From: Methanosarcina sp. DH2
GTDB taxonomy: Archaea > Halobacteriota > Methanosarcinia > Methanosarcinales > Methanosarcinaceae
Direction: 5' to 3'
DNA: 64,000 nucleotides
Assembly (NCBI RefSeq): GCF_020804225.1
Contig: NZ_WJBI01000005.1
Coordinates: 133,623 to 197,622 of the forward strand
Part shown: one piece after another, positions 1 to 64,000 of the stretch
How the letters are laid out: each line of letters opens with the position of its first letter
Position numbering within the stretch: the first letter of the stretch is position 1
The notes under the pieces: generated by a model
What the model was told of the DNA's origin: nothing
Database searches by the model: none
Seen by the model: the letters and a program-made list of their open reading frames with translations, nothing else
Made by a program: the position numbers and the translations under genes

Positions 1-717
1 TTTCAGAGGAAGTTCCTTTTTATGATAATCCTGTTTTGTGCAGTCTCAGGAATTTTAATGAGTCCTGCATCTGCAAATGTGAAAGAATGGCAATTATCTC
101 CGGCTTCTCCCAGTATAGGAGACAAGGTTACGATTTCCGGGACTGCAGAAAAGAATGATATTATAGATGTATCGATTTTGCATGAAGAAATGGTTCCTGT
201 ATCAGGAAAAAATTACATTTATCAGATAAACAAACTGACGATTCCAGAGTCCGTATCCGGCAATAAGAATTTCTTCGAAGTCAGTGCCACTGGTGAAAAC
301 GGTATTGTAGTCAAGGACATGCATATACGAGTTAAGAAATTTAAATGGATTTCCAGGCACACTAATGCCAAAGATGGCACTGCTACAATTTCTCAATCAA
401 ATGTCCCGTCGTGGATGAGTTATTTTGTAAAAATCGACGGAGACGTTGTCTCCAAAAAAGAAGCATCTGAAAAAAACAAGGACAAAAGTAATTCAAACAA
501 TGGGCAGGTAAAACTTACATTCGAAACTTCTTACGAAGCTGCAAAAGCTGACTTAAAGGGAAATTTCATTTGCAGCTATGATACAGACTCACTTCCTGCG
601 GGCGATTACACAATAACTGTAGGAGGCATTGCAAAAGAGTTTACCCTTAATCCCGAAAAAGGAAAAGAGCTTCAAGAAAAAGAACTTAAAGTAAAAAAGA
701 AGGTAAAAGGGCTTTAA
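1..717 (+). CDS. Secreted protein of unknown function, 5' end outside the window
   Basis: The frame is open from base 1, so the first ATG at 22 is probably internal and the true start lies upstream. The visible N-terminus has a basic residue run, a hydrophobic stretch and an Ala-Ser-Ala cleavage-like site near residue 18 of the ATG-based protein, which makes an export signal likely. The mature part looks beta-rich: it contains phrases such as SIGDKVTISGTA and GDYTITVGG that are typical of Ig-like or archaeal surface modules. The C-terminus ends in a Lys/Glu-rich tail. No catalytic motif was seen. It is probably an envelope protein; the family is not recognised. Confidence 0.7.
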   Translation, partial: FQRKFLFMIILFCAVSGILMSPASANVKEWQLSPASPSIGDKVTISGTAEKNDIIDVSILHEEMVPVSGKNYIYQINKLTIPESVSGNKNFFEVSATGENGIVVKDMHIRVKKFKWISRHTNAKDGTATISQSNVPSWMSYFVKIDGDVVSKKEASEKNKDKSNSNNGQVKLTFETSYEAAKADLKGNFICSYDTDSLPAGDYTITVGGIAKEFTLNPEKGKELQEKELKVKKKVKGL

Positions 718-816
718 GGTAACTTTCCTGATGATTGCTTATTAATGCTTAACGCATAAGCGAAAAACAGGATGAAAAAGAAAAAAGAGTATGCAGCTCA
801 ATAAAAATATCTGATC

Positions 817-922
817 CCATGGAAGTATCTTTTACTTCCATGGAGCTATCTTTTACTTCCATGGAGCTATCTTTTACTTCCATGGGGCTTCTTTTACTTC
901 CATGAAGCTATCTTTTACTTCC
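817..922. repeat. 21-bp tandem repeat, about 5 units, each unit palindromic
   Basis: The unit begins CCATGG and ends TTTTACTT; five consecutive units are visible with few changes. In the first unit TGGAAGTA pairs with TACTTCCA, so each unit could form a small hairpin. It lies between the convergent ends of the secreted-protein gene and the hdr-linked operon, so it may contribute to transcription termination. Confidence 0.85.
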
Positions 923-999
923 TGCATCAGCTTAAATTAACAGTTAAATTAACAGCCATATCAAATTAATATTGATACCTGTACAGAGCCTTTTTTCTT

Positions 1000-2574
1000 T
1001 TACCTGACTGAAAACTTCACTTCAACTCCTGGGAAACCTGTAATCGGGAGCCTTTGAGAAGAAAGCAAATAGCCATCTTCAATGCTTGATACTCTGAACT
1101 TTATATCAACGATTTTTCCTTGAGACCTGATTTTTACAGTGCCTCCCTTTACAAGCCCCAGCCTCCTGATCATACGCAGGTTCAGTTCGACAAAATCGTT
1201 CTCATCTTCAAGCCCGTGCCACATGAAAGGGGAAAGAGAATAAACGAGCGAAGCTGAGATCGAAGCTGAAGAATATTCTTGGAGGGATTCAGAAAGGAAT
1301 ATGGAGCAGGATTTCTGACCGGGTTCGTATTTTGAACATGGAGCTTCAGTTTCAACCGGCCCGGAGCAGGGTTCAGCAGGAGCCCGGAAGGCAAACTCAC
1401 CTGCTTTCTTCAATCCGAAGTCTTCAAACACCTCTTTCCGGGCCGATTCGAAATCGAGCTGTTTTCCGAAAGCTGCCGCCAGGCTGGAAAGGGCATCGAA
1501 ACTTAGAGTAGAGTCTCCACCTATTGAAAGTAGCCTTCCTTCCGCATTGAGTACTGTACCCTGTTTGCGGTAAAATGGTTCGGATGCGATCACTATGTCA
1601 GCAAGCCTGGAAAGCTCCCCCCGACTTGAAGTCTGGACTATCAGGGAATCCAGTTTCGAGAGAGCCCTTACTGCAGCCTCCCGGTCAGGAGTAAGTTCGA
1701 GAAAATCGGATTCCAGGCAGAAGAGGGTCTTTATTTTTCCGGAATCGATGCCCTCAAGCAGCTTTTCCAGTGTACACTGCTTTGTGTTCGCTGTAAGCAG
1801 CCCTGCACCTGCAGAATTTGCAAAGGGCTTGAGGATGAGGGTTTTTGAACCGGAAACCTCTGCAAGTTCCAGGACTGCTTTTATGTGCTCAGGGTCCGAG
1901 TAAGGATGAATATCGGCTACAAGCACGGAATCCTGTGAAGGAAACAGGAATTTCCCGTATTCTCCTGGTTTCAGGCAGAACTGCTCGTCAGCAACAGGCA
2001 AATGCCTGGGACCTATGCAGACAATTTTCGCTCCGTTCTCTTTCGCCCTGAGAACCCTCCGGAGGAGCAGGGGATACTGAGAATAGGGGTCAACAAAGAG
2101 AAAAACCTGTTTTGCTTTTTCGACTTCCTCCAGGGACATATTCCGGTTGAGTGCAGCGTGCATACTAACCGGAAGAGAAGAATAAACGCCCATCCCGGTC
2201 TCCACATCTTTGTCGAACGCACCTGCAAGGACTGAGAAAGCCTTCTGTTCTTCATTTGTTGCGTTCCCCACCGAAAAGAAAGCCAGACTTTTTACAGGTG
2301 CGGTTTTCAGAGCCTCAATCGATGCTGAGATAGCGGCTTCGAGTTCGGACTTCTGTCCCTTCACCATTGAGGTCTGAGGTTCAGCATAATATAGAGGAAG
2401 TTTCAGCCCGAAACTGCAGAGTTTGCCTGCGTTTACCTGCGCACTTTTCCGGAAATCCACTGATACCAAAGCCTCTCCGGTTTCGGAAACGGTTTCCCTT
2501 AAATAAAGTCCGCAAGCAAGCCCGCAGCCCGGACATATGCTTGCATACACATTCTCCCTGTTATTTACCTGCAT
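1000..2574 (-). CDS. FdhA/FwdB-like molybdopterin oxidoreductase subunit, apparently without the catalytic Cys/Sec
   Basis: The 524-residue protein starts with a 4Fe-4S motif (C14, C17, C21, C53), followed by a molybdopterin-oxidoreductase-like core. The last ~60 residues resemble the dinucleotide-binding/FwdD domain (LVKGGTVKIRSQGK). In FdhA and FwdB a Cys or Sec metal ligand lies about 70-80 residues after the fourth cluster Cys. Here the corresponding stretch (about residues 120-135) has no Cys, no His-adjacent Cys and no in-frame TGA. It is the last gene of the hdr operon and overlaps the FrhB-like gene by 10 bases. I infer a structural or electron-relay role, as in NuoG-like subunits, rather than formate or formylmethanofuran oxidation. 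An unusual active site remains possible. Confidence 0.7.
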   Translation of the reverse strand: MQVNNRENVYASICPGCGLACGLYLRETVSETGEALVSVDFRKSAQVNAGKLCSFGLKLPLYYAEPQTSMVKGQKSELEAAISASIEALKTAPVKSLAFFSVGNATNEEQKAFSVLAGAFDKDVETGMGVYSSLPVSMHAALNRNMSLEEVEKAKQVFLFVDPYSQYPLLLRRVLRAKENGAKIVCIGPRHLPVADEQFCLKPGEYGKFLFPSQDSVLVADIHPYSDPEHIKAVLELAEVSGSKTLILKPFANSAGAGLLTANTKQCTLEKLLEGIDSGKIKTLFCLESDFLELTPDREAAVRALSKLDSLIVQTSSRGELSRLADIVIASEPFYRKQGTVLNAEGRLLSIGGDSTLSFDALSSLAAAFGKQLDFESARKEVFEDFGLKKAGEFAFRAPAEPCSGPVETEAPCSKYEPGQKSCSIFLSESLQEYSSASISASLVYSLSPFMWHGLEDENDFVELNLRMIRRLGLVKGGTVKIRSQGKIVDIKFRVSSIEDGYLLSSQRLPITGFPGVEVKFSVR

Positions 2575-3794
2575 GTGCAGCCACCTCCTTCTTTATCTTC
2601 ATTATCTTCGAGTTTCAGGGCAAAAAAGGGCGGAGTCCTGTCTGACATGCCCGGGAGGTACCTGTATTCTTTCTGGACAGGCACCGCAAAACGCTGGTAA
2701 AGGCGAGTGAGCGGAATTTCCGCAGGGCAGACATCTTCACACTGCCCGCAGCCTATGCAGGAATCCGAGAGGTGCAGGAAACGCACCATGTGAAAAAGGG
2801 ACATTTTGTGGCTGTCCGCAAGGGAAAAGTAAGCAGTGCATTTTGAGTCCTCCCCGCAGGTGCAAACAGGACAGACTGCTTTGCAGGCTCCACAGTGGAT
2901 GCAGTTTTCAAGCTCCTTCCGGAAATACTCGAAGCGTTCTTTTCCATTTTCAATAGGGGCAAAAACTTCAGTTTTCCTTTTCTCGCTCATCCCGAGCATT
3001 ACTTTGTTGACTTTTTCCCGGGCAGAAATACTTTTTCCATCAGGCTGCATAACTTCGGCAAAGCCTGCACTAACGGTATTTCTCAGGAGTTCTACCCCTT
3101 TCTCAGTCATAACTTCCACAAAGGTGACCTTTTCTGCAAGGTCACCCGGGACCCCCCAGTTCCCGCAGGCCAGGTCAGCGTTCGTCGGGATCTTTACCTG
3201 ACAGTAGCGGCAGGAGTCTCTTCTTCCGAGATCTTCGGCTTCAAGGTCATCAATAGGGACCGCGTGCTCTTTACCGTCTTTTGTGAAGAAAACGAGCTTG
3301 CCTTTTACGATTTCTTCTCCCGCAATCTCTTCAGGATCGAGCCTATAGATAGTTTCAAGCATCTTCCGGACTTTTTCGGGGTGCATTGTTCCCCCACAGT
3401 TCAGGCCTATTACATAAGTATCCTCAGAGGACATGACATTCCTTTTCACCCTCTCAACGACTGCCCTTGCATCGCAGGGCTTTGCTGGCAAGGCTGTTTT
3501 TCCCGAGCAGGTCTCTGGCTTCAAGTACCTGGCAAGGTTTACGGGCACTGAATGCATGGAACCTGCTGATTCCAGAACCTCCTGAACGTCCGAAGTAAAT
3601 ACAGGATAAGCTTCGAATTCGCTGACCTTTTTCAGGACAAGCACCCTGTCCACAAGCCCGGTTTCAAGGGCAGCTGCGAGCACTGCAGTCACAAGCCCTC
3701 CGGAGGCTCCGCGCGATCTCACATCTTCGGATGCAGCCCAGCCGAGCAATTTATCCCCGACCTTAATGTCGGCAGCAACTTTCAGTTCTGACAT
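2565..3794 (-). CDS. F420-dependent hydrogenase/formate dehydrogenase beta-subunit (FrhB/FdhB) homologue
   Basis: The 409-residue protein has the FrhB-type N-terminal fold: RSRGASGGLVTAVL near residue 27, LPAKPCDARAV near 105 and CRYCQVKIPTNADLACGNWG near 195. These are the segments that bind FAD, F420 and a 4Fe-4S cluster in the family. The C-terminal part adds two ferredoxin motifs, CIHCGACKAVCPVC and CIGCGQCEDVCPAE, as in FdhB. Its start lies 2 bases beyond the end of mvhD, so the two are co-translated. Within this operon it is the likely entry point for electrons from F420H2, passed through MvhD to HdrA. The tail is Cys/Gly-rich (GGGCTCR). Confidence 0.85.
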   Translation of the reverse strand: MSELKVAADIKVGDKLLGWAASEDVRSRGASGGLVTAVLAAALETGLVDRVLVLKKVSEFEAYPVFTSDVQEVLESAGSMHSVPVNLARYLKPETCSGKTALPAKPCDARAVVERVKRNVMSSEDTYVIGLNCGGTMHPEKVRKMLETIYRLDPEEIAGEEIVKGKLVFFTKDGKEHAVPIDDLEAEDLGRRDSCRYCQVKIPTNADLACGNWGVPGDLAEKVTFVEVMTEKGVELLRNTVSAGFAEVMQPDGKSISAREKVNKVMLGMSEKRKTEVFAPIENGKERFEYFRKELENCIHCGACKAVCPVCTCGEDSKCTAYFSLADSHKMSLFHMVRFLHLSDSCIGCGQCEDVCPAEIPLTRLYQRFAVPVQKEYRYLPGMSDRTPPFFALKLEDNEDKEGGGCTCR

Positions 3795-3796
3795 TT

Positions 3797-4243
3797 TCAG
3801 GCCACCCCTTCGGGTTTTAAGACACTCGGACCAAGCTGCCTGACCTGTTCCGTAACCATGCGGACAACCTCAGCAAACTTTTCACCTTCCGATGCCGAGA
3901 TCCAGTTAAGCTGCAGCCTTTCTTCTTCAAGGCCGAGCTCTTTCAACATCGAGCGCATAAAATTGAATTTTACAAGCGTTTTTTCGTTTCCATTTATGTA
4001 ATGGCAGTCTCCAAGGTGGCATCCCGTAATTAGCACGGCATCGGCTCCTTCAAGAAAAGCGGAAAATACATGCACAGGGTCCACCCTGCTTGAACACATT
4101 ACACGGATGATGCGCATGCTTGCAGGCTGCTGGAAACGCCCGATCCCGGCTCCGTCTGCGCCTGCATAGGAACACCAGTTGCAGCAGAACATTACAATCC
4201 TGGGTTCCCATGATTTAGAGATTTCAGTTTTCTCAGGTTCCAT
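3797..4243 (-). CDS. mvhD: MvhD-type [2Fe-2S] electron-transfer subunit
   Basis: The 148-residue protein has the MvhD/FlpD Cys pattern: FCCNWCSYAGADGAG near residue 20, then RVMCSSRVDP and ITGCHLGDCHY. MvhD passes electrons from a hydrogenase, FDH or F420-oxidising partner to HdrA. Its ATG shares one base with the hdrA stop (TAATG), and a GGAGG ribosome-binding site lies inside the end of hdrA, so translational coupling is expected. No hydrogenase large or small subunit is near, so the partner is probably the FrhB-like protein downstream. Confidence 0.9.
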   Translation of the reverse strand: MEPEKTEISKSWEPRIVMFCCNWCSYAGADGAGIGRFQQPASMRIIRVMCSSRVDPVHVFSAFLEGADAVLITGCHLGDCHYINGNEKTLVKFNFMRSMLKELGLEEERLQLNWISASEGEKFAEVVRMVTEQVRQLGPSVLKPEGVA

Positions 4244-7200
4244 TAGCGGACCTCCTCAGAATAAGTAAAGACATCTTTTACCTGGGCAAGGAGCTGATCA
4301 TTTTTGAAATGCTGCTGGTCGAGTGCCCCTGTAGGGCAGCTCATAGCACAGGCTCCGCAGCCCTTGCAGAGAGCCGGGTTGATCCCGGATTTCTTTGCTT
4401 TATAAAAAACGCCCTGCTTTTGAAGCAAAACTTCTGTTAAGCTGATTGCCCCGTAAGGGCAGACCTTCTCACAGGCTCCACACCCGACACAGAGTTCTGT
4501 ATCGACTTTTGAGATAACAGCACTCGATTCCAGGGACTTTCTTGAGAGAATAGTACATGCCCGCGAAGCTGCAGCTGCAGCCTGGGCAATACTTTCGTCC
4601 ACAAGTTTGGGAGCCTGGGCTGTCCCGCAGAGAAAGACCCCTTCGGTTGCAAAGTCCACAGGCCTCAACTTTATATGGACTTCCAGGAAAAAGCCGTTTG
4701 AGTCCAGAGGGACTTTAAACATAGGAGCAATCTGTCTGTTTGAAGCAGGAGCCACAAGCGGTGCACTCAGGACTATAAGGTCAGCCTCGATTTCCAGATC
4801 AAAGCCCGTAATCTCGTCGTATACTCTGACCTCATTTTCCCCTATCCAGGGCAGCCGAGTATCGGAATAGGCTATAAAGCGGACGCCTGCAGCCCTTGCC
4901 CTTGAGTAGAGTTCTTCCCATGCCCCGTAGGTGCGCATTTCCCGATACAGCACGTGTACGATAACCGAAGGGTCCCTTTCCTTGATGCGGAGGGCATTCT
5001 TAACTGCAGTTATACAGCAGACCCTGGAACAATAGGGGCGTTCTTTATTTCTGCTCCCTGCACACTGGACCATTACCACATGTTTTGCCTTGAAGTCGCC
5101 TTCGAGCTCTGCTTCAAGCTCTGACTGAGTGATAATATTCGGGAATTCACCATAGCTGAAGTATCCTGCGGGCGAAAGCTCTTCGGCTCCTGTTGCAAGG
5201 ACTGCGACTGCAAACGAAACTTCCTGTTCTCTGTCTTCTCTGTCCCTTACCCGGCCTTTGAAATTTCCAACCGATCCGTTGACTTCAATCAGTTCTGAAC
5301 CGGTCATAACCGTGATTAGAGGATGAGCCCTGACCTTCTCGAGAAGGGGAAGAAGGATTTTTCCGGTTTTTCTGCCGTCCTGAAGAGCTGTTATGTCCCT
5401 GAGGAGCCCTCCGAGTTCGGGTTCTTTTTCCACAAGCAAAACTTCAAACTCATTTTCTGCGATCTCGAGAGCTGCATGAAGGCCTGAAATCCCCCCTCCT
5501 AACACGAGTGCATTGTGCCCGAGAGATAGTTCCTGTTTATAAAGAGGAGCAAGGCACCTGACCCTGGAAACCCCCATCCTTACGATATCCTTTGCTTTCT
5601 CAGTGGCTTTCTCAGGCTCCTGCTGATGAATCCAGGAGCAGTGTTCCCTTATGTTCACGAGCTCAAAAAGATAGGGATTCAGCCCTGCAGCCCTGCAGCT
5701 CTCCTGGAAAAGAGGCTCGTGCGTTCGCGGGGTGCAGGAGGCTACAAGTACCCTGTTCAGCCCGTGTTCGGCAATCATTTCTTTAATCCGTTCCTGGGCG
5801 TCTTCGGAACAGGCGTACATTTCTTCTCTTGCAACAGCCACATTTTTAAGCGTGTTTGCATAGCTAACCACTTCAGGGACATTAACAAAGCCTCCTATGT
5901 TCGTGCCGCATTGGCAGACAACCACGCCGACCTTCGGTTCGCCTGCAACCGCCTTTTCCGGTGGAAACTCTTTTTTGCTCTCCAGAGTCCCGCGGGCAGG
6001 AGAGAGCAGAGCCCCGGCTTTTGCGGCAGCCCCACTTGCCTGAGCTACTGTATCAGGGATATCTTTTGGACCCTGCACAGCCCCTGCAGCGAAAATTCCA
6101 GGCCTGTTCGTGCTCATGGGATTCTCTATTGAAGTGTTTATAAATCCGGCTCCCGTAAGCCCTACCCCAGCAAGCCTGGCAAGTTCTTTGCCTGATTCGG
6201 AAGCCCCTATACCTATTGAAAGGACCACCATATCGAATTCTTCATGGGCTATGCTGCCATCCTCGTTTTCATAAGGAATTCTCAATTCTCCTTTCAATGG
6301 ATTGGCTTCAACGCAGGAAGGGCGAGAACGGATAAAACGGACTTTTTTCTCATTTCTTGCGCGCTGGTAGAACTCTTCAAAGCCTTTTCCGAAGGCTCTT
6401 ATATCAATATTGAAGATTGCACATTCGATCTCCGGGTCGTGCTCTTTTGCGATCACTGCCTGCTTTACCGCATACATGCAGCAGACCGAGGAGCAGTACT
6501 TTTTCGACAGCTTCTGGTTTCTCGACCCCACACACTGAATAAAAGCGATCTTTTTGGGTTCTGTTCCTTTTGAGGTCTGGAGATGCCCGTGATAGGGTCC
6601 GGATGCATTCAGAAGCCTCTCAAACTGAAGTGAGGTTACAACATCAGGATGTTCGGGCCTGTATGCTTCAAGCCCTTTCGGGTTAAAAGCCTCAAAACCC
6701 GCAGCAAGGATTACGGCTCCGGCCTTGAGAGAGAGCTTCTGATCTTTCTGAGCGTAGTCAATAGCTCCCCTTTTGCAGACCTTTGCACAGTTCCCGCATT
6801 TGCCTTTGCTCAGGTAGATGCAGTTTTCAGGGTCAATTGTCATGATCCTGGGAACAGCCTGCGGAAAGGATAAGTAAATAGCTTTCCTCGGGGCGAGCCC
6901 TTCATTGAACCCGTCCGAGACTTTTTTAGGGCATTTTTCAATGCAGTCCCCACAGCCAGTACATTTTGTCTCGTCCACGTATCTGGATTTCTTCTTGATT
7001 TTTACAGTAAAATCTCCGGCAACCCCGTCAATGGCAAGGACTTCGCTATATGTGAGTAGTTCTATATTCGGGTGCCTGCTGGCTTCCACGAGTTTGGGAG
7101 AGAGGATGCAGGCTGCGCAGTCCGAAGTAGGGAAAGTTTTGTCAAGCTGGGCCATTTTTCCGCCTATGGTCGGCCCGGATTCTATAAGGTAAACTTTATA

Positions 7201-7287
7201 CCCGCTGTTAGCAAGGTCAAGGGAAGCCTGCACCCCGGCAATCCCTCCCCCGACGACAGCTACTGCTCCGGTTATGTCCGTTTTCAT
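4243..7287 (-). CDS. hdrA: Heterodisulfide reductase subunit A, double-length (N-terminal HdrA module plus full HdrA)
   Basis: HdrA is the flavin electron-bifurcating or electron-accepting subunit of cytosolic heterodisulfide reductase. This 1014-residue protein exceeds the usual ~650. Residues 1-430 form one HdrA-like FAD module: GGGIAG near 13, TFPTSDCAACILSPK with C57 and C60, then CTGCGDCIEKCP and CGNCAKVCKRGA clusters. From about 450 a complete HdrA begins (VVVCQCGTNIGGFV, then VASCTPRTHEP, then a second FAD site VLGGGISGLHAAL). It ends with ferredoxin motifs CVGCGACEKVCPYG and CKGCGACAMSCPTG. The second FAD module lacks the TFPT-Cys motif, so cofactor roles seem divided between the halves. 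It lies 122 bases after hdrB and overlaps mvhD by 1 base. Confidence 0.93.
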   Translation of the reverse strand: MKTDITGAVAVVGGGIAGVQASLDLANSGYKVYLIESGPTIGGKMAQLDKTFPTSDCAACILSPKLVEASRHPNIELLTYSEVLAIDGVAGDFTVKIKKKSRYVDETKCTGCGDCIEKCPKKVSDGFNEGLAPRKAIYLSFPQAVPRIMTIDPENCIYLSKGKCGNCAKVCKRGAIDYAQKDQKLSLKAGAVILAAGFEAFNPKGLEAYRPEHPDVVTSLQFERLLNASGPYHGHLQTSKGTEPKKIAFIQCVGSRNQKLSKKYCSSVCCMYAVKQAVIAKEHDPEIECAIFNIDIRAFGKGFEEFYQRARNEKKVRFIRSRPSCVEANPLKGELRIPYENEDGSIAHEEFDMVVLSIGIGASESGKELARLAGVGLTGAGFINTSIENPMSTNRPGIFAAGAVQGPKDIPDTVAQASGAAAKAGALLSPARGTLESKKEFPPEKAVAGEPKVGVVVCQCGTNIGGFVNVPEVVSYANTLKNVAVAREEMYACSEDAQERIKEMIAEHGLNRVLVASCTPRTHEPLFQESCRAAGLNPYLFELVNIREHCSWIHQQEPEKATEKAKDIVRMGVSRVRCLAPLYKQELSLGHNALVLGGGISGLHAALEIAENEFEVLLVEKEPELGGLLRDITALQDGRKTGKILLPLLEKVRAHPLITVMTGSELIEVNGSVGNFKGRVRDREDREQEVSFAVAVLATGAEELSPAGYFSYGEFPNIITQSELEAELEGDFKAKHVVMVQCAGSRNKERPYCSRVCCITAVKNALRIKERDPSVIVHVLYREMRTYGAWEELYSRARAAGVRFIAYSDTRLPWIGENEVRVYDEITGFDLEIEADLIVLSAPLVAPASNRQIAPMFKVPLDSNGFFLEVHIKLRPVDFATEGVFLCGTAQAPKLVDESIAQAAAAASRACTILSRKSLESSAVISKVDTELCVGCGACEKVCPYGAISLTEVLLQKQGVFYKAKKSGINPALCKGCGACAMSCPTGALDQQHFKNDQLLAQVKDVFTYSEEVR

Positions 7288-7409
7288 GCTTTCAGCTCCT
7301 ACAGATGTTTTTCAGATAATTCTGCTTCAGTACAGTTTTTTCAGTGTTTGTCAGTGATCTTTAGTATTTGTCAGCTTTTTTCAGCTTTCACTTCAAAACG
7401 TCCTGAAAC

Positions 7410-8393
7410 TTATGTGGGCACTCCGCCCTTTCCAAAATCTGTACCTGTACCGAGTTTTTTACCCGGAAACTTATTTTCGGCCCTTTCCCCGAGCTTTGTA
7501 TAGAATTCGGTATTCTGGATGCGGTTCAAGTGAATGCCCAGTTCTTCAGGGGAATACCCGAAAGCGAGCCCGAGGAGCTGGGAATAATGCAGCACCGGGA
7601 TGCTGAACTCTTTGCCCTGGAGGCCTGCAAGCTCAAACTGCCCCTGATCAAACTGAAGGTGGCAGAAAGGACAGGCGTCCACGATGCAGTCCACATCTGC
7701 TTTTTGCATGTGTTCGAGCTTTTTTTCTGTAAGTCTGAGGGCCACGTCCTGCACAGCTGAACGGGCTCCTCCCCCTGCCCCGCAACAGGCTGTTTTGTCC
7801 TCGTATTCTATACTTTGGGCTCCCGTAGCTTCTACCAGCTCGTCAAAAAAAGAAGGGTTTTCCACGCTTCCGAGTTTCCTTTCATGGGACGGTTTTATCA
7901 GGTGGCAGCCATAGTGCACTGAAACCCTGAGGTCAAGAGGTTGCGTGACTACGTCCCGGATTTTTTCGGGGCTTACTTCCCTGAAAAGATATTCTACTAT
8001 ATGCCTGACCTCAATCTTCCCGGAAAATCCTTTTCCGATTTCCGAAAGCTTTTCGTTGACACCGGCTTTTGCCTCGTCATCTTCTCTCAGGATCCGGTTG
8101 GTGTCTGCAAGTGTGGCATAACAGCCGTTGCACACTGTAAGGAGATCTGCATTAAGGGCTTCCGAAAGACACAGGTTTCGGCTTGCAAGGGTGAGCCAGG
8201 TCTTTTTGTCAAACGACTGAAAGACCCCTGGAGCAGGACAGCATGAAGCTCCTTCAAGTTCCTTAATGGAAATTCCAAGCCGTTCCATTACTTTCCGGGT
8301 GGCGCTTTCAATACCGGGATAACGGTTTGGGGCGATACAACCTAAAAAGAGAGAAAGGTTACGTTTTGAATTATCTGTACTGTTTTTCGTCAT
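7410..8393 (-). CDS. hdrB: Heterodisulfide reductase subunit B
   Basis: HdrB carries the two non-cubane 4Fe-4S clusters that cleave CoM-S-S-CoB. Its two CCG-domain signatures are visible: CNGCYATL with ASCCPAPGVF in the N-terminal half, and VHYGCHLIKP, TACCGAGGGARS and DACPFCHLQFDQ in the C-terminal half. I chose ATG at 8393 (327 residues) because the longer frame starts with TTG at 8465 inside hdrC and adds a Lys-rich, non-conserved extension. The gene follows hdrC by 31 bases. Its preferred partner is the HdrC encoded just upstream. Confidence 0.92.
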   Translation of the reverse strand: MTKNSTDNSKRNLSLFLGCIAPNRYPGIESATRKVMERLGISIKELEGASCCPAPGVFQSFDKKTWLTLASRNLCLSEALNADLLTVCNGCYATLADTNRILREDDEAKAGVNEKLSEIGKGFSGKIEVRHIVEYLFREVSPEKIRDVVTQPLDLRVSVHYGCHLIKPSHERKLGSVENPSFFDELVEATGAQSIEYEDKTACCGAGGGARSAVQDVALRLTEKKLEHMQKADVDCIVDACPFCHLQFDQGQFELAGLQGKEFSIPVLHYSQLLGLAFGYSPEELGIHLNRIQNTEFYTKLGERAENKFPGKKLGTGTDFGKGGVPT

Positions 8394-8424
8394 GTTTTTC
8401 AGCTTCTTATCGCAAATTCGTGTT

Positions 8425-8964
8425 TCAGGCCGGAGAAGACTGGTCAAATCCTGCAAGCCTGTCAAACCCGCAGGCTTTAACGAGCTGCCTTACTTCTTCA
8501 AGGGCCTCCGGGCAGGAGTGTACGGTTCCGGGCAGTTCATCCAGTTCAAGCTCTTTCCGCTTTTTCCTGTTCTGCTCATCAATCGGAACACCATGCCCTG
8601 TACGCATCACGGACTCAGCGATTTTTTTATGATCTGGAAGCATGAAGCCATTTTTTACGGCAATACTTCGAAGCTTAAGCATGGTGTCCACGGTTTTTAC
8701 TCCTTCTGGGCATCGTTCTTGACACCTGAAGCAGGTAGTGCAGTACCAGAGGTGCTCACTGTTGAGCACGCGGTCCCGCAGCCCCATTGCAGACATGCGC
8801 AGAAGTTTTTTTATGTTGTATTGCGGTACAACATCAGTAACCGGGCAGCCTGTAGAGCAGCCCTTACAGTTAAAACACATCAGAATTTTTTCTGCTCCGG
8901 CTTCTTCTTTGATTTCTTCGAAAAAAGCAGGATCGGATTCTGAGGTTTTTATAGGGTGTTTCAT
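8425..8964 (-). CDS. hdrC: Heterodisulfide reductase subunit C
   Basis: The 179-residue iron-sulfur protein has two 4Fe-4S motifs, CKGCSTGCPV (with an upstream Cys near residue 33) and CTTCFRCQERCPEG. This is the HdrC arrangement that links the flavin of HdrA to the active-site clusters of HdrB. It is the first gene of the leftward operon, with a GGGATGA ribosome-binding motif 6-10 bases before the ATG at 8964. The order hdrC-hdrB-hdrA-mvhD-frhB-like-fdhA-like suggests one soluble complex. Confidence 0.92.
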   Translation of the reverse strand: MKHPIKTSESDPAFFEEIKEEAGAEKILMCFNCKGCSTGCPVTDVVPQYNIKKLLRMSAMGLRDRVLNSEHLWYCTTCFRCQERCPEGVKTVDTMLKLRSIAVKNGFMLPDHKKIAESVMRTGHGVPIDEQNRKKRKELELDELPGTVHSCPEALEEVRQLVKACGFDRLAGFDQSSPA

Positions 8965-9466
8965 AGATTCATCCCTGATACATCTCTTAGTTTTTGAGGC
9001 GAATAGACAATTTTAGGTTTTAGATAATTTTTCAAATTTTGAATAATTCCTCAAATTTCTGCCCTTTCTCGAGAAGACTCTTCTGCAATCTTGAATTGCA
9101 TACATGAACCTTCATTACCCGAAAAGGAAGGTTAAACAAGCTCCTGTTCAGGAATAAGCTCAGGATGCTCGCGGGGTAATAATATAATAATATACTTAAA
9201 AGTTTCGCACATTTATCATGATAATTAATTATAAATATAGCAAACAAAAATATTTAAAAAAAGAAATACCAGTATGCTCAGGCTCATTTTACAAAAATGA
9301 AAACTAAAAAAATCAAAGGCTGAGTGAAGATAAAAGAAATATAGAGAGTAGAGATTGGAATAAGAGTGGTTCTTTTCACTGAATTCAAGAGAATAATTTA
9401 TGGGCTATAGCGGTCAGCTTCACTCAAGAGAGATAAGAAAGGACAAATTTACAAATTTTGCTCCTT
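8965..9466. promoter_or_regulatory. Upstream region of the hdr operon
   Basis: No gene was seen in these ~500 bases. For leftward transcription the best TATA-like segment is the AT-rich dyad around 9223-9242 (ATTTATAATTAATTAT on the minus strand), which would give a 5' leader of roughly 230 bases. The dyad ATAATTAATTAT could be an operator. This assignment is inference. Confidence 0.35.
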
Positions 9467-9545
9467 ACAACCTTATTCGTTTTACTGAACTATTCTTGTC
9501 ACGCTCGACGAAGGAGAGAGGTCTTTCAGACAAAAAAAGAAGAAA
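9467..9545 (+). repeat. Dispersed repeat, copy 1 (copy 2 inverted at 27612-27691)
   Basis: The two sites share ACAACCTTATTC, then TGTCACGCTCGA-GAAGGAGAG with one differing base, then a purine-rich AAGAAGAAAAA tail, over about 80 bases. Between the blocks the sequence is more diverged. The sites are 18 kb apart and on opposite strands. Function is unknown; a small degraded mobile element or a shared leader is possible. Confidence 0.7.
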
Positions 9546-9689
9546 AAAGAGAATAGCTGAAAGTAAAAGCCAGAAAGTGAAAACGATAGATGAAAATAAT
9601 AACGAATAGCCTCCAGATAAGCCGGCTGGGAAGCTTATATTTACCATTTACTCTCTCCTTAGACTCTGGCCGCGAGATGGAATTCCTGA

Positions 9690-10291
9690 CTTGGCGATGA
9701 ATATCCTCTCTCCCCGTCCAGTATAGACCCTGACCCCAGCACCCTTGAGATAGGTCATGCAATCGTTCCTGGTGCAGTCTTTGGGGAATGCGGCATTGAA
9801 GGCGGGAGTCTCACTGGGTTTGTTGACAGTAAAATTGCTTCTTCTCCTTACTATCTCGTGGGCTGGATCGCTTCTCACTTGTTCCGGTTGCTGGAGGTGT
9901 AGCTGATGCAAGGGATGCAGTTCAAGCTCTAATAAATGGTGACGAACTGGGAGCTGCCCTGAATGCTGCAGGTGCTTTCTCAAGCATAGTAGATGAAGGA
10001 AAAACAGGGGCAGCCGTCACCCTTTTCCTTGTGAAGTATCCTTCAAAGCTCAACGAAATCCAGAAAGTAGTGGTCCCTCTTATTAAGTACGTGCCACTCA
10101 ACCAGGCTAAAAAGGTCATTTCTGATATTTTATTTGACAATGCAGCTACGAAACTGATAAATAAATATGGTGAAGCAATTATAGCTGATTTGATAGCGGT
10201 TGCCGAAAAGAACGGTAATCTGGCGAAAACTACTGGTATTGCTAAAGATGAGAACAATGTAAGGTGGTTGGAGGAAGGGGCGAGTTCATAG
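9690..10291 (+). pseudogene. Remnant of a polymorphic-toxin-like protein (pre-toxin region), frameshifted
   Basis: One frame reads from 9690 to about 9877, ending in the residues YYLVGWIASHL. After a one-base shift the next frame continues with VPVAGGVADARDAVQALING and DELGAALNAAGAFSSIVDEG, then runs to a stop at 10291. This hydrophobic Gly/Ala-rich pattern resembles the pre-toxin segment upstream of variable toxin tips in Rhs- and colicin-like proteins. Past the stop a third frame reads W-T-H-I-K-S-P-Q-R-W-Q-Q-I and FGPKT, like the start of a nuclease-type toxin tip. No intact start exists, so I regard it as dead. The toxin assignment is from pattern only. Confidence 0.55.
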
Positions 10292-10404
10292 GGGTGGACT
10301 CATATCAAAAGCCCTCAGCGCTGGCAGCAAATCATGGATAAATTTGGACCTAAAACTCGAGCGAATTCGTTAAAACACAGAAGAAGCCTCTCCCCGAAAA
10401 AACA

Positions 10405-10596
10405 GTGGAGTTTCTGTTAGATGACGAAGAGCCGGACACTATTGTAATTACCAGTTTAGAGGGTGGAGCAGAAAATTTCTTGGGTATCAATAGCGAGATT
10501 GAGAAGTATTGTGGCGAAGTCAGGAAGCTGGGTGACTATCCTAATTTGAATGATTTTCAAAGGGGAAGGAGCTCTCAATATCGGGTTTGCAACTGA
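10405..10596 (+). CDS. Small hypothetical or fragment next to the toxin remnant
   Basis: A 63-codon frame begins with GTG at 10405. Its acidic protein has the pattern EFLLDDEEPDTIVITSLEGG and a C-terminus rich in polar residues. There is no clear ribosome-binding site before the GTG. It may be the tail of the decayed toxin gene or a degraded immunity gene. No family is recognised. Confidence 0.25.
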   Translation: MEFLLDDEEPDTIVITSLEGGAENFLGINSEIEKYCGEVRKLGDYPNLNDFQRGRSSQYRVCN

Positions 10597-10758
10597 TAAA
10601 TGAGTATAAATTTGAACAGGCTCGATTTCAATCAAAGTTGAGTCTGTAATCTCTTTTTTATTTATACCCCGATACTCTTGACAACTTAGAAGAATATGAA
10701 CTTGGCAGAATAGTTTAAAATCGGTTTCCGGAGTTAAGGGAAATATTCTTCTCCTGGG

Positions 10759-10869
10759 CTAGTGTCGTGACAATTTAATTATTGAACATAATATTTTGAT
10801 AGTTTGTTATTGGTATAAAGGGATTCATAGCTTATTAGGTGATCAATAATTAAATTTCCATGACACTAG
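10759..10869. mobile_element. MITE-like element with 27-bp terminal inverted repeats
   Basis: Left arm 10759-10785 begins CTAGTGTCGTGAC. Right arm 10843-10869 is its complement with three changes (ends CATGACACTAG). The 111-bp interior is non-coding. The outer CTAG is shared with the adjoining element to the right. Confidence 0.75.
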
Positions 10870-10974
10870 TGTCATGGCAACTTAATTAGGGGGGCATTAA
10901 TATTTAGATTACCCCTCATAAGCAGTCTTTTTTCGTAATTATGATGGCTCATAAATAAATTTCCTAGACACCAG
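10866..10974. mobile_element. Second, more decayed MITE-like element abutting the first
   Basis: It starts CTAGTGTCATGGCAACTTAA, closely like the arms of the neighbouring element, and ends AAATTTCCTAGACACCAG, an imperfect complement. Its interior differs from the first copy, including a GGGGGG run. The two elements share the CTAG, as expected for nested or tandem insertion. Confidence 0.6.
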
Positions 10975-11240
10975 GATATTTTCTTCAGGATATTGTTTCT
11001 CTTAATTGCGGTACTGGTTCAAAATTTATTTTATAATCCGGTTGGCAGACAGGCAGGCTTCGACCCCACGTAGCGCAAGGAGAGAAAATTGAGGTATTCC
11101 CTATCTGTATTCCGTAATAGATAAACCAGTTAATCAGGAACCGCTAAAAAAATAGGAAAGGAAAAAAAAGTAGAAACAGAGCTAGAAAATTGCAAAAAAT
11201 CGATACAGAAAAAGTAGAAGTGGAAAATAGGAAATAGGTT
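10975..11240. other. Intergenic, no gene recognised
   Basis: The stretch is AT-rich with a purine-rich run just left of the alanine dehydrogenase stop. No convincing coding frame, hairpin or RNA was seen. Confidence 0.5.
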
Positions 11241-12221
11241 TCAGAACATGCGGACCTGTCTGCCAAGCCCCTCCCGAACAGCTCTTTCGTAGACCATGTG
11301 TGCAGTTGCAACATCCTGAATTGCAAGCCCTGTGGAATCGAAGATCGTAATCTCCTCTTCACTGGTCCTGCCGGGTTTCAGACCGACTATAACTTCTCCA
11401 AGCTGGGCATGGATATCATTCTCAGAGATATAGTGCTTGGAAAGGGGAACGTTCACTTCCCCGGAATGGAGCGCCTGTACCATATCGTCAACGACAATTT
11501 TGGAGCGGAGGAGAAGTTCGGGGTCAAGTTCTTCTTTTCCTACGGCATCTGCCCCTATTGCGTTTATATGAGTCCCTTCTTTAATCCAGCTGGCTTTTAC
11601 AACTGGTTTTCTAGTAGGAGTTGTGGTAACCAGGATGTCACAGTCGCAGACCTTTTCAATGCTCTCTTCGTAATGGATTTCACAGGATACAAATTCTGAC
11701 ATTTCCCGAATAAACTTCTCACAGCTTTCTTTTGTCCTTGAATTGATCTTTACAATTTCGGGTTCGAAAACTTCGCAGAGGGCCTCAAGTTGGGTCCTTG
11801 CCTGGTTCCCTGCGCCTACAAGCCCGATAACTTTCGAATCTTTCCTTGCAAGGTATTTCGCGGCAATCCCTCCGGCTGCCCCTGTCCGGATATCAGTCAG
11901 GTAAGTCCCGTCCATAATTGCAACCGGAGCTCCGGTTTCAGGGGAAATAAGGATGATCAGCGCCATTACTGTAGGAAGGTCGCGCATGGGATTTCCAGGA
12001 TGGACATTTACAATCTTTACACCTGTGATATCCTCTTCTTCAAGATATGCAGGCATTGTCCGCAGGTCGCCGTTGTAAGCGGTGTAATAAAGATAGGATT
12101 TAGGAGGCATCTGAACCTTGCCAAGCCCGTGCTGCCTGAAAGCTCTTTCCACTACCAGCATATCGGAATGCATATCCATAACACTTTTTACTTCTTCCTG
12201 AGCCAGCCACAATACTTCCAT
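11241..12221 (-). CDS. Alanine dehydrogenase / ornithine cyclodeaminase family protein
   Basis: The protein belongs to the mu-crystallin/ornithine cyclodeaminase superfamily. These enzymes bind NAD(H) and act on small amino acids; the characterised archaeal member of Archaeoglobus is an L-alanine dehydrogenase. Visible features are the substrate-side PPKSYLYY and MPAYLEE segments, GVKIVNVHPGNP, the D-x-R-T motif (TDIRTGAAGGIAAKYLAR) and the Rossmann turn GLVGAGNQARTQLEAL. I chose ATG at 12221 (326 residues) because CGGTGGAGGG lies 7-10 bases upstream. It is a single gene, divergent from the next one to the right. Alanine dehydrogenase is more likely than cyclodeaminase, but sequence reading alone does not settle it. 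Confidence 0.85.
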   Translation of the reverse strand: MEVLWLAQEEVKSVMDMHSDMLVVERAFRQHGLGKVQMPPKSYLYYTAYNGDLRTMPAYLEEEDITGVKIVNVHPGNPMRDLPTVMALIILISPETGAPVAIMDGTYLTDIRTGAAGGIAAKYLARKDSKVIGLVGAGNQARTQLEALCEVFEPEIVKINSRTKESCEKFIREMSEFVSCEIHYEESIEKVCDCDILVTTTPTRKPVVKASWIKEGTHINAIGADAVGKEELDPELLLRSKIVVDDMVQALHSGEVNVPLSKHYISENDIHAQLGEVIVGLKPGRTSEEEITIFDSTGLAIQDVATAHMVYERAVREGLGRQVRMF

Positions 12222-12446
12222 AACGTAACCCTCCACCGGAGCCATAGACCATCCTCACATCTTGAACGTAAGCCGACTTCCCGCTGAAAGCCATGCTTAA
12301 ATTGAATAAAACCGGAATAAAAACCGGCAGACACACAGGCACATTGACTGCCGGGTAGCATAAATTGCCATTTTATTCGCGCAAATATGTATATATAACA
12401 TATATCTTCACTCATTTAAAGAACTTCCTTCCTGAAAGGAGAAATT

Positions 12447-13148
12447 ATGCAAGAGAGTTCTGCTGCTTTTCCCGGAACCGACCTGAAAGAAAAATTGCTG
12501 AAGCCTGCCAGAGATATCCGGAGTATCCTGCGCTGGGGATACCCTAAATTTGCAACCATCCGTTTTGTGGCTGATCATTCCCGGCTCAGTGTCGAAGAGC
12601 GGCATATCCTTACAAGGGTAATTATGCCTCCGGAAAAGGTAGTTTCCAGAATCAGGAAAAAAATGCCATGTGACGGCATAAGAAACAGGGATATTATTCT
12701 TGACGGTTATAACGTCTTGCTGAGCGTGGACAGTCTGTTGAAAAATGAGCTCATGTGGTTCTGTGACGACGGGTATATCAGGGACACCCGTTATTACTTC
12801 AGCAAAACGAATCAGGCTGAAGATATCGAGGAAGCCCTGGACTTAGTCCTTGAATTTCTCTCCGAAGCCCGCCCGAAGTCAGCAATCTTCCTGCTTGATT
12901 CCCAGATCAGCCGGAGCGGAGAACTTGCTGGTTTCATCCGCTACAAACTTGAAGAATACAGGATTAAGGGAGAAGCCCGGACCTCAAAAACTGCAGACTT
13001 GGACCTGAAAACCGAAGGCGGAAATCCCGAAAAAAACCTTATTGTAGCAACCTCCGACGGGATCGTAATCGATTCGGTCATTCAGGTACTCGATATCCCT
13101 GCCTGCCTGATGGAAAAAATGGAAATTGAGCCGATAAGGCTGTACTGA
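12447..13148 (+). CDS. DUF434/DUF5616-like protein, possible nucleotide-binding fold
   Basis: The 233-residue soluble protein starts after an AAAGGAGA ribosome-binding site 6 bases before ATG. The N-terminal ~75 residues (LLKPARDIRSILRWGYPKFA and FVADHSRLSVEERHILTRVI) match the DUF434 type. The rest contains IILDGYNVLLSVDSLL and IFLLDSQISRSGELAGFI, with conserved Asp residues like those of PIN/NYN-type folds. A phosphodiesterase or RNA-related role is possible but is inference. No operon partners are adjacent. Confidence 0.7.
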   Translation: MQESSAAFPGTDLKEKLLKPARDIRSILRWGYPKFATIRFVADHSRLSVEERHILTRVIMPPEKVVSRIRKKMPCDGIRNRDIILDGYNVLLSVDSLLKNELMWFCDDGYIRDTRYYFSKTNQAEDIEEALDLVLEFLSEARPKSAIFLLDSQISRSGELAGFIRYKLEEYRIKGEARTSKTADLDLKTEGGNPEKNLIVATSDGIVIDSVIQVLDIPACLMEKMEIEPIRLY

Positions 13149-13164
13149 ATCAGGGCTCTACTAA

Positions 13165-13310
13165 CCTGAGAATATACTAACCGGATACATCAACCAGATA
13201 TACTAACTGAGAATATACTAACTGAGAATATACTAACTGAAAATATACTAACTGAGAATATACTAACTGAGAATATACTAACTGAGAATGTACTAACCGG
13301 ATATTCTAAA
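13165..13310. repeat. 15-bp tandem repeat, about 8 units
   Basis: The unit GAGAATATACTAACT is repeated with small changes (GAAAAT, GAATGTACTAACC). It lies between two convergent genes and contains no gene. Confidence 0.9.
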
Positions 13311-13383
13311 CTAAGAATGTGCCTGACTGGGTAGACCAAGCTCATTAAACAGATCAGGATCATCAGGCTCGATATATTAGTAA

Positions 13384-14445
13384 TTAATTACCAGGGACTC
13401 GTCTGGAATATTCTGCCTGCCTGTAGACCTCTTCAGCTTCCTCATACTGTCCTTTTTCTTTCAGCAAATCCCCATATCCGCACAGGCTTCCGAAATGCCC
13501 GGAATCGAGTTCAAGGGCTTTTTTGTACTGGACTTCGGCTTCGTGCCTGTGCCCGAACCTGGCAAGCAGCCTTGCATATTCGCAGTGAGCTTCCACATTA
13601 CCAGGGTTAATTTTAAGCGCGTACCTGAAGTGTACCCTTGCGCCATGGACAATTCCATGCTCTGCAAGCAGGCGGGCATAAAAAATGTGAAGTTTGGAGT
13701 TTTCCGGATCTACTTTGAGAGCCTTTATATAATGTGCTTCAGCTTCAAGAGACTCCCCTTTTTCTTTAAGGAGACTGGCGTAGCGGAAATTGGACTCTAC
13801 ATGTCCGGGGTCAAGTTCAAGCGCCCGTATATAATGGTAGTTAGCCTCGGTTTTTTGCCCTCGCTTGTAAAGTAAAATTCCATACCCGCAGTGTGCTCCC
13901 ACATGCCTCGGGTCAAGGAGAAGAGCTTTTTTGTACGCTTCTTCGGCGCCGTCCATATCCCTGAGCCTGTAAAGCAGGCAGCCGTAATTGCAGAGCGTAT
14001 CAATATGGAAAGGGTGAAGCTCAAGGGCTTTTTCATACTGGACTCTTGAAGCATCAAGTTTTCCGAGCTCGGCAAGCATAGCTCCGTATCCGTAAAGAGC
14101 TTCTATATTTTCCGGGTTCTCCTCAAGCGCTTCTTCAAATTCTCTGGCAGCAAGACCTTCAAGTCCCAATAAAGAAGCTGTTTTCCCGGCCTCCATATGG
14201 GCATCTTCTCGCATTTTCCCTGAGAACAGTGAGGCACATGCCCTGGAAAACACATATTTTTCCCTGTACATCTTATCGTTGCCGAAAATAAAGGAGAGTT
14301 TCAGCAGGGTCTCCGGCGAAAGCGAGTGCTCACGTGAAAAAGAAATGACAAACTCAACGACCTCATCGAGATCACATTCATCTTCTGCAACCTTTTCGAT
14401 TACATGAAAAACCAGCTTGTCTATGGCATCTATCTCCATGCCCAA
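13384..14445 (-). CDS. TPR-repeat protein, paralogue of the one at 22187-23374
   Basis: The 353-residue protein has an N-terminal helical domain (about residues 1-95, ending near the GKMREDAHMEAG segment). About seven 34-residue tetratricopeptide repeats follow, with the pattern A-x-x-x-Y-x-x-A-L-E-L-D-P. The N-terminal domain is shared with the 395-residue protein 8 kb to the right (GKLREDSCYALG), so the two are paralogues. TPR proteins scaffold protein complexes; no partner can be named. Start is at the upstream GTG/ATG pair near 14445, with ATG at 14439 equally possible. Confidence 0.85.
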   Translation of the reverse strand: MGMEIDAIDKLVFHVIEKVAEDECDLDEVVEFVISFSREHSLSPETLLKLSFIFGNDKMYREKYVFSRACASLFSGKMREDAHMEAGKTASLLGLEGLAAREFEEALEENPENIEALYGYGAMLAELGKLDASRVQYEKALELHPFHIDTLCNYGCLLYRLRDMDGAEEAYKKALLLDPRHVGAHCGYGILLYKRGQKTEANYHYIRALELDPGHVESNFRYASLLKEKGESLEAEAHYIKALKVDPENSKLHIFYARLLAEHGIVHGARVHFRYALKINPGNVEAHCEYARLLARFGHRHEAEVQYKKALELDSGHFGSLCGYGDLLKEKGQYEEAEEVYRQAEYSRRVPGN

Positions 14446-14634
14446 AAACCTCCTGAATTAAACTTCTACAGTGAATTTATTTGGCAGGCTATAAATAAAT
14501 ACCCTTTTATATTCGTTTGGCTATTATACGCACAGTTGTTTGGTTTTATTTAAAAACATTATTATATTTTTAGAATACAGTATAAATAAATGTGGTTTTG
14601 CTCTATTGATTTCAAAACGAGTACGTTCAGGATT

Positions 14635-14805
14635 TTAAGATATGCTTATTTGTTTGCCGTCAATTGGGTGATACATCTCATTTTGCGGCTGCTGCATAAC
14701 ACCCACAGCACCACCCACGAATCCGCATATATACGATTTTTCTTCATCATGTAGCTTTGCAAGACCACACCAAGGTGAATCAAAAGTAGCAAATATTATA
14801 ATTTT
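14635..14805 (-). pseudogene. C-terminal fragment of an unidentified protein
   Basis: A minus-strand frame reads FATFDSPWCGLAKLHDEEK, then YICGFVGGAVGVMQQPQ, then HPIDGKQISIS and a stop at 14635. The composition looks like a real protein C-terminus, but upstream the frame quickly becomes AT-rich and has no start. I regard it as the remnant of a lost gene. The parent family is not recognised. Confidence 0.4.
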
Positions 14806-14985
14806 TTGAAGTCAGAATAGCATGAGATGTTAAAAATTCAATAAAAATAGATAATATGAGTTCTGAAACCTGAGGAGTAGATTCAGCAAGTAAAGCATTC
14901 GGATTAATTAGAGTATACTTGTCTGTAATAAAAACAACAGGTAATGAATCAGGAAGCCGCCTGTAAAAACAGGCGATGTTTCATA

Positions 14986-15711
14986 TTATATATCGTACGT
15001 TCCTTCTCCTGTAAAAAGCTGACCATTTACTGTTGTCCATCCATCCTGAGATCCGGACAACTTAACTTCCATGTTTTCCCAATAGCTATTATGTAGCGCT
15101 CCTCCGATCCACCATCCATTCGTTCCACTCAAGTAGATGGAAATGCTGACGTTTGCATTCGAGGAGGTATTATAGTAGGCATATATCTTGCTGTCATAAT
15201 CAAATTGCCCAGATGCCTGTGGATAAGGTCTTCTGGTGACATTATGCGTAAGGTTGTATTTGGGCATAAGAACCACTTCATTGCCCAACGGGTTCATTGT
15301 GTTTATGGTCTGGTTAGAGAATAATGTTTCGGAAAACATATTTGGACGCGGAATCTTCTTTGAATCTTTACTTCGGGTAGCGTATTTTGGCTCTATTTTC
15401 GCATTTTTTATAGAAAGCATTAATCCGTGCTCCGTATCCACCAGGGCATATTTCCATGAAGGATCATCGTCATCATTGAAACCATGCTCTATGATATCCA
15501 TACCCACTGATGATGTGTTGTTTATCACTGGGAGTGGAAGATAAAGAGTAACATTGCTCAGGGTCGAGTCTGTAGTTAACTCGACATAGTAATCATAACT
15601 ACTAATGCGATTCCTATCATACATTCTCTGCTTCTGGTCTTGCCACCAGAAAGACAGCAATACGACAGAAATAATTATTAATAGTACAATTATTTTGTAA
15701 CGAGTCCTCAT
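14986..15711 (-). CDS. Membrane-anchored extracellular protein of unknown function
   Basis: ATG at 15711 (241 residues) is chosen because GGTGG lies 6-8 bases upstream. An N-terminal transmembrane anchor (YKIIVLLIIISVVLLSFWW) is followed by an extracellular domain with many Asn-x-Ser/Thr sites. The domain includes MNPLGNEVVLMPKYNLTHNV and the beta-rich end YNTSSNANVSISIYLSG. A broken paralogue lies at about 19190-19485. It sits in a leftward block with the YVTN-propeller and C39-like genes, all envelope proteins. No known domain is recognised. Confidence 0.75.
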   Translation of the reverse strand: MRTRYKIIVLLIIISVVLLSFWWQDQKQRMYDRNRISSYDYYVELTTDSTLSNVTLYLPLPVINNTSSVGMDIIEHGFNDDDDPSWKYALVDTEHGLMLSIKNAKIEPKYATRSKDSKKIPRPNMFSETLFSNQTINTMNPLGNEVVLMPKYNLTHNVTRRPYPQASGQFDYDSKIYAYYNTSSNANVSISIYLSGTNGWWIGGALHNSYWENMEVKLSGSQDGWTTVNGQLFTGEGTYDI

Positions 15712-15962
15712 ATTTCGCCACCTGATCCACTCCTGGGAAGGATCTAAATTAAACATAACTGCTTTATGGAGTTCGCCATGAGGCTTTAAGTTATGATAAT
15801 TTAAACGGGATAAGAAAATAGTAATAGAAGGTAATTTATTCGATCCGGGTAATGATACAAATTACAAATTTTCCTCTCAAGCACGTTGTTTTACGAAAAA
15901 GCAATTACATATTTTAATCTGCAATTTAAATATGTGCTCAATCTGATTATCCAAGTTCTGCA

Positions 15963-17285
15963 TTATTTTTTTCTGAACTTCCATCCACCGCCCAGGCAGA
16001 CCAAGCTTCCCAATAATCCGAAGCCTGGAGTAGAGTTATTTTTGCTCGATTCATTCTCACCTGAGCGATTACCGTTATCGGATTCAGAAATATTATTGTT
16101 TAAATTATTGGATTCGACAACGTTTTTTTCTTCTGAGGATGATAAGTTAGTTTTTTCAATTCCTGCATCTTCAGTTGCATTGGAGGTTGCCTTTACGCCT
16201 TGATCAGTCATATCAGAATCTAAAATAGGCCCAATGGCAACTTTAGTAGGATAGTTTATAGTATATTTTCCTGAATTCACAGTCGCTGTAACTTTGTTTG
16301 TTGTCGTGTCAATTACGGAGACATTGTCGCTCTCGGCGTTTGTCACATATACCTTTGTTCCATCTGGGGTGATTGCAACTCCTAAAGGAATAATTCCTAC
16401 AGGCACAGTGGCTGTAACATTGTTAGTTGTTGTATCAATTACAGAAATATTGTTGCTGCGAAAATTCGCCACATATGCCTTTTTTCCATCAGGACTAACT
16501 GCAATATCACTAGACCCATCTCCTACGAGTATGGTGGCTGTAACAGTGTCAGTTGCTGTATCAATTATAGAAACATTATTGCTGCGTGAATTAGTCACAT
16601 ACACTTTATTTCCATCTGGAGTGACTGCAACTTCATAAGGACTGTCTCCTACAGGTATAGTGGCTGTAACTTTGTTTGTAATCGCATCAATTACAGAAGT
16701 AGTGTTGTTGAAACTGTTAGTGACATAGATTTTCTTCCCATCCGGTGTAAATGCAACGTTATGAGAACTCAGCCCCACATTAACTGTATCTATAACAGTG
16801 TTTGTGGCTGTGTCAATTACAGAGATATTGGTGCTGTCACGATCTGTCACATAAACCCTTGTTCCTGCAGGGTTAACTGCAACTTCCAAAGGATAACTTC
16901 CTACATCCACTGTGGCACTAACCTTATTTGTCGCTATGTCAATTACCGAGATAGTTGGATTGAATCCTGGAGTTGCCACATATACCTTTGTTCCTGCAGG
17001 GTTGACTGCAATATCTCTAGGCCAGCCTTCTACAGGCACCAAGGCTGTAAGATTATTAGTTGCTGTGTCGATTACAAAAACAGTTTCAGTGTCGACTCCA
17101 GGACTCGTTACATATGCAAATGGAGTTGCACCTGCTATGCCCACCAGTATTAAAATCGCAAGTGCAGTTATTTCAAAAGCTCTTATGAGGGTATATCCTC
17201 TGCGTGCTTTATTAGACATTGCTGCAGATGGAAGTGGAATAGAAAAAGGGTCAATCGATATCGTTGATATATTTTTACTTTTCAT
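15963..17285 (-). CDS. YVTN-family beta-propeller surface protein with C-terminal sorting-like tail
   Basis: The 440-residue protein has an N-terminal hydrophobic segment (about residues 30-50). Six to seven ~42-residue repeats follow, of the type VSVIDTATNKVTATIPVG and GVAVTPDGTKVYVTN, the YVTN blades that form a seven-bladed propeller. A Ser/Asn/Glu-rich linker leads to a C-terminus with TPGFGLLGSL, a hydrophobic helix and KFRKK. This resembles the PGF-CTERM type of tail processed by an archaeosortase. Such proteins are part of Methanosarcina cell envelopes. The repeats are similar at DNA level, so copy-number variation is expected. Confidence 0.88.
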   Translation of the reverse strand: MKSKNISTISIDPFSIPLPSAAMSNKARRGYTLIRAFEITALAILILVGIAGATPFAYVTSPGVDTETVFVIDTATNNLTALVPVEGWPRDIAVNPAGTKVYVATPGFNPTISVIDIATNKVSATVDVGSYPLEVAVNPAGTRVYVTDRDSTNISVIDTATNTVIDTVNVGLSSHNVAFTPDGKKIYVTNSFNNTTSVIDAITNKVTATIPVGDSPYEVAVTPDGNKVYVTNSRSNNVSIIDTATDTVTATILVGDGSSDIAVSPDGKKAYVANFRSNNISVIDTTTNNVTATVPVGIIPLGVAITPDGTKVYVTNAESDNVSVIDTTTNKVTATVNSGKYTINYPTKVAIGPILDSDMTDQGVKATSNATEDAGIEKTNLSSSEEKNVVESNNLNNNISESDNGNRSGENESSKNNSTPGFGLLGSLVCLGGGWKFRKK

Positions 17286-17490
17286 CTTTTGTCCTCAAGC
17301 AATGTTTGTCTTTTATGCCAGTGCCATTATCAAAAAATTTAGGCTTCGAATATTTTTTCTATTTTTTTTAATTTAAGCCAATTTCAGGATAAAAACAAAA
17401 GAGTTACAAGATGAAATAATTTCAGAATAAAATATTTTTTAATACCTATTAGCATTTGTATCCTGAATTTAACAAACATATAAAGAATAA

Positions 17491-17578
17491 AGAGAAGTTT
17501 GATAAACCTCATTTTTTGGCTGGTCATATATAAAGTGTATTCTGCAACTGTTGAAACAGAGGTTTATCAAACTTCTCT
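17491..17578 (-). terminator. Perfect 20-bp inverted repeat downstream of the C39-like gene
   Basis: AGAGAAGTTTGATAAACCTC (17491-17510) and its exact complement (17559-17578) enclose a 48-base loop. The hairpin begins 8 bases after the stop codon at 17587. It could be a terminator or RNA-stabilising structure, or the whole 88 bp could be a MITE-like insertion. No obvious T-run follows. Confidence 0.6.
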
Positions 17579-17586
17579 GAGAAATT

Positions 17587-18798
17587 TTAGCGTATGTATA
17601 TGCGTTCTTTTTCTAGACTGGAGCCTAATTCAATTTTTGGCGTACCATTAGACCCTTCAGGCATTGGATCATTAATATATATATAGAAATATCCGTTTTG
17701 AATTAAGTATCCTTCACAAACTCGAAAATGGTTTGGATTTGTAATCATACTGAAAAAAGGTCTATGCCTGTCAATCTCTGTAACAATTTCCGAATTAGTC
17801 ATACTATTATCTATAGTTCCCGTTTTTCCCCATTTATCTTTAGCCCATTTTACTATGTCAGCAGGTGCGAGTCCAGAACGGGGTTCCGGATCTCCCCAAG
17901 GGAAATAGTAATAAATGGAGTACTGTGTCGGGGTTGGATATCCATAGTATAGAGAAATCATTTGGATACATGCTGGACCACACCAATATTCATTTTCTTG
18001 TCCACGGCAGGGAACACCAAGTCTTACACTTGTTGAAGCCGTTATCGCTGCATCGCCACTGAGTTTTTTAATATTCTCTTCAGTGACTGCCGCATTAATA
18101 TTAACTCCCTTATTAGCCGCTGCTTGTTCTATAGATTTTGTGAGTTGATCACTTTTCTCCCATTCCTTTAAATTCTCTTCCACTCCATTCTCCAATATCA
18201 TCTCATACATCGACCAAACACCAAACTTGGTTTCAGTTGCAGGTTTATCTTGTACTTCTTTGAGGGTGTATGCGTCTACAAATATCCTATGCTCAGTTCC
18301 AGTGGTTTTGTCTTTTACTACGGTCATTGCCCCTATACTTGGATAGCTGTATACAACCATTTTAGTTGATTTGATTTCCCCATCTGGATATTCATTTTTG
18401 GCGATTTCTTTTGACTTCTTCATGGCTTCAGCCGCTTTATAGGGTTCAGGATCAAATGCAATGTCATTGAACGAATTTCCCAGAGTTTTATTGGCATAAA
18501 TGTCAATTGTACCTATCAATTTTTTTTCTTTATAGACTGAAAACTGATAAAATAACTTATGACCATTTATATCATAAAGCTCAACTGGTTTGGGATCGAT
18601 AGATGCCCCTGTCCAGTTTTCAAAGCCTGGTGCATCAGCTGCTATGAAACTTATCATGTTCGCATTAGCATGTTTAAACGCTTCCTCGGCAGTTACAGAA
18701 TATTTATCCTCTTCCTGTGCACTTGCAGCTGGTATCAACGCCATACCAACCAGCATTACCAAAAGAAGTATGCTTATCGTAATTTTGTTTCTACTCAT
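17587..18798 (-). CDS. Secreted C39-like cysteine peptidase
   Basis: The 403-residue protein has a clear signal peptide (ITISILLLVMLVGMALIPA, cleavage near ASA-QE). A ~230-residue N-terminal region with a PepSY-like look precedes a C-terminal papain-like C39 domain. The domain has Cys273 in YWCGPACIQMIS, His357 in NPNHFRVCEGY and Asn376-Asp377 in YIYINDPMP. These match the Cys/His/Asp-Asn triad of family C39. No ABC-transporter domain is attached, so this is not a bacteriocin exporter. It may process surface proteins or act on external peptides; the substrate is unknown. Confidence 0.82.
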   Translation of the reverse strand: MSRNKITISILLLVMLVGMALIPAASAQEEDKYSVTAEEAFKHANANMISFIAADAPGFENWTGASIDPKPVELYDINGHKLFYQFSVYKEKKLIGTIDIYANKTLGNSFNDIAFDPEPYKAAEAMKKSKEIAKNEYPDGEIKSTKMVVYSYPSIGAMTVVKDKTTGTEHRIFVDAYTLKEVQDKPATETKFGVWSMYEMILENGVEENLKEWEKSDQLTKSIEQAAANKGVNINAAVTEENIKKLSGDAAITASTSVRLGVPCRGQENEYWCGPACIQMISLYYGYPTPTQYSIYYYFPWGDPEPRSGLAPADIVKWAKDKWGKTGTIDNSMTNSEIVTEIDRHRPFFSMITNPNHFRVCEGYLIQNGYFYIYINDPMPEGSNGTPKIELGSSLEKERIYIR

Positions 18799-19185
18799 TC
18801 GTCTAACTCCTAAGTTATTTTTCCCCAGGAGGCAGAGTCAGGCAAGCTTAAATACAGACAAAGCTAACATAACTCATGCCTTTAGGCGTATTTTGCGGAG
18901 TTCGGGCGGTACCTGGAAAGCACTTCTGAACTCCATAAATCACTCTTATCTAACTCCTTATAAGTTTTCTGGCCATATCATCAAACTATCTGTTTTTCAT
19001 ACCTGTTTTGAATCTGAAGTTATTCCCTGATCATTGATTGTTTGATGTTCTGGAGAGAGACTATATATGAATGCTCGATTGCAATCATATTTTGTATTTT
19101 TATAAAAATTAAAAGTAACACAAAATAAAATCCACTAAACCAATACTTGTATTGGTTTATAGTATTCTTGAACTACTTTGCAGCC
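18799..19185. other. Intergenic upstream of the C39-like gene
   Basis: No gene recognised. A short dyad, AACCAATAC-TTG-TATTGGTT, lies near 19138-19157. Confidence 0.4.
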
Positions 19186-19189
19186 CCTG

Positions 19190-19485
19190 ACTGCGAGATC
19201 ATGTACAGGCGGCTGGTACGATTCTCCACTTTTCCCCACAGAGCCTGTAATAATCATTCCATTTATTAAGTGCATTCAGGTAGATGGAAATGCCGACATT
19301 TGCATTCGAGGAGGTTTCATAGGAAGCATACATCCGGCTTTCATAATCAAATTGATCAGAAGTCCGTGAATAAGCTCTGTTGGCGTTGATATTATGCGTA
19401 AGATTGTATTTGGGAATGAGAACCATTTCGCTGCCCAGTGGATTCATTGTGTCTATGGTCTGGTTAGAGAATATTAGCTATATTA
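19190..19485 (-). pseudogene. Broken paralogue of the membrane-anchored protein at 14986-15711
   Basis: The minus-strand frame contains SNQTIDTMNPLGSEMVLIPK, then YNLTHNI, then QFDYESRMYASYETSSNANV, then GISIYLNALNKW. These align with the middle and end of the 241-residue protein. The N-terminal anchor and first ~120 residues are missing, replaced by an AT-rich stretch with stops. The C-terminus diverges after ISIYLN. It is a relic of a gene duplication flanking the C39-like gene. Confidence 0.75.
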
Positions 19486-19681
19486 AATCATTAGAATAAA
19501 TTAGAAAAGATGGTCTCAAAAAATAGGTGCCAGGAGAAGCAGGAAAGGTAAGAACAGAAAAACAGTCCGGAAAGTTATCTTTCACTATTCTCGTCATGTA
19601 CCTCACGAGTTCTGGACCGACCTACCAGCCAGATAAAGTAACAAATTGAAAGTCAGTGCCGCAAATATCCGGGCAACTTTA
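19486..19681. other. Short intergenic spacer
   Basis: No supported feature between the broken paralogue and the coiled-coil gene. Confidence 0.4.
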
Positions 19682-20035
19682 TTAAACCCTGTTCACATGC
19701 AAACTGTACCTTGTCTCAACATCATACATGCCCTCGAGCTCTTCTTCGGTCAGGAAACCTTTCTCTATTAGCTTACTGAGAGTCTTTCTGTCAACTGATT
19801 CGACCATATCCCAGAGTTCCCGCTCCTGAAGATAAGGCTTTAACTTGCGGACGCGCCAGAGTTTCCAATCCACCCTGTGCCGCCTGAGCTCCACATTTCC
19901 TATTCTCATGACATCAATACCTTTCTCCTTGAAGGTATTCATAATGCGGTTTCTAAGCTCTTCCCGTCTCTTTTCAAGAGTAGATATTGCAGAGACAAGC
20001 TCATCATACTCAAGCACAACATCGGTAAGATCCAT
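19682..20035 (-). CDS. Small coiled-coil hypothetical protein
   Basis: The 117-residue, charged, soluble protein has a probable coiled coil near residues 10-45 (YDELVSAISTLEKRREELRN) and a second helical part (LTEEELEGMYDVETRYSLHV). The frame stays open for 15-16 codons upstream of the ATG (…IELDISEQDPEE) without another start, so the gene may be the 3' part of a longer one. It resembles small phage-associated coiled-coil proteins, but I cannot assign a family. Confidence 0.55.
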   Translation of the reverse strand: MDLTDVVLEYDELVSAISTLEKRREELRNRIMNTFKEKGIDVMRIGNVELRRHRVDWKLWRVRKLKPYLQERELWDMVESVDRKTLSKLIEKGFLTEEELEGMYDVETRYSLHVNRV

Positions 20036-20585
20036 CTCTTCAGGATCCTGCTCACTGATATCAAGTTCTATTGTCTCACGCCCCCATTCTTATCCTTAAA
20101 CTTCGAATATCTCTTTTTCTCTAATTTTTCGCTCACTCTTTATTCTTTAAGATTTTTCCTGCTTTCGGTCTTTTTTCTTGCTGTCTTCGGTCTTGCTGTC
20201 TTTGGTCTTGCTTTATGACTTTCCGCTTGAACCGATGTTTCCTGTTTTAGTATATGCAGGTAATCAGGTTTATAGGTGTACATTCCTGCAGGAATATATC
20301 CGATACTTTCCTTGGCTTAAATATTATTACATAGTTTGAGGCTACAGTTTGAGAAGCTGATTAACACCTTGATTTTAGATTCCGGCATTTTTAAGCTTGT
20401 GCTTCAATGCCCATTTTTTTTCCATCGGATAAGAGCTGCATACTTACCTTTGCAGACTGATCTTCCTGTGGGTCCGGCTCAGAAATGCTTATCGAGTAAA
20501 AGCCCCTCTTATCTCATAAGAAAACCTTCAGTAGGCAGTCTTTAAAGCCTCTTCAGACTTATTTAGGGATTATCGGGGTGGTTCC

Positions 20586-21392
20586 ATAACATCAGTAAAT
20601 GACCTTGAGAAAGCAAGAACAAAAGAAGAACTGAGCCTTCTCCTTCCGGGGATAAATAACGTACTGGAGTCCGAACCTGCTGTACTCCGGATTGATTCTG
20701 AGTCAATCATGCTTGTCGGGGATATCCATGGGGATCTTGATGCCCTTGACTTTGTAATAAGGATGAGAGAAGAACTTAGCTGCAAACACATGCTTTTCCT
20801 GGGAGATTATGTGGACCGCGGGATGCAGGGCACAGAAGTTCTTATAAAGCTTTTCCGGCTGAAACTTGAGGAGCCTCAGAATATTTTCCTGCTCAGAGGA
20901 AACCATGAAACCTCGGATATGAACATATATTACGGTTTTTTTGAGGAAATCGGGTTTGACCAGGGTTTTCTCCTGAATATTAGCAGGACATACGACAGGC
21001 TACCGGTAGCAACAGTACTCTCGGGGCATACCTTCTGCGTGCACGGAGGAATAAACGGAATCGAAAGTGTTGATACCATTACAAAAGAAGACGCTTTTCC
21101 CTACCTCTGGAATGATCCCTCGAGACTTCCGGGGCTGAGCATTTCATCAAGAGGCTCTACAGTTAAGGGATTCGGGCCTGATATTGTTGACGGTTTTTTA
21201 GAAACAAATGGTTTGAAAAGAATTGTAAGAGGACACACAGCTCTTAAAACCGGATATGAATGGTGGTTCAACGGTAAACTGCTTTCTCTTTTTTCCTGTC
21301 CGGACTATGTGGGACTTGGAAACGATGCTGCTTTTGCCTTTATTGAAAAAGGGAAGCTAAGAATAATTAACTTTGGAAACCAGCCTCAGTAA
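20586..21392 (+). CDS. PPP-family serine/threonine protein phosphatase, non-canonical start
   Basis: The metallophosphoesterase motifs of the PP1/PP2A-like PPP family are all present: GDIHGD, GDYVDRG, RGNHET, HGGING and RGHTAL. These residues bind two metals and the phosphate, so the enzyme should dephosphorylate phosphoproteins. The first ATG (20709) falls inside the beta strand leading to GDIHGD (IMLVGDIHGD) and would truncate the fold. The frame is open back to a TAG near 20530 and encodes plausible protein (LEKARTKEELSLLLPGINNV). No ATG, GTG or TTG exists in that part. The best ribosome-binding site (GGGGTGG, 20575-20581) is followed 4 bases later by ATA at 20586, which I use as a provisional start. 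Confidence 0.7.
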   Translation: MTSVNDLEKARTKEELSLLLPGINNVLESEPAVLRIDSESIMLVGDIHGDLDALDFVIRMREELSCKHMLFLGDYVDRGMQGTEVLIKLFRLKLEEPQNIFLLRGNHETSDMNIYYGFFEEIGFDQGFLLNISRTYDRLPVATVLSGHTFCVHGGINGIESVDTITKEDAFPYLWNDPSRLPGLSISSRGSTVKGFGPDIVDGFLETNGLKRIVRGHTALKTGYEWWFNGKLLSLFSCPDYVGLGNDAAFAFIEKGKLRIINFGNQPQ

Positions 21393-21431
21393 AGCAGAAA
21401 ATTTAGCTTGAGTAAGTAAAGATACAGCCTG

Positions 21432-21660
21432 GTGAACTACCGCTAGGCTAAAGACCTAGCGGCTTCCTGCTTCATACCTCGGAGCAACCTCCACAAGTCC
21501 ACAGGCTCTACCCGAAGTCCCTTCGGTGAAATGGAATATGAGTGTGATATACTTGAGATGCTTATAGCTACCGTCTTTCCACGGCTTAATCCCAATCCCC
21601 TCAGGATGATTCTTGCCCTGTTATCCAACTCCCCGATGTTCAAACGTTACCTCACTTGGT
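21432..21660 (-). mobile_element. 3' end of a TnpB-type insertion sequence (remnant 1)
   Basis: The minus strand encodes a tail with KGLRVEPVDLWRLLRGMKQE, similar to the ends of the other two TnpB remnants here (EPVDSQRLLWRMKQEAP at 24.8 kb). It is followed by a hairpin (CCGCTAGGTC…GACCTAGCGG-like) and the sequence GGTAGTTCAC near 21432. This is the layout of an IS200/IS605-group right end, where the omega RNA overlaps the tnpB 3' end. The catalytic part of TnpB is missing. Confidence 0.6.
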
Positions 21661-22186
21661 TTTCGCTTTGTAACTTGGCAACATTCTTATGGACTGTGAG
21701 GTTGTGGTGACAGCAAAATCTAATATCAAATAAGGTTTGAAAATATTTAATAATTTGTATAATCAACAACTGTTAACAATTTGGAAGTTGACGCTTATAT
21801 CCCACGAAGCTAAAGACTTCGGGGTTTTACGCTTCTTCCTATAAAGCAAAAATTAGTTAAAATAGAATAAAAATCGTTCCAGCCTGAGTCACTACTCCAG
21901 ACTGGAGTTTTTATTATAGTGCCGGATCATTAATCTTTTTTATCTGAGAGCTTTTTTATCTGAGAGCTTTTTTATCTGAAGCAAAAAATATAAAAAGTTA
22001 GAATTTAAAGACGGATGTCGGATTGATGCCGTGGACATATGTTTTCCAGGATATCAAGAGATGCTTTTGAATGCCTGGATTTTTCAGTTAGATTTGTGGA
22101 TTCGGACTATGGATTGTACTTGCCGGTTAAACCTTTGATTGATTGCATTGCTGTTAATTTTTAGATTATATATTCTGGTTAACTCC
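21661..22186. other. Intergenic with IS-end-like hairpin and short repeats
   Basis: Near 21800 CCCACGAAG-CTAAAGA-CTTCGGGG forms a hairpin typical of transposon ends. At 21936-21981 the unit TTTTTTATCTGAGAGC occurs three times. No gene was seen. Confidence 0.5.
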
Positions 22187-23374
22187 TTAGTCCAGAATAA
22201 TCCAGGTTTCTGTCATTTTGCTCCCTATATCCGGATCGAGCTGCATTGCTTTCATATACTGCATTTTAGCTTCGTCAAAACGCCTCATTTTTCTCAAAAG
22301 CAGTCCGTAGCTGTAGTGGAGCGGAGGATAATAAGGATTGAGGACAAGTGCTTTTTTGTATTCTTCCTCTGCTTCGGGTAAGCGCCCAAGTTCCGAAAGA
22401 AGGTTTCCGTAGCTGTAATGTCCTTCAGCGCTTTCCGGGTCAAGACTGAGAGCTTTTTTGTATTCCATTTCAGCTTCATACCTTCTTCCGAAGCGGGCAA
22501 GGAGATTTGCATAATTGGAATGGACTTTTGCATCGTTCTGGTCAAGGGCAAGGGCTTCCATGTACTGTTCTTCAGCTTCTGAAACTCTGCCTTCCCTTGC
22601 AAGAAGGTTCCCGTAGTTGAAAAGAGTTCTCCTGTGCCTGGGGTTAAGGGAAAGAGCCGTCCTGTACTCAACTTCAGCTTCTGAAGAGCGGCCCAGGAAG
22701 GAGAGCAAAACGCCAAAGTTGTGGTGGAGGCTCGGGTCTTCAGGGTCAAGTTTCATTGCAAGCCTGTACTCTTTCTCGGCATCTCTGAGCCTTCCAAGCT
22801 CAAAAAGCAGGTTTGCATACCCACCTCTTGCAGGGACATAATCCGGGTTACCATCAAGTGCTCTCGAGTAACATTCCTCTGCCTCTGTCAAATATCCGTA
22901 TTCAGCCAGAAGATAAGCGTACCCGGCATTTGCCTTTACATTTTCAGGAGAGGTTCTAAGTACGGTTTTATATTCATTTTCTGCTTCCTGAATCCTTCCG
23001 AGCTCTAAGAGAAGTTCAGCGTAAGCGCACCTTACATCTGCATTTTCAGGGTTTTCGTTCAGAACTTCGCAATAGCTTGCTTCGGCTTCGGGGGAAAAGC
23101 CCAGTACGTGTGCTGCAGTACCGAGTGCATAGCAGGAATCTTCACGGAGCTTTCCGGAAGCCTGCATTAAGCAGACTTTTGCAAAAACATATTCTTCCAG
23201 ATGCATTTTTTGCTGCCTGCATGCGTTAGAAAGGTCAAGCAAGAGTTTTGGGGGAAAAGATTTTTCTTTTGAGCTTTCCAGAGCAAAATCGGCTGCGCAG
23301 GATAGGTTTTTCTGGTCAGATCCGATTATTCCTATTACCTCGTACATAAAGTCATCAATAGCATCAAAGTCCAT
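22187..23374 (-). CDS. TPR-repeat protein, paralogue of the one at 13384-14445
   Basis: The 395-residue protein has the same N-terminal helical domain (MDFDAIDDFMYEVIGIIG…SGKLREDSCYALG). About eight tetratricopeptide repeats follow, of the type AEEEYKKALVLNPYYPPLHY. It probably serves as a protein-interaction scaffold. It has one more repeat than its paralogue. The repeats are near-identical at DNA level in places, which could mislead assembly. Confidence 0.88.
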   Translation of the reverse strand: MDFDAIDDFMYEVIGIIGSDQKNLSCAADFALESSKEKSFPPKLLLDLSNACRQQKMHLEEYVFAKVCLMQASGKLREDSCYALGTAAHVLGFSPEAEASYCEVLNENPENADVRCAYAELLLELGRIQEAENEYKTVLRTSPENVKANAGYAYLLAEYGYLTEAEECYSRALDGNPDYVPARGGYANLLFELGRLRDAEKEYRLAMKLDPEDPSLHHNFGVLLSFLGRSSEAEVEYRTALSLNPRHRRTLFNYGNLLAREGRVSEAEEQYMEALALDQNDAKVHSNYANLLARFGRRYEAEMEYKKALSLDPESAEGHYSYGNLLSELGRLPEAEEEYKKALVLNPYYPPLHYSYGLLLRKMRRFDEAKMQYMKAMQLDPDIGSKMTETWIILD

Positions 23375-24116
23375 ATATCCGGCACCTCAGAAAAGTGAGT
23401 GTTTTAGATAGGGGGATTGTCAGTGTAACATCCGGAGTATAGTTTTACGTTTAATTGAATATATTAGTGAGTGAATAGTGCGTAAGACTATTTGACATAA
23501 CATTAGTGTTTGAATAGTGCATAAGAGAACCAGTATAATATTACAATAATCATATAACACCTTATCCCTTTATAACGCAAAATAAAACAGTCAGTTGGAT
23601 TGAACGACACCGTTTTCCTAATAAAATAAGTTCGGTAGGATAAAAATCAAGCGAGGTAAGGTAGGAGAAGCGATAAAAATAAATGTTTGTACATAAAAAC
23701 ATAAAAAATGATACGATGAACTGAAAAGAAAAAGCGAAAAATAGATTAATAAAAATACGAATGGAAAAGAAAAGCATATCGAATAATAGTATTAGAAAGA
23801 GGAGAAAGGAATTAAAAAATTTCGAATAAAGCATAAATCAAACATTGAAAAATAACTGTTAGTAGTAAGATATTGACAATAATCATTTTAAATTATCGGG
23901 TCGAAAAACAGTTTTAGATTTCAAAAATTACAGATCATTTCAAAAGAGAAACTGATAGGATGAAAATAAGATGAAAGTAAGAGGAAAAATATGAGAAAAA
24001 ACGAGACAAATTACTGAAATGAAGGAAGACTCAACAAGGAAAGCAGCTGAGAATGCGGAAAATAAACAAATATACCTCAAAAAGCAAATCTGTTAGAAAA
24101 TGAACCTCACAACGGT
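23375..24116. other. Long AT-rich intergenic region
   Basis: No gene is supported. An imperfect duplication (TGAATAGTGC-TAAGA) occurs near 23472 and 23513. A 90-codon minus-strand frame here is Phe/Ile-rich low-complexity translation of AT-rich DNA and was not accepted. Confidence 0.5.
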
Positions 24117-24380
24117 TTAGCTCTTCTTTTTCTCAGATACGGATTCCGAGTTCGATCTCGAGCCCAGTGACAATCCCATGACCAGCCCTGCACCAGCTCC
24201 CATTGACATCCCGAGAACCAGTCCTGTAACCTGGGAACCCATTGCAGGACCAAGGACAAAGTTCCCAAACAATATCCCGAGTGTCACACCAGCTCCAATT
24301 CCGGCAGGCATCCATCTTCCCTGAGGCTGTTCTCTTTTCTCGCTTTTTACTTCTTTTTTCATGCTTTTTGTTTCTTTCAT
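24117..24380 (-). CDS. Small glycine-zipper membrane protein
   Basis: The 87-residue protein has a Lys/Glu-rich N-terminus, then two Gly-rich hydrophobic segments (GIGAGVTLGILFGNFVLGPA and TGLVLGMSMGAGAGLVMGLS) with G-x-x-x-G spacing, and a Ser/Lys tail. Glycine-zipper proteins insert into and oligomerise in membranes. ATG at 24362 is an alternative start. Function is unknown. Confidence 0.65.
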   Translation of the reverse strand: MKETKSMKKEVKSEKREQPQGRWMPAGIGAGVTLGILFGNFVLGPAMGSQVTGLVLGMSMGAGAGLVMGLSLGSRSNSESVSEKKKS

Positions 24381-24415
24381 TTCTCTCGCTTATTCCATTC
24401 TTTACATTCTCCAGT

Positions 24416-24491
24416 TAATCCATTCTCTAGTTTATCTATTCTCTAGTTTATCTATTCTCTAGTTTATTTATTCTCTAATTTATCTATTTTC
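24416..24491. repeat. 17-bp tandem repeat, about 4-5 units
   Basis: The unit TTATCTATTCTCTAGTT is repeated upstream of the glycine-zipper gene, with single-base changes in the last units. Confidence 0.85.
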
Positions 24492-24599
24492 TAGTGCTTC
24501 GATTCCAAAATAAATCCCTTATTTAGTGGAAAAATTGGTGACCATTGTATATATTCAAACTTCAACTTTTGTGAACATACTTCGGAATCGCAATACTAG
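24491..24599. mobile_element. MITE-like element, copy 1 (copy 2 at 51321-51432)
   Basis: The ends are imperfect inverted repeats: CTAGTGCTTCGATTCC on the left and the complement of CTAGTATTGCGATTCC on the right. The interior matches 51321-51432 in order (GATTCCAAAA, TTAGTGG/CAGTAGTGG, TATTCAAA, GTGAA-ATACTT, GGAATC). It is non-coding and about 109 bp. Confidence 0.65.
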
Positions 24600-24603
24600 T
24601 GTC

Positions 24604-24829
24604 ATGAAAACTTCATCAAAGACCTGTAACGTTTGTGGATACAAATATCAAGATCTAACTGAAAAAATAAGAGAGTGGCAGTGTCCCGATTGCGGAATTA
24701 ACCACGATCGTGGTTAATTCCGCTATTAACATCAAAAAATTTGCACTCTTGGGACAAGAGGTAGAGCCTGTGGACTCGCAGAGGTTGCTCTGGAGAATGA
24801 AGCAGGAAGCACCTCCCTCAAAAGCTTGA
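24604..24829 (+). pseudogene. TnpB 3' fragment with a frameshift (remnant 2)
   Basis: The fragment encodes KTCNVCGYKYQDLTEKIREW and CPDCGINHDR, the zinc-ribbon end of TnpB. A 2-base deletion at about 24712 (expected D-V-N-S-A-I-N-I) then shifts the frame. The next frame continues VNSAINIKKFALLGQEVEPV to a stop at 24829. The RuvC catalytic domain is absent. It is followed by GGGGTAGTTCACC near 24853, the IS right end. Confidence 0.85.
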
Positions 24830-24875
24830 GCCATTAGGCCAGAGCTTTAGGGAGGGGTAGTTCACCTATCATAGA

Positions 24876-24935
24876 AGGAAATCAAGCAGCCTGCAACGAC
24901 AGAAGGAAGTCAAGCAGCCCGCAACGACAGAAGCA
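24876..24935. repeat. 28-bp direct repeat, two units
   Basis: AGAAGGAAATCAAGCAGCCT followed by GCAACGAC is repeated immediately with two changes. It lies just outside the TnpB remnant right end. Confidence 0.8.
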
Positions 24936-25108
24936 GTTATAGAGGAAAATACTTACGATGTTTAAAAGAATGCAAGCCAATTAACCCGGAGGCACACGGT
25001 GTAAAAAAATCAAGAAGTGTAAAATGGGCCTACAGAATAAAGTAAGTCAATATCAAGAGGGCCAGTGTAACTGCTTTCAGCTAAGTTCAATGCAGATGTT
25101 TTGAAAAT

Positions 25109-25417
25109 TCATTCGAAAAGCTTCTTTATATCATCCATTGAGAGAGAAACATCAAATTCTTTAAGCTTGAAAAACTTCTTTGCTCGCATATCATCGTCTT
25201 CGAGCCTGAGGTCGCTTTCAACAAATCCGGCTTTTTCCAGGCGTTTTAAATGCAGGTTTACTACCTGTCTCGAGAGGTCCAGATCCTTGGCGAGCTCGTA
25301 TACATACCTCTCTCTCTCAGCCAGCAGGTAAAGTAGTTTTAGCCTTACAGGATGGGAGAGGGCTTCGCCAATTTCCACTATTTGCTGAAGTGATTTTTCC
25401 ACCTGGTGCACCCTCAT
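25109..25417 (-). CDS. ArsR-type winged-helix transcriptional regulator
   Basis: The 102-residue protein has a winged-helix pattern: ALSHPVRLKLLYLLAERERY, then the recognition helix in LAKDLDLSRQVVNLHLKRLE and the wing KAGFVESDLRLE. There are no metal-binding Cys residues, so this is not a classic metal sensor. It follows the 75-residue membrane protein in the same direction with a 58-base gap. It may regulate this small envelope cluster. The dyad at 26530-26555 is one candidate site. Confidence 0.85.
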   Translation of the reverse strand: MRVHQVEKSLQQIVEIGEALSHPVRLKLLYLLAERERYVYELAKDLDLSRQVVNLHLKRLEKAGFVESDLRLEDDDMRAKKFFKLKEFDVSLSMDDIKKLFE

Positions 25418-25475
25418 TATTATATAATTTCCTGATCTGGAATAATCCTGGAAGTCATTTCAAGGATATTAAGTT

Positions 25476-25703
25476 TCAGATTTCTTCCAGTTTGGATTTT
25501 ATATCTTCAACTGTTTTTTTGATTTCTTCAATGTCTTTTTCAATCTTAACAAGCCGCTCGTTATCTTTGGGAGCCGTATAACCTGCCCTATTAAGCATTA
25601 CTATGACTACGCCTACAATGAGAAGGATAACAAGAAGGTTCAGGAAAAAGCCCCAGAAAGAGCCATACCCCATGCCGTACCCCATACCATTCAAACCATT
25701 CAC
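25476..25703 (-). CDS. Small membrane protein with coiled-coil tail
   Basis: The 75-residue protein has a Gly/Met/Tyr-rich N-terminus (MNGLNGMGYGMGYGSFWG), one transmembrane helix (LNLLVILLIVGVVIVML) and a heptad-patterned tail (LVKIEKDIEEIKKTVEDIKS). It is probably transcribed with the ArsR-type gene downstream. The arrangement resembles small SHOCT-like envelope proteins, but the function is unknown. Confidence 0.7.
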   Translation of the reverse strand: MNGLNGMGYGMGYGSFWGFFLNLLVILLIVGVVIVMLNRAGYTAPKDNERLVKIEKDIEEIKKTVEDIKSKLEEI

Positions 25704-25988
25704 CTCGCGGAAACCAGATTTTTTATTTTATCCGTTTCTTATCCGTTTTCTTATCTGTTTTCTTATCTGTTTTCTTATCCGTTAATTCTTATCCGTTTTT
25801 CATACTTTTTTCCTTATTCTATCGATTCTCCTCAGATACTGATTTCAACCATAATTATAAAAAATGTCCGCTAGAGGGAGTCTGATATATAAAGATGAAT
25901 ATAAATATACGAAAAACTTAAGGAGCAACCTGAGGGGTTAAACCTGAGAGGTTAAAACAAATAAAAAAGGATGGTTTATGGTCGGAGT
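25704..25988. other. Intergenic with short AT-rich repeats
   Basis: TTATC(T/C)GTTTTC is repeated four or five times at about 25730-25800. No gene was seen. Confidence 0.5.
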
Positions 25989-26468
25989 TTAGTTGCCATA
26001 TCCCATACAGTATCCGGGGCCTCGAGCATATCCGGAACCACGGGCAAACCTGCCGCTTGTCTGAGGTCCTGCAGGAACGCTGTATCCGGTAAATACCTCA
26101 CCGGTCACTGCATCAATTCTTGCCTGCGTGTAAACTCCGCTTTCATCCTCATAATAGACAATCCACCAGCGGCCCATCTGATATATGTCATCCTTGGAAA
26201 CGTCATCATCAATTTCTGCCCTGGCTATTTCGAAAGCCTCATCTATGGTTTCAACTTCAAGTTCTACGGTTTCATCTGCGTTGTAGTAAGGGCAATAAGA
26301 GAAATTGCCTGCACTATACCCTGAGTCTGTATATCTGGCAGCCCACCTGTGCATGGGTCCAGAGCCGTAGTTCCTTGCATCATCCGAAGCAACTGCACTG
26401 ACAACAAATGCCCCGAATGTGCCTATTAGCAGTAGGCCCAGGAGAATTGATATTATACTTTTCTTCAT
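25989..26468 (-). CDS. Secreted PepSY-like protein
   Basis: The 159-residue protein has a signal peptide (IISILLGLLLIGTFGAFVV, cleavage near SAVAS). The central domain has TVELEVETIDEAFEIARAEI, WWIVYYEDESGVYTQARIDA and VTGEVF, the pattern of PepSY/YpeB-type domains that may inhibit peptidases or bind ligands. The C-terminus is Gly/Tyr/Arg-rich (YARGPGYCMGYGN), echoing the Gly/Tyr/Met-rich start of the 75-residue neighbour. The dyad 62-87 bases upstream of its start suggests repressor control. Confidence 0.75.
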   Translation of the reverse strand: MKKSIISILLGLLLIGTFGAFVVSAVASDDARNYGSGPMHRWAARYTDSGYSAGNFSYCPYYNADETVELEVETIDEAFEIARAEIDDDVSKDDIYQMGRWWIVYYEDESGVYTQARIDAVTGEVFTGYSVPAGPQTSGRFARGSGYARGPGYCMGYGN

Positions 26469-26529
26469 TTTTTCACCCTCAATTTTTTACTTTCTTTTCC
26501 CGATCTACCTGAGTAGACCGTACTCGCAC

Positions 26530-26555
26530 CATATGTAGTATAATCACTACATATG
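26530..26555. promoter_or_regulatory. Candidate operator, perfect 10-bp inverted repeat
   Basis: CATATGTAGT at 26530-26539 and ACTACATATG at 26546-26555 are exact complements around a 6-base spacer. The site lies 62 bases upstream of the PepSY-like gene. The spacing suits a dimeric winged-helix regulator such as the ArsR-type protein encoded 1.1 kb to the left. The assignment to that regulator is inference. Confidence 0.6.
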
Positions 26556-26610
26556 TAGTCCTTATACGGATATATAATTTACGATCACTACTGCTATTTT
26601 TTCTTGAAAT

Positions 26611-27282
26611 TTAGCGGTACTTCTCATTTAACCATCCAATGAGTGGCGGAACCCAGCAGAGATTTGCAGCAATAGTCTCAAGGGCTGTGAAAGTCTGTGT
26701 TGTAGGGCTGAAACCCATAATTCTTGCTCCAAGCAATCCAAGCGGGACAATTGTGATTACAAAAAGACTTGCCAGCATAACCGGGTGATGGACATATCTG
26801 GAAAAGCCGGCTCTCCATGACCCTTCGGCACGTTTGAGGAAGAGCATGCCTGAAATATTGGCTCCTATCTGATCACTGAGGGCATAGAAATATGGAATGT
26901 AGAAGCCTTCAACTCCATAAACATCGACCCCAGCCAGCCGGCTCCCGAAGTCGATTATCCAGGGAAAGGCAATCCCGAAGAACTTACCCCAGCCGTAGGC
27001 TTCTGCCATGCTCCCTTCAGCCTTCCTGAGGCGCTGACGGATAGAAAAGATCCCTTCAAAAATGCTCTCCCCTTCCCCTGCAAGAGTCCTGACAAGCCAC
27101 TGCCCCACAGGGCTCCGCTGGTAGCCCTGAAAGTCCAGAAAAATCCCTGCAAGAAGTCCTAAAACATATCCTGGAATTGTATACTTTATAAGTTCGGAGA
27201 ACTCTTCGCCTTCTTCAGGAAATTCTCCCTCCGGGAATTTTTCAGGAGATTCTTCAGAAAACTCTTCATTTTTTACGCCCAT
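26611..27282 (-). CDS. Hypothetical membrane protein
   Basis: The 223-residue protein has a Glu-rich N-terminus and hydrophobic segments near residues 33-50 ([18 protein letters not shown]), 100-115, and 165-190 ([19 protein letters not shown]). No catalytic motif or known family is recognised. It may belong to the small envelope cluster to its left. Confidence 0.65.
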
Positions 27283-27611
27283 TTTATTCTATCCTCAAAC
27301 TTATTTCCTCCAATCCAGAGTATTTTGATATTCTCTTATTAACTGATTGCTATTATTCCTTGATATCTAAAATGGTGCCTTGATAGTCATTTATTTTGCG
27401 TCTCATTAGACTGCAATCTATCTGTTAACCGGGAAAAAACAGCTCCCGAATGCGGTATTGTCCAGAAACAATCCTTCTGGTCCCGAAAGCCGTTATTTAA
27501 TCCAGCTTTATAAAGTGCCTTTATCAGCCTATCTGGCAGCCTGTCAAAAAAAAGGAAATAAAATAGACATGAAAAAAGCTTGCAGAAAAAAACAATCTCT
27601 TTGCTTTCTTC

Positions 27612-27746
27612 TTTTTCTTCTTTTTTATGGGAAAAGCCACTCTCCTTCATCGAGCGTGACAGGAACGACTAAGTTTGGTGAATAAGGTTGTACCATTCAG
27701 AAATAAGGTTGTACCAGTCAGAAATAAGGTTGTACGAGTCCGAAAT
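27612..27746. repeat. Dispersed repeat copy 2 plus 21-bp tandem repeat
   Basis: 27612-27691 on the minus strand matches 9467-9545 (ACAACCTTATTC, TGTCACGCTCGATGAAGGAG). Adjoining it, AATAAGGTTGTACC-A-TCAG is repeated three times (27681-27746), so the end of the dispersed repeat has itself been amplified. Confidence 0.75.
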
Positions 27747-27804
27747 ATTTGTAATTTAGTCCTTTTTCAGGACTCTTAAGAAAAGCTCACTCTAAAATTC
27801 ATAA

Positions 27805-28055
27805 ATTAGTCCTCTTGAGCGAAACGAAGTGGAGCGAAAAGGACAGCGCACTGCAGAGCCGCAACTCTGCCGTGACAAAAATAGTTAGTTACAGTGAATA
27901 GGCTGTACTGGTTAGAAATATTTAGAATTCAGTCATTTTCAGTAAAGTTCACTACTATAAACCATAAATTAGTCCTCTTGAGCGAAACGGAGTGGAGCGA
28001 AAAGGACCGCGTACTCCCGAGGCGCAATTCGGGCGAGGCACAATTCGGGAAACGA
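27805..28055. repeat. Dispersed GC-richer hairpin repeats, two copies
   Basis: TTAGTCCTCTTGAGCGAAAC, then GAAGTGGAGCGAAAAGGAC, occurs at 27805 and again at 27969. Its complement appears near 61322-61365 and in part near 43810-43840. Short CCCGAG/TTCGGG hairpins follow (28015-28050). The copies contrast with the AT-rich surroundings. Confidence 0.75.
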
Positions 28056-28092
28056 ATATAAACTGTCATACCAGATAATACAAGGGAGAGAT

Positions 28093-28908
28093 ATGAAAGT
28101 TTTAGAATGCAGCACTATTGATATTGCGCCTACAATCTCGAGATTGTTGAAAGTTCCTATGGTTCCGCCGTCGGGAAGGCCAATCCGTGAAGTCGAAAAT
28201 TATGCAAAGGAAAGAGGCTGCAAAAGAGCAGTAATTATAGTAGTTGACAGCCTTGGCTACTCTCTTTATTGGCACCTTTCTCCGGTAATGAAAAATTTGC
28301 ATGAAATTGTCGAAAAAGGTCTTTTGTTTAAGTGCAGATCTCCGGCAACTATCACATCTCCTGCAATCGCTTCAATCTTTACGGGCTATCTCCCTGAAGA
28401 GCATAATATTTACTCAACAGCAGACATCTATGCTCAAACAGCGAAAGATTCTGAAAATCCAAGGCTGAAAAGCATCATGGAATGGGCTTACAGGGCAGGA
28501 ATGAAAGCTTCGGCTGTGATAGAGTCCGAAGGAGCCGAGAGTTTTAGGGGTAGAATAAAAGACTTCTATGGGGTTCCTAACTCCGAAGATATACTTGATT
28601 ATGACCGCCAGATAACAGAGTATGCTTTACATGCTCTCAGGGAAAAGCCCGATATCCTGTCCGTACATCTTAGAGCCCTTGACCGTTACTCTCACAGGGT
28701 AGAGACCTGGAAAGAAATGAAAAAAGCCGCAAAAGCCATCGATAAAAATCTTGAAGAGATCTTTCAAAATGCAGAAGAAGGTACAATTTTCTTTATATGC
28801 GGGGACCATGCTGTTCACGGTGGAAAAAAATGGTTAAAAAACGCCACGCACGAAGAAATCAAAAACCATGAAGATAACTGTGTTGCCCTTATCGTGGGTT
28901 GCTGTTGA
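28093..28908 (+). CDS. Alkaline-phosphatase-fold hydrolase (phosphodiesterase/sulfatase-like)
   Basis: ATG at 28093 follows a GGGAGAGAT ribosome-binding site. The 271-residue protein shows the alkaline phosphatase superfamily pattern: AVIIVVDSLGYS, with the metal-binding Asp, near residue 52; a Thr/Ser nucleophile region SPATITSPAIASIFTGYLPE near 82; LSVHLRALDRYSHRV near 195; and FFICGDHAVHGG near 236. These fit type I phosphodiesterases or phosphoglyceromutase-like enzymes. No signal peptide, so it acts in the cytoplasm. The substrate cannot be told. It stands alone, convergent with the NosD/PKD gene. Confidence 0.78.
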   Translation: MKVLECSTIDIAPTISRLLKVPMVPPSGRPIREVENYAKERGCKRAVIIVVDSLGYSLYWHLSPVMKNLHEIVEKGLLFKCRSPATITSPAIASIFTGYLPEEHNIYSTADIYAQTAKDSENPRLKSIMEWAYRAGMKASAVIESEGAESFRGRIKDFYGVPNSEDILDYDRQITEYALHALREKPDILSVHLRALDRYSHRVETWKEMKKAAKAIDKNLEEIFQNAEEGTIFFICGDHAVHGGKKWLKNATHEEIKNHEDNCVALIVGCC

Positions 28909-28950
28909 TAATGTCAGCTCCTTTCCTCAGGTTTCTTTCTTCACGGGACG

Positions 28951-30795
28951 TCATTCTCGTTTCCTTCTGCTTCTTTTCAGCACGGAAATCATGAAAACTA
29001 TCCCGGCAAGTCCAATAAACGATGGAATCCATGGGGTGATTCTCTTCTCCATTCCAGGCAAGGAATCCTCTACAGACCCGGACAAGGAATTCCCTGCAGA
29101 CCCGGGTAAGGGATCATCTACAAAATCTTCGATATTTTTCTGAACCTTGAGGGTTTCGTTTTCCAGGGAAAGTCTAGTTTCCATAAGAATCTTTGAGCTG
29201 GCAGTTGAAACAACGGAATCTTTTATAGATTCAAGTTCCTCTCTGTTGATAATCCTTACACTACCTGTCTTCTCGCCTTCGATTTTAGAGTTTGATTCTG
29301 AGTTTTCAGTTGCTTCTGCATCAATACTATCGACATCTGTGGGTTCACCAGTATTGCTGGTATACATTGTAACGGAGTTTCTTGTAATGGAGTTTTTCAG
29401 ACCACCTGTATTTTGTGTATTAGCAATAACTTCCGGGTCACCAATACTTTCTGTTGCATCTGTTCTGTTCTCTTCTGCACTAGATATGTCGTTTTTATTT
29501 GAGATACTATCCACATTTGCAGAGTTTTCCGTTCCATCCGAACTCCCTGTATCGTCGGCAGCCTCAACCTCTCCCTTGCCAGCTTTCAGGACGGTTATGA
29601 CTACAGATGTCGAAGAGGTTCCGTTTTCATTTATAGCTTCAAGGGAGATAGTATAATTTCCGGGACAACAGAAAACATGCTCAGGTTCTGAACAGCAGGA
29701 TGTCTTGCCGTCCCCAAAGTTCCACGTAACGCAATCTGCGTTCTCGGAAATATCAACAAATTTTATGACAAGGGGAACGTGTCCGCCTGTGGTGTTATAA
29801 ATAAATTGAGCTTTAGGAAGTATAGGACCGGACATTTCTGAGGTGTTTATAACATATATGGTTATAGATGCTGAATCACTACCGTTCTTGTTGCTGGCAG
29901 TAAGAGAAACTACATACTCTCCCGCACTTGAATAAGTATGCACAGGATTCGGATAGCTTGAAACTTTTCCGTCCCCGAAGTCCCATAACCGGGATGTGGC
30001 ATTTTTGGAAAAGTCCTTAAACCTGACAGAGAAAGGGGCATAGCCTTCTGTCACATCTGAAGTGAAACGCGCTCTAGGCAGTATCGGAGGAGCTGGAGCG
30101 TATTTCATTAAAGGCATGTAATCCATACTTCCGGCTTCAGAGTTAACGGCATATGCAGAATCCCCTATACCGTCTTCGTTTTCATCCGTTCCTTCATAAT
30201 CACTCCAATAATTGCCTGTACTCCCATTCCAGACGTTGAACTTATAGTCCCTGGCATTATCTTCGTTGTCGAAGTAATTGCCGTGGATTACGTTATTAGA
30301 AGAAGCCAGCAGTTTGATACCACAGTCCAGGTTTGAATATATCATATTGTTACTCAACAGGTTATTTCTGGAGTTGAACAGGTAAATTCCTGCTTCCTGG
30401 TTTGAAATTTTGTTCCCGCTTATGGTGCAGTTTTCAGCATTATTAAGGAAAATTCCACATCTACCTTCAACTATCGAAAAACCGCTGACCTTTACATTAC
30501 TGGTAACTATTTCAAAAATATAACTTCCCTGGGTCTCCCCCAAAACAAAGGTATCATCAGGATTCCCGGATGCCGACTTTATAGTTAAATTTTCTTTGTT
30601 AACGTGGATACTTTCATTAAATTTCCCAGGTTCTACAAGGATAATATCTCCAGGAAACGATTCGTCTACTGCATCCTGGATGGATTCCCCTGGCCAAACA
30701 CGAAATTCCGACGCCATTCCAGTCTCAGAAACTGAAATCAAAATTAATATTGCCAGTAAAAAGCAGGTTCGCCTGAAAGTTTGCGTTTGTGCCAT
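28951..30795 (-). CDS. Surface protein with NosD-like beta-helix and two PKD domains
   Basis: The 614-residue protein has a signal peptide (CFLLAILILISVSETGMAS). A right-handed parallel beta-helix (about residues 30-225; repeats such as NCTISGNKISNQEAGIYLFN) follows. Two PKD domains come next, near 240-320 (RLWDFGDGKVSSYPNPVHTY) and 330-410 (VTWNFGDGKTSCCSEPEHVF). A Ser/Thr/Asn-rich stalk leads to a C-terminal transmembrane anchor ending RSRRKRE. This architecture is typical of Methanosarcina envelope proteins. The second PKD domain carries an unusual Cys cluster (CC…CC) that could form disulfides. Confidence 0.9.
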   Translation of the reverse strand: MAQTQTFRRTCFLLAILILISVSETGMASEFRVWPGESIQDAVDESFPGDIILVEPGKFNESIHVNKENLTIKSASGNPDDTFVLGETQGSYIFEIVTSNVKVSGFSIVEGRCGIFLNNAENCTISGNKISNQEAGIYLFNSRNNLLSNNMIYSNLDCGIKLLASSNNVIHGNYFDNEDNARDYKFNVWNGSTGNYWSDYEGTDENEDGIGDSAYAVNSEAGSMDYMPLMKYAPAPPILPRARFTSDVTEGYAPFSVRFKDFSKNATSRLWDFGDGKVSSYPNPVHTYSSAGEYVVSLTASNKNGSDSASITIYVINTSEMSGPILPKAQFIYNTTGGHVPLVIKFVDISENADCVTWNFGDGKTSCCSEPEHVFCCPGNYTISLEAINENGTSSTSVVITVLKAGKGEVEAADDTGSSDGTENSANVDSISNKNDISSAEENRTDATESIGDPEVIANTQNTGGLKNSITRNSVTMYTSNTGEPTDVDSIDAEATENSESNSKIEGEKTGSVRIINREELESIKDSVVSTASSKILMETRLSLENETLKVQKNIEDFVDDPLPGSAGNSLSGSVEDSLPGMEKRITPWIPSFIGLAGIVFMISVLKRSRRKRE

Positions 30796-31409
30796 CTTAA
30801 CCCCTATATAGATCCAGGAATTTACTTAATAAGTTTTTATAAGGAAAGGATATAAAATTGTTGGTTTAAAGAAATATTAGAAAAAAGAGATTAAAATTAA
30901 AATCAATAAAAAATTAAAGTGAATACAAAATCTAATCAGATAGAAGATGGCAAATAGTAATATATAAAGAAGAACCTGTTTTTTGATTACACTAATGTAT
31001 GAAAGTGTACATAGTCGCTTACTTCGGGATTAAAGTTTCCAGCATGATTAATGCTCTCACATTCATTCACACGCAAATCGGACCTCATCATTCTCTTTTT
31101 CCCATCTTTCCCACCTTTCCCATCTTTCCCATCTTTCCCATCTTTCCCACCTTTCCCACCTTTCCCACCTTTCCCAGTCTTTTCGTATTTCTTCCCGTTT
31201 TTTCCCTTTCTTTTTACGCATTTTATTTTTCTTTAATACAAATGCGTTTCAAAGTCTCTGAATGGTAATGTATATTAATTATAATTCTCAATGGTTCTGG
31301 AAGAATTTTTTTCTAACAGGTTCAGGTAAGCCTGGATGGAGCGCAAAGGTTTTTAAGTAAATATTCAAGTTAGGTTTCTTAAATGAATACAGCTGGAGAA
31401 GGTTTGATT
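30796..31409. other. Intergenic region with a 9-bp pyrimidine repeat
   Basis: Apart from the repeat at 31098-31177 I see no gene. Two frames through the repeat translate as Pro-Thr-Phe or Pro-Phe-Pro strings and are not genes. Confidence 0.6.
31098..31177. repeat. 9-bp tandem repeat, about 9 units
   Basis: TTTCCCATC and TTTCCCACC units alternate without interruption, making a nearly pure pyrimidine tract on the plus strand. It lies between divergent promoters of the NosD/PKD gene and the XRE-cupin gene. Confidence 0.92.
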
Positions 31410-31964
31410 ATGCAGGAAAAAATAAAGGAAATTGCATCCCGCGTACGTGAACTGCGGGAGCTATCAGATATTTCTGTTGAAAAAATGGCAGAGTATCTTC
31501 AGGTCTCATCCGAAATCTACGAGAAATACGAAAGCGGAACAGAGGATATTCCGGCAAGTATACTTTTTGAAATTGCACACCGGCTGCAGGTAGATATGGC
31601 TACTCTTCTGACAGGAGAAGAGCCTCGCATGAACATTTTTACAGTTACAAGGGGCGGAAAAGGAGTAAGTGTTGAGAGAAGAATACAGTACAGGTATCAG
31701 AACCTGGCTGAAAAGTTTATTCATAAAAAAGCGGAGTTCTTCATTGTTACAGTCGAACCCAAACCTCAAGGAACAAAACCTGACACAAACTCCCATCCGG
31801 GGCAGGAATTCAATTATGTGCTTGAGGGAAGCCTGAAGGTCTACATCCATAATAATGAAATCACCCTTAATGAAGGAGACTCCATTTATTTTGATTCCAA
31901 TTATGAACATGCCATGGAAGCTCTGGATGGAGAACCCGCTAAGTTCCTGGCAGTTATTTTGTAA
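31410..31964 (+). CDS. XRE-family regulator with C-terminal cupin domain
   Basis: ATG at 31410 is preferred because GGAGAAGG lies 8-15 bases upstream; an ATG at 31383 would add nine residues. The 184-residue protein has an N-terminal helix-turn-helix ([20 protein letters not shown] and [20 protein letters not shown]) and a C-terminal cupin ([18 protein letters not shown] and [15 protein letters not shown]). The family typically senses a small molecule and controls the neighbouring metabolic gene. It is followed 195 bases later by the acyl-CoA synthetase, so control of that gene and the Vor cluster is a reasonable inference. Confidence 0.88.
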
Positions 31965-32158
31965 CCCGGATTAAATGCAACCCTGAGTAACCCATTCTTA
32001 ATAACTCACGCAAACTCGCATAAAAATCCGCATAAAAAACTCGAATACAGGAAAAATTCGAAACAAAGGAAAAAACTCTGAGAGTTTTTTTAGAATTTAA
32101 ATTCAGCCTCTCGAAGCCTGAATAAGTATCGGAATATAGAAAAATTCAAATAAAACGG

Positions 32159-33841
32159 GTGTCCAGAATGACTTCCTTGCTGAGCCAATTTGTTTCCAAA
32201 ACCGATTTTGAATCCTACGAGGATTTCCAGGAAAACTTCAAAATCCTGGTCCCTGAAAATTTCAACTTTGCCTATGACGTGGTCGATGCCTATGCAAGAG
32301 ATTCTCCTGAGAAACTTGCCATGATCTGGTGTGATGATAATGGGGAAGAGAGGAGCTTTACTTTCAAAGACATGAAGTATTACAGCGATAAGGCTGCAAA
32401 TTTCTTTGCAAAACACGGCATTGGAAAAGGCGACTATGTAATGCTTACCTTAAAGAGCCGTTACGAATTCTGGTACTGCATCCTGGGGCTACACAAGCTC
32501 GGAGCAATAGCAGTGCCTGCAACTCACATGCTGAAAACCCGGGATATTGTATATAGAATTGAAAAAGCCGGGTTGAAGATGATTGTCTGCATTTCCGAAG
32601 ATGACGTTCCGGAACAGGTAGATGAAGCCCATGCCGAATGTGGGGATATCCCTCTCAAAAAAGCCGTGGTAGGAGTAGAAGCCCGGGAAGGCTGGATTGA
32701 TTTCAGAAAGGAACTTGAGGAAGTTCCCTCGATTTTCGAACGCCCCACAGGCGAGGCTGCGACAAAGAATGAAGACATCTGCCTTGTCTATTTCTCCTCC
32801 GGAACCGCTGGTTTCCCTAAAATGGTAGAGCATGACAACACCTACCCCCTCGGACATATTCTCACTGCAAAATACTGGCAGAATGTGGAGGATGACGGGC
32901 TGCACTACACCGTTGCAGACAGCGGCTGGGGTAAATGTGTATGGGGTAAGCTTTACGGGCAGTGGATTGCCGGCTGCGCGGTTTTTGTCTACGACTATGA
33001 CCGGTTTGAAGCCAAAAACATGCTTGAAAAAGCCTCCAGATATGGGGTTACGACCTTCTGCGCCCCGCCCACTATCTATCGCTTCCTGATAAAAGAGGAC
33101 CTTACTCACTATAACTTCAGTACTCTGCAGTATGCAGTTGTTGCAGGCGAACCCCTGAACCCTGAGGTCTTTAACCGCTTCCTTGAGTTTACAGGGATTA
33201 AACTTATGGAAGGGTTCGGGCAGACTGAAACCGTTGTTACCATTGCGACTTTTCCCTGGATGGAACCCAAACCCGGGTCAATCGGAAGACCCACCCCTGG
33301 ATATAAGATTGAACTCATGGACAGGGACGGCAGGCTCTGTGAGGTAGGAGAGGAAGGGGAAATCGTCATCAACACAAAGGACGAAAAACCAGTAGGCCTC
33401 TTTGTCCACTATGGAAAAGACCCTGAAAGGACAGAAGAAACCTGGCATGACGGCTACTACCATACCGGAGATATGGCCTGGATGGATGAAGACGGGTACC
33501 TATGGTTTGTGGGAAGGGCTGACGATATCATCAAGACCTCAGGATACAAAGTTGGGCCCTTTGAAGTGGAAAGTGCCCTCATCCAGCATCCGGCTGTGCT
33601 CGAGTGTGCAATCACTGGAGTTCCCGACCCAGTCAGAGGCCAGGTCATCAAAGCCACCGTTGTGCTTACAAAAGACTATACTGCAAGCGATGCCATTAAG
33701 AAAGAGCTGCAGGAACATGTAAAAAATGTCACGGCTCCTTATAAGTATCCCAGGATTGTGGAATTCGTTCCCGAACTCCCGAAGACCATCAGCGGAAAAA
33801 TCCGCAGGGTGGAGATCCGGGATAAAGACCAGACTCAGTAA
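32159..33841 (+). CDS. AMP-forming acyl-CoA synthetase (medium-chain/branched type)
   Basis: The 560-residue protein is an adenylate-forming enzyme: [17 protein letters not shown] (P-loop-like A3 motif), [14 protein letters not shown] (A5), [15 protein letters not shown] (A7), [20 protein letters not shown] (A8) and [12 protein letters not shown] with the catalytic Lys near the end (A10). It converts a carboxylic acid, ATP and CoA to acyl-CoA, AMP and PPi. A characterised M. acetivorans homologue prefers small branched acids such as 2-methylbutyrate. With the Vor-type oxidoreductase next door it would feed branched acyl-CoA to reductive carboxylation. Start may be GTG at 32159 or ATG at 32168. 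Confidence 0.9.
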
Positions 33842-34173
33842 CAGGATTTTTAGAGTACTGCACCCAATCAAATATATTCGATCAAATCCGAAAAAGGAAA
33901 AAGAAAGGAAAGAGATAAGTACCTTAAACTTTTTCTGAAAAGTTTGCCTAAGGTAGAGATAATTCGGATTTACTCTCAAAAGGATACTGTAATTCAAGAG
34001 ATACTACAATTCAAGAGATACTACAAATCAAGAAATACTATAGTTCAAGAAGAGAAGAGAATTCAAGAGCATATAAGGATTCAGAAAGCCCCTTAAAAAT
34101 GATAGGCTCCTGTCTGCCATATAATACCGGCCGGAGAAAAACAGGGACTGGAAGAATAGCGTGAGGATTCTAT
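33842..34173. other. Spacer with hairpin and imperfect repeats
   Basis: The hairpin at 33921-33954 pairs ACCTTA and AACTTTT with AAAAGTT and TAAGGT and may terminate the synthetase transcript. Imperfect 16-bp repeats (ATTCAAGAGATACTAC) fill 33991-34060. No gene was seen. Confidence 0.55.
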
Positions 34174-34422
34174 ATGGTAAAAAATGATAAAAAAGAACCG
34201 TACCCTGTTATCAATATTCTGGAATGCAAGGCATGTGGGCGCTGTCTTCTTGCCTGCCCGAAGGAAGTGCTTTTCATGAGTGAGAGCCTGAACGCGCGGG
34301 GTTACCATTACATAGAGTATAAAGGAGAAGGCTGCTCAGGCTGTGCAAGCTGCTATTATACCTGCCCTGAGCCCCTGGCACTGGAAATCCATATTCCCCT
34401 GAAAGAGGAGGAAGCCGAATAA
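34174..34422 (+). CDS. 2-oxoacid:ferredoxin oxidoreductase, ferredoxin (delta) subunit
   Basis: The 82-residue protein has two 4Fe-4S motifs, [15 protein letters not shown] and [14 protein letters not shown]. It is the small iron-sulfur subunit that passes electrons from the TPP subunit to ferredoxin. It is the first gene of a three-gene operon, 22 bases before the alpha subunit, with GGAGG before that gene's ATG. Confidence 0.9.
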
Positions 34423-34444
34423 GGCAGGATAAGGAGGAAAAAAG

Positions 34445-35500
34445 ATGGCAACACAACTCGTAAAAGGTAACTCTGCAGTAATCGTCGGCGCACTCTATGC
34501 CGGCTGTGACTGTTTCTTTGGATACCCCATTACTCCGGCAAGTGAGATCCTGCACGATGCTTCCAGTTACTTCCCGAAAATTGGCAGGAAATTTGTTCAG
34601 GCTGAATCTGAGGAAGCTGCAATCAACATGGTCTATGGAGGGGCATCGGCCGGGCACAGGGTCATGACATCCTCTTCAGGTCCCGGAATTAGCCTGATGC
34701 AGGAGGGAGTTTCTTACCTTGCAGGTGCAGAACTTCCCTGTGTGCTTATAGATGTCATGAGGGCAGGTCCAGGGCTTGGAAACATCGGGCCCGAACAGGC
34801 AGACTACAACCAGGTCGTAAAAGGTGGAGGGCACGGAAATTACAGGGCCATTGTACTTGCTCCCAATTCAGTGCAGGAAATGTGTGACTTTACCATGAAA
34901 GCTTTTGATCTGGCTTTCAAATATAGGAACCCTGCAGTCGTGCTTGCTGACGGAGTGCTCGGGCAAATGATCGAGTCCCTGGAGTTCCCTGATAAAGCCC
35001 TTACCCCGGAAACCGACACCAGCTGGGCGGTCAATGGGACAGCAGAAACCAGAGCCAATCTTATAACTTCAATCTTCCTGGACTTCAACGAACTAGGAAT
35101 GTTCAATGAGAAACTGCAGGCAAAGTACGAGCTGATAAAGCAGAATGAGGTAGATTACGAAGAACACATGACCGAAGATGCCTCAATAGTGCTTGTCTCT
35201 TATGGCATAAGCAGCAGGATCTGCAGGTCAGCAGTGGATCTTGCCAGGCAGGAAGGAATTAAAGTAGGGCTTTTCAGGCCAAAGACACTTTTCCCATTCC
35301 CTGAAGCGCAGTTGAAAACCCTTGCTGATAAGGGATGCTCTTTCATCTCCGTTGAGATGAGCAACGGGCAGATGATAGACGACATTAGACTTGCTATCAG
35401 CTGTTCACGGCCTGTGGAACTGGTAAACCGCATGGGAGGAAACCTGATAACCCTCGACCAGATTATGGACAAAATCAGAAAAGTTGCAGGGGAGGCATGA
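34445..35500 (+). CDS. vorB: 2-oxoacid:ferredoxin oxidoreductase alpha subunit (Vor-type)
   Basis: The 351-residue protein starts with [20 protein letters not shown] and [10 protein letters not shown], the pyrimidine-binding domain of the 2-oxoacid:ferredoxin oxidoreductase alpha subunit. It continues with [32 protein letters not shown] and [20 protein letters not shown]. The C-terminal transketolase-C-like domain includes VSYGISSRI. The operon order and length fit the valine-type (Vor) enzyme rather than pyruvate. Kor (2-oxoglutarate) cannot be excluded by eye. The stop overlaps an ATG of the next gene (ATGA). Confidence 0.85.
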
Positions 35501-35502
35501 AA

Positions 35503-36948
35503 ATGGCAGCAGAAATCACCAACGGAGAAAAGGTTATCAGAAAGCCAAAAGCCCTGTACACGGACTATCCGCGCAAAGGAGGAGCAGCCTCAACTGCCAC
35601 TCACTACTGCCCAGGCTGCGGACACGGGGTTTTGCACAAGCTTATCGCTGAAGCAATTGATGACCTCGGAATCCAGGACAGGACAGTTATGATTAGCCCT
35701 GTGGGCTGTGCAGTCTTTGCTTATTATTACTTTGACGCAGGCAATATCCAGGTAGCTCACGGCCGTGCCCCTGCAGTTGGGACAGGCGTCTCAAGGGCTG
35801 AAGAAAATGCTGTGGTCATCTCCTACCAGGGTGACGGAGACCTTGCTTCAATCGGCCTGAACGAGACTCTGCAGGCAGCAAACAGGGGGGAAAAACTGGC
35901 AGTCTTTTTCGTAAATAATACCGTGTACGGTATGACAGGCGGACAGATGGCTCCTACGACCCTTATAGGGGAAAAGACAACTACGACTCCTGAAGGCCGT
36001 GACCCCCGTTTTGCAGGCTACCCGCTGCACATGTGTGAACTCATATCCAACCTGAAAGCTCCTGTATTCATCGAAAGGGTTTCGGTTTCGGATATCTCTC
36101 ATATAAGGAAAGCCAGAAAAGCTATCAGGAAAGCGATGGAGATCCAGCGCGATGGCAAAGGCTATGCCTTTGTGGAAGTCCTTGCCGCCTGCCCGACAAA
36201 TTTGAGGATGGATGCCGAACAGGCTGTAAAGTTCATTAACGAAGAAATGGAATCGGAATTCCCGCTTAAGAACTTCAGGGATAACTCTGCAGAAGCCGAA
36301 ATCCTTCACAGGGGCGTAAGCGACTTCACAACGGAAGCCCTGGAAAAACTTTACGGGATTGAATCCGGAGCTGAGGAAAAACCTTCCAGGACCGACTTTG
36401 CCCCGATCCAGACCAAGATTGCAGGTTTCGGAGGGCAGGGAGTCCTGAGCATGGGCATTATCCTTGCACAGGCAGGAGTAAAAGCAAACCTCAATGCTTC
36501 ATGGTTCCCTTCATACGGCCCGGAACAGCGCGGAGGAACCTCGAACTGTTCGGTCGTGATTTCAGGTCAGTCCATAGGCTCTCCTACAGTCTATACCCCT
36601 GACATCCTTGTAGCCATGAATCGTCCTTCCCTTGAAAGGTTTGAAGGAGCGGTAAGAAAAGGAGGTTTTATCCTCTATGACTCGACCATAGGCGAAGCCG
36701 AGACTCCAGCAGGCGTAAAAGCCGTTGCGGTTCCGGCAACCGAAAAAGCCAAGGAAGCAGGCGATGAGAGAGCTGCAAATTCCTTTATGCTCGGTGCTTT
36801 GCTGGGGCTAAATGCAACCGGACTTGAAGAAGAAGCCTTCAAAGAAGCTCTTGCCGAAAATTTCGCAGGCAAACCCAAAGTCATTGAGTTCAATCAACAG
36901 GTGCTTGAAGCCGGTGCAAAATGGGCAAGAGAGAACTTTAAGGTATGA
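35503..36948 (+). CDS. vorA: Fused beta (TPP) and gamma subunits of Vor-type 2-oxoacid:ferredoxin oxidoreductase
   Basis: Residues 1-~290 are the TPP-binding beta subunit: [58 protein letters not shown] and [16 protein letters not shown]. Residues ~305-481 are the gamma subunit ([38 protein letters not shown]). The two are separate genes in many archaea. ATG at 35503 is preferred over the overlapping ATG at 35497 because the GGGGAGG site ends only one base before the latter. The complex interconverts a branched 2-oxoacid plus CoA and acyl-CoA plus CO2 with ferredoxin. In methanogens the reductive direction serves amino acid synthesis. Confidence 0.88.
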
Positions 36949-36976
36949 AATTAACTGGATTTCAGTATAAACCACA

Positions 36977-37020
36977 ACAGGCGAAAGGAGAGGTTCTAAC
37001 TCGCCTGTAAATACTTTTTT
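36977..37020 (+). terminator. Terminator of the Vor operon
   Basis: ACAGGCGA (36977-36984) pairs exactly with TCGCCTGT (37001-37008), followed by AAATACTTTTTT. It lies 29 bases after the stop codon. Confidence 0.7.
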
Positions 37021-37194
37021 CAGACTTACCGATCTGGATTTTTAAAGAGCAGGCTTTTCCTTATATAAATATATTGGATTTATTGGAGACTATTTGTATT
37101 TTAATCTGACTCTTTTCATTTGACTTTTTAACTTAATACTTAATCTTCCTGCCAACAATAAAGCCGAAGGAAACATTAAAATAGTTGTGAAAAG

Positions 37195-37262
37195 TCGTAA
37201 TTTATGTAGAACGGCAAAACTCAATTCATCACCTCTCCAGCTTGACTTTGCCGTTCTTTAAT
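37195..37262 (+). ncRNA. Candidate small RNA: hairpin with an anti-Shine-Dalgarno-like loop
   Basis: AGAACGGCAAA (37208-37218) pairs exactly with TTTGCCGTTCT (37247-37257), followed by TTTAAT. The 28-base loop contains CATCACCTCTCC, which is complementary to GGAGGTGAT-type ribosome-binding sites. An AT-rich segment with TTAAAATAG lies 25-35 bases upstream. It could be a small RNA or simply a terminator-like hairpin. No transcript evidence is available. Confidence 0.4.
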
Positions 37263-37565
37263 CAACTTGTGTTGCATGCTTTTTTATCTTCTCTTTACAC
37301 AGGGCAGAGTCTTAATAGGAGCCATAGCTGGAAAGTTACAGCTGGAAAGTTGCAGCTGAAAAGCCCCATGCTGAAAAGCCCCATGCTGAAATAAAGGATT
37401 GCTTACAGCTGCGGATGCACTAATTAAAGAAAATCAGAGATTTAGGAACGGTCATAAGGTTTATTTAAAATAAAGACATTATAAAAAAGAGTTAGGCTTA
37501 CTGAAAATTAATTTGAAAGTAATTGTGTTTGAGAATTAAGTTAAAAATCAATTATTAATTTAGAA

Positions 37566-37655
37566 GTAGATGGTAGGGTTCGAGTCCCTATTCTCGAGAT
37601 CCCTACCTGCGATCCAACCCTGGATTGAGAGGAAACCCTATTACTCTCAATCTAC
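37566..37655 (+). ncRNA. 90-nt structured repeat element, copy A
   Basis: Closing stem GTAGAT/ATCTAC; hairpin 1 GGTAGGG/CCCTACC with inner TCGAG/CTCGA; hairpin 2 TTGAGAG/CTCTCAA with loop GAAACCCTATTA. Within hairpin 1 an alternative fold, TAGGG-TTCGAGT-CCCTA, is a perfect 5-bp, 7-nt tRNA T-arm. A TATA-like ACATTATAAAAAAG lies 87 bases upstream of the core and an AAAAAAGTTTTTG run lies 40 bases downstream. Four copies in 4 kb, each exactly 90 nt. Strand is set by the order of these promoter- and terminator-like signals and is inferred. Confidence 0.6.
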
Positions 37656-38102
37656 ACACTCATAATGGCATGGAGATATATATCATAACCGATTCAAAAA
37701 AGTTTTTGTAATCTTAAATTTATCTGGATTACATATTTTTATCGTCACTAAAACTTTTAATGGCATTGAAATCTTTTCCATTAATTATTATAAATTTCAA
37801 TGTATTAATTTAGTTTATATCTACAAAGATCTCCTTTAATCGATTCGCAATTTCTCCTGGAAAGTAACAAACCCAGAAACAGGACCTCAAGAGTGAGAAC
37901 TTTTATTCTTAGACGTTTGGGTGAGAGGCAAACTCAGAGAATCTGTAATCTTTGAGGTAGCTTCTTTTAACATATTCGCCATGAATATCCGTTCAGCTAG
38001 ATACAATAATCAGGTTAGTATAAACTAATGTGGAATGATAAGGTTTATTAAAAATAAAGACATTATAAAAAAGTGAGATTCAATCTCAAAATTAGTTTAG
38101 AA

Positions 38103-38192
38103 GTAGATGGTAGAGTTCGAGTCCCTATTCTCGATGTCCCTACCTGCGATCCAACCCTGGATTGAGAGGAAACCCTAATACTCTCAATCTAC
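38103..38192 (+). ncRNA. 90-nt structured repeat element, copy B
   Basis: Differs from copy D at four positions in the core (GGTAGAG, CTCGATG and TAATA changes). The 7-bp stem of hairpin 1 gains one A-C mismatch. The TATA-like ACATTATAAAAAAG lies only 40 bases upstream because of a ~47-bp deletion. The downstream flank matches copy D for about 90 bases and ends in AAAAAACTTTTTTT. Confidence 0.6.
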
Positions 38193-38712
38193 TATCTTTT
38201 ATAACGATCCGGTAATATATCCTAACCGGCCCAAAAAACTTTTTTTAATTCAAATTGTTAAATTGGATATACACTTTTGTTATGATTAAATTTTTAATCT
38301 CGCTATAATCCTGATTTAATTATAAAAATAGGATTATTATATTATCTTTGATTATTATATTATCTTTATAAATATTAAGTTTTTAATCCAAAGTTTTCGA
38401 GCCTAACTTATATTAGAATTTCCGATATTATTAAATATGAAAAATATGCTATTTAATATAGATTTTATATGGCCTGATCGCTGTATCAGATCTATCTGGG
38501 GAATGAAGGAGCTTGAGGATTACCGATATTTTTTTAATTGCAGTTATAGTGTAAAGTTAGTACATGTTATGGAACCGGTGGATATAATCAGTGATAAGGG
38601 CAAATCCGGGCATAATTACATGGAACTCAGGACATAATCATAGAGAGCAAATCCTCATTCTCAGTTTTTTCTCCGGGAAATTTCTACGGAAATAACAAAA
38701 GAGGGATTTATA

Positions 38713-39831
38713 TTGATTAAGATAACATGGGTTGGGATAACAACATTAATTTTAATGTTGTTTTTAACAGCATTAGTTGCAACTGCTTCAGCAGAAGAAG
38801 TTCAACTGAGTCCGGAAGAGGAACTAGGGAAGCTTCTATACTTTGATACAGAGCTATCAACACCCAGGGGGCAGTCCTGTGCAAGTTGCCATGATCCTGA
38901 ATTTGGTTTTGCTGAGCCTCATCAAAATCTTCCAGTTTCACAGGGAGTACTGCCAAACATGTTCGGAAATCGAAACTCACCAAGTGCCGCATATGCGTCT
39001 TATAGCCCGGATTTCAGTTATACATATGATGACGAGGGCCAGATACTCTATTCTGGAGGCCAGTTCTGGGACGGCAGGGCAGACAATCTGATCGAGCAGG
39101 CGAAAGGCCCATTCCTGAACCCTCTGGAAATGCATAACCCGAATAAAATAACTGTAATCCAGAACATCCGGATTTCAGATTATGCAGGTCTCTTTGAAGA
39201 AGTCTACGGACCGGGTGCCCTGGATAATGTAGATACAGCTTATGATTATACAGCTGAAGCGATTGCAGCTTACGAAAGTTCTGCGGAAGTAAATAAGTTC
39301 AGTTCCAGATACGATAAATATCTTGCAGGAGAGTACACCCTATCAGAAGAAGAAAAATTGGGACTTGATCTATTTAATGAAAAAGCCCTGTGTTCAGAGT
39401 GCCATCCAAGCAGTGGGAATGAACCGGTATTTACGGACTTCACGTATGACAACCTGGGTGTGCCCAGAAATCCAGATAACCTGTTTTATAGTTTGCCAAA
39501 AGCATTCAACCCTCAGAAGAGTGCATATATAGACCTTGGGCTGGGTGGCAACGGCCGTACTGAGATAGTTACTCCAGAGAATGAAGAGGGAAAAATGAAA
39601 GTCCCTACTCTGCGAAACATTGGGAAAACGGCCCCTTATACGCATAATGGATATTTCGATAGTCTCGAAGAACTTGTACGCTTCTATAATACGAGAGATG
39701 TGGAGTCAGAGGGATGGCCAGCTCCTGAAGTTGCTGCGAACGTTAATACCGAAGAACTGGGCAACCTCGAACTTAGTGATGCCGAAGAAAAAGCAATTGT
39801 TGCCTTCTTGAGGACGCTGGATGATGAGTAA
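38713..39831 (+). CDS. Exported di-haem cytochrome c peroxidase / MauG-like protein
   Basis: The 372-residue protein has a signal peptide (TLILMLFLTALVATASA). Two c-type haem sites follow, CASCH (C56, C59, H60) and CSECH (C227, C230, H231), in the CcpA/MauG domain arrangement, with FGNRNSPSAAYA and PTLRNIGKTAPYTHNGYF. The family reduces peroxide or oxidises protein residues outside the cytoplasmic membrane. Start may be the TTG at 38713; no ATG precedes the hydrophobic core closely. It stands alone between copies B and C of the 90-nt element. Such enzymes are uncommon in methanogens, and transfer from bacteria is plausible. Confidence 0.88.
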   Translation: MIKITWVGITTLILMLFLTALVATASAEEVQLSPEEELGKLLYFDTELSTPRGQSCASCHDPEFGFAEPHQNLPVSQGVLPNMFGNRNSPSAAYASYSPDFSYTYDDEGQILYSGGQFWDGRADNLIEQAKGPFLNPLEMHNPNKITVIQNIRISDYAGLFEEVYGPGALDNVDTAYDYTAEAIAAYESSAEVNKFSSRYDKYLAGEYTLSEEEKLGLDLFNEKALCSECHPSSGNEPVFTDFTYDNLGVPRNPDNLFYSLPKAFNPQKSAYIDLGLGGNGRTEIVTPENEEGKMKVPTLRNIGKTAPYTHNGYFDSLEELVRFYNTRDVESEGWPAPEVAANVNTEELGNLELSDAEEKAIVAFLRTLDDE

Positions 39832-40445
39832 TCGGAAAAAAAGTATATGCAGAACGGTTGGAACGGCATAATTTGCATCACTAATTCTTGCCTTTGCTAA
39901 AAAGTGAGTTACATAGCCTTCCTTACATATGTCCTGCAAAAGTAAAAGAAAATATTCCTATATAGTTTACTTTAAAGGAAATAATTCCTGAAGGAAATAA
40001 TTCCTGAAGGAAATAATTCCTGAAGGAAACGAGCAGGCTCGAGGAATTTTCGTAATTTAGCCAATTTTCTATCCAGACCAGAACGGTTTTGTCGAGCCTG
40101 AACATAATTTTTTGTATTTTACCTGTCCCTTACCTGTGTAAAGTTATATTAAGGCATTAAGGCACCTGAAAGAAACAAACTCCAGGATTATTGACTAAAT
40201 TCAAATTAAATATACTAACTATTGGATTATCCAGCACCTCTGTTGTCAAGTATGTCTAATGCACCTGAATTTTATAGTATGATAGCAATCATAACCTTTA
40301 TCTAACTTCGGAACATTATAAAAAAGAATTGACGATATATAAAAATAATTGAAAAGTAAATGTTCGATAAAAGACATTTTTTAATAAAATAGGAAATAGT
40401 AGTTAAAGGATAATTAATGTTAAAAAATGATTATTTGATCCAGAA

Positions 40446-40535
40446 GTAGTTGGTAGGGTTCGAGTCCCTATTCTCGAGGTCCCTACCTGCGATCCAACCC
40501 TGGACTGAGAGGAAACCCTATTACTCTCAATCTAC
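40446..40535 (+). ncRNA. 90-nt structured repeat element, copy C
   Basis: The core differs from copy D at only two positions (GTAGTT in the closing stem, GGACTG in hairpin 2), although the flanks have largely diverged. The same TATA-like sequence (ACATTATAAAAAAG) sits 130 bases upstream. Conservation confined to the core points to constraint on the 90 nt. Confidence 0.6.
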
Positions 40536-40700
40536 ATTTGTTTTATAATCAGGTGGACATATATATCATAACCGATTAAAAAAATCCGTTATGAAATGTT
40601 TTTTTGAACTCGTTAAAAATTTCTATCACAAACAAATTTTCAACAGCGTAAAAAACGGGTAAATATACCTTGCTTAAACAGGGCAAATATCTTTTGCTTA

Positions 40701-40833
40701 AGAGCCTATCCGAAAAGTGGTTACCTGCTATAACTTTTACAATATGCAATATGCAAAACCGGAACGGATACTCTGACATTATAGACCTATTGTGACTTTT
40801 CAACATGCATTACTGACTTTTCGGATAGGCTCT
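40701..40833. mobile_element. 133-bp MITE with perfect 18-bp terminal inverted repeats
   Basis: AGAGCCTATCCGAAAAGT at 40701-40718 and its exact complement at 40816-40833 bound a non-coding interior. The flanks read CTTA and AAG, so a short TTA- or TA-type target duplication is possible. The sharp ends suggest recent mobility driven by a transposase elsewhere in the genome. Confidence 0.85.
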
Positions 40834-41156
40834 AAGTAGAATGATATTTATTTTTCTGGAAAAACTCTCGTTTTAGTATAGTTTAATATGTTTAATTGAA
40901 TGCCATATTATATCCAGCTGATTTTGTATTCTATCTTCACTGTGATTAAAATAATTAAACATGGAAATTTATACTGCCATTACCAGACATGAGAAATATT
41001 CATTTTTATTTTTTAATCAGGAAATACAAAATTGATAGAGCAGACATCGAGACAGGTAATTTTAATAACCTGGCAAAAAAGAATTCATATATATCATTAC
41101 ATGGATTTCATGGACATAATATACAATAAATTTAGGAATTTAGTAATTTAGAAACG
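40834..41156. other. Intergenic, no gene recognised
   Basis: AT-rich sequence between the MITE and copy D of the 90-nt element; nothing supported. Confidence 0.5.
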
Positions 41157-41272
41157 GTCATAAGGTTTATTTAAAATAAAGACATTATAAAAAAGAATTA
41201 GGCTTACTGAAAATTAATTTGAAAGTAATTACGTTTTGAGAATTAAGTTAAAAATCAATTATTAATTTAGAA

Positions 41273-41362
41273 GTAGATGGTAGGGTTCGAGTCCCTATTC
41301 TCGAGGTCCCTACCTGCGATCCAACCCTGGATTGAGAGGAAACCCTATTACTCTCAATCTAC
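41273..41362 (+). ncRNA. 90-nt structured repeat element, copy D
   Basis: The reference copy: its core carries all pairings described for copy A with no mismatch in the closing stem or hairpins. The upstream flank (41150-41272) is nearly identical to that of copy A; the downstream flank matches copy B, ending AAAAAACCTTTTTT. It is therefore a mosaic of the two. Confidence 0.6.
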
Positions 41363-41571
41363 TATCTTTTATAACGATCCGGTAATATATATCATAATCG
41401 ACCTAAAAAACCTTTTTTAATTCAAATTTTCAAATTGACTATACATTTCTGTTATGATTAAACTTTTAATGTCATTGAAAATTTTAATGCAAATATAATA
41501 AAAAAGTATTTTTGCAAATAATTTGCAAATATAATTTAAAGAGTTTGCATCATTTTATAGGCAGATTGCAG

Positions 41572-41674
41572 TTTATTTAATTACTTAGTTTATTTAATTA
41601 CTTAGTTTATTTAATTACTTAGTTTATTTAATTACTTAGTTTATTTAATTACTTAGTTTATTTAATTACTTTAA
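41572..41674. repeat. 17-bp tandem repeat, 6 units
   Basis: TTTATTTAATTACTTAG is repeated with essentially no divergence until the last unit, implying recent expansion. It lies about 75 bases downstream of the decarboxylase stop. Confidence 0.95.
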
Positions 41675-41749
41675 TCTAGCAGCCTGTTTTCACATAAATG
41701 GTTCCCGACTTGCTTTGAAAAATTAAAAAACAGAAAGGGCAGATGCCCT

Positions 41750-42922
41750 TCAGATAATGTAGGATTTGAGAGGCGGAAAACCGTTAAAATTCACGGAACT
41801 ATAACTCTGGGTGTAAGCTCCGGTTGTGAAGATATATACACGATTGCCTTCTCTCATTGTATGGGGAAAGGAATACTTATGGTGCTCATAAAGGATGTCC
41901 ATGCTGTCGCACGTGGGACCTGCAAGGATGACCTCTTCTGCACAGCCTTTTTTATCACAGAAAATCGGATATTTTATGCACTCGTCAAGGGTTTCTATAA
42001 GCCCGCCGAACTTTCCGATATCTAGATAGACCCATTTGTACTGGTTAAACCTGGCTTTTTTAGAGATCATAACAACTTCGCTTACGATTATGCCGGCATC
42101 GGCGACCAGAGACCGACCTGGCTCGATAAGGATCTCAGGAAGCTCTTCTCCGAAGTCATCATGTAGAAAGCGGCGGATTTCCCGGGCATATGTCTCAAGG
42201 TCATGAGCCTGAGCCTGGTATTTTGCAGGAAAACCCCCACCAAGGTTGATCATTTTCAGCCGGATTCCTTTTTCAGCCACTGCTTCAAAAAGATATTTGC
42301 ACTTGGAAATTGCATTGTCCCATTGCCCGATATCCCTTTGCTGGGAACCTACGTGAAAAGAAAGTCCATAAGGCTCAAGCCCAAGCTTTTCGGCTTTTAG
42401 AATCAATTTGTATATCAGGTCAGGGTGGGAGCCGAATTTTCTGGAAAGTGGCCAGTCAGCGCCGTCACTTTCTGTAAGGATCCTAAAAAAAACCCTGGAA
42501 CCCGGAGCTCTTCTTGACAGCTTCTTTAAATCACTCTCAGAATCCGTAACAAAGAGCCTTACTCCGTTCTCATAGGCATAAGCTATGTCCATTTCTTTTT
42601 TGATCGTATTGCCGTAACTTATCCTCTCAGGCTCTACCCCGAGCCTTAGCAGTTGATCAAGTTCGTAGACCGTTGCCACATCAAAACTGGAACCTTTTTT
42701 CTTCAGGGCGAGCACTACCTTATCCATAGGATTAGCCTTAACAGCATAATGAATTTTTGCAAAAGGCATATGCTCTACCAGTTCGTCGTAACTTCGCTCT
42801 ATCTTTTGAAGATCAACGATCAAAAACGGTGTTTCTTTATCCCGCGAGAATTTTTTAATTTTATTAAACTCCTCTCTTGAAATATAATCTTCCAGCGGGA
42901 ACTCATAAGGCTCTTTTCTCAT
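41750..42922 (-). CDS. PLP-dependent ornithine/lysine/diaminopimelate-type decarboxylase (fold III)
   Basis: The 390-residue protein has the alanine-racemase-fold decarboxylase motifs: HYAVKANP with the PLP Lys62, SFHVGSQQ near 200, NLGGGFPAKY near 228, EPGRSLVADAG near 270 and GPTCDSMDILYEH near 348. The last motif supplies the dimer-interface Cys and Asp. The length and GPTCDS pattern resemble eukaryotic-type ornithine decarboxylase rather than diaminopimelate decarboxylase. The likely product is putrescine or cadaverine for polyamine synthesis. No operon partner is adjacent; the specificity call is tentative. Confidence 0.85.
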   Translation of the reverse strand: MRKEPYEFPLEDYISREEFNKIKKFSRDKETPFLIVDLQKIERSYDELVEHMPFAKIHYAVKANPMDKVVLALKKKGSSFDVATVYELDQLLRLGVEPERISYGNTIKKEMDIAYAYENGVRLFVTDSESDLKKLSRRAPGSRVFFRILTESDGADWPLSRKFGSHPDLIYKLILKAEKLGLEPYGLSFHVGSQQRDIGQWDNAISKCKYLFEAVAEKGIRLKMINLGGGFPAKYQAQAHDLETYAREIRRFLHDDFGEELPEILIEPGRSLVADAGIIVSEVVMISKKARFNQYKWVYLDIGKFGGLIETLDECIKYPIFCDKKGCAEEVILAGPTCDSMDILYEHHKYSFPHTMREGNRVYIFTTGAYTQSYSSVNFNGFPPLKSYII

Positions 42923-43560
42923 ATCTACTCCCTTTTTTAACCTGATTAATTGGTAACCAAAACTAACGATAGTTCTGATTTATATTTAGGTAGTTCTGTT
43001 TATAAATTTTTAGTACATTACGGATTTATTTTAATGGGAGAATTTATAATTAATAATATAGATAATCCCTGAAATAAAACGAATCAAATAGGGTTTTATG
43101 TATATAAAATTAATTCTTGTTGAATATCAAGATCCAAAAACAACTAAAATCCAAAAATATTCAATATAAATCGTCTGATTTTAAAAAAAAGTTTCATTAA
43201 GCTTTTTTAAGCTATTAAAGATTTATATTAGCTCTTTTTTCTCATTAAAAGCACTAAAAGCTAATATATTGCCATAGAAAGTTCCAGAAACGTTAATCTG
43301 CCCCTAAAAAATACAGACGCCGTTTAAACCTGAAAAAAGGGCTTTAGTATAGAATAAAGCTAAAGAGCCGTTTTTTAGCGAATAAATGCAAATCAGGGGG
43401 TTTTTAGATATCTATAACATTTGTAAGGTCATAAAAAGCCAGATCTTTAATTAGCTTACATGCTGTTTTTTGAACTTACTCTCTAAATAATCTTTATGCC
43501 AGTGCAGAATTAATTGTAAGAAAGCTGCAATGAAAAGTAACTTACTAAACCCTGAATTAA
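42923..43560. other. AT-rich intergenic region
   Basis: No gene recognised. AGCTTTTTTAAGCT near 43200 is a palindrome. Confidence 0.5.
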
Positions 43561-43579
43561 GATTCGCCCTAGTTGCGCC

Positions 43580-43880
43580 ATCCGAGTTTCGCTTCCCGAG
43601 TTTCGCTTCGGGAGCACGAGGTCTGTTTCACTCGCTTCGCTCGCTCAAGCAGACTAATTTATAAAAATAACAGATTTTACTTCCCGAGTTTCGCTTCGGG
43701 ATCACAGGAAATCGAAGATTTCCAGGGAGTTGCACTGCAAGTACAACAGCACGAGGTCCTCTTCGCCCCGAATTGCGCCTCGCCCGAATTGCGACTCGGG
43801 AGTACGCGGTCCTTTCGCTCCTTGTTTCGTTCAAGAGGACTGATTTATAGACTAATTTATAGACTAATTTATAGACTAAT
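43580..43880. repeat. Cluster of dispersed multi-hairpin repeats
   Basis: The block 43681-43762 contains three hairpins in a row: CCCGAG-TTTCG-CTTCGGG, GGAAATC-GAA-GATTTCC and GTTGCA-CTGCAAGT-ACAAC. The same 80-base block recurs at 59162-59243 with few changes. Near 43850 GACTAATTTATA is repeated four times. The copies are GC-richer than their surroundings and contain no gene. Confidence 0.8.
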
Positions 43881-44266
43881 TTATAGATTAACAGCAGTGG
43901 GCTTTGCTCAGGAGGACTAAATTTGAGCATAGATTGTAATAATGAATGAAGGTATTTTTTAAGTCCTCCGCCACTTTATCAAGTCTTTTTTCTTTTCTCT
44001 TTTGATGTGCTGTCAGACAGGCTGGCGTAGGACTCTATAATCTGTGAATTGAAATAAGACACGGATTATGAGAAATATTGAACTGTTTCGGATAAGCGGG
44101 TATTGTAGATCCTTTTCCATATTTTTTTATCCGGGCAGAACCGGTTGCAGGGTTCTTGTAAAGGGAAATAAAGCCGGAAAATGGTATCTTGTATATGTCT
44201 GAATAAGCCATCAAGTAACTGAGAATTACCAGTTATTCGGAGAAAGTTATTTAGAGCTCAAACAGA
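43881..44266. other. Intergenic, no gene recognised
   Basis: Nothing beyond weak AT-rich structure was seen. Confidence 0.4.
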
Positions 44267-45562
44267 TCAGATACCTGAGGCTTCAGCAGGCTTTTTTCTT
44301 GTTCTGAGCAGCACTATAAGTATGCCTATTGCTACAAGGGAAAAACCGTAAACCATGATTTCCATGCTGATCTGGGAAAAAAGAAAAACAGCAGATAAGG
44401 CGCCAAGAGATGGAAAAAGGGGCAAACGGCCGATGCTAAAGGGAACCCTGAAAGGTCGTTCTCTTCCGGGGTCAGTATAACGGAGTTTTATAAGGGAGAT
44501 ATTGACCATAAAAAATACAATAAAGATCATAAAATTCGCAATATTTGCTACGATTGTTATGTCTCCTAGAAGGGCAAAAAGGCTTGAAACGCATGCAATT
44601 CCAAAAATTGCAGTCCAGGGAGTCTGGAAACGGGGGTGTACGCTTGAAAGGGCTTTAGGAAGCGAACCTGCATCTGCCATACCGTAGACGATTCTCGACC
44701 CTCCAAGCATAACCACAAGTACGGTATTCATTGTGGAAAAAAGAGCAATCCAGGACAGAAGGACAAAAGCGTCATTTCCAAAGGCAACAGCTGCGACGTC
44801 TGCGAGCGGGACTTCCGAAACTCCAAGGGTCCTGAAATCAAGCACGCTCACAGCAGCTACAGCCACGCAAATATATAGGAAAACAGTGACTGATATGGCA
44901 ATAAGCAGGGCTTTGGGAGTTGTTTTCTCTGCATCTTTCGTTTCCTGGGAAAGCCTTACAATATCCTCAAAACCGAGAAACGCAAAAAATATCAGGGCAG
45001 AAGACTCAAATACCCCTGTAAGATCAGGAGCTTCAAAATAATTTACCGTTCCAAAGTAAGGGAGCCCAGCGTAAATAATTAACAGAAGCCCTGAAATCTC
45101 TATCAACGTAATAAGGACAGCCAGACGGGCCGATTCTTTGATCCCGTAGACCATAATAAGGCTGAGAAAAAGAAACAAACCTATTACTCCGCCTAAATTT
45201 CCAAACCCGAAAAGGTTACTGAAGTATCTTCCAAAACCGAGGGCAACCGCAGAGCTGGTTATTACCACAAAGTAGACAACAAGCAGCCCCGCAAATAGGC
45301 CCACACGTTCTCCAAAGGCTCTCTTCACAAACTCATACTCAGCGCCTGCCCTGGGGAACATGGAAGAAAGTTCCATATAGCTGAAAGCAGAAAGTGCGGC
45401 AGTAACTCCTGCAAACAGAAAGGAAAACCAGACGAAATTGCCTGCAAGCCCCGCAGCCTTTCCCATAAGCACGTAAATCCCGGCTCCGAGGATATTGCCG
45501 ATTCCTGTGAGTGTGATCTCCACCAAACTCAGTTCTTTCTTTAATTCGAATTTTTCTTCCAT
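44267..45562 (-). CDS. APC-family amino acid permease
   Basis: ATG at 45562 (431 residues) is chosen because GGTGGGGAG lies 6-14 bases upstream; the longer frame adds a 22-residue extension unlike the family. The protein has about 12 transmembrane helices and the APC signature GIGNILGAGIYVLMGKAAGL in helix 1. Also visible are AGAEYEFVKRAFGE after helix 2 and FFAFLGFEDIVRLSQETKDA near helix 6. It imports or exchanges amino acids or amines at the cytoplasmic membrane. Substrate unknown; the decarboxylase 1.3 kb to the left raises the possibility of an amino acid or polyamine substrate. Confidence 0.88.
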   Translation of the reverse strand: MEEKFELKKELSLVEITLTGIGNILGAGIYVLMGKAAGLAGNFVWFSFLFAGVTAALSAFSYMELSSMFPRAGAEYEFVKRAFGERVGLFAGLLVVYFVVITSSAVALGFGRYFSNLFGFGNLGGVIGLFLFLSLIMVYGIKESARLAVLITLIEISGLLLIIYAGLPYFGTVNYFEAPDLTGVFESSALIFFAFLGFEDIVRLSQETKDAEKTTPKALLIAISVTVFLYICVAVAAVSVLDFRTLGVSEVPLADVAAVAFGNDAFVLLSWIALFSTMNTVLVVMLGGSRIVYGMADAGSLPKALSSVHPRFQTPWTAIFGIACVSSLFALLGDITIVANIANFMIFIVFFMVNISLIKLRYTDPGRERPFRVPFSIGRLPLFPSLGALSAVFLFSQISMEIMVYGFSLVAIGILIVLLRTRKKPAEASGI

Positions 45563-45903
45563 TAAAAACTCCCCACCCTTAACTGAAGCCCAGCACCATA
45601 AGAATAACTTTAAGAAACCTTCAGTCATCTGGAAAGGGTATAATTAGATTATACCGTAAACCGCTCTACATTATTTTCTCGTCACATGTTTTCTTATCAC
45701 ATTATTTTTTTACTACACATATTTTTCATCACACATTATTTATCCAGAAAATTTTTTCATACTTGGTTATTGTAAAGTACTTTGCTCTATTAACCAGGTT
45801 TTAAGTTTAAAAAATGATATACCACAAGAAACAGCATTTATTATGTATTTTTGAATTTCAATAAAAACATAATAATTAAACTGGTTTAGCTCCGGAAGTA
45901 AAG

Positions 45904-46776
45904 ATGAAGGCAAAAAGCTTAAGTTCAGTTACTCGTTCCATAGACCTTACCTACCCAACAAACAGGGCAATTACAGTAGTTACCCTGTTATTTTTCTTTG
46001 TAACGGCAGGTTTCCAGTTTGCTTCAGGAAAAGATGTTTTTCCAGCCCTATATTCAGGGTTAAGGGCAGGAATTTCGGTATTTTTTGCCTGGGCTTTTGC
46101 AAGAGAAATAGATCCTGACAATGAGCTCTCAGCTTTTGTCGCGGCTTTTACTGGCTGTATCGGATTCATGTTTTTTTCATCTCCTCTCCTGCTTGCCCTT
46201 CTTCTTGAGCTTATGATCATCCGTATTATAAACAGAAGCAAGGGACTGCCCGCCAGAACCATGGATTCTCTTGTTGTACTCCTTCTTTCAAGCTGGATTT
46301 TGCTGCAGGGAGGCTGGATTTTTTGCGTCCTTGCCTTTCTGGCTTTTGTCCTGGATGCTTTCCTGCCTGAACCAAACCGCAGCCCTCAGATTTTTGCAGG
46401 GGCCCTATTTCTCGCTTTGTCACTTTCAGTCAGATTTCTCTTTTTCTCAGGAAATGAAAGAGAAAAAATCATCATTCAAGGTACAGGGCTGCCAATCTTT
46501 ATACTTACTGCGGTTCTCCTCTTTATCCCCCTCATCTTTAATTCGCGAACAGTAACATCAAAAGGGGATCTGATAGGGATTCCTTTAAACCCCTTAAGGG
46601 TCCAGACCGCTCAAATGATGGCTCTTTTAAGTATTGTTTTACCTGCAGTTCTGCAGGGGTGGTCGGGGGTTGAGAGCCTTATACCTTTATGGGGGGCAGT
46701 TTTTGGAGTCTCTATTTATGGAGACTCAAAGCTATTGTTTAAAAAATTAATCATGGTGCTTGTCCGTCAACGCTAA
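45904..46776 (+). CDS. Hypothetical multi-pass membrane protein
   Basis: The 290-residue protein has about eight hydrophobic segments and a positively charged C-terminus (KKLIMVLVRQR). The N-terminal 25 residues are polar. ATG at 45904 follows CCGGAAG at 8 bases. No motif or family is recognised. Confidence 0.65.
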   Translation: MKAKSLSSVTRSIDLTYPTNRAITVVTLLFFFVTAGFQFASGKDVFPALYSGLRAGISVFFAWAFAREIDPDNELSAFVAAFTGCIGFMFFSSPLLLALLLELMIIRIINRSKGLPARTMDSLVVLLLSSWILLQGGWIFCVLAFLAFVLDAFLPEPNRSPQIFAGALFLALSLSVRFLFFSGNEREKIIIQGTGLPIFILTAVLLFIPLIFNSRTVTSKGDLIGIPLNPLRVQTAQMMALLSIVLPAVLQGWSGVESLIPLWGAVFGVSIYGDSKLLFKKLIMVLVRQR

Positions 46777-46832
46777 CATTTCAGCAAACTCGGAATTCTC
46801 AGCACCGATTTTTAACACGTAGTTTCACAGGA

Positions 46833-46860
46833 ATAAATGAATGAATGAATGAATGAATGA
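46833..46860. repeat. GAAT tetranucleotide microsatellite
   Basis: GAAT is repeated about six times between convergent genes. Confidence 0.85.
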
Positions 46861-46913
46861 TCTCTGAGTAATCTCTGAATGACCCATGGCACGAGCTTAA
46901 GACTATGTCGGAA

Positions 46914-48095
46914 TTAATCCTTCATTTTTTGAGCAAGTTGCATGCCAATCTCCTCAACTTTTTTCAGGTCTTCCATTCTTGGCTTGCCTTTAACCTGGAG
47001 GGTTCCCACAACCTCCATTTTCGAAGGAGTGAGGATATCTCCTGCCTGCCTCAATGCACCTCCTCCCCAGCCAAATGACCCGAGAACAACTCCATACCTG
47101 GCCGGGGGGTTGAGCGCTTTTACAAGGTAAGTGCCGTAAAGGGCAAGCGGGTGCATGCCTGCAAGGACTGTAGGGGCTCCAAGGATAATGGCTCGCGAAT
47201 CAACCAGTTCTCTGGCAACATCCCCTATGTCTGAGACTGTAAGGTCATACATTCTAACATCTACACCTTCTTTTAGCAGAGTCTCTGCGATTGTATTGAC
47301 CATCTCCCTGGTAGAGCCCCACATGCTCACATAGACAATAAGAGCTTTATTTTCAGTTTCTCCTGCAGTCCATTTCGCGTAGGGTTCAAGTATTCGCTCC
47401 GGGTTTTTGTAAATCGGCCCGTGGCTCGGGGCAATAATTTCGATATCAAGATCCTTTATCTTTTCAAGAGCTTTTGCCCCCATTTTCCCGAAAGGCATCA
47501 TGATCTCACCATAGTAGCGTTTTGCCAGAGGAATAAGGTCATCCAGGTCTTCGTCATACACCCCCTGGGCAGTATGGGCTCCGAAAAAGTCACACGGGAA
47601 AAGGACCCTATCTTCAGGCAGGTATGTGAACATAGTTTCAGGCCAGTGGAGCCAGGGTGCTTCTATAAAGCGGAGAGTCTTTCCTCCCAGGTCAAGGCTA
47701 TCTCCTTCGGCAACAACCTTTATTCGACCTTCAGGCAGCTCATGATAGAGGCTTGCCATTTTTACTCCTCTCTCAGTCGTGACAAGCACGGAGTTCGGAG
47801 CCCTATCCATGATATAACGAATTGCACTGGCATGATCAGGTTCTGCATGATTCATGATCAGATAGTCCAGTTTTTCCAGGTTGGAAACAAGATTTATTTT
47901 TTCTTCAAATTCCTCTTCAAAGCCGGGATTCACGGTATCAATGAGAACTGTTTTCTCTTCCCCTTTCACAAGGTAAGCGTTATAGCTTGTCCCCTGAGGC
48001 AGAGGAATCAAAGCATCAAACATTCTGCGGTTCCAGTCCTTTGCCCCAACCCAGAACACGTTCTGGGCTATTTCAGGAATATTATAATTTTCCAT
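46914..48095 (-). CDS. fprA: F420H2 oxidase-type A-flavoprotein (FprA)
   Basis: The 393-residue protein has a metallo-beta-lactamase-type di-iron domain with H83-x-E85-x-D87-H88 in NHAEPDHA, plus later His ligands in APWLHWPETM and APSHGPIY. A flavodoxin domain from about residue 250 follows (IVYVSMWGSTREMVNTIAET). In methanogens FprA reduces O2 to water with F420H2, an oxygen-defence reaction. It is a single cytoplasmic gene. A GAGAGGGGA ribosome-binding site lies about 9 bases before the ATG. Confidence 0.93.
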   Translation of the reverse strand: MENYNIPEIAQNVFWVGAKDWNRRMFDALIPLPQGTSYNAYLVKGEEKTVLIDTVNPGFEEEFEEKINLVSNLEKLDYLIMNHAEPDHASAIRYIMDRAPNSVLVTTERGVKMASLYHELPEGRIKVVAEGDSLDLGGKTLRFIEAPWLHWPETMFTYLPEDRVLFPCDFFGAHTAQGVYDEDLDDLIPLAKRYYGEIMMPFGKMGAKALEKIKDLDIEIIAPSHGPIYKNPERILEPYAKWTAGETENKALIVYVSMWGSTREMVNTIAETLLKEGVDVRMYDLTVSDIGDVARELVDSRAIILGAPTVLAGMHPLALYGTYLVKALNPPARYGVVLGSFGWGGGALRQAGDILTPSKMEVVGTLQVKGKPRMEDLKKVEEIGMQLAQKMKD

Positions 48096-48173
48096 ATTTC
48101 CGTTCCCCTCTCAATGTCGGTAGAATAGAAGCAAAACAGGCAATTAAAAACCCTGATTATAGCTCCCAACCAA

Positions 48174-48187
48174 CAGTTTTTATAATC
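48174..48187 (-). promoter_or_regulatory. Probable TATA box of fprA
   Basis: On the minus strand the sequence reads GATTATAAAAACTG, an archaeal TATA-like box about 85 bases upstream of the fprA ATG. This would give a leader of about 60 bases. Confidence 0.45.
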
Positions 48188-48407
48188 TGTCTATATGTAT
48201 TCGTCCAATATATGTATTAGGTACGTTTCTAAAAATGGTGTTTAAGCAACACGAAACGTATAGCCTGCCGATTTCATTTTTTAGCGTACTACTCCTACGG
48301 AGCACAGGGTGAAAAGAAAAGTTTATATAGACAGCAGTAAGTTATCTTCTTCCTAGCAGGCTAGAATTCACAAATTTATGACTAATGTGGGAACAAGAGA
48401 GCCTGAA

Positions 48408-48448
48408 AATATTCGGTATTGAAATGAGGCTTTGAATACTCGAATATT
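48408..48448 (+). promoter_or_regulatory. Inverted repeat in the glutamine synthetase upstream region
   Basis: AATATTCG (48408-48415) and CGAATATT (48441-48448) are exact complements 25 bases apart, ending 24 bases before the ATG. It could be an operator pair or a leader hairpin near the ribosome-binding site AAGGGAT. It does not match the NrpR operator patterns I know. Confidence 0.45.
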
Positions 48449-48472
48449 ACAACCAAAAAAGAAGGGATACTT

Positions 48473-49993
48473 ATGAAAACATCATCTATAGAACTTAATC
48501 CGAACAAACTGGTACAGTACCTCAATAAACCAGCAAGCGAATTCACCAAAGAGGACATTATAAAATTCATCAAGGAAAACGGTATTAAGATGCTCAATTT
48601 CCGCTATGTTGGCGGAGATGGAAGACTTAAAGCCCTCACCTTCGTGATCAGAGACGAAGAACACCTTGACAACTTACTTTCCGCTGGTGAGAGAGTCGAT
48701 GGATCAAGCCTTTTTACGTACATTGAGGCAGACTCAAGCGACCTCTACGTCCTCCCTAAATACAGGACTGCCTTCATAAATCCTTTTGAAGAAATCCCCA
48801 CTCTGGATATCCTCTGTTCCTACTTCGACAAGGACGGAACCCCCCTCAAAAGCGCATCTGAAACCGTCATGAAGAAGGCTACCCAGACTCTTACCGAGAA
48901 GACAGGCTACGAGCTCCAGGCAATGGGCGAACTCGAATACTACATTATCGCCAATAAAGATGAAGTCAACATGAATTTCCCGGCTGTTGACCAGAGAGGA
49001 TATCACGAATCTAATCCCTTTACCAAATTCGATCAGCTCAGGAAGGAAGCAATGATGTACGTTTCCGAAGCTGGCGGAAAAATCAAATACGGGCACTCTG
49101 AAGTCGGGAACTTCACTGATGACAAGTACTACTACGAGCAAAACGAAATCGAATTCGAGACTGACACACCTGAAAACAGTGTAGACAGTCTGCTTATTGC
49201 AAAATGGATGCTCAGGATGCTTGCTGACCAGTACGGTGTAATTGTTAGCTTTGCCCCTAAGATCACTGTCGGAAAAGCCGGAAGCGGGCTGCACGTCCAT
49301 ATGAAGCTCCTGAAAGACGGAAAGAGCGTTATGGTCGAGAACGGTAATGTCAGTGATATTGCAAAGCGTGCAATGGCTGGTCTCCTTGATATTGCATCCG
49401 GAATTACTGCCTTTGGAAACAGGATCCCAACATCCTACCTGCGCCTTGTTCCTCATCAGGAAGCTCCTACCAACATCTGCTGGGGAGACAGGAACCGCTC
49501 TGCTCTGGTCCGTGTGCCCCTTGGCTGGTTCGCTGAAGAATCCAGCAGAATGATAGCCACTGCAAATCCGAATTACAGTGATGAGTTCAAGAGCCACAGC
49601 TACAAATCTACCTTCGAATTCCGTGCTGCAGACCCTTCGGCTGATCTTTACCTTCTCCTTGCAGCCTTTGCTGTAGGTATCCGCCACGGGTTTGAAATGG
49701 CCAACGCTCTTGAGGTTGCAAAGGACCTCTACATCGGTGTCAACATTTTCAAGGAAGAGCACAAGGACAGGCTCGCCCAGCTTGAACACCTTCCTGCTTC
49801 CTGCTACGAGTCCGCTCAGGCCCTGAAGAAACTGAAGGATGTTTTCATAGAGTACGATGTTTTCACCGAAGGTATGATTAACGACACCGTAAAATACCTT
49901 GAAGGTCTTGACGACAACAAACTCAGTGAGAGACTCTACGGCAAGAACGAAGAAATCAGGAAACTTGTGAACTCTTACATCCACGTCGGATGA
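48473..49993 (+). CDS. glnA: Glutamine synthetase family protein (long, divergent)
   Basis: The 506-residue protein has GS signatures in order: an N-terminal beta-grasp domain (INFRYV-like, RYVGGDGRLKALTFVIRD), ELEYYII, EVGNFTDDKYYYEQNEIEFE, the GSGLHVHMKL motif, the NRSALVRVP substrate/ATP loop (WGDRNRSALVRVPLG) and STFEFRAADPSADLYLLLAA. It makes glutamine from glutamate, ammonia and ATP, or is a related gamma-glutamyl ligase. It is about 60 residues longer than the usual archaeal GlnA (~445), and GSGLHVH replaces GSGMHCH. It may therefore be the second, specialised GlnA of Methanosarcina. Single gene with its own terminator. Confidence 0.8.
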   Translation: MKTSSIELNPNKLVQYLNKPASEFTKEDIIKFIKENGIKMLNFRYVGGDGRLKALTFVIRDEEHLDNLLSAGERVDGSSLFTYIEADSSDLYVLPKYRTAFINPFEEIPTLDILCSYFDKDGTPLKSASETVMKKATQTLTEKTGYELQAMGELEYYIIANKDEVNMNFPAVDQRGYHESNPFTKFDQLRKEAMMYVSEAGGKIKYGHSEVGNFTDDKYYYEQNEIEFETDTPENSVDSLLIAKWMLRMLADQYGVIVSFAPKITVGKAGSGLHVHMKLLKDGKSVMVENGNVSDIAKRAMAGLLDIASGITAFGNRIPTSYLRLVPHQEAPTNICWGDRNRSALVRVPLGWFAEESSRMIATANPNYSDEFKSHSYKSTFEFRAADPSADLYLLLAAFAVGIRHGFEMANALEVAKDLYIGVNIFKEEHKDRLAQLEHLPASCYESAQALKKLKDVFIEYDVFTEGMINDTVKYLEGLDDNKLSERLYGKNEEIRKLVNSYIHVG

Positions 49994-50047
49994 TATCGTA
50001 ACGACTTTAAACAACTCTTTTTTTCTTTTTTCCTACCGGAAAAAAAC

Positions 50048-50082
50048 GCAGGGTCTCCTGCTCTCAGAGGACGAGGCCCTGC
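50048..50082 (+). terminator. Terminator hairpin of the glutamine synthetase gene
   Basis: GCAGGG (50048-50053) pairs with CCCTGC (50077-50082), with further CTC/GAG pairing inside, followed by AAAAAACGAATTTTTTCC. It begins 55 bases after the stop. Confidence 0.6.
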
Positions 50083-50489
50083 AAAAAACGAATTTTTTCC
50101 TTAATTTTGCAATTTTTCTAACATGTTGATGGTATTTGAGATTCTGCCCGAAACACAAAAAGAGATCCGATGATATTTTGGCTAAAAGAAAACAGCTGCT
50201 GGGTTGAGAATTCCCTAACTCAGACCGGGACGATCTTAAATAGTTTCCCAAACTGTTCCTGAACTAAAACCAAACCAACCGGAATTAACCTTATTGAATC
50301 GTCGTTTTTGTCTCGAAAGAAATCCGGTTTTCCTTGAATAAAAATTAGAAAGATGAGCAGGAAGTAAAAAGGATAAATCAAAACAGCAGATAACTGCCAC
50401 TATACTGCAAAAATTGAACGGGATGAACAGGTCGAGATATCATACCTGCACAGCACTGAATACTCCCTGACTTGATCACTTATCCTTGA
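50083..50489. other. Intergenic, no gene recognised
   Basis: Between the glutamine synthetase terminator and the YbjQ-like stop; nothing supported. Confidence 0.45.
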
Positions 50490-50813
50490 TTATTCCTTAT
50501 TCCTTATCTTAACAGCTGTTCCGTATGCAAGTATCTCGGCTGCCCCTGCCATTACCATGGAAGTCATGAACCTTACATTTACCACGGCATCAGCCCTCAT
50601 CTTCTCGGCATCCTCCACCATACGGTTGATTGCCTTCTCCCTTGCTTCTTCAAGCATCTCGGAGTATTCTGTCAGTTCGCCCCCTACGACACTGCGCAGC
50701 CCTGACATGATATCCTTGCCAATATGCTTGGCCTGAATAGTACTGCCGCGAGCCATTCCAAGGGTTTGTGTAATCTCCTTTCCTGCTATTGTATCCGTGG
50801 TTGCAATTATCAT
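50490..50813 (-). CDS. YbjQ/UPF0145 family protein
   Basis: The 107-residue protein matches the YbjQ fold: TTDTIAGKEITQTLGMARGS, a central VVGGELTEYSEMLEEAREKA, and ADAVVNVRFMTS with a YGTAVKI end. The family is called heavy-metal-binding on structural grounds and forms pentamers; its function is not settled. It starts 8 bases after the small membrane protein upstream, with a GGTGA site before the ATG, so the two are co-transcribed. Confidence 0.88.
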   Translation of the reverse strand: MIIATTDTIAGKEITQTLGMARGSTIQAKHIGKDIMSGLRSVVGGELTEYSEMLEEAREKAINRMVEDAEKMRADAVVNVRFMTSMVMAGAAEILAYGTAVKIRNKE

Positions 50814-50821
50814 GTTCTCAC

Positions 50822-51043
50822 CTAGTATTTTCTTTCAGTTTCTTTATCCTCAACACTCAATTTTTCCTTTATTAAAATCAATAAAACTATTGCTATACCT
50901 GCTACAATTGCTCCTATAGACACTTTAAGTACCGGGCTGGACTCCAAGGTGAAAAAGTTATAAAGGCCATATCCCAGCAGCAAGACGAATCCAATGACTG
51001 TCAGTCCAGTGCCAAGACTTTTCAGTGCTATGTTGCTATTCAT
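50822..51043 (-). CDS. Small two-helix membrane protein
   Basis: ATG at 51043 (73 residues) is chosen over the upstream GTG at 51061 because GAGATG precedes it. Two transmembrane helices (LTVIGFVLLLGYGLYNFF and VSIGAIVAGIAIVLLILI) and a charged C-terminus are visible. Its stop lies 8 bases before the YbjQ-like gene, suggesting a membrane partner for it. No family recognised. Confidence 0.65.
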   Translation of the reverse strand: MNSNIALKSLGTGLTVIGFVLLLGYGLYNFFTLESSPVLKVSIGAIVAGIAIVLLILIKEKLSVEDKETERKY

Positions 51044-51061
51044 AAGAACATCTCTAAACAC

Positions 51062-51320
51062 ATTTTTTCAAACAAAACTGGAAATAATCATGAACTCAAG
51101 TTGCTCGAGATATTATATAAGTACAGGATAATATATCACTTTCGTTTATTAATAAATATGTTTCATTCAGGTAACTTTTCCTTTAAGGGATAATGACAGA
51201 ACAGAAAAACCCACAAAAAAGAAAAAGAAGAAAAAAGGAAATTCGAGTTAAGAAAAAGAAGAAAAAAGGAAATTCGAGTTGTTCCAAATTATGAGAACGG
51301 ATCAAAGACTCATTATTTAA
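51062..51320. repeat. Intergenic with a 30-bp direct repeat
   Basis: AGAAAAAGAAGAAAAAAGGA followed by AATTCGAGTT occurs at 51220-51249 and, after one base, again at 51251-51280 without change. Nothing else was seen. Confidence 0.85.
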
Positions 51321-51432
51321 CTATTGCATCGATTCCAAAACAAGCCCCTTGTTCAGTAGTGGGAAATTCGTTGACCTATAGGTCTATTCAAAATTCAGGA
51401 TTGTGAATATACTTTGGAATCACAGTACTATA
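51321..51432. mobile_element. MITE-like element, copy 2 (copy 1 at 24491-24599)
   Basis: Ends CTATTGCATCGATTCC and the complement of ATAGTACTGTGATTCC. The interior follows the same order as copy 1 with many substitutions, so both are old. Confidence 0.6.
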
Positions 51433-51560
51433 ATATTAGCTACTGCAAGAAAATACTTATTACCTTTTGAAACATAGATTGAAGTGGCTGTTTTGTAAGA
51501 TGCTGCGTCATAACCACATCTTCGGAAACTTAGATTGCAAATCAAACGCTTGCTGCGTGG

Positions 51561-52409
51561 ATGTTAACTATGGCTGCTTCATTAGAAAATAAACCCCAAA
51601 ATAGGCCACCTGATGATAGTTGGCGAAATACTTTATATACTATCATATTTGAAGCAGACACACCCGCTGGAAAGCTTTTTGATGAAGTCCTGATCCTTAC
51701 CATCCTGCTGAGTGTTATTGTCGTTATGCTTGATAGCGTACGCAGTATCGAGGCTTTATATGGGAACCTGTTCAATTTTCTGGAATTGGCATTCACGATA
51801 CTATTTACAATAGAGTATTTTTTGCGCTTGATCTGTGTTGGTCGGCCCTCCCGATATGCCAGAAGTTTCTTTGGTATCGTAGATTTGATAGCAATTCTCC
51901 CAACATATTTTAGCCTGCTGTTGCCAGGCAGCGAGTTTCTGCTGGTGATCCGGAGTTTACGGTTACTCAGGATTTTCAGGGTGCTCAAACTTGCCCAGTA
52001 TCTTGGTGAAGCTGATTTATTGATAAAAGCTTTGCGTGCAAGCCGGCGGAAGATAACCCTATTCCTATTTACTGTTTCGAATCTGGTGATAATAATGGGC
52101 TCCCTGATGTACGTTATTGAAGGTACAGATAACGGGTTTACCAGTATACCCAGGAGCATTTACTGGGCAATTATAACACTTACAACCGTAGGATACGGGG
52201 ATATAGTTCCTGAGACGAACCTCGGACAGGCACTGGCGTCAGTTATCATGATAATAGGTTATAGCATCATAGCGGTTCCAACTGGTATTGTCACATCCGA
52301 GATTACATATGCAAGCAGATACTCTAAAGGAAGGGTGTGTCAAAATTGCAGTTTTGAAGGACACGACATCGACGCTAAATTCTGTAAGCGATGCGGAGCA
52401 GAATTATAA
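51561..52409 (+). CDS. Voltage-gated potassium channel with C-terminal zinc ribbon
   Basis: The 282-residue protein is a six-helix Kv-like channel: S1-S3 across residues 40-120, an S4 voltage sensor with Arg at every third position (IRSLRLLRIFRVLKLAQY, 130-147), and the pore with selectivity filter TVGYGD (209-214). S6 ends with the glycine-containing IIGYSIIAVPTGIV. The last 25 residues form a zinc ribbon (CQNCSFEGHDIDAKFCKRCG). A zinc ribbon on a channel could tether it or sense redox or metal. ATG at 51561 or 51570 is possible. Confidence 0.9.
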   Translation: MLTMAASLENKPQNRPPDDSWRNTLYTIIFEADTPAGKLFDEVLILTILLSVIVVMLDSVRSIEALYGNLFNFLELAFTILFTIEYFLRLICVGRPSRYARSFFGIVDLIAILPTYFSLLLPGSEFLLVIRSLRLLRIFRVLKLAQYLGEADLLIKALRASRRKITLFLFTVSNLVIIMGSLMYVIEGTDNGFTSIPRSIYWAIITLTTVGYGDIVPETNLGQALASVIMIIGYSIIAVPTGIVTSEITYASRYSKGRVCQNCSFEGHDIDAKFCKRCGAEL

Positions 52410-52603
52410 GCCTCATTATTTGATTGGTTGACCCGTCTTTTCATAATTTTTTATATGGCGTGGTTGCATTGTTCCAGTCGATTTGTTCTATTTTTGGGGT
52501 TGGTTTTATCTATCTTTACGAATTTTAAAGGCACAACTGTTTCTGTACGAAAGTTCCAGAAAAATTCAGGATAAATTCAGAAGAAAACCGGACTGATCCG
52601 ACA

Positions 52604-53500
52604 ATGACAGATATAAGTAATCCAGAAAATGTGAATAATTCAAAAATCACCATTATCTGTTCTGCCCCTGACCTTGCCAGCCAGAACATCAAAACTCATC
52701 TTTTGAACCTGAGAGAATGGAAAAAACTCGAACTTCCGCCTGAATCCGGATTTTCGGCAGCCCGAGAATCCGCGGATGGAAAATTCAGGCTTGTAGATAT
52801 TGAAGAAATCCACGTTTTTCAGGACGGGCTCGATAGGAAACTGGAGGATGCAGGATTTCCAGCTTCCCTGATAATTTTTGCCTCCAAACACAGGAGTAAA
52901 GAGGAAATCAATTCCCTAACCGTGCACTGTACCGGAAACCCCTCGGATGAAGCAAGGCTCGGAGGCCGCCCCAGGTCTCTTGCTGTTTCCTCCCCTGCTG
53001 CAATGAAATCGATCCTGAGCGAAATGAAACGACTTGCAGGAGAAAAAGGGCTGAAGTACGACGTGACCCTCGAAGTGACCCACCACGGCCCGACAGAACT
53101 CTCAGTACCTTCTATCTATGCGGAGATCGGCAGTACTGAAGTACAGTGGATAGATCCCGAAGCCGGGGAAGTTGCTGCAAAAGCTATTCTTTCAGTCTCC
53201 CTTGAAAAAGTACCTGTAGCCCTTGGTTTCGGAGGCGGGCATTACGCCATGCGCCAGACAGGGCTTTTGCTTGAAACCGCGATCTCTTTTGGACACAACT
53301 TCCCCAAATACCAGTTAGAATTCGTGGACGAAGACCTGATAAGGCAGGCTGTTGAGAAGTCAAAGGCTGAATTTGCTTATTTTGACCGGAAATCCATGAA
53401 AAGCGATGACAGGAACAGAATCTCTGAAATCCTTGAGAAGCTCGGGCTCACAGTCTTAAAAGAATCTGAAATCAGGGAAAAGTACGGGCCTGATAGTTAA
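52604..53500 (+). CDS. dtdA: D-aminoacyl-tRNA deacylase, archaeal type
   Basis: The 298-residue protein has DtdA/GEK1-type motifs: IICSAPDLASQNIK at the N-terminus, IIFASKHRSKEEINSLTVH and CTGNPSDEARLGG, then the zinc-site region LEVTHHGPTELSVPSIYAEI, and ALGFGGGHYAMRQTG with FGHNFPKY. It hydrolyses D-amino acids mischarged on tRNA, a quality-control step. It stands alone, with the DUF3147-like genes downstream in the same direction. Confidence 0.93.
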   Translation: MTDISNPENVNNSKITIICSAPDLASQNIKTHLLNLREWKKLELPPESGFSAARESADGKFRLVDIEEIHVFQDGLDRKLEDAGFPASLIIFASKHRSKEEINSLTVHCTGNPSDEARLGGRPRSLAVSSPAAMKSILSEMKRLAGEKGLKYDVTLEVTHHGPTELSVPSIYAEIGSTEVQWIDPEAGEVAAKAILSVSLEKVPVALGFGGGHYAMRQTGLLLETAISFGHNFPKYQLEFVDEDLIRQAVEKSKAEFAYFDRKSMKSDDRNRISEILEKLGLTVLKESEIREKYGPDS

Positions 53501-53604
53501 TCAGGGGTTTAAAACGGCTCATTTCTCCAAAAATGTGTGTAAAAGATGTTCCATATGTGCGCTGTCATAGATAGAAGGCGTTTCAGTATACAGGTCGGCA
53601 AGTA

Positions 53605-53967
53605 ATGTTCAGCATTAATATCTCTCCAATTCTCCTCCGTTTCCTTTTTGGCGGGAGTACAGTTGTAGCTTCCACACTGATTGCGCGGAGTTTCGGGGGT
53701 AGGCTTGGAGGAATTTTTGCAGCTTTTCCCGCAGTTTATCTTGCAGCAGTTGTAGGCCTGGGGACGGAGTACGAAGGCAGTGAATTGATTCTTGTTTCCG
53801 AACAGCTTTCGAAAGGTGTACTTGTGGGAATGGCGGCAGATATCTGCTGTGCCCTTGCAGCCAGCTACCTTATCCTTAAATACGGATGGAAAATAGGCCT
53901 TATCCTCTCCCTTCTTTTCTGGGCTATGCTTGCCCCTCTTATTTACATTACATGGTTCGGATTCTGA
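53605..53967 (+). CDS. DUF3147-like small membrane protein 1
   Basis: The 120-residue protein has about four transmembrane helices and the phrase LLRFLFGGSTVVASTLIARS followed by GIFAAFPAVYLAAV. The next gene has a matching pattern (VRFLFGGTAVAAC…GIFAAFPALMSAAV), so the two are tandem paralogues. The family occurs as small membrane-protein pairs; no biochemical role is established. Confidence 0.78.
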   Translation: MFSINISPILLRFLFGGSTVVASTLIARSFGGRLGGIFAAFPAVYLAAVVGLGTEYEGSELILVSEQLSKGVLVGMAADICCALAASYLILKYGWKIGLILSLLFWAMLAPLIYITWFGF

Positions 53968-54047
53968 AGAATATAGAAACCGTAGCTTAAAAAAAGCGAT
54001 GACAGATAAAACTAAAATAAAAATAGAAGGTGAAAACCAGATTTATC

Positions 54048-54431
54048 ATGAGTTTTTTAATGAAACTGGATATCCGGGACCTTGGCGTAAGGTTTCTTTT
54101 TGGGGGCACGGCTGTTGCTGCCTGTTATATCCTGCTTCAACACCTTCCCTCAAAGTCCTTTGCAGGGATTTTTGCCGCTTTTCCGGCATTGATGTCTGCA
54201 GCCGTAATAATGGCAGAGCACTTCGGAACCTCTGAGCAGGCGGCAGACATTGCACTGGGAGCCAGTGCAGGGATGCTGGGCTGTACAGTCTGCATGTTCA
54301 CTGCAATTTTTTGCATGGAACATCTGAATAAGTGGGGTTTATCCATGGCGATCGCCCTGTCAGTCTGGTTTTTCAGCTCATATGCAGCGATCATGCTGAT
54401 GCAGGGGATTATTGAAAAAAGAAAAAGATAG
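54048..54431 (+). CDS. DUF3147-like small membrane protein 2
   Basis: The paralogue of the preceding gene, about 127 residues from ATG at 54048. GTG at 54030 and ATG at 54060 are alternatives. The ribosome-binding motif GAAGGTG (54026-54032) is 15 bases before 54048, so the exact start is uncertain. Four hydrophobic segments are visible. The gap between the pair is 80 bases; the proteins may form a heterodimer. Confidence 0.72.
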   Translation: MSFLMKLDIRDLGVRFLFGGTAVAACYILLQHLPSKSFAGIFAAFPALMSAAVIMAEHFGTSEQAADIALGASAGMLGCTVCMFTAIFCMEHLNKWGLSMAIALSVWFFSSYAAIMLMQGIIEKRKR

Positions 54432-54520
54432 AGAAACAGCAGGGAAAAAACATTTTAAAGATTCAAGCTTCAAAAAAGCCTCAGAAGTTATGCTTCTAGC
54501 CCTATCTTTAACATTCGTTT

Positions 54521-54565
54521 TTTATTTTATTTTATTTTATTTTATTTTATTTTATTTTATTTTGG
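54521..54565. repeat. TTTTA pentanucleotide microsatellite
   Basis: TTTTA is repeated eight to nine times without interruption, just downstream of the second DUF3147-like gene. Confidence 0.92.
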
Positions 54566-54613
54566 CTTTCTATTTACCTTTATTTTTTCTTTTTATGCGC
54601 CCTGTTGCTTTAC

Positions 54614-54775
54614 TTATTGTTTCATTTTCATTGGTTCTCCGCAACAAGTTATATTGCCGGTACAGCAGGCATCTGTAGCGCAGCAGGCTTCCCCACATGC
54701 GTTTACTACCTTAAGTTCGAACCCGCATCCTTCACAAATAAGAACCTGACCCTCTTTCAATTCGCTGCAGTTCAT
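54614..54775 (-). CDS. 53-residue Cys-rich desulforedoxin-like protein
   Basis: A short gene with ATG at 54775 and a strong GAGGTGA ribosome-binding site 6 bases upstream. The protein has ten Cys residues. ICEGCGFELKVVN near the start and ITCCGEPMKMKQ at the end match the C-x2-C…C-C-G-x-P-M-K frame of desulforedoxin and desulfoferrodoxin N-terminal domains. Those bind one iron or zinc. An extra insert of ~15 residues carries six further Cys (ACGEACCATDACCTG). It may be a small metal or redox carrier. It stands downstream of, and convergent with, the DUF3147-like pair. Confidence 0.72.
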   Translation of the reverse strand: MNCSELKEGQVLICEGCGFELKVVNACGEACCATDACCTGNITCCGEPMKMKQ

Positions 54776-54799
54776 TTTATGTCACCTCAATTTGCTTGA

Positions 54800-55035
54800 T
54801 AGAAAAAGTATGTAACTCAGGTTCAAACTGCTTTTGAAACAATGATTCTGAATATTGTTCCATAAAGGATGTTATTCCATAATGAATATTTTCCATCATG
54901 AGTATTGTTCTATATCCTGAAAAATTTCTATTAACCTGAATTTAAAGAAAGAATCTGTATCTAAAGGAAAAAGGGAAGAGAAAAGAGGAAAGGAGCAGGA
55001 GTCAAACTTCTGTCTTCATCTCAGCGTGCCCGATT
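54800..55035. other. Intergenic, promoter side of the Cys-rich gene
   Basis: Contains repeated ATTGTTC-ATA blocks near 54850-54915. No gene recognised. Confidence 0.4.
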
Positions 55036-56442
55036 TTATTCGAACCCGCCGGGAACTGCCATTTCTGACCCTGTGCCGACTCCTGAAGGGACTGCACGTT
55101 CTTTAAAAGTCCTGTACACTCTGAAAAGCAGCAGTCCGGAAAGCAAAAATGCCAGAAAATCTGAGATCGGATAAGCTGCCCAGACTCCATCCAGACCATA
55201 AAAACCGGGAAGGATGACAACAAGGGGGATCAGGAAAAGGAGTTGCCGGCTAAGGGAGAGAATGAAAGAGGGCCTGGCTTTACCCAGAGCCTGGAAAAGG
55301 GTCATTGCGACTACATTCAGACCTATCAAAGGCATCCCAAGTAGCATAATTAATACAGCCCTTTTTCCAACTATAAGGTATTCTGGATCAGCACTGAAAA
55401 GCCCGAGAAGTTGCTCTGTGAAGAGATTAACGACAATCAAGCCAAGGAGCCCGAAGGTCGTTGTCACTATAAGAGATAATTTTACGGCTTCGGCTATCCT
55501 TCCGAACTGCCTTGCTCCGTAATTATACCCTACAATTGGCTGCAGGCCAAATGCCATACCCAGGAGAGGCAGGAAGATGAAGGAATTAATCTTTATTATA
55601 ATGCCAAAAACAGCAATTGCTACATCTCCTCCATAGCTTGCAAGGGCATTATACACAAAGATCATCATGATACTGCTCGAGGCCTGCATAACAAAAGATC
55701 CGAGCCCTATAGCTCCTATTTCTTTTATAATGCCAGCATCCGGTTTCAAGTTTCTGGATTTGAAGTGCACAGCTCCTTTTCCTTTAAGGCAGTACTGCAG
55801 AAGCCAGACCGAACTCACTGCCTGGGACAGTACAGTTGCAATTGCAGCTCCCTTCACACCCATTCCAAATCCGAAGATAAAAAGCGGGTCAAGAAGGATA
55901 TTGATAACAGCTCCTATCAGCATGGCATTCATGGCAAGGCGGGCATTCCCTTCGGCTCTGACGATGTGCTGGACCGAGACTCCGAAGACGAAGAAAAGCC
56001 CTCCTGCAATTATATATTCAAGATATTCCCTGGCATAGGGCAGGATTCCGGGAGTAGCCCCGAAGATTTCCAGAATAACGTCGAGGTAAAGAAGGCAGGG
56101 AACTGCAATAAGTATGCTGAGTATCAGGCTCAGGGAAAAAACATTTCCGAGAGTTCTCTCGGCCTTTTCGATTTCTCGAGCTCCAAGGGCGCGTGAGATG
56201 ATAGAAGAGCCTCCTGTCCCGAGAACAATTCCAAAAGCCATGATTATCATCTGGATTGGAAAAGCTATCGAAAGCCCGCCTATGGCCTGGACACTTTCTG
56301 TCCCATATGCCCTTCCTACAAAAAGGGTGTCCACAACATTATAGAGAGCCTGTACCAGCATTCCGATGATTACTGGGGTTGAAAGTTTGAACAGGAGCTT
56401 TTTTATACTCTCTTTTCCCAGAAATTCACTTTTTTCTTCCAT
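55036..56442 (-). CDS. MATE-family multidrug/cation efflux transporter
   Basis: The 468-residue protein has twelve transmembrane helices in two homologous halves, with PVIIGMLVQALYNVVDTLFV in helix 1 and QPIVGYNYGARQFGR after helix 7. These are typical of MATE antiporters, which export organic cations or drugs with H+ or Na+. It begins 23 bases after the MarR-type gene and is surely in its operon, so the regulator probably controls efflux in response to a ligand. Confidence 0.92.
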   Translation of the reverse strand: MEEKSEFLGKESIKKLLFKLSTPVIIGMLVQALYNVVDTLFVGRAYGTESVQAIGGLSIAFPIQMIIMAFGIVLGTGGSSIISRALGAREIEKAERTLGNVFSLSLILSILIAVPCLLYLDVILEIFGATPGILPYAREYLEYIIAGGLFFVFGVSVQHIVRAEGNARLAMNAMLIGAVINILLDPLFIFGFGMGVKGAAIATVLSQAVSSVWLLQYCLKGKGAVHFKSRNLKPDAGIIKEIGAIGLGSFVMQASSSIMMIFVYNALASYGGDVAIAVFGIIIKINSFIFLPLLGMAFGLQPIVGYNYGARQFGRIAEAVKLSLIVTTTFGLLGLIVVNLFTEQLLGLFSADPEYLIVGKRAVLIMLLGMPLIGLNVVAMTLFQALGKARPSFILSLSRQLLFLIPLVVILPGFYGLDGVWAAYPISDFLAFLLSGLLLFRVYRTFKERAVPSGVGTGSEMAVPGGFE

Positions 56443-56465
56443 ATTCTATGCTTCCGTCTCGTTTA

Positions 56466-56933
56466 TTATTTCACGTCATCCTGCCTATCCGGACACGAAG
56501 GCTCAAATCCGGGTTCAGAGAGCTTAAACGCAGCCTTCTGGACCAGCTGTCTGAAAATTTCCTTTTCTTCCGGTGTGAAATCCGAAAGGAGAGTGTCTAT
56601 AAAAGAAATCAGCTTTTCAAGGATTACTACTCTGATCTCCTTCCCTTTTTCGGTCAGGTAAACCTTGTAAGCCCGGAGGTCACCTCTATCCCTTTGCCTG
56701 TACACGTACCCTTCTTTTTCCAGGCTCTGGATTGCTCTTGTGCTTGTTGCTTTGCTGACTTTCAGGGCTTTTGCAAGGTTATCCTGAGAAATGCCGTCTC
56801 TATGGTATAAAACCATTAAAAAATCAAATTGTCCACTCCCGATCCGGTAAGCTTCGAGTTCCTTTGCCATGTATGCCAGGTGGCTCCGGTATATATGGGC
56901 GATCGGGCCGCAGATCTCTCTTGGATCTTCCAT
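56466..56933 (-). CDS. MarR-family transcriptional regulator of the MATE transporter
   Basis: ATG at 56933 (155 residues) is chosen because the upstream ATG at 57002 lies inside a perfect palindrome and adds a 23-residue tail unlike the family. The protein has a MarR winged helix: DGISQDNLAKALKVSKATST, then RAIQSLEKEGYVYRQRDRGD and RAYKVYLTEKGKE. A helical C-terminal dimer domain follows. It is the first gene of the regulator-efflux operon. The palindromes at 56995-57035 are its likely autoregulatory site. Confidence 0.88.
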   Translation of the reverse strand: MEDPREICGPIAHIYRSHLAYMAKELEAYRIGSGQFDFLMVLYHRDGISQDNLAKALKVSKATSTRAIQSLEKEGYVYRQRDRGDLRAYKVYLTEKGKEIRVVILEKLISFIDTLLSDFTPEEKEIFRQLVQKAAFKLSEPGFEPSCPDRQDDVK

Positions 56934-56994
56934 AATTTTATCCTGAGTTTTTTGTAAAGTTGAGAATTTTTTGAGATAAAGGATGTTTGGGTAT

Positions 56995-57035
56995 AGTTTC
57001 ATATGAAACTAATCTGATGCCCTTAAGGTTTCATA
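56995..57035. promoter_or_regulatory. Candidate MarR operator: perfect 16-bp palindrome plus half sites
   Basis: AGTTTCATATGAAACT (56995-57010) is fully palindromic. GGTTTCATATG at 57026-57036 is a second, incomplete copy, and GAATGAAACT near 57052 a third half. The cluster lies 60-120 bases upstream of the MarR start and about 150 bases upstream of the divergent DUF2157 gene, so it could control both. Confidence 0.7.
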
Positions 57036-57190
57036 TGCATATAATAGTTACGAATGAAACTAAATAAAACAGGAATCCGGCGGATTTCGGCATACTTCCA
57101 TAAGAGCAGGAATTTCCGGGTTTACATGCTTAAAATTCCGGGCTTATATGCTTAAAAAAATGTATATAGAACATGCTAATATGTTAGAAT

Positions 57191-58342
57191 ATGTTCGATA
57201 AGGACCTGATCCGGAAATGGCTGGATGAAGGCACAATTAATCATACACAGGCAGATAAGATGCAGACAGACCTTGTCGAGTACAAACAGGAGCATAGGTC
57301 AAAAAAACAAATCATTGCCTTTTCGACTATCGGGGCGATTTTAATCGGGATTGGAGCTATTCTGTTTGTGGCGTCCAACTGGGAGAGAATCGGTAATAAT
57401 ATTAAAGTTTTTCTGCTTATTGGAAGCACGGTGGGAATACATTACACGGGTTATCGTTTAAAATATGAGACCCAGAAATACCCCAGATTGGGTTCTGCCC
57501 TTGTTTTACTCTCAGCCTTTCTCTTTGGAGCCAGTTTCTTTTTAATTGCCCAGATTTATAATGTCAACGCCAATAACAGCACCCTCGTCCTGATCTGGAT
57601 TATTGGAGTTTTTCCTCTCGTCTATGGCTACCGGTCTGCGTCAATTGCCGGGCTCTGTTCTCTGCTCTTTTATCTCTGGATTGGCCTTCTTTACATGGAA
57701 AGGACCGACCTGAGTGAGCTGGTTACCATATGGGACCTCTGCCTTATATCAGGCATTGCTGTCTATTTTACTGGCACTCTTCACGGGCTGGCAGAAAGGG
57801 TAAAATATGCCGAAAAGTCGTTTAAGTTTATAGGGTTGCAGGCTGTACTCCTTGCCTTATTTATACGTACCTTCGAACTTGGAGGATATGAAGTTGAAAA
57901 AATAATTCCTGTAATTTACGCTATCTCAGGAATACTTTTCCTGGCAGTCCTGCTCCGAAAACCTCTTCGTACAGGTCTTGGAAGCTTTCAGGCAGACATG
58001 AGCATATCCATACTTGCGCTATTGATGGCAGGAGTTACTCTTACAACAATATACATTCCTGGATCGGAAAAAACTTACATGATTTTCTTTAATATTATCT
58101 TCCTTGGACTTTTAACCCTGCTCCTCTATGCCGGGTACAGTACTGAAGATCTGGGGATCATCAATACCACAATGTTCTGGTTTGTTCTCCTGATTTTTGC
58201 GAGATATTTTGATTTCTTCTGGAAACTGCTTCCGAGATCACTCTTTTTCATGCTGGGAGGGCTTGTCCTGCTGGTCATAAGTGTGTTATTGGAAAGAAAA
58301 AGAAGGGAATTTAAAGCCCGGTTTTCCGGAGGGGAACAATGA
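57191..58342 (+). CDS. DUF2157 multi-pass membrane protein
   Basis: The 383-residue protein has a short N-terminal soluble part (LIRKWLDEGTINHTQADKMQ) typical of DUF2157. About ten transmembrane helices follow, the first with IIAFSTIGAILIGIGAILFV then ASNWERIGN. The family is found next to GDYXXLXY proteins, as here. Function is unknown; a membrane-complex role is inferred. Confidence 0.85.
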   Translation: MFDKDLIRKWLDEGTINHTQADKMQTDLVEYKQEHRSKKQIIAFSTIGAILIGIGAILFVASNWERIGNNIKVFLLIGSTVGIHYTGYRLKYETQKYPRLGSALVLLSAFLFGASFFLIAQIYNVNANNSTLVLIWIIGVFPLVYGYRSASIAGLCSLLFYLWIGLLYMERTDLSELVTIWDLCLISGIAVYFTGTLHGLAERVKYAEKSFKFIGLQAVLLALFIRTFELGGYEVEKIIPVIYAISGILFLAVLLRKPLRTGLGSFQADMSISILALLMAGVTLTTIYIPGSEKTYMIFFNIIFLGLLTLLLYAGYSTEDLGIINTTMFWFVLLIFARYFDFFWKLLPRSLFFMLGGLVLLVISVLLERKRREFKARFSGGEQ

Positions 58343-58409
58343 AAAGCGGCCGTTTGAGATTTAAGGGATGTGAAACCAGAGCTCATTCAGGAGCAGGGAG
58401 GGTTCAGGG

Positions 58410-58985
58410 ATGACTCAAAAGAAGATTTTCTACCTTACTATAGTTTTCTGGCTCCTGATTTTTTCAGGCTTTATTGCCTACAAGGAATACACCCTTATGA
58501 CCGGAACAGAAGTTATACTTAAGACCGAGCCAGTAGACCCAAGAGACCTTTTCAGGGGAGACTACGTGACCCTTAATTACGAGATCAGCGCTCTGGACCT
58601 GGAAGAGATTCAGGCTGCAGATCCTTATTTTGAATATAACGACCGGATATATCTGGCACTTGAACTGGAAGACGGATACGGGGTGCCTAAAAAAGTCTAC
58701 AGGACTTCTCCAGACAATGAACTTTACATCAAAGGCACGGTAAAGGAAGTCATCTACGATTGGGAAACCGACGAAGACGGTATTACAACAGAAGGTCCTT
58801 ACTCTAAAGAACTCAGAGTTAAGTACGGTATCGAGAGCTATTTTGTTCCCGAAGGCAGAGGAATAGAGATAGAAAGTCAACAGTGGGCAGGGAGAGCAGG
58901 GGTCGATGTAAAGGTTGTTGTTGACAAATATGGAAATGCTGTGATTAAGAGTTTATTGGTTGAGGGAAAAGAGATTGAGATTTAA
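58410..58985 (+). CDS. GDYXXLXY-domain membrane-anchored protein
   Basis: The 191-residue protein has an N-terminal transmembrane anchor (IFYLTIVFWLLIFSGFIAY). Its extracellular domain contains the name-giving motif GDYVTLNY within EPVDPRDLFRGDYVTLNYEI. It follows the DUF2157 gene by 67 bases and is its usual partner. ATG at 58410 follows GGGAGGGTTCAGGG. Function unknown. Confidence 0.88.
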   Translation: MTQKKIFYLTIVFWLLIFSGFIAYKEYTLMTGTEVILKTEPVDPRDLFRGDYVTLNYEISALDLEEIQAADPYFEYNDRIYLALELEDGYGVPKKVYRTSPDNELYIKGTVKEVIYDWETDEDGITTEGPYSKELRVKYGIESYFVPEGRGIEIESQQWAGRAGVDVKVVVDKYGNAVIKSLLVEGKEIEI

Positions 58986-59300
58986 GCTTGTTGCAAAAAC
59001 AGAGGTCGTCCACATTTCATGGTTGAATCCCCAGTTACGCTTCCCGAATCGCTATTCGGGAGTCTACTGTCCTTTTTGCTTCACTTCCTGAATTGCGTCT
59101 CGGGATCACAGAAAATTATAGATTTTCTGGGAATTACACTGTAAGTTTATTAGCTCTCTGTCCTTCCCGAGTTTCGCGTCGGGATCACAGGAAATCAGAG
59201 ATTTCCTGGGAGTTGCACTGCAAGTGCAACAGCACGAGGTCCTTTTGTTTTTCAATTATTCGTCGGTCTCTCCTAAAGATATTAAGATATACCGGTGGCT
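58986..59300. repeat. Dispersed multi-hairpin repeats, second cluster
   Basis: The block at 59162-59243 repeats 43681-43762 with its three hairpins, including a perfect GTTGCACTGC…GTGCAAC type pairing. A more decayed copy precedes it (59040-59140). No gene is present. Confidence 0.8.
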
Positions 59301-59379
59301 AGTCCTTTAATTTTAATTATATTGTAGAACTTCTCAGAATCAATCTTAATGGCATCTTTCATCGTTCGTGCCCAGAGCG

Positions 59380-59806
59380 TCAGGGAGGCCAGAGCAGTTT
59401 AAGAAAGTGAACTACTCCTCCCTTTCGCTTACGCTCCGAGGAAGGAGCTTCTTATTTCATTCCCTGAACCACTTTTCATGAGTCCACAGGCTCAACCCTG
59501 CGTTCCACAGGTGAATTATATCGTAATTAAGTTTTGATCTATGAGTGCAAATTTCTTGATGTTAATTGCGGAGTTTGCATCCCTATCGTGAAATGTGTTA
59601 CATTCAGGACAAAACCATTCTCTGACTTTGAGAGTCAAATCCCTATTGTAATATCCGCAATTGTTACATACTTTACTTGATGGTTGGAATCTACCTATCC
59701 TTAATATGGTTTTTCCACTCCATTCAGCCTTATACTGTAATTTTGTTACAAAGCTACTCCATGATGCATCACTAATTGATTGTACTATATGATGATTCTT
59801 AATCAT
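59380..59806 (-). pseudogene. TnpB 3' fragment (remnant 3)
   Basis: The minus strand encodes WSSFVTKLQYKAEWSGKTIL and RIGRFQPSSKVCNNCGYYNR, then the second half of the zinc ribbon (EWFCPECNTFHDRDANSAIN). These are the last ~95 residues of TnpB including the final Asp of the RuvC site (HDRD). It stops early (DQNLITI). Beyond the stop, decayed sequence still reads RRVEPVDS and ends with GGAGTAGTTCAC near 59414, the IS right end. The N-terminal two-thirds are missing. Confidence 0.85.
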
Positions 59807-59853
59807 ACCATCAACGGAAACAATTTATGTTGATAGAAGTTTCACTGAAAAAA

Positions 59854-59925
59854 AGAAGGTTTTGCTTTTACTTACTTAATAGGGGCAGTAGAAGGTTTTG
59901 CTTTTACTTATTTGATAGGGGCAGT
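59854..59925. repeat. 36-bp perfect-length direct duplication
   Basis: AGAAGGTTTTGCTTTTACTT and the following 16 bases are repeated immediately with two substitutions. It lies just upstream of the TnpB fragment in its transcription sense. Confidence 0.88.
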
Positions 59926-60098
59926 TATTGGATGTAACTATCGGCTTTATAGAAAACTGATTTAAATTAGCTTCAAGAGACCGAAGATAAATATGTAAAA
60001 GCATATCAGACCATCCGGTTCAAATTTATGGAGATTTTTTATTCTAGAGGATTTCTACAGAGCCAACAATCATATTTTATAAATTCACGACGCAAAAT

Positions 60099-61235
60099 TC
60101 ACTCCTTCATGAACTCCTTAACTTCCTTTAACATTTCCCTGATCTTAATATTCTGTGGGCATACCTCCTCACATTCCCCGCACTTAACACATTTCCCGGC
60201 CTTTTCCTCAGGTGATAGAAGAACTCCATACTGGAATCTGGCATTTTCCACATCATCAAGCATTAAAATGTCATTCAAGTAACTTAAGTTCCGCGGGATA
60301 TTTACACCCTCCGGACAGGGCATACAGTACCTGCAGCCTGTGCAGTTGACCTTTGTCCGGGCCCTGTAGATTTCCTTAACTTCTGCTATCAGGCTTTTTT
60401 CTTCGGCTAAAAGAGAGTTGGGGTGCCCTTCTTCTGCAATTTCCAGGTTTTCTTTCAGGTGCTCCGGTTTCGACATCCCACTCAGGACAATACTGATTTC
60501 GGGATAGTCCCAGAGGTAACGAAAAGCCCATTCTGCCGGGGTTCTTTTGATTTTGGCACGGTCCCAGACCTTCCGGGCTTCTTCCGGGACTTTTGAGGCC
60601 AGGTTCCCACCCCTCAAAGGTTCCATGATGACCACTGCAAGGCCCTTTTCAGCCGCGTATTTCAGGCCCTCAACTCCTGCCTGGAACTCTTCATCCAGAA
60701 AATTGAACTGAATCTGGCAGAGTGACCAGGGATAGGCGTCCACGACTTCCTTGAAAACGTCCAGCTCGTCGTGGAAGGAAAAACCGGTGTATTTGATTTT
60801 CCCGGTTGCAAGGGCCGAGTCCAGGAATTCCATTATTCCGAGTTTCTTCAGTTTCTTCCAGTAGCTCTTCTTTACAGCATGCAGGAGATAGAAGTCGATA
60901 TAGTTCGTCTGGAGTTTTTCAAGCTGCTCGTCCAGAAAACGATCCATGTCCTCTCTGGTTTTCACACGCTTGCAGGAAAGTTTGGTCGCCAGGTGGACTT
61001 TTTCCCGGTATCCATTTTTGAGAGCTTTTCCCAGGAATACTTCATTCATTCCGCCGTGATAGGAGTATGCCGAATCAATGTAATTTACTCCGTGATCAAT
61101 GGCATAACGGAGAAGTTCAATTGCCTTTTTTTCGTCTATCTTATCGGGCACCCCACCGAGAACCGGAAGCCTCATGCAGCCGTAGCCTAGAATAGAGGCT
61201 TTCTCACCCGTGTTTCCTAATTTGCGATATAGCAT
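60099..61235 (-). CDS. Aldo/keto reductase with C-terminal 4Fe-4S ferredoxin domain
   Basis: The 378-residue protein has an AKR barrel: LGYGCMRLP, the catalytic Asp-Tyr pair in YIDSAYSYHGG, Lys in LATKLSC, and His in DFYLLHAV. It ends with Cys clusters CTGCRYCMPCPEGV and CVKCGECEEVCPQN. The family couples carbonyl reduction or oxidation to ferredoxin-type electron transfer in anaerobes. Cytoplasmic, single gene. Substrate unknown. Confidence 0.9.
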   Translation of the reverse strand: MLYRKLGNTGEKASILGYGCMRLPVLGGVPDKIDEKKAIELLRYAIDHGVNYIDSAYSYHGGMNEVFLGKALKNGYREKVHLATKLSCKRVKTREDMDRFLDEQLEKLQTNYIDFYLLHAVKKSYWKKLKKLGIMEFLDSALATGKIKYTGFSFHDELDVFKEVVDAYPWSLCQIQFNFLDEEFQAGVEGLKYAAEKGLAVVIMEPLRGGNLASKVPEEARKVWDRAKIKRTPAEWAFRYLWDYPEISIVLSGMSKPEHLKENLEIAEEGHPNSLLAEEKSLIAEVKEIYRARTKVNCTGCRYCMPCPEGVNIPRNLSYLNDILMLDDVENARFQYGVLLSPEEKAGKCVKCGECEEVCPQNIKIREMLKEVKEFMKE

Positions 61236-61298
61236 TTTTTGCCTCAGTAATTGGATCTATCCGGCAATATAGAGCTAATATATCTAAAACCTTTACCG

Positions 61299-61507
61299 CC
61301 CGAGTTTCGCTTCGGGAGCCCGAGGTCCTTTTCGCTCCACTCCGTTTCGCTCAAGAGGACTAATATATATTAATATCTGCTATCTGAGCTCAAGAGGAAG
61401 AATTAGAGAAACTTTTAAGAGCTACGGTTAAGAGTTACTGTTAAGATTTACTGTTAAGATTTACGATTAAGAGCTACCGTTAGTAAATACTGTTAAGGAA
61501 TACTGTT
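61299..61507. repeat. Dispersed hairpin repeat and 15-bp tandem repeat
   Basis: 61299-61360 carries CCCGAGTTTCGCTTCGGGA and then CGCTCCACTCCGTTTCGCTC with AAGAGGAC, the complement of the units at 27805 and 27969. At 61418-61507 imperfect units such as AGAGTTACTGTTA are repeated six times. No gene. Confidence 0.8.
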
Positions 61508-61541
61508 ATATCCAATCCTTCCCTATGACATATCGATAATT

Positions 61542-61901
61542 ATGGGGAAGAATATCCAAGAAATCAAAGAAGTTAAGGGCTTTTTGCCCAGGTCTATTGT
61601 TTACGCTGAGCGAATAAATGAGGATTTTGGCGAAGGGCTTGCAGGCTTCTATAAAGCTATCTGGGCTGAGAGGGAAGGCGGACTTTCCATGAAGCAGAAG
61701 CACCTGATGGTCTTTGCTATCGCCTGTTCCAACAACAACGTGGAAAGTGCGGTCAAGATCCTGGAAAGGCTTCATAAATTCGGAGCTACAAGAGCCGAAA
61801 TTTCGGACGCTATGATGATGGCTGCCTGGACCGGCGGGATTCAGAATTTCACGGATTTCAGTGCAGCTGTACTGAAGGAAATGGAGAGGCTTGGCTTTTA
61901 A
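61542..61901 (+). CDS. Carboxymuconolactone decarboxylase/AhpD-family protein
   Basis: The 119-residue helical protein matches the CMD domain: GFYKAIWAEREGGLSMKQKH, MVFAIACSNNNVESA and ISDAMMMAAWTGGIQNF. AhpD-type members have a C-x-x-C in the middle helix; here only one Cys remains (ACSNNN), so a peroxidase role with a Cys pair is unlikely. The distal His is also not evident. A structural or lactone-acting role is possible. Confidence 0.8.
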   Translation: MGKNIQEIKEVKGFLPRSIVYAERINEDFGEGLAGFYKAIWAEREGGLSMKQKHLMVFAIACSNNNVESAVKILERLHKFGATRAEISDAMMMAAWTGGIQNFTDFSAAVLKEMERLGF

Positions 61902-62126
61902 AAAGTCGAATCTCTCATTTTTTTGAGTGTTTCTTTTGAAAATTCGTTTTTTTGTTATTACCGCTTATTTTTTTAGTTCTCTTTCCCCGGATCATATTTA
62001 TATCTATATCATCTCTTTCATTCTCTGAATAACTTTCAAATAAATTTTAATGCTGTGTGCAAAAAATCCTTCCAATTTATATAAAATGATAGTTAAATAT
62101 TGATAAATATTCGGAGACCGGAAAAA

Positions 62127-62681
62127 ATGTACTGTGCAACTGAAGGAATGAGCAAGATACGCAGCCAGGTTCTCTTTAGAGAAGTCCAGAAGATGGACCA
62201 GATGTGGGTCAGGCTCGTCGTCGGGGTTCCGGTACTTTTTTCCTGGTATGGCGCCTACCAGCAGCTCTTTCTCAGGAAACCCTTCGGGAACAATCCTGTT
62301 CCTGACTGGATGATATTTGTTTTACTGCTGGCTTTTGGGGTTCTTTTCCCTCTTTTTTTCTATTCCCTTAAAATGATCACCGAAGTCCGGAAAGATGGCC
62401 TATACGTCCGCTTTTACCCTTATCATCTTTCTTTCAGACCCTTTCCTTTAAAGGGTATCAGGAGTTATGAAGTCATGACCTATAGCCCAATCAGGGATTA
62501 CGGAGGTTGGGGCATACGCTACGGGCTAAAAGGGACTGCGTACAATGCAAAGGGCAATAGAGGCGTGCTTTTCGAATTTGCGGAAGGGAGCAGAGTAAAA
62601 AAACTGATGGTTGGCTCACAGGTCCCGGAAAAACTTGCTGAAGCTGTCAGCAAAGCAATAAAAATACAAACTTCAGGATGA
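62127..62681 (+). CDS. Membrane protein, DUF6141-like, copy 1
   Basis: ATG at 62127 (184 residues) follows GGAGACCGG by a few bases and is preferred to the TTG at 62100. The protein has two transmembrane helices (VRLVVGVPVLFSWYGAYQQL and MIFVLLLAFGVLFPLFFY). A small cytoplasmic beta domain follows (MITEVRKDGLYVRFYP…SRVKKLMVGSQVPEKLAEAV) that resembles a PH-like fold. The gene 540 bases further on is a paralogue. No function known. Confidence 0.75.
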   Translation: MYCATEGMSKIRSQVLFREVQKMDQMWVRLVVGVPVLFSWYGAYQQLFLRKPFGNNPVPDWMIFVLLLAFGVLFPLFFYSLKMITEVRKDGLYVRFYPYHLSFRPFPLKGIRSYEVMTYSPIRDYGGWGIRYGLKGTAYNAKGNRGVLFEFAEGSRVKKLMVGSQVPEKLAEAVSKAIKIQTSG

Positions 62682-63172
62682 TACGGCAATTTAAATGGCT
62701 GCCTTTATTAAGATATTCTCTAATTCAATAAACCCTGTAACTCCAAAATTCACTTAATTTTTCCTGTTTATTAATTTTTCTATAATGTTCTGTAATTAAG
62801 TTTCTTTTTGCAGATTTTCTTCAAAAAATTTATTACTATAGCTATGTTCTGCTCATTACCTGGACTTTTAAATTAAACGTGATATAGAATTCCTACTTTT
62901 TTTCGGAAGGTTTATTTACTCAGTTTTAATAGAGAAAACTAGAAGGATTTTCAATTATGAAGGATTTTCAATTATAGACCTTTCCAGTCAAAAACGTTTT
63001 CAAGAGCAGGGCACTTACTTATTTAACCACTTTCTTTGAAAGGAATGTCTTTAAATTAAGCTAAGATATATATTAACTGTAAGATATGTATTCACTGCAA
63101 AGTTGCTAAAATATGTTTAAGTTGCCGGTTTCGTATAAAAGGGCACTTGCCTGATATAGTAGTGTAAATAAT
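62682..63172. other. AT-rich spacer between the DUF6141-like paralogues
   Basis: Contains a direct repeat AAGGATTTTCAATTAT (62942 and 62959). No gene recognised. Confidence 0.5.
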
Positions 63173-63223
63173 GTGTTGATAGGGCATGTGTCTGGTCAGG
63201 TCATAGTACAAGGAGGGGCTGCC

Positions 63224-63718
63224 ACGGAACATACGGAAACAGGTTTAATCTTTCGAGAAGTACAGGATCTGCACAATAATATTTTTCTGGTTTCTGTCCT
63301 TTATCCTGCTCTTCTGCTATGGTATATTGAGGTCTACAGCCTGGTCTTTGGAAAACCTGCCGGGATTCAGAATGTCCCTGACCTCTACCTGTTAGCTCTC
63401 TGGTTTGTCTTCGGGGTATTTTTTCCTCTTCTGTTCTACTGTACAAAACATATCACAGAGGTCAGAAAGGACGGAATTTATATCCGTTTAATACCTCTGA
63501 ACCCCTCATTTAAGAAAATCCCTATTTACGTGGTTGAAGAGTGCAGGATTCAGGCATATGACCCTTTTACCGGAAAGGATTGCAACGATACGACCCTTTC
63601 AAAAAGAGCAAATTTCGTTGTAACCCTGAAACTCATCACCGGAAAAAGAGTGGTAATCAGCTCTAAGAACCCAAAAGAACTTCACCAGGCTATTATGTCT
63701 GCTGTGGCTAGCTTTTGA
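63224..63718 (+). CDS. Membrane protein, DUF6141-like, copy 2, non-canonical start
   Basis: The paralogue shares LIFREVQ, the two helices (LVSVLYPALLLWYIEVYSLV-like and LLALWFVFGVFFPLLFYC) and ITEVRKDGIYIRL. A strong ribosome-binding site GGAGGGG (63212-63218) is followed 5 bases later by ACG at 63224, exactly where copy 1 has ATG relative to the conserved FREVQ. In-frame TTG (63173) and GTG (63188) lie upstream without a good site. I use ACG provisionally. The gene could be silent or start inefficiently. Confidence 0.65.
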   Translation, partial: TEHTETGLIFREVQDLHNNIFLVSVLYPALLLWYIEVYSLVFGKPAGIQNVPDLYLLALWFVFGVFFPLLFYCTKHITEVRKDGIYIRLIPLNPSFKKIPIYVVEECRIQAYDPFTGKDCNDTTLSKRANFVVTLKLITGKRVVISSKNPKELHQAIMSAVASF

Positions 63719-64000
63719 TCAAAGACTAAAGAACTGCGGGATTAAAGGAAATAAGAAAAGAAATCGATTTTTAGAAAGCTGTTCACTCCTGCTTCCGGAA
63801 ATCCTGGACAAAACAGAATTATAACGTACCTGAAAAATACCCCTCTTCAAACTTTTTCGTTTCTTTTGGCACGCTTTTTTATGTATGTCTTATTCCCTTT
63901 TTTTGAAGGTTATTTTTCCTTTTTTTGAAGGTTATTTTCCTTTTTTTGAAGGACCGCCAGACAATCTGGTGGAAGCACTCTGTAATATTGGATTTAAAAA
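63719..64000. repeat. Window end: intergenic with an 18-19-bp tandem repeat
   Basis: CCTTTTTTTGAAGGTTATTT is repeated about three times at 63892-63952. GCCAGACAATCTGGTGG near 63956 is a short palindrome. No gene seen. Confidence 0.75.

Follow-up and report, generated by a model that had tools for sequence, protein, structure and literature searches.

A multi-copy family of apparent stand-alone small RNA genes with two hairpins and exposed C-rich motifs in Methanosarcina and its sister genera

The window analyzed here is a 64,000-nucleotide stretch of the genome of Methanosarcina sp. DH2 (contig NZ_WJBI01000005.1, positions 133,623 to 197,622) and, between a gene for a POR/TPP-type oxidoreductase and one for an Orn/DAP/Arg-type decarboxylase, it contains four elements of 90 nt, all on the forward strand. 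These are copies A (37566–37655), B (38103–38192), C (40446–40535) and D (41273–41362), with a MauG-type peroxidase gene located between B and C. All four lie where the original prediction placed them and are recovered from the window sequence, by BLAST and by a covariance model, with additional evidence from covariation for copy A and from a phylogenetic tree for copy C, which is a distinct paralogue. One 19-mer of the core is found in the window exactly four times, with no occurrence in 100 dinucleotide shuffles. The near-identity claimed for the cores stands, although the pairwise differences range from 1 to 5 bases rather than from 1 to 4 (the B-C pair shows 5), and the length of exactly 90 nt is true of copies A–D but not of the whole family, whose full-length members span 86–100 nt with boundaries slightly wider than those of the 90-nt cores. 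The core is considered non-coding because stops interrupt all three frames in every copy and its length changes by single bases. The same interval also contains a MITE-like element (40698–40836) with terminal inverted repeats and approximately 25 dispersed near-full copies.

Each of the four cores is preceded by ACATTATAAAAAAG, as had been noted before, and copies at this type of locus (class I, see below) carry TCATAAGGTTTATTNAAAATAAAGACATTAT upstream, a promoter-like block that can also be written GACATTAT. In the window the block is on the forward strand and reads GGTTTATTTAAAATAAAGACATTATAAAAAAG for both copy A (37458–37489; a conserved block seen in pattern matches and aligned copies) and copy D (41165–41196; window sequence and pattern matches), GGTTTATTAAAAATAAAGACATTATAAAAAAG for copy B (38042–38073; window sequence and pattern matches), and, in a degenerate form evident from the four-copy alignment, CATAACCTTTATCTAACTTCGGAACATTATAAAAAAG for copy C (40290–40327). 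Across five genomes, all 12 pattern matches to the block are situated ~30–240 nt upstream of a core, and copies at class II loci have, as judged by eye, a more degenerate form of it. Given the spacing typical of archaeal promoters, TCATAAGGTTTATTNAAAATAAAGACATTAT would represent a BRE/TATA element together with the start region, and for copy A the TATA spacing predicts a transcript start at ~37478–37490.

Downstream of the core, nearly every free-standing copy has a conserved tail consisting of an AUAAUG-type sequence, AUAUAUAUCAUAAYYGAY and then an A-run, and all 24 matches to the tail motif in five genomes are directly downstream of a core. In the window the tails are also on the forward strand and extend over 37656–37710 for copy A (with ATATATATCATAACCGAT and a T-run; tail-motif pattern search), 38193–38246 for copy B (with a T-run; window sequence and aligned tails), 40536–40592 for copy C (without a T-run) and 41363–41421 for copy D (with a T-run), the last two being identified from the window sequence and the pattern search. 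This agrees with the A-run/T-run sites that had been reported downstream of A, B and D and not of C. The flanks were also said to have diverged, and most are indeed only 51–69% alike, but the upstream flanks of A and D are 95% and the downstream flanks of B and D 86% alike. RNAalifold predicted no structure for the tail when core and tail were folded together. A small open reading frame in the tail (ATGRCATGG...TAA) was rejected because, by eye, neither its start nor its frame is preserved. In 12 genomes there are tandem cores, in which two units ~96 nt apart are separated by a gap of 8–10 nt and share one tail after the second, and the presence of the tail solely after the second core suggests that a single transcript contains both units. 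For the window, the predicted transcripts would extend over ~37480–37710, ~38070–38246, ~40320–40592 and ~41186–41421.

The core itself is made up of two hairpins joined by a single-stranded linker. In copy A, hairpin 1 (37572–37607, forward strand) consists of GGTAGGG, an inner stem, the loop GUCCCUAUUC and CCCTACC, and is supported by covariation in 9 of 11 tested pairs and by the minimum-energy fold. It is followed on the same strand by the conserved linker TGCGATCCAACCCTG (37608–37622; low entropy and kept in a sister genus) and by hairpin 2 (37623–37652), in which GATTGAGAG and CTCTCAATC enclose the loop GAAACCCTATTA and 94% of cells are paired. The corresponding family elements are GGUAGGG / inner stem / CCCUACC and GAUURAGAG / CUCUYAAUC, with a linker of ~13–18 nt. 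Both hairpins had been predicted from the window alone, and both are supported by covariation over a 71-sequence alignment (A2), in which 91.2% of cells are paired in the two-hairpin fold and pairing falls to 35–51% if the partner is slid by 1–3 columns. Compensatory changes are present among these homologues: 11 pairs show changes on both sides (6.5 in shuffles), and 99 cells do so compared with 36.3 in shuffles, a value reached in 0 of 500 shuffles. Among the paired parts, the inner stem of hairpin 1 varies most, and it covaries (UA:27 and CG:23 at one pair, CG:42 and UA:12 at the next). Hairpin 2 is little variable, with 5 of its 9 pairs deviating only through unpaired cells, and at one pair both sides have changed from GC to AU in 32 sequences. 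Single-sequence folds of copies A–D are also more stable than those of shuffles (z = −5.0, −3.6, −2.4 and −4.1, respectively). Taken as a whole, the 90-nt elements and their relatives are very probably RNA genes.

The unpaired parts of the core are conserved as well as its stems. Near-invariant C-rich motifs, GUCCCUAUUC in loop 1, GAUCCAACCC, and GAAACCCUAUUA in loop 2, are found in both loops and the linker, and in the main type of the family loop 1, linker and loop 2 are conserved as strongly as the stems (entropy 0.19–0.22 for loops and linker, 0.24–0.27 for stems and 0.63 for the inner stem). The linker UGAUCCAACCC, the loop-2 sequence GAAACCCUU and the tail are all retained in the sister genus, where loop 1 has changed to a UUCCC-type sequence. 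The repeated CCCTA had been interpreted as offering alternative partners in a switch, a proposal that finds no comparative support, and the repeated CCC is better read as a set of exposed recognition motifs than as switch partners.

Two further structural proposals fared no better. The closing stem GTAGAT/ATCTAC is part of the lowest-energy fold of A, B and D and may form in the clade of copies A–D, but it is no feature of the family, with 76% of cells pairing and covariation not above that of shuffles. That the elements are tRNA-derived or mimic a tRNA T-arm is scarcely credible, even though TAGGG-TTCGAGT-CCCTA is present in the window copies and Rfam gives a tRNA score of 22.3 bits (below the cut-off of 29, E = 0.28), as covariation of the T-arm pairs does not exceed that of shuffles, ARAGORN finds no tRNA genes, and the TTCGA letters are variable (TTTTGA, TCTGA, GCCGA and others) and change together with their partner TC(A/G)(A/G), which is what the long hairpin requires. 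In line with the original prediction, which recognized no family, Rfam 15 has no match in the window above the gathering cut-off, nor any with E up to 1 at eight related loci.

The four copies are apparently, on the evidence of their sequences, members of a multi-copy family of stand-alone small RNA genes, whose probable role is the regulation of other genes. The window's own genome has 10 copies by BLAST and 11 by the covariance model, which was built from 71 non-redundant copies (alignment A2, R1). Of the 31 Methanosarcina genomes, 27 have matches by sequence alone and 29 by the covariance-model search that had originally been suggested (E ≤ 0.01); carriers include Methanosarcina spelaei, Methanosarcina sp. 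2.H.T.1A.6, MSH10X1 and Ant1. Extension of the search to the whole class (238 genomes in 39 genera, E ≤ 0.001) gave matches in 34 genomes of three genera, all of one family, and none in any genus other than Methanosarcina and two sister genera, with the stricter filters of these wider searches being such that very weak members may be missed. No genome of Methanosarcina or its nearest relatives has more than 11 copies. Viral carriers were considered and rejected, since three exact 16-mer matches in viral contigs lack the structure of the family and are attributable to chance.

The copies sort into three recurrent and conserved locus classes, with further copies elsewhere. Class I, to which the window belongs, lies between the genes for the POR/TPP-type oxidoreductase and the Orn/DAP/Arg-type decarboxylase and usually has 2–4 copies. 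Class II copies lie next to genes for HisKA_2 histidine kinases of the multi-PAS/GAF type or for a LysE transporter, or between such genes, and invariably share the strand of the kinase. Class III is a diverged pair, its members ~500–600 nt from each other, flanked by an FmdE-zinc-finger gene on one side and a FilR1-type regulator gene on the other; the second of the two differs in hairpin 1 and keeps linker and hairpin 2 unchanged. In a tree based on 169 columns, in which many forks have the moderate support expected for that number, copies cluster by locus across genomes and not by genome; copy C groups with copies from six other genomes (support 85) and a class III group comes from seven genomes (support 99). 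Because paralogues group by locus, the near-identity of the A–D cores reflects selection on old paralogues rather than recent copying alone. A mobile or selfish repeat of the MITE or REP type is very improbable for the same reason, and although the elements are multi-copy and palindromic, occur as tandem units, and resemble REP sequences in the GTAG at the 5′ foot of hairpin 1, their number is low, their loci are syntenic, their core shows compensatory changes, and the genuine MITE-like element of that interval does not resemble them.

The conserved neighborhoods could also mean that the element acts in cis, as a leader or 3′-UTR structure of adjacent genes such as those for FilR1-type regulators, histidine kinases or the POR subunit. 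Class III copies precede FilR1-type regulator genes by 210–400 nt and share their strand, and the constant strand relationship of class II copies to the kinase genes would fit as well. However, neither the downstream gene nor its distance is constant among the classes, and class I copies, with a decarboxylase gene convergent to them, have a promoter-like block and tail of their own, so we regard a cis-acting role as decidedly unlikely.

We propose instead, tentatively and with slightly less than even confidence, that these are stand-alone small non-coding RNA genes whose products act in trans by pairing of their C-rich motifs with mRNAs; transcription, action in trans and pairing are all inferred here from sequence. 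Each transcript of ~170–270 nt would comprise a leader of variable length, the ~90-nt two-hairpin core and the conserved 3′ tail, with two cores in tandem at some loci. Each core would expose three C-rich motifs, two in loops and one in the linker, and these redundant motifs would pair with short G-rich sites in target mRNAs, with multiple genes and tandem units serving to raise the RNA dose. The presence of three exposed motifs in each unit, the near-invariance of their letters and the number of genes in a genome suggest that it is these motifs that a partner recognizes. A general anti-Shine-Dalgarno role was rejected, as sequences complementary to the loops and linker show no enrichment at 499 gene starts in ~0.9 Mb of this genome, where true Shine-Dalgarno motifs are enriched (GGAGG, 76 versus 25), and duplex energies of loops and linker at these starts are no better than in control windows. 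Long perfect complements were likewise rejected as conserved targets, since a search for exact 12-base complements yielded no recurrent site: the non-element matches to AATAGGGTTTCC that were inspected are in unrelated places, with one orthologous coding site in two genomes as the sole repeat, and nearly all of the matches to GGGTTGGATCGC are the element itself. Specific targets with short seeds stay compatible with both results.

The partner might also be a protein. A stand-alone RNA that binds a protein specific for C-rich single-stranded motifs and either sequesters it or assembles with it into an RNP, analogous to CsrB/RsmZ but with a different motif, is a real possibility, albeit one that we doubt more than we believe. 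One short motif is present in exposed positions three times per unit (as CCC) and six times per tandem dimer, the number of genes (at most 11 per genome) and the tandem units would provide dosage, and the absence of a general anti-Shine-Dalgarno signal at the 499 gene starts points the same way. In addition, paralogues and genera hardly differ in the motif, the linker, the tail and the greater part of hairpin 2, and for hairpin 2 and tail this near-invariance goes beyond the needs of a pairing seed and is explained at least equally well by a protein partner. Against this, we know of no candidate protein and of no protein-titrating regulators of the CsrB/RsmZ type in Methanosarcina. The constancy of hairpin 2 and tail thus favors a protein partner, and precedent within the genus favors mRNA pairing. 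A bolder version, which we think rather unlikely, is a Methanosarcinaceae-specific RNP in which the multi-gene and in places tandemly duplicated RNA would, through its triplicated C-rich motifs, sequester an archaeal RNA-binding regulator, a counterpart of Csr/Rsm, possibly tied to the adjacent multi-sensor histidine kinases or FilR1-type regulators.

To our knowledge, archaeal small RNAs of known function are few, and the ones characterized so far in Methanosarcina come as single genes or as one pair. The family described here is conserved throughout a methanogen genus and two sister genera, with multiple copies, tandem units and defined structure and motifs, and it is open to direct tests in genetically tractable species such as M. 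acetivorans and M. mazei. If it works as proposed, we would know of no earlier archaeal case of an sRNA that is encoded by several genes and carries redundant recognition motifs, or else of a protein-titrating RNA. Moreover, the covariance model, together with the private promoter and tail motifs, would permit the annotation of some 200 unlabeled loci. The family is apparently undescribed in the open literature, although single members may be present in the 2009 list of M. mazei sRNAs or in the papers on sRNA154 and sRNA41.

Among known regulatory RNAs, CsrB and RsmZ also have several paralogues and a short motif repeated in loops and linkers, but there it is GGA with CsrA as the partner, whereas in the Methanosarcina family it is CCC. 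Closer in origin are sRNA154 and sRNA162 of M. mazei, for which regulation through loop or linker pairing is established (reviewed in PMC5867862; PMC3510493). sRNA154, which is located between MM3337 and MM3338 and controlled by NrpR, is likewise intergenic with two stem-loops, and its loops contact targets (PMC5867862; PMC3177094); the comparison is by description only, and single members of the family could be identical to sRNA154. sRNA162 and sRNA171 resemble the family as paralogous intergenic Methanosarcina sRNAs; they are 191 nt long, lie near an ArsR-type regulator gene and act through linker-mediated pairing (PMC3510493). They have three stem-loops and a 39-nt linker, between SL2 and SL3 in sRNA162, that is their most variable part, and both M. 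acetivorans and M. barkeri have just one copy (PMC3510493), so that the new family, with two hairpins, a short conserved linker and another gene order, is set apart from sRNA162 by description. A striking parallel in design is LhrC of Listeria monocytogenes, whose C-rich motifs bind the Shine-Dalgarno region of lapB (PMC4132741). LhrC belongs to another domain of life and is an analogue rather than a relative, with no sequence homology claimed; its motifs target the Shine-Dalgarno sequence, in contrast to the lack of such enrichment at the 499 starts, and it ends in a terminator hairpin rather than in a conserved tail without predicted structure. Nevertheless, the family shares with LhrC the combination of multiple paralogues and C-rich motifs that recur redundantly in loops and linker, and LhrC itself is encoded by several near-identical genes with three such motifs, two in loops and one in the linker (PMC4132741).

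At the class III loci, where a diverged pair of copies lies between an FmdE-zinc-finger gene and a FilR1-type regulator gene, the second member of the pair retains the linker and hairpin 2 but carries AATTGGGAGCC/GGCTCCCAATT with a different loop in place of hairpin 1 (L044 7717-7835 and L070 1138-1260; L-numbers denote loci with copies of the RNA, with locus-internal coordinates), and the regulator gene follows it ~210-400 nt downstream. Partial elements occur at L119 (1000-3275 and 16984-17406), where half-elements consist of the linker and GATTGAGAGGAAACCC, and the closing arm of hairpin 2 is absent from several of them. Elsewhere, RNA copies are interleaved with genes for multi-PAS/GAF HisKA_2 histidine kinases, always on a shared strand (L041 4481-18230, L042 1641-9440, and L111 1750-15124).

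A short way downstream of copy D are six perfect copies of a 17-bp tandem repeat (AGTTTATTTAATTACTT, window 41570-41671), and the window holds a second tandem repeat of 3.4 × 16 bp (39975-40029). Simple tandem repeats with a unit of ~17-20 bp are located upstream of RNA copies in some genomes, as in L092 before the copy at 2377 (-) and in L070 at ~1860-2070. Between copies C and D is a MITE-like element (window 40698-40836), whose terminal inverted repeats (AGAGCCTATCCGAAAAGT) span 34 bp and are imperfect; the DH2 genome contains ~25 near-full copies of this element.

Copies B and C flank a gene for a MauG-type di-haem cytochrome c peroxidase (window 38713-39831; CCP_MauG domain match), which is present at this locus in some genomes only and is surprising for a strictly anaerobic methanogen.

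Follow-up and report, generated by a model that had tools for sequence, protein, structure and literature searches.

A gene for a predicted MauG-type dihaem peroxidase lies within an array of structured RNA elements in Methanosarcina

The locus and its peroxidase gene

We analysed 64,000 nucleotides of Methanosarcina sp. DH2 (contig NZ_WJBI01000005.1, positions 133,623 to 197,622), hereafter the window, in whose numbering all coordinates are given unless a locus is named. Between the genes for a 2-oxoacid:ferredoxin oxidoreductase (vorDBA) and an Orn/DAP/Arg decarboxylase-like protein (OrnDC) lie copies of a structured RNA element and, among them, a gene for a dihaem peroxidase (Table 1). Our covariance model R2 finds four copies of about 95 nt, all on the forward strand, and places the peroxidase gene 520 nt after copy 2 and 609 nt before copy 3, as a first-pass annotation of this DNA had described when it reported repeat elements on both sides.

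Table 1. Features of the peroxidase locus in the window
Feature	Position	Strand	Basis and remarks
2-oxoacid:ferredoxin oxidoreductase genes (vorDBA), left array anchor	34174..36948	+	Synteny; two larger subunits by Pfam
Structured RNA element, copy 1	37561-37655	+	Covariance model, 112.8 bits
Structured RNA element, copy 2, nearest on the 5' side of the peroxidase gene	38098-38192	+	Covariance model, 105.8 bits
Shine-Dalgarno-like AGAGGG	38700..38705	+	Ends 7 nt 5' of TTG; alignment, putative function
MauG-type dihaem cytochrome c peroxidase gene	38713..39831	+	372 aa, TTG start; Pfam, NCBIfam and PDB matches
Putative Sec-type signal peptide or anchor, MIKITWVGITTLILMLFLTALVATASA	38713..38793	+	N-terminus read by eye
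First haem site CASCH, His60	38878..38892	+	Predicted five-coordinate peroxidatic haem (MauG His35 homologue)
Second haem site CSECH, His231	39391..39405	+	Six-coordinate haem, with Tyr325 equivalent to MauG Tyr294
Structured RNA element, copy 3, nearest on the 3' side of the peroxidase gene	40441-40535	+	Covariance model, 105.6 bits
Structured RNA element, copy 4	41268-41362	+	Covariance model, 112.4 bits
Orn/DAP/Arg decarboxylase-like gene (OrnDC), right array anchor	41750..42922	-	Synteny; domain search

The peroxidase reading frame fills its interval exactly and is uninterrupted by stops. Its product matches the Pfam profile CCP_MauG (PF03150) over residues 36–208 (E = 1.6e-41) and Cytochrom_C towards the C terminus (residues 225–369, E = 7.9e-06), and it carries two CxxCH motifs, at residues 56–60 and 227–231. 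The profile match and paired haem motifs place the intact protein in the CCP_MauG superfamily, in line with its initial description as a dihaem MauG/CcpA-family protein. It is the sole homologue within its own genome. The gene had also been called isolated, and it is: every other open reading frame of at least 80 aa between copies 2 and 3 merely overlaps it, and the neighbouring reading frames include no candidate partner gene adjoining it.

No ATG or GTG stands in frame between the upstream stop codon and the putative signal peptide, and the GAGGG motif ends 7 nt before the TTG, which upholds the proposed TTG start. Three orthologues introduced below (in genomes G007, G001 and G011) have a GGGGGA-like stretch aligned with the AGAGGG of the window and, behind this G-rich motif, a CTG (loci L002, L003 and L004, respectively) at the position of the TTG. 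Judged from the alignment, this CTG is a possible start codon in all three archaeal genes; an ATG at codon 5 is present in the G007 and G001 orthologues and absent from the window and G011.

The first-pass annotation noted that such a protein requires attachment of c-type haem, and the genome encodes two proteins above the cut-off for Cytochrom_C_asm (PF01578). CcmH had no match in the genome (the control search was positive in 4 of 14). This combination agrees with the published archaeal Ccm system, which, in the accessible part of PMC9084895, is shown in M. acetivorans and described as lacking CcmH throughout the archaea.

A predicted active site of the MauG type

Among solved relatives, MauG chains rank highest (E = 4e-57), followed by BthA (3.5e-47) and the cytochrome c551 peroxidases (best 8.3e-26). 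The second of these values belongs to the Burkholderia structure PDB 6nx0, which we take to be BthA. MauG of Paracoccus denitrificans (PDB 3l4m) gives a full-length match (residues 38–371, E = 2.3e-56), and the likeness extends to both CxxCH sites and to the equivalents of MauG Trp93, Gln103, Pro107, Glu113 and Tyr294. Unlike the situation in MauG, no methylamine genes were recognised beside the Methanosarcina sp. DH2 gene, and the position of MauG Trp199 is aligned with a Lys, adjoining a one-residue gap in the first alignment. In MauG, this Trp forms the contact to preMADH.

Across 100 aligned rows, the two CxxCH sites are conserved in 99 and 100, and the equivalents of Gln103, Pro107, Glu113 and Tyr294 in 99, 99, 100 and 100, respectively. 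The inter-haem Trp (Trp93 in MauG, Trp119 here) is present in 85 of the 100 rows, including every one of the 17 that make up the two tree groups with Methanosarcina proteins (12 + 5). In the available sections of PMC6405878, the six-coordinate haem is ligated by Met and His in classical bacterial dihaem cytochrome c peroxidases (bCCPs) and by Tyr and His in MauG; Tyr325 of our protein stands at the MauG Tyr294 position, which is Tyr in every row, unlike a classical bCCP. The same sections give Ser at the inter-haem position of BthA, as against Trp119 here. The protein thus has, at the sequence level, the Tyr–His haem, the Trp between the haems and the Gln/Pro/Glu distal pocket of MauG. Given this ligation pattern and the conservation of the MauG residue equivalents, the predicted active site is of the MauG type and not that of a classical cytochrome c peroxidase.

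Assignment to a named subfamily is a separate matter. The best NCBIfam family is MbnH (TIGR04039; E = 8.2e-39, residues 37–372), which scores 133.6 bits and does not reach its cut-off of 362.85; MauG (TIGR03791), at 96 bits, likewise falls short of its 443.85. With scores this far below both cut-offs, the protein by its profile matches fits no named subfamily, and we file it under neither MauG nor MbnH. The profiles for MbnP (PF20243) and the methylamine dehydrogenase small subunit (PF02975) matched nowhere in the genome, and their control searches also matched nowhere.

A two-hairpin RNA family

To describe the elements flanking the gene, we aligned 67 distinct complete or near-complete copies, after dropping 9 of 76 distinct pieces as fragments. 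In this alignment two hairpins comprise 22 pairs, 94.0% of whose cells are paired, and sliding the partners lowers the paired cells to 33–51%. Nine pairs change on both sides, compared with a shuffled mean of 5.2 (none of 500 shuffles reached nine), and covariation scores 0.161, compared with 0.100 for shuffled alignments (again none of 500 as high), with the reservations that the 22-pair structure was taken from the same alignment on which it was scored and that the shuffles ignore relatedness. The number of further pair types is unremarkable (21 against a shuffled 19.3, with 73 of 500 shuffles as high). The consensus that RNAalifold itself proposes comprises only 12 pairs at -1.49 kcal/mol; model R1, which was built on it, was set aside and the 22-pair structure was read from the alignment instead. 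Each of the four window copies folds more stably than its shuffled sequence (z of -2.8 to -4.3).

The hairpin loops and linker are C-rich, with CCCUAU-like stretches and CCAACCC. TATA-like stretches, located by eye, lie at differing distances from the four window copies. Within the window every Rfam 15 family stays below its gathering score; a tRNA identity was rejected, with cmscan giving 22.3 bits for two copies against a gathering score of 29 and ARAGORN reporting no tRNA. Of the 185 genomes of the order, 33 carry a match to model R2: 27 of 30 in Methanosarcina (26 with 4–11 matches each and G023 with one) and six from two other genera of the family. The genus-wide occurrence and the covarying pairs together mark the predicted elements as a genus-wide RNA and not a chance repeat. 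We found no published description of the element, PMC11456600 included; subscription papers lay outside the scope of this search, so we do not call the element unpublished. Compared with the peroxidase, the RNA is the more novel object: its two hairpins covary, and it matches no Rfam 15 family.

The array locus across Methanosarcina

We compared 18 loci, the window and those of 17 of the 29 other Methanosarcina genomes, chosen by their RNA or peroxidase matches and hence not a random sample. RNA elements follow vorA in 16 of the 18; the other two (G008 and G012), with RNA but without vorA beside it, were not counted as arrays. Twelve of these 16 arrays contain no peroxidase gene. The remaining three besides the window, in G007, G001 and G011, hold orthologues with 77–83% identity to the window protein. 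The vorA–OrnDC gap is 4.8 kb in both measured loci with the peroxidase (those of the window genome, G000, and of G007) and 1.8–2.6 kb in eight of ten measured loci without it; in G001 and G011 only the vorA side was seen, OrnDC lying beyond the stretch examined. Gap size alone is no proof of insertion, as enlarged gaps also occur without the peroxidase, of 8.5 kb in G010 and 3.7 kb in G021.

The G010 array (L134:2440-8720) holds other open reading frames, which by eye encode putative SipW-dependent exported proteins and signal peptidases. Since these lie between two RNA copies, the array site seems to accept differing cargo. In G035, which belongs to another genus, RNA copies flank OrnDC on both sides. 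Two putative IS110-type transposase reading frames with nearly the same start, also recognised by eye, were seen at L130:8484-9728 and L133:2855-4099; they lie near the array-linked peroxidase gene in G001 and near the second peroxidase gene, described below, in G010.

Distribution and phylogeny of the peroxidase

Homologues of the peroxidase occur in 7 of 30 genomes of the genus, 11 of 111 of the family and 28 of 185 of the order, the last count including two genomes (G108 and G164) with fragment matches only. A 2021 survey counted fewer among Methanosarcinales, with CcP in 5 of 132 genomes and MauG in 1 of 132 according to the available text (PMC8351635); our homology criterion is broader. 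Within Methanosarcina the proteins form two groups, one array-linked (the window, G007, G001 and G011) and a second with 55–57% identity to the window protein (G001, G010, G021 and G026). G001 carries both, about 17 kb apart: its array-linked copy is 77% identical to the window protein, and its other copy, located elsewhere, 57%. From gene order we take the array-linked copy of G001 to be MA2908 of M. acetivorans C2A.

The accessible part of Holmes 2019 (PMC6703419) describes MA2908 and MA2925 of M. acetivorans as MauG/CcpA homologues with two haems and a predicted membrane location, neither of them differentially expressed with AQDS; of the cytochrome deletions reported there, only that of mmcA was inhibitory. 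In the corresponding part of a 2022 paper (PMC10989991), methane production from iron was unaffected by deleting MA2908 or MA2925. No peroxide phenotype of the deletions is described in the available portions of either paper. The initial expectation that such an enzyme would be surprising in a methanogen thus does not hold, both genes having already been described and deleted: MauG-type proteins are known in the genus, and the peroxidase is ordinary for Methanosarcina.

We placed the proteins in a quick tree of 100 rows, for which the bacterial rows came from the best 80 of 457 loci. Rows from contigs already present were dropped (L019, L020, L022, L023, L037, L087 and L088), as were L001 (the window itself), the partial L152, L168 and L169, and further pieces without a locus in G155, G167, G179 and others. 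The four array-linked proteins form one clade (support 100, starred), which sits inside a Methanosarcinales clade of 12 rows (92.8, unstarred and thus indecisive). The second Methanosarcina group stands apart, with L160, a contig of an ANME-2 metagenome-assembled genome. Holding all eight Methanosarcina rows together was disfavoured (p-AU = 0.0353, from a test on the quick tree with the group chosen once the tree was known), and the second group looks separately acquired on this phylogeny, a joint archaeal origin of that group and the 12-row clade being conceivable. Four changes between bacteria and archaea are required by the tree, at least three of them by starred branches. That the family is mainly bacterial, as first suggested, was judged right, and a 2015 survey, in the sections available to us (PMC4429474), likewise proposes transfer from bacteria for the MauG-type peroxidases of haloarchaea and Methanosarcinales.

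In a species tree of 16 genomes from five array-side proteins, the four array-linked carriers fall in a six-genome clade with G009 and G010. Presence of the gene requires three changes on this tree; one gain and two losses make the simplest story, not a proof, and other histories fit as well. In G075 (region L194:6538-10002), the MauG gene has a membrane-protein gene on one side and, on the other, a gene for a secreted protein whose PepSY match stays below threshold; an ArsR-type regulator comes next. Homologues of these three neighbours lie in the window at 25109-27282, about 11 kb from its peroxidase gene.

Origin and function of the enzyme

We think it probable that the gene encodes a surface or membrane-anchored, H2O2-using MauG-type dihaem enzyme and was placed late into an older RNA array. 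The first-pass annotation had pictured the gene as if carried with the elements, and in its strongest form this would make the two one mobile or functional unit, with the RNA as vehicle or regulator. The gene does lie between two copies in the window, and at least one copy adjoins it in the three other array-linked genomes; the same elements, however, occupy the same place without the gene in the 12 arrays described above, and G010 has quite different reading frames between copies of the same array. The converse of the same-locus comparison that the annotation had proposed, elements in place with the gene missing, is the common state among the arrays examined. Its other suggested check, co-occurrence, showed no association: among 185 genomes of the order, 6 have both, 22 only the peroxidase, 27 only the RNA and 130 neither (Fisher p = 0.60), in a search whose RNA filters were stricter and some of whose genomes are incomplete, so that some negatives may be false. 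Put differently, 22 of 28 peroxidase genomes lack an RNA match and 27 of 33 RNA genomes lack the peroxidase. The counts within the genus (6, 1, 21 and 2, in the same order) give p = 1.0. Synteny and co-occurrence together reject the elements as the vehicle of the peroxidase, and we regard a single unit of gene and RNA as highly improbable. With elements that follow vorA mostly without a peroxidase, and with no association in the counts, the array is most simply read as older than the peroxidase that it contains. Inheritance from a Methanosarcina ancestor followed by loss in most species would explain why related proteins exist in two other genera of Methanosarcinaceae as well as in another family of the order, and why the G075 gene lies among homologues of the window genes at 25109-27282. 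Against it, none of the ten array genomes examined outside the six-genome clade holds the gene in its array, so that many losses would be required, and we consider vertical descent unlikely. In the late-placement reading that we prefer, a mainly bacterial family would have entered Methanosarcinales probably more than once, and the array-linked gene would have been placed, within a single Methanosarcina clade, into the existing vorA–OrnDC small-RNA array, some members of the clade losing it afterwards.

As for its working, the product would be exported by the Sec route and receive its haems outside the membrane from the archaeal Ccm system. H2O2 may then bind the His60 haem, in a pocket formed by Glu139, Gln129 and Pro133, and, in analogy to MauG, Trp119 could relay oxidising equivalents to the His231/Tyr325 haem, giving a bis-Fe(IV)-like state. 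These equivalents might go into the reduction of H2O2, a donor on the cell surface supplying the electrons, or into the oxidation of a partner protein. The latter would make the product a MbnH- or MauG-like modifying enzyme that, instead of removing peroxide, spends H2O2 on oxidising a residue in a secreted partner, perhaps one that binds metal. The Tyr at the axial-ligand position and the inter-haem Trp are in keeping with such chemistry, as is MbnH being the best NCBIfam match, and a gene resembling that for nicotianamine synthase (PF03059) adjoins the second-group gene in all four of its genomes, a metal hint for the paralogue. The NCBIfam scores nevertheless stay under their cut-offs, the array-linked copy has no adjoining candidate for a partner gene, and Tyr–His ligation also goes with plain H2O2 turnover in BthA, as reported in the available part of PMC6405878, so protein modification is a possible but doubtful role for the window enzyme. 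Because the BthA case makes Tyr–His ligation compatible with turnover and no partner gene adjoins, we modestly favour removal of peroxide traces as the likelier role on present sequence evidence.

The nicotianamine-synthase-like gene lies directly 5' of the second-group peroxidase gene (L131:7217-8074 and L131:8430-9635, respectively), and likewise in G010, G021 and G026, with only a piece of it matched in G026. This neighbourhood suggests a metal-related role for the second-group paralogue; our literature search found no paper linking nicotianamine synthase with Methanosarcina. In the most far-reaching picture, a strict anaerobe carries a surface peroxidase whose bis-Fe(IV) dihaem centre uses H2O2 for modifying a metal-handling protein, with the paralogue linked to the nicotianamine-synthase-like gene as a second branch; the array, for its part, would be a regulatory RNA family, multicopy and undescribed, that Methanosarcina shares with two near genera and that pairs with mRNAs through its C-rich loops. 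In its entirety we hold this to be decidedly improbable.

An oxidative-stress role, which the annotation had proposed in addition to that of a nearby FprA, is plausible for the predicted enzyme. The protein encoded at 46914-48095 on the reverse strand combines ODP beta-lactamase and flavodoxin domains, as would be expected for FprA, and its proximity therefore stands. The pairing with the peroxidase reduces to neighbourhood, as FprA remains beside OrnDC and APC in relatives without the peroxidase.

Implications for Methanosarcina

The RNA array merits study in its own right: 26 of 30 Methanosarcina genomes have 4–11 matches each, and Rfam gave none for the copies in the window. For the peroxidase, the gain lies in its history, with two groups in the genus of which one is placed in the RNA array, and in the assignment of its active site; a predicted MauG-type active site points to an assay for the existing MA2908 and MA2925 deletion strains.
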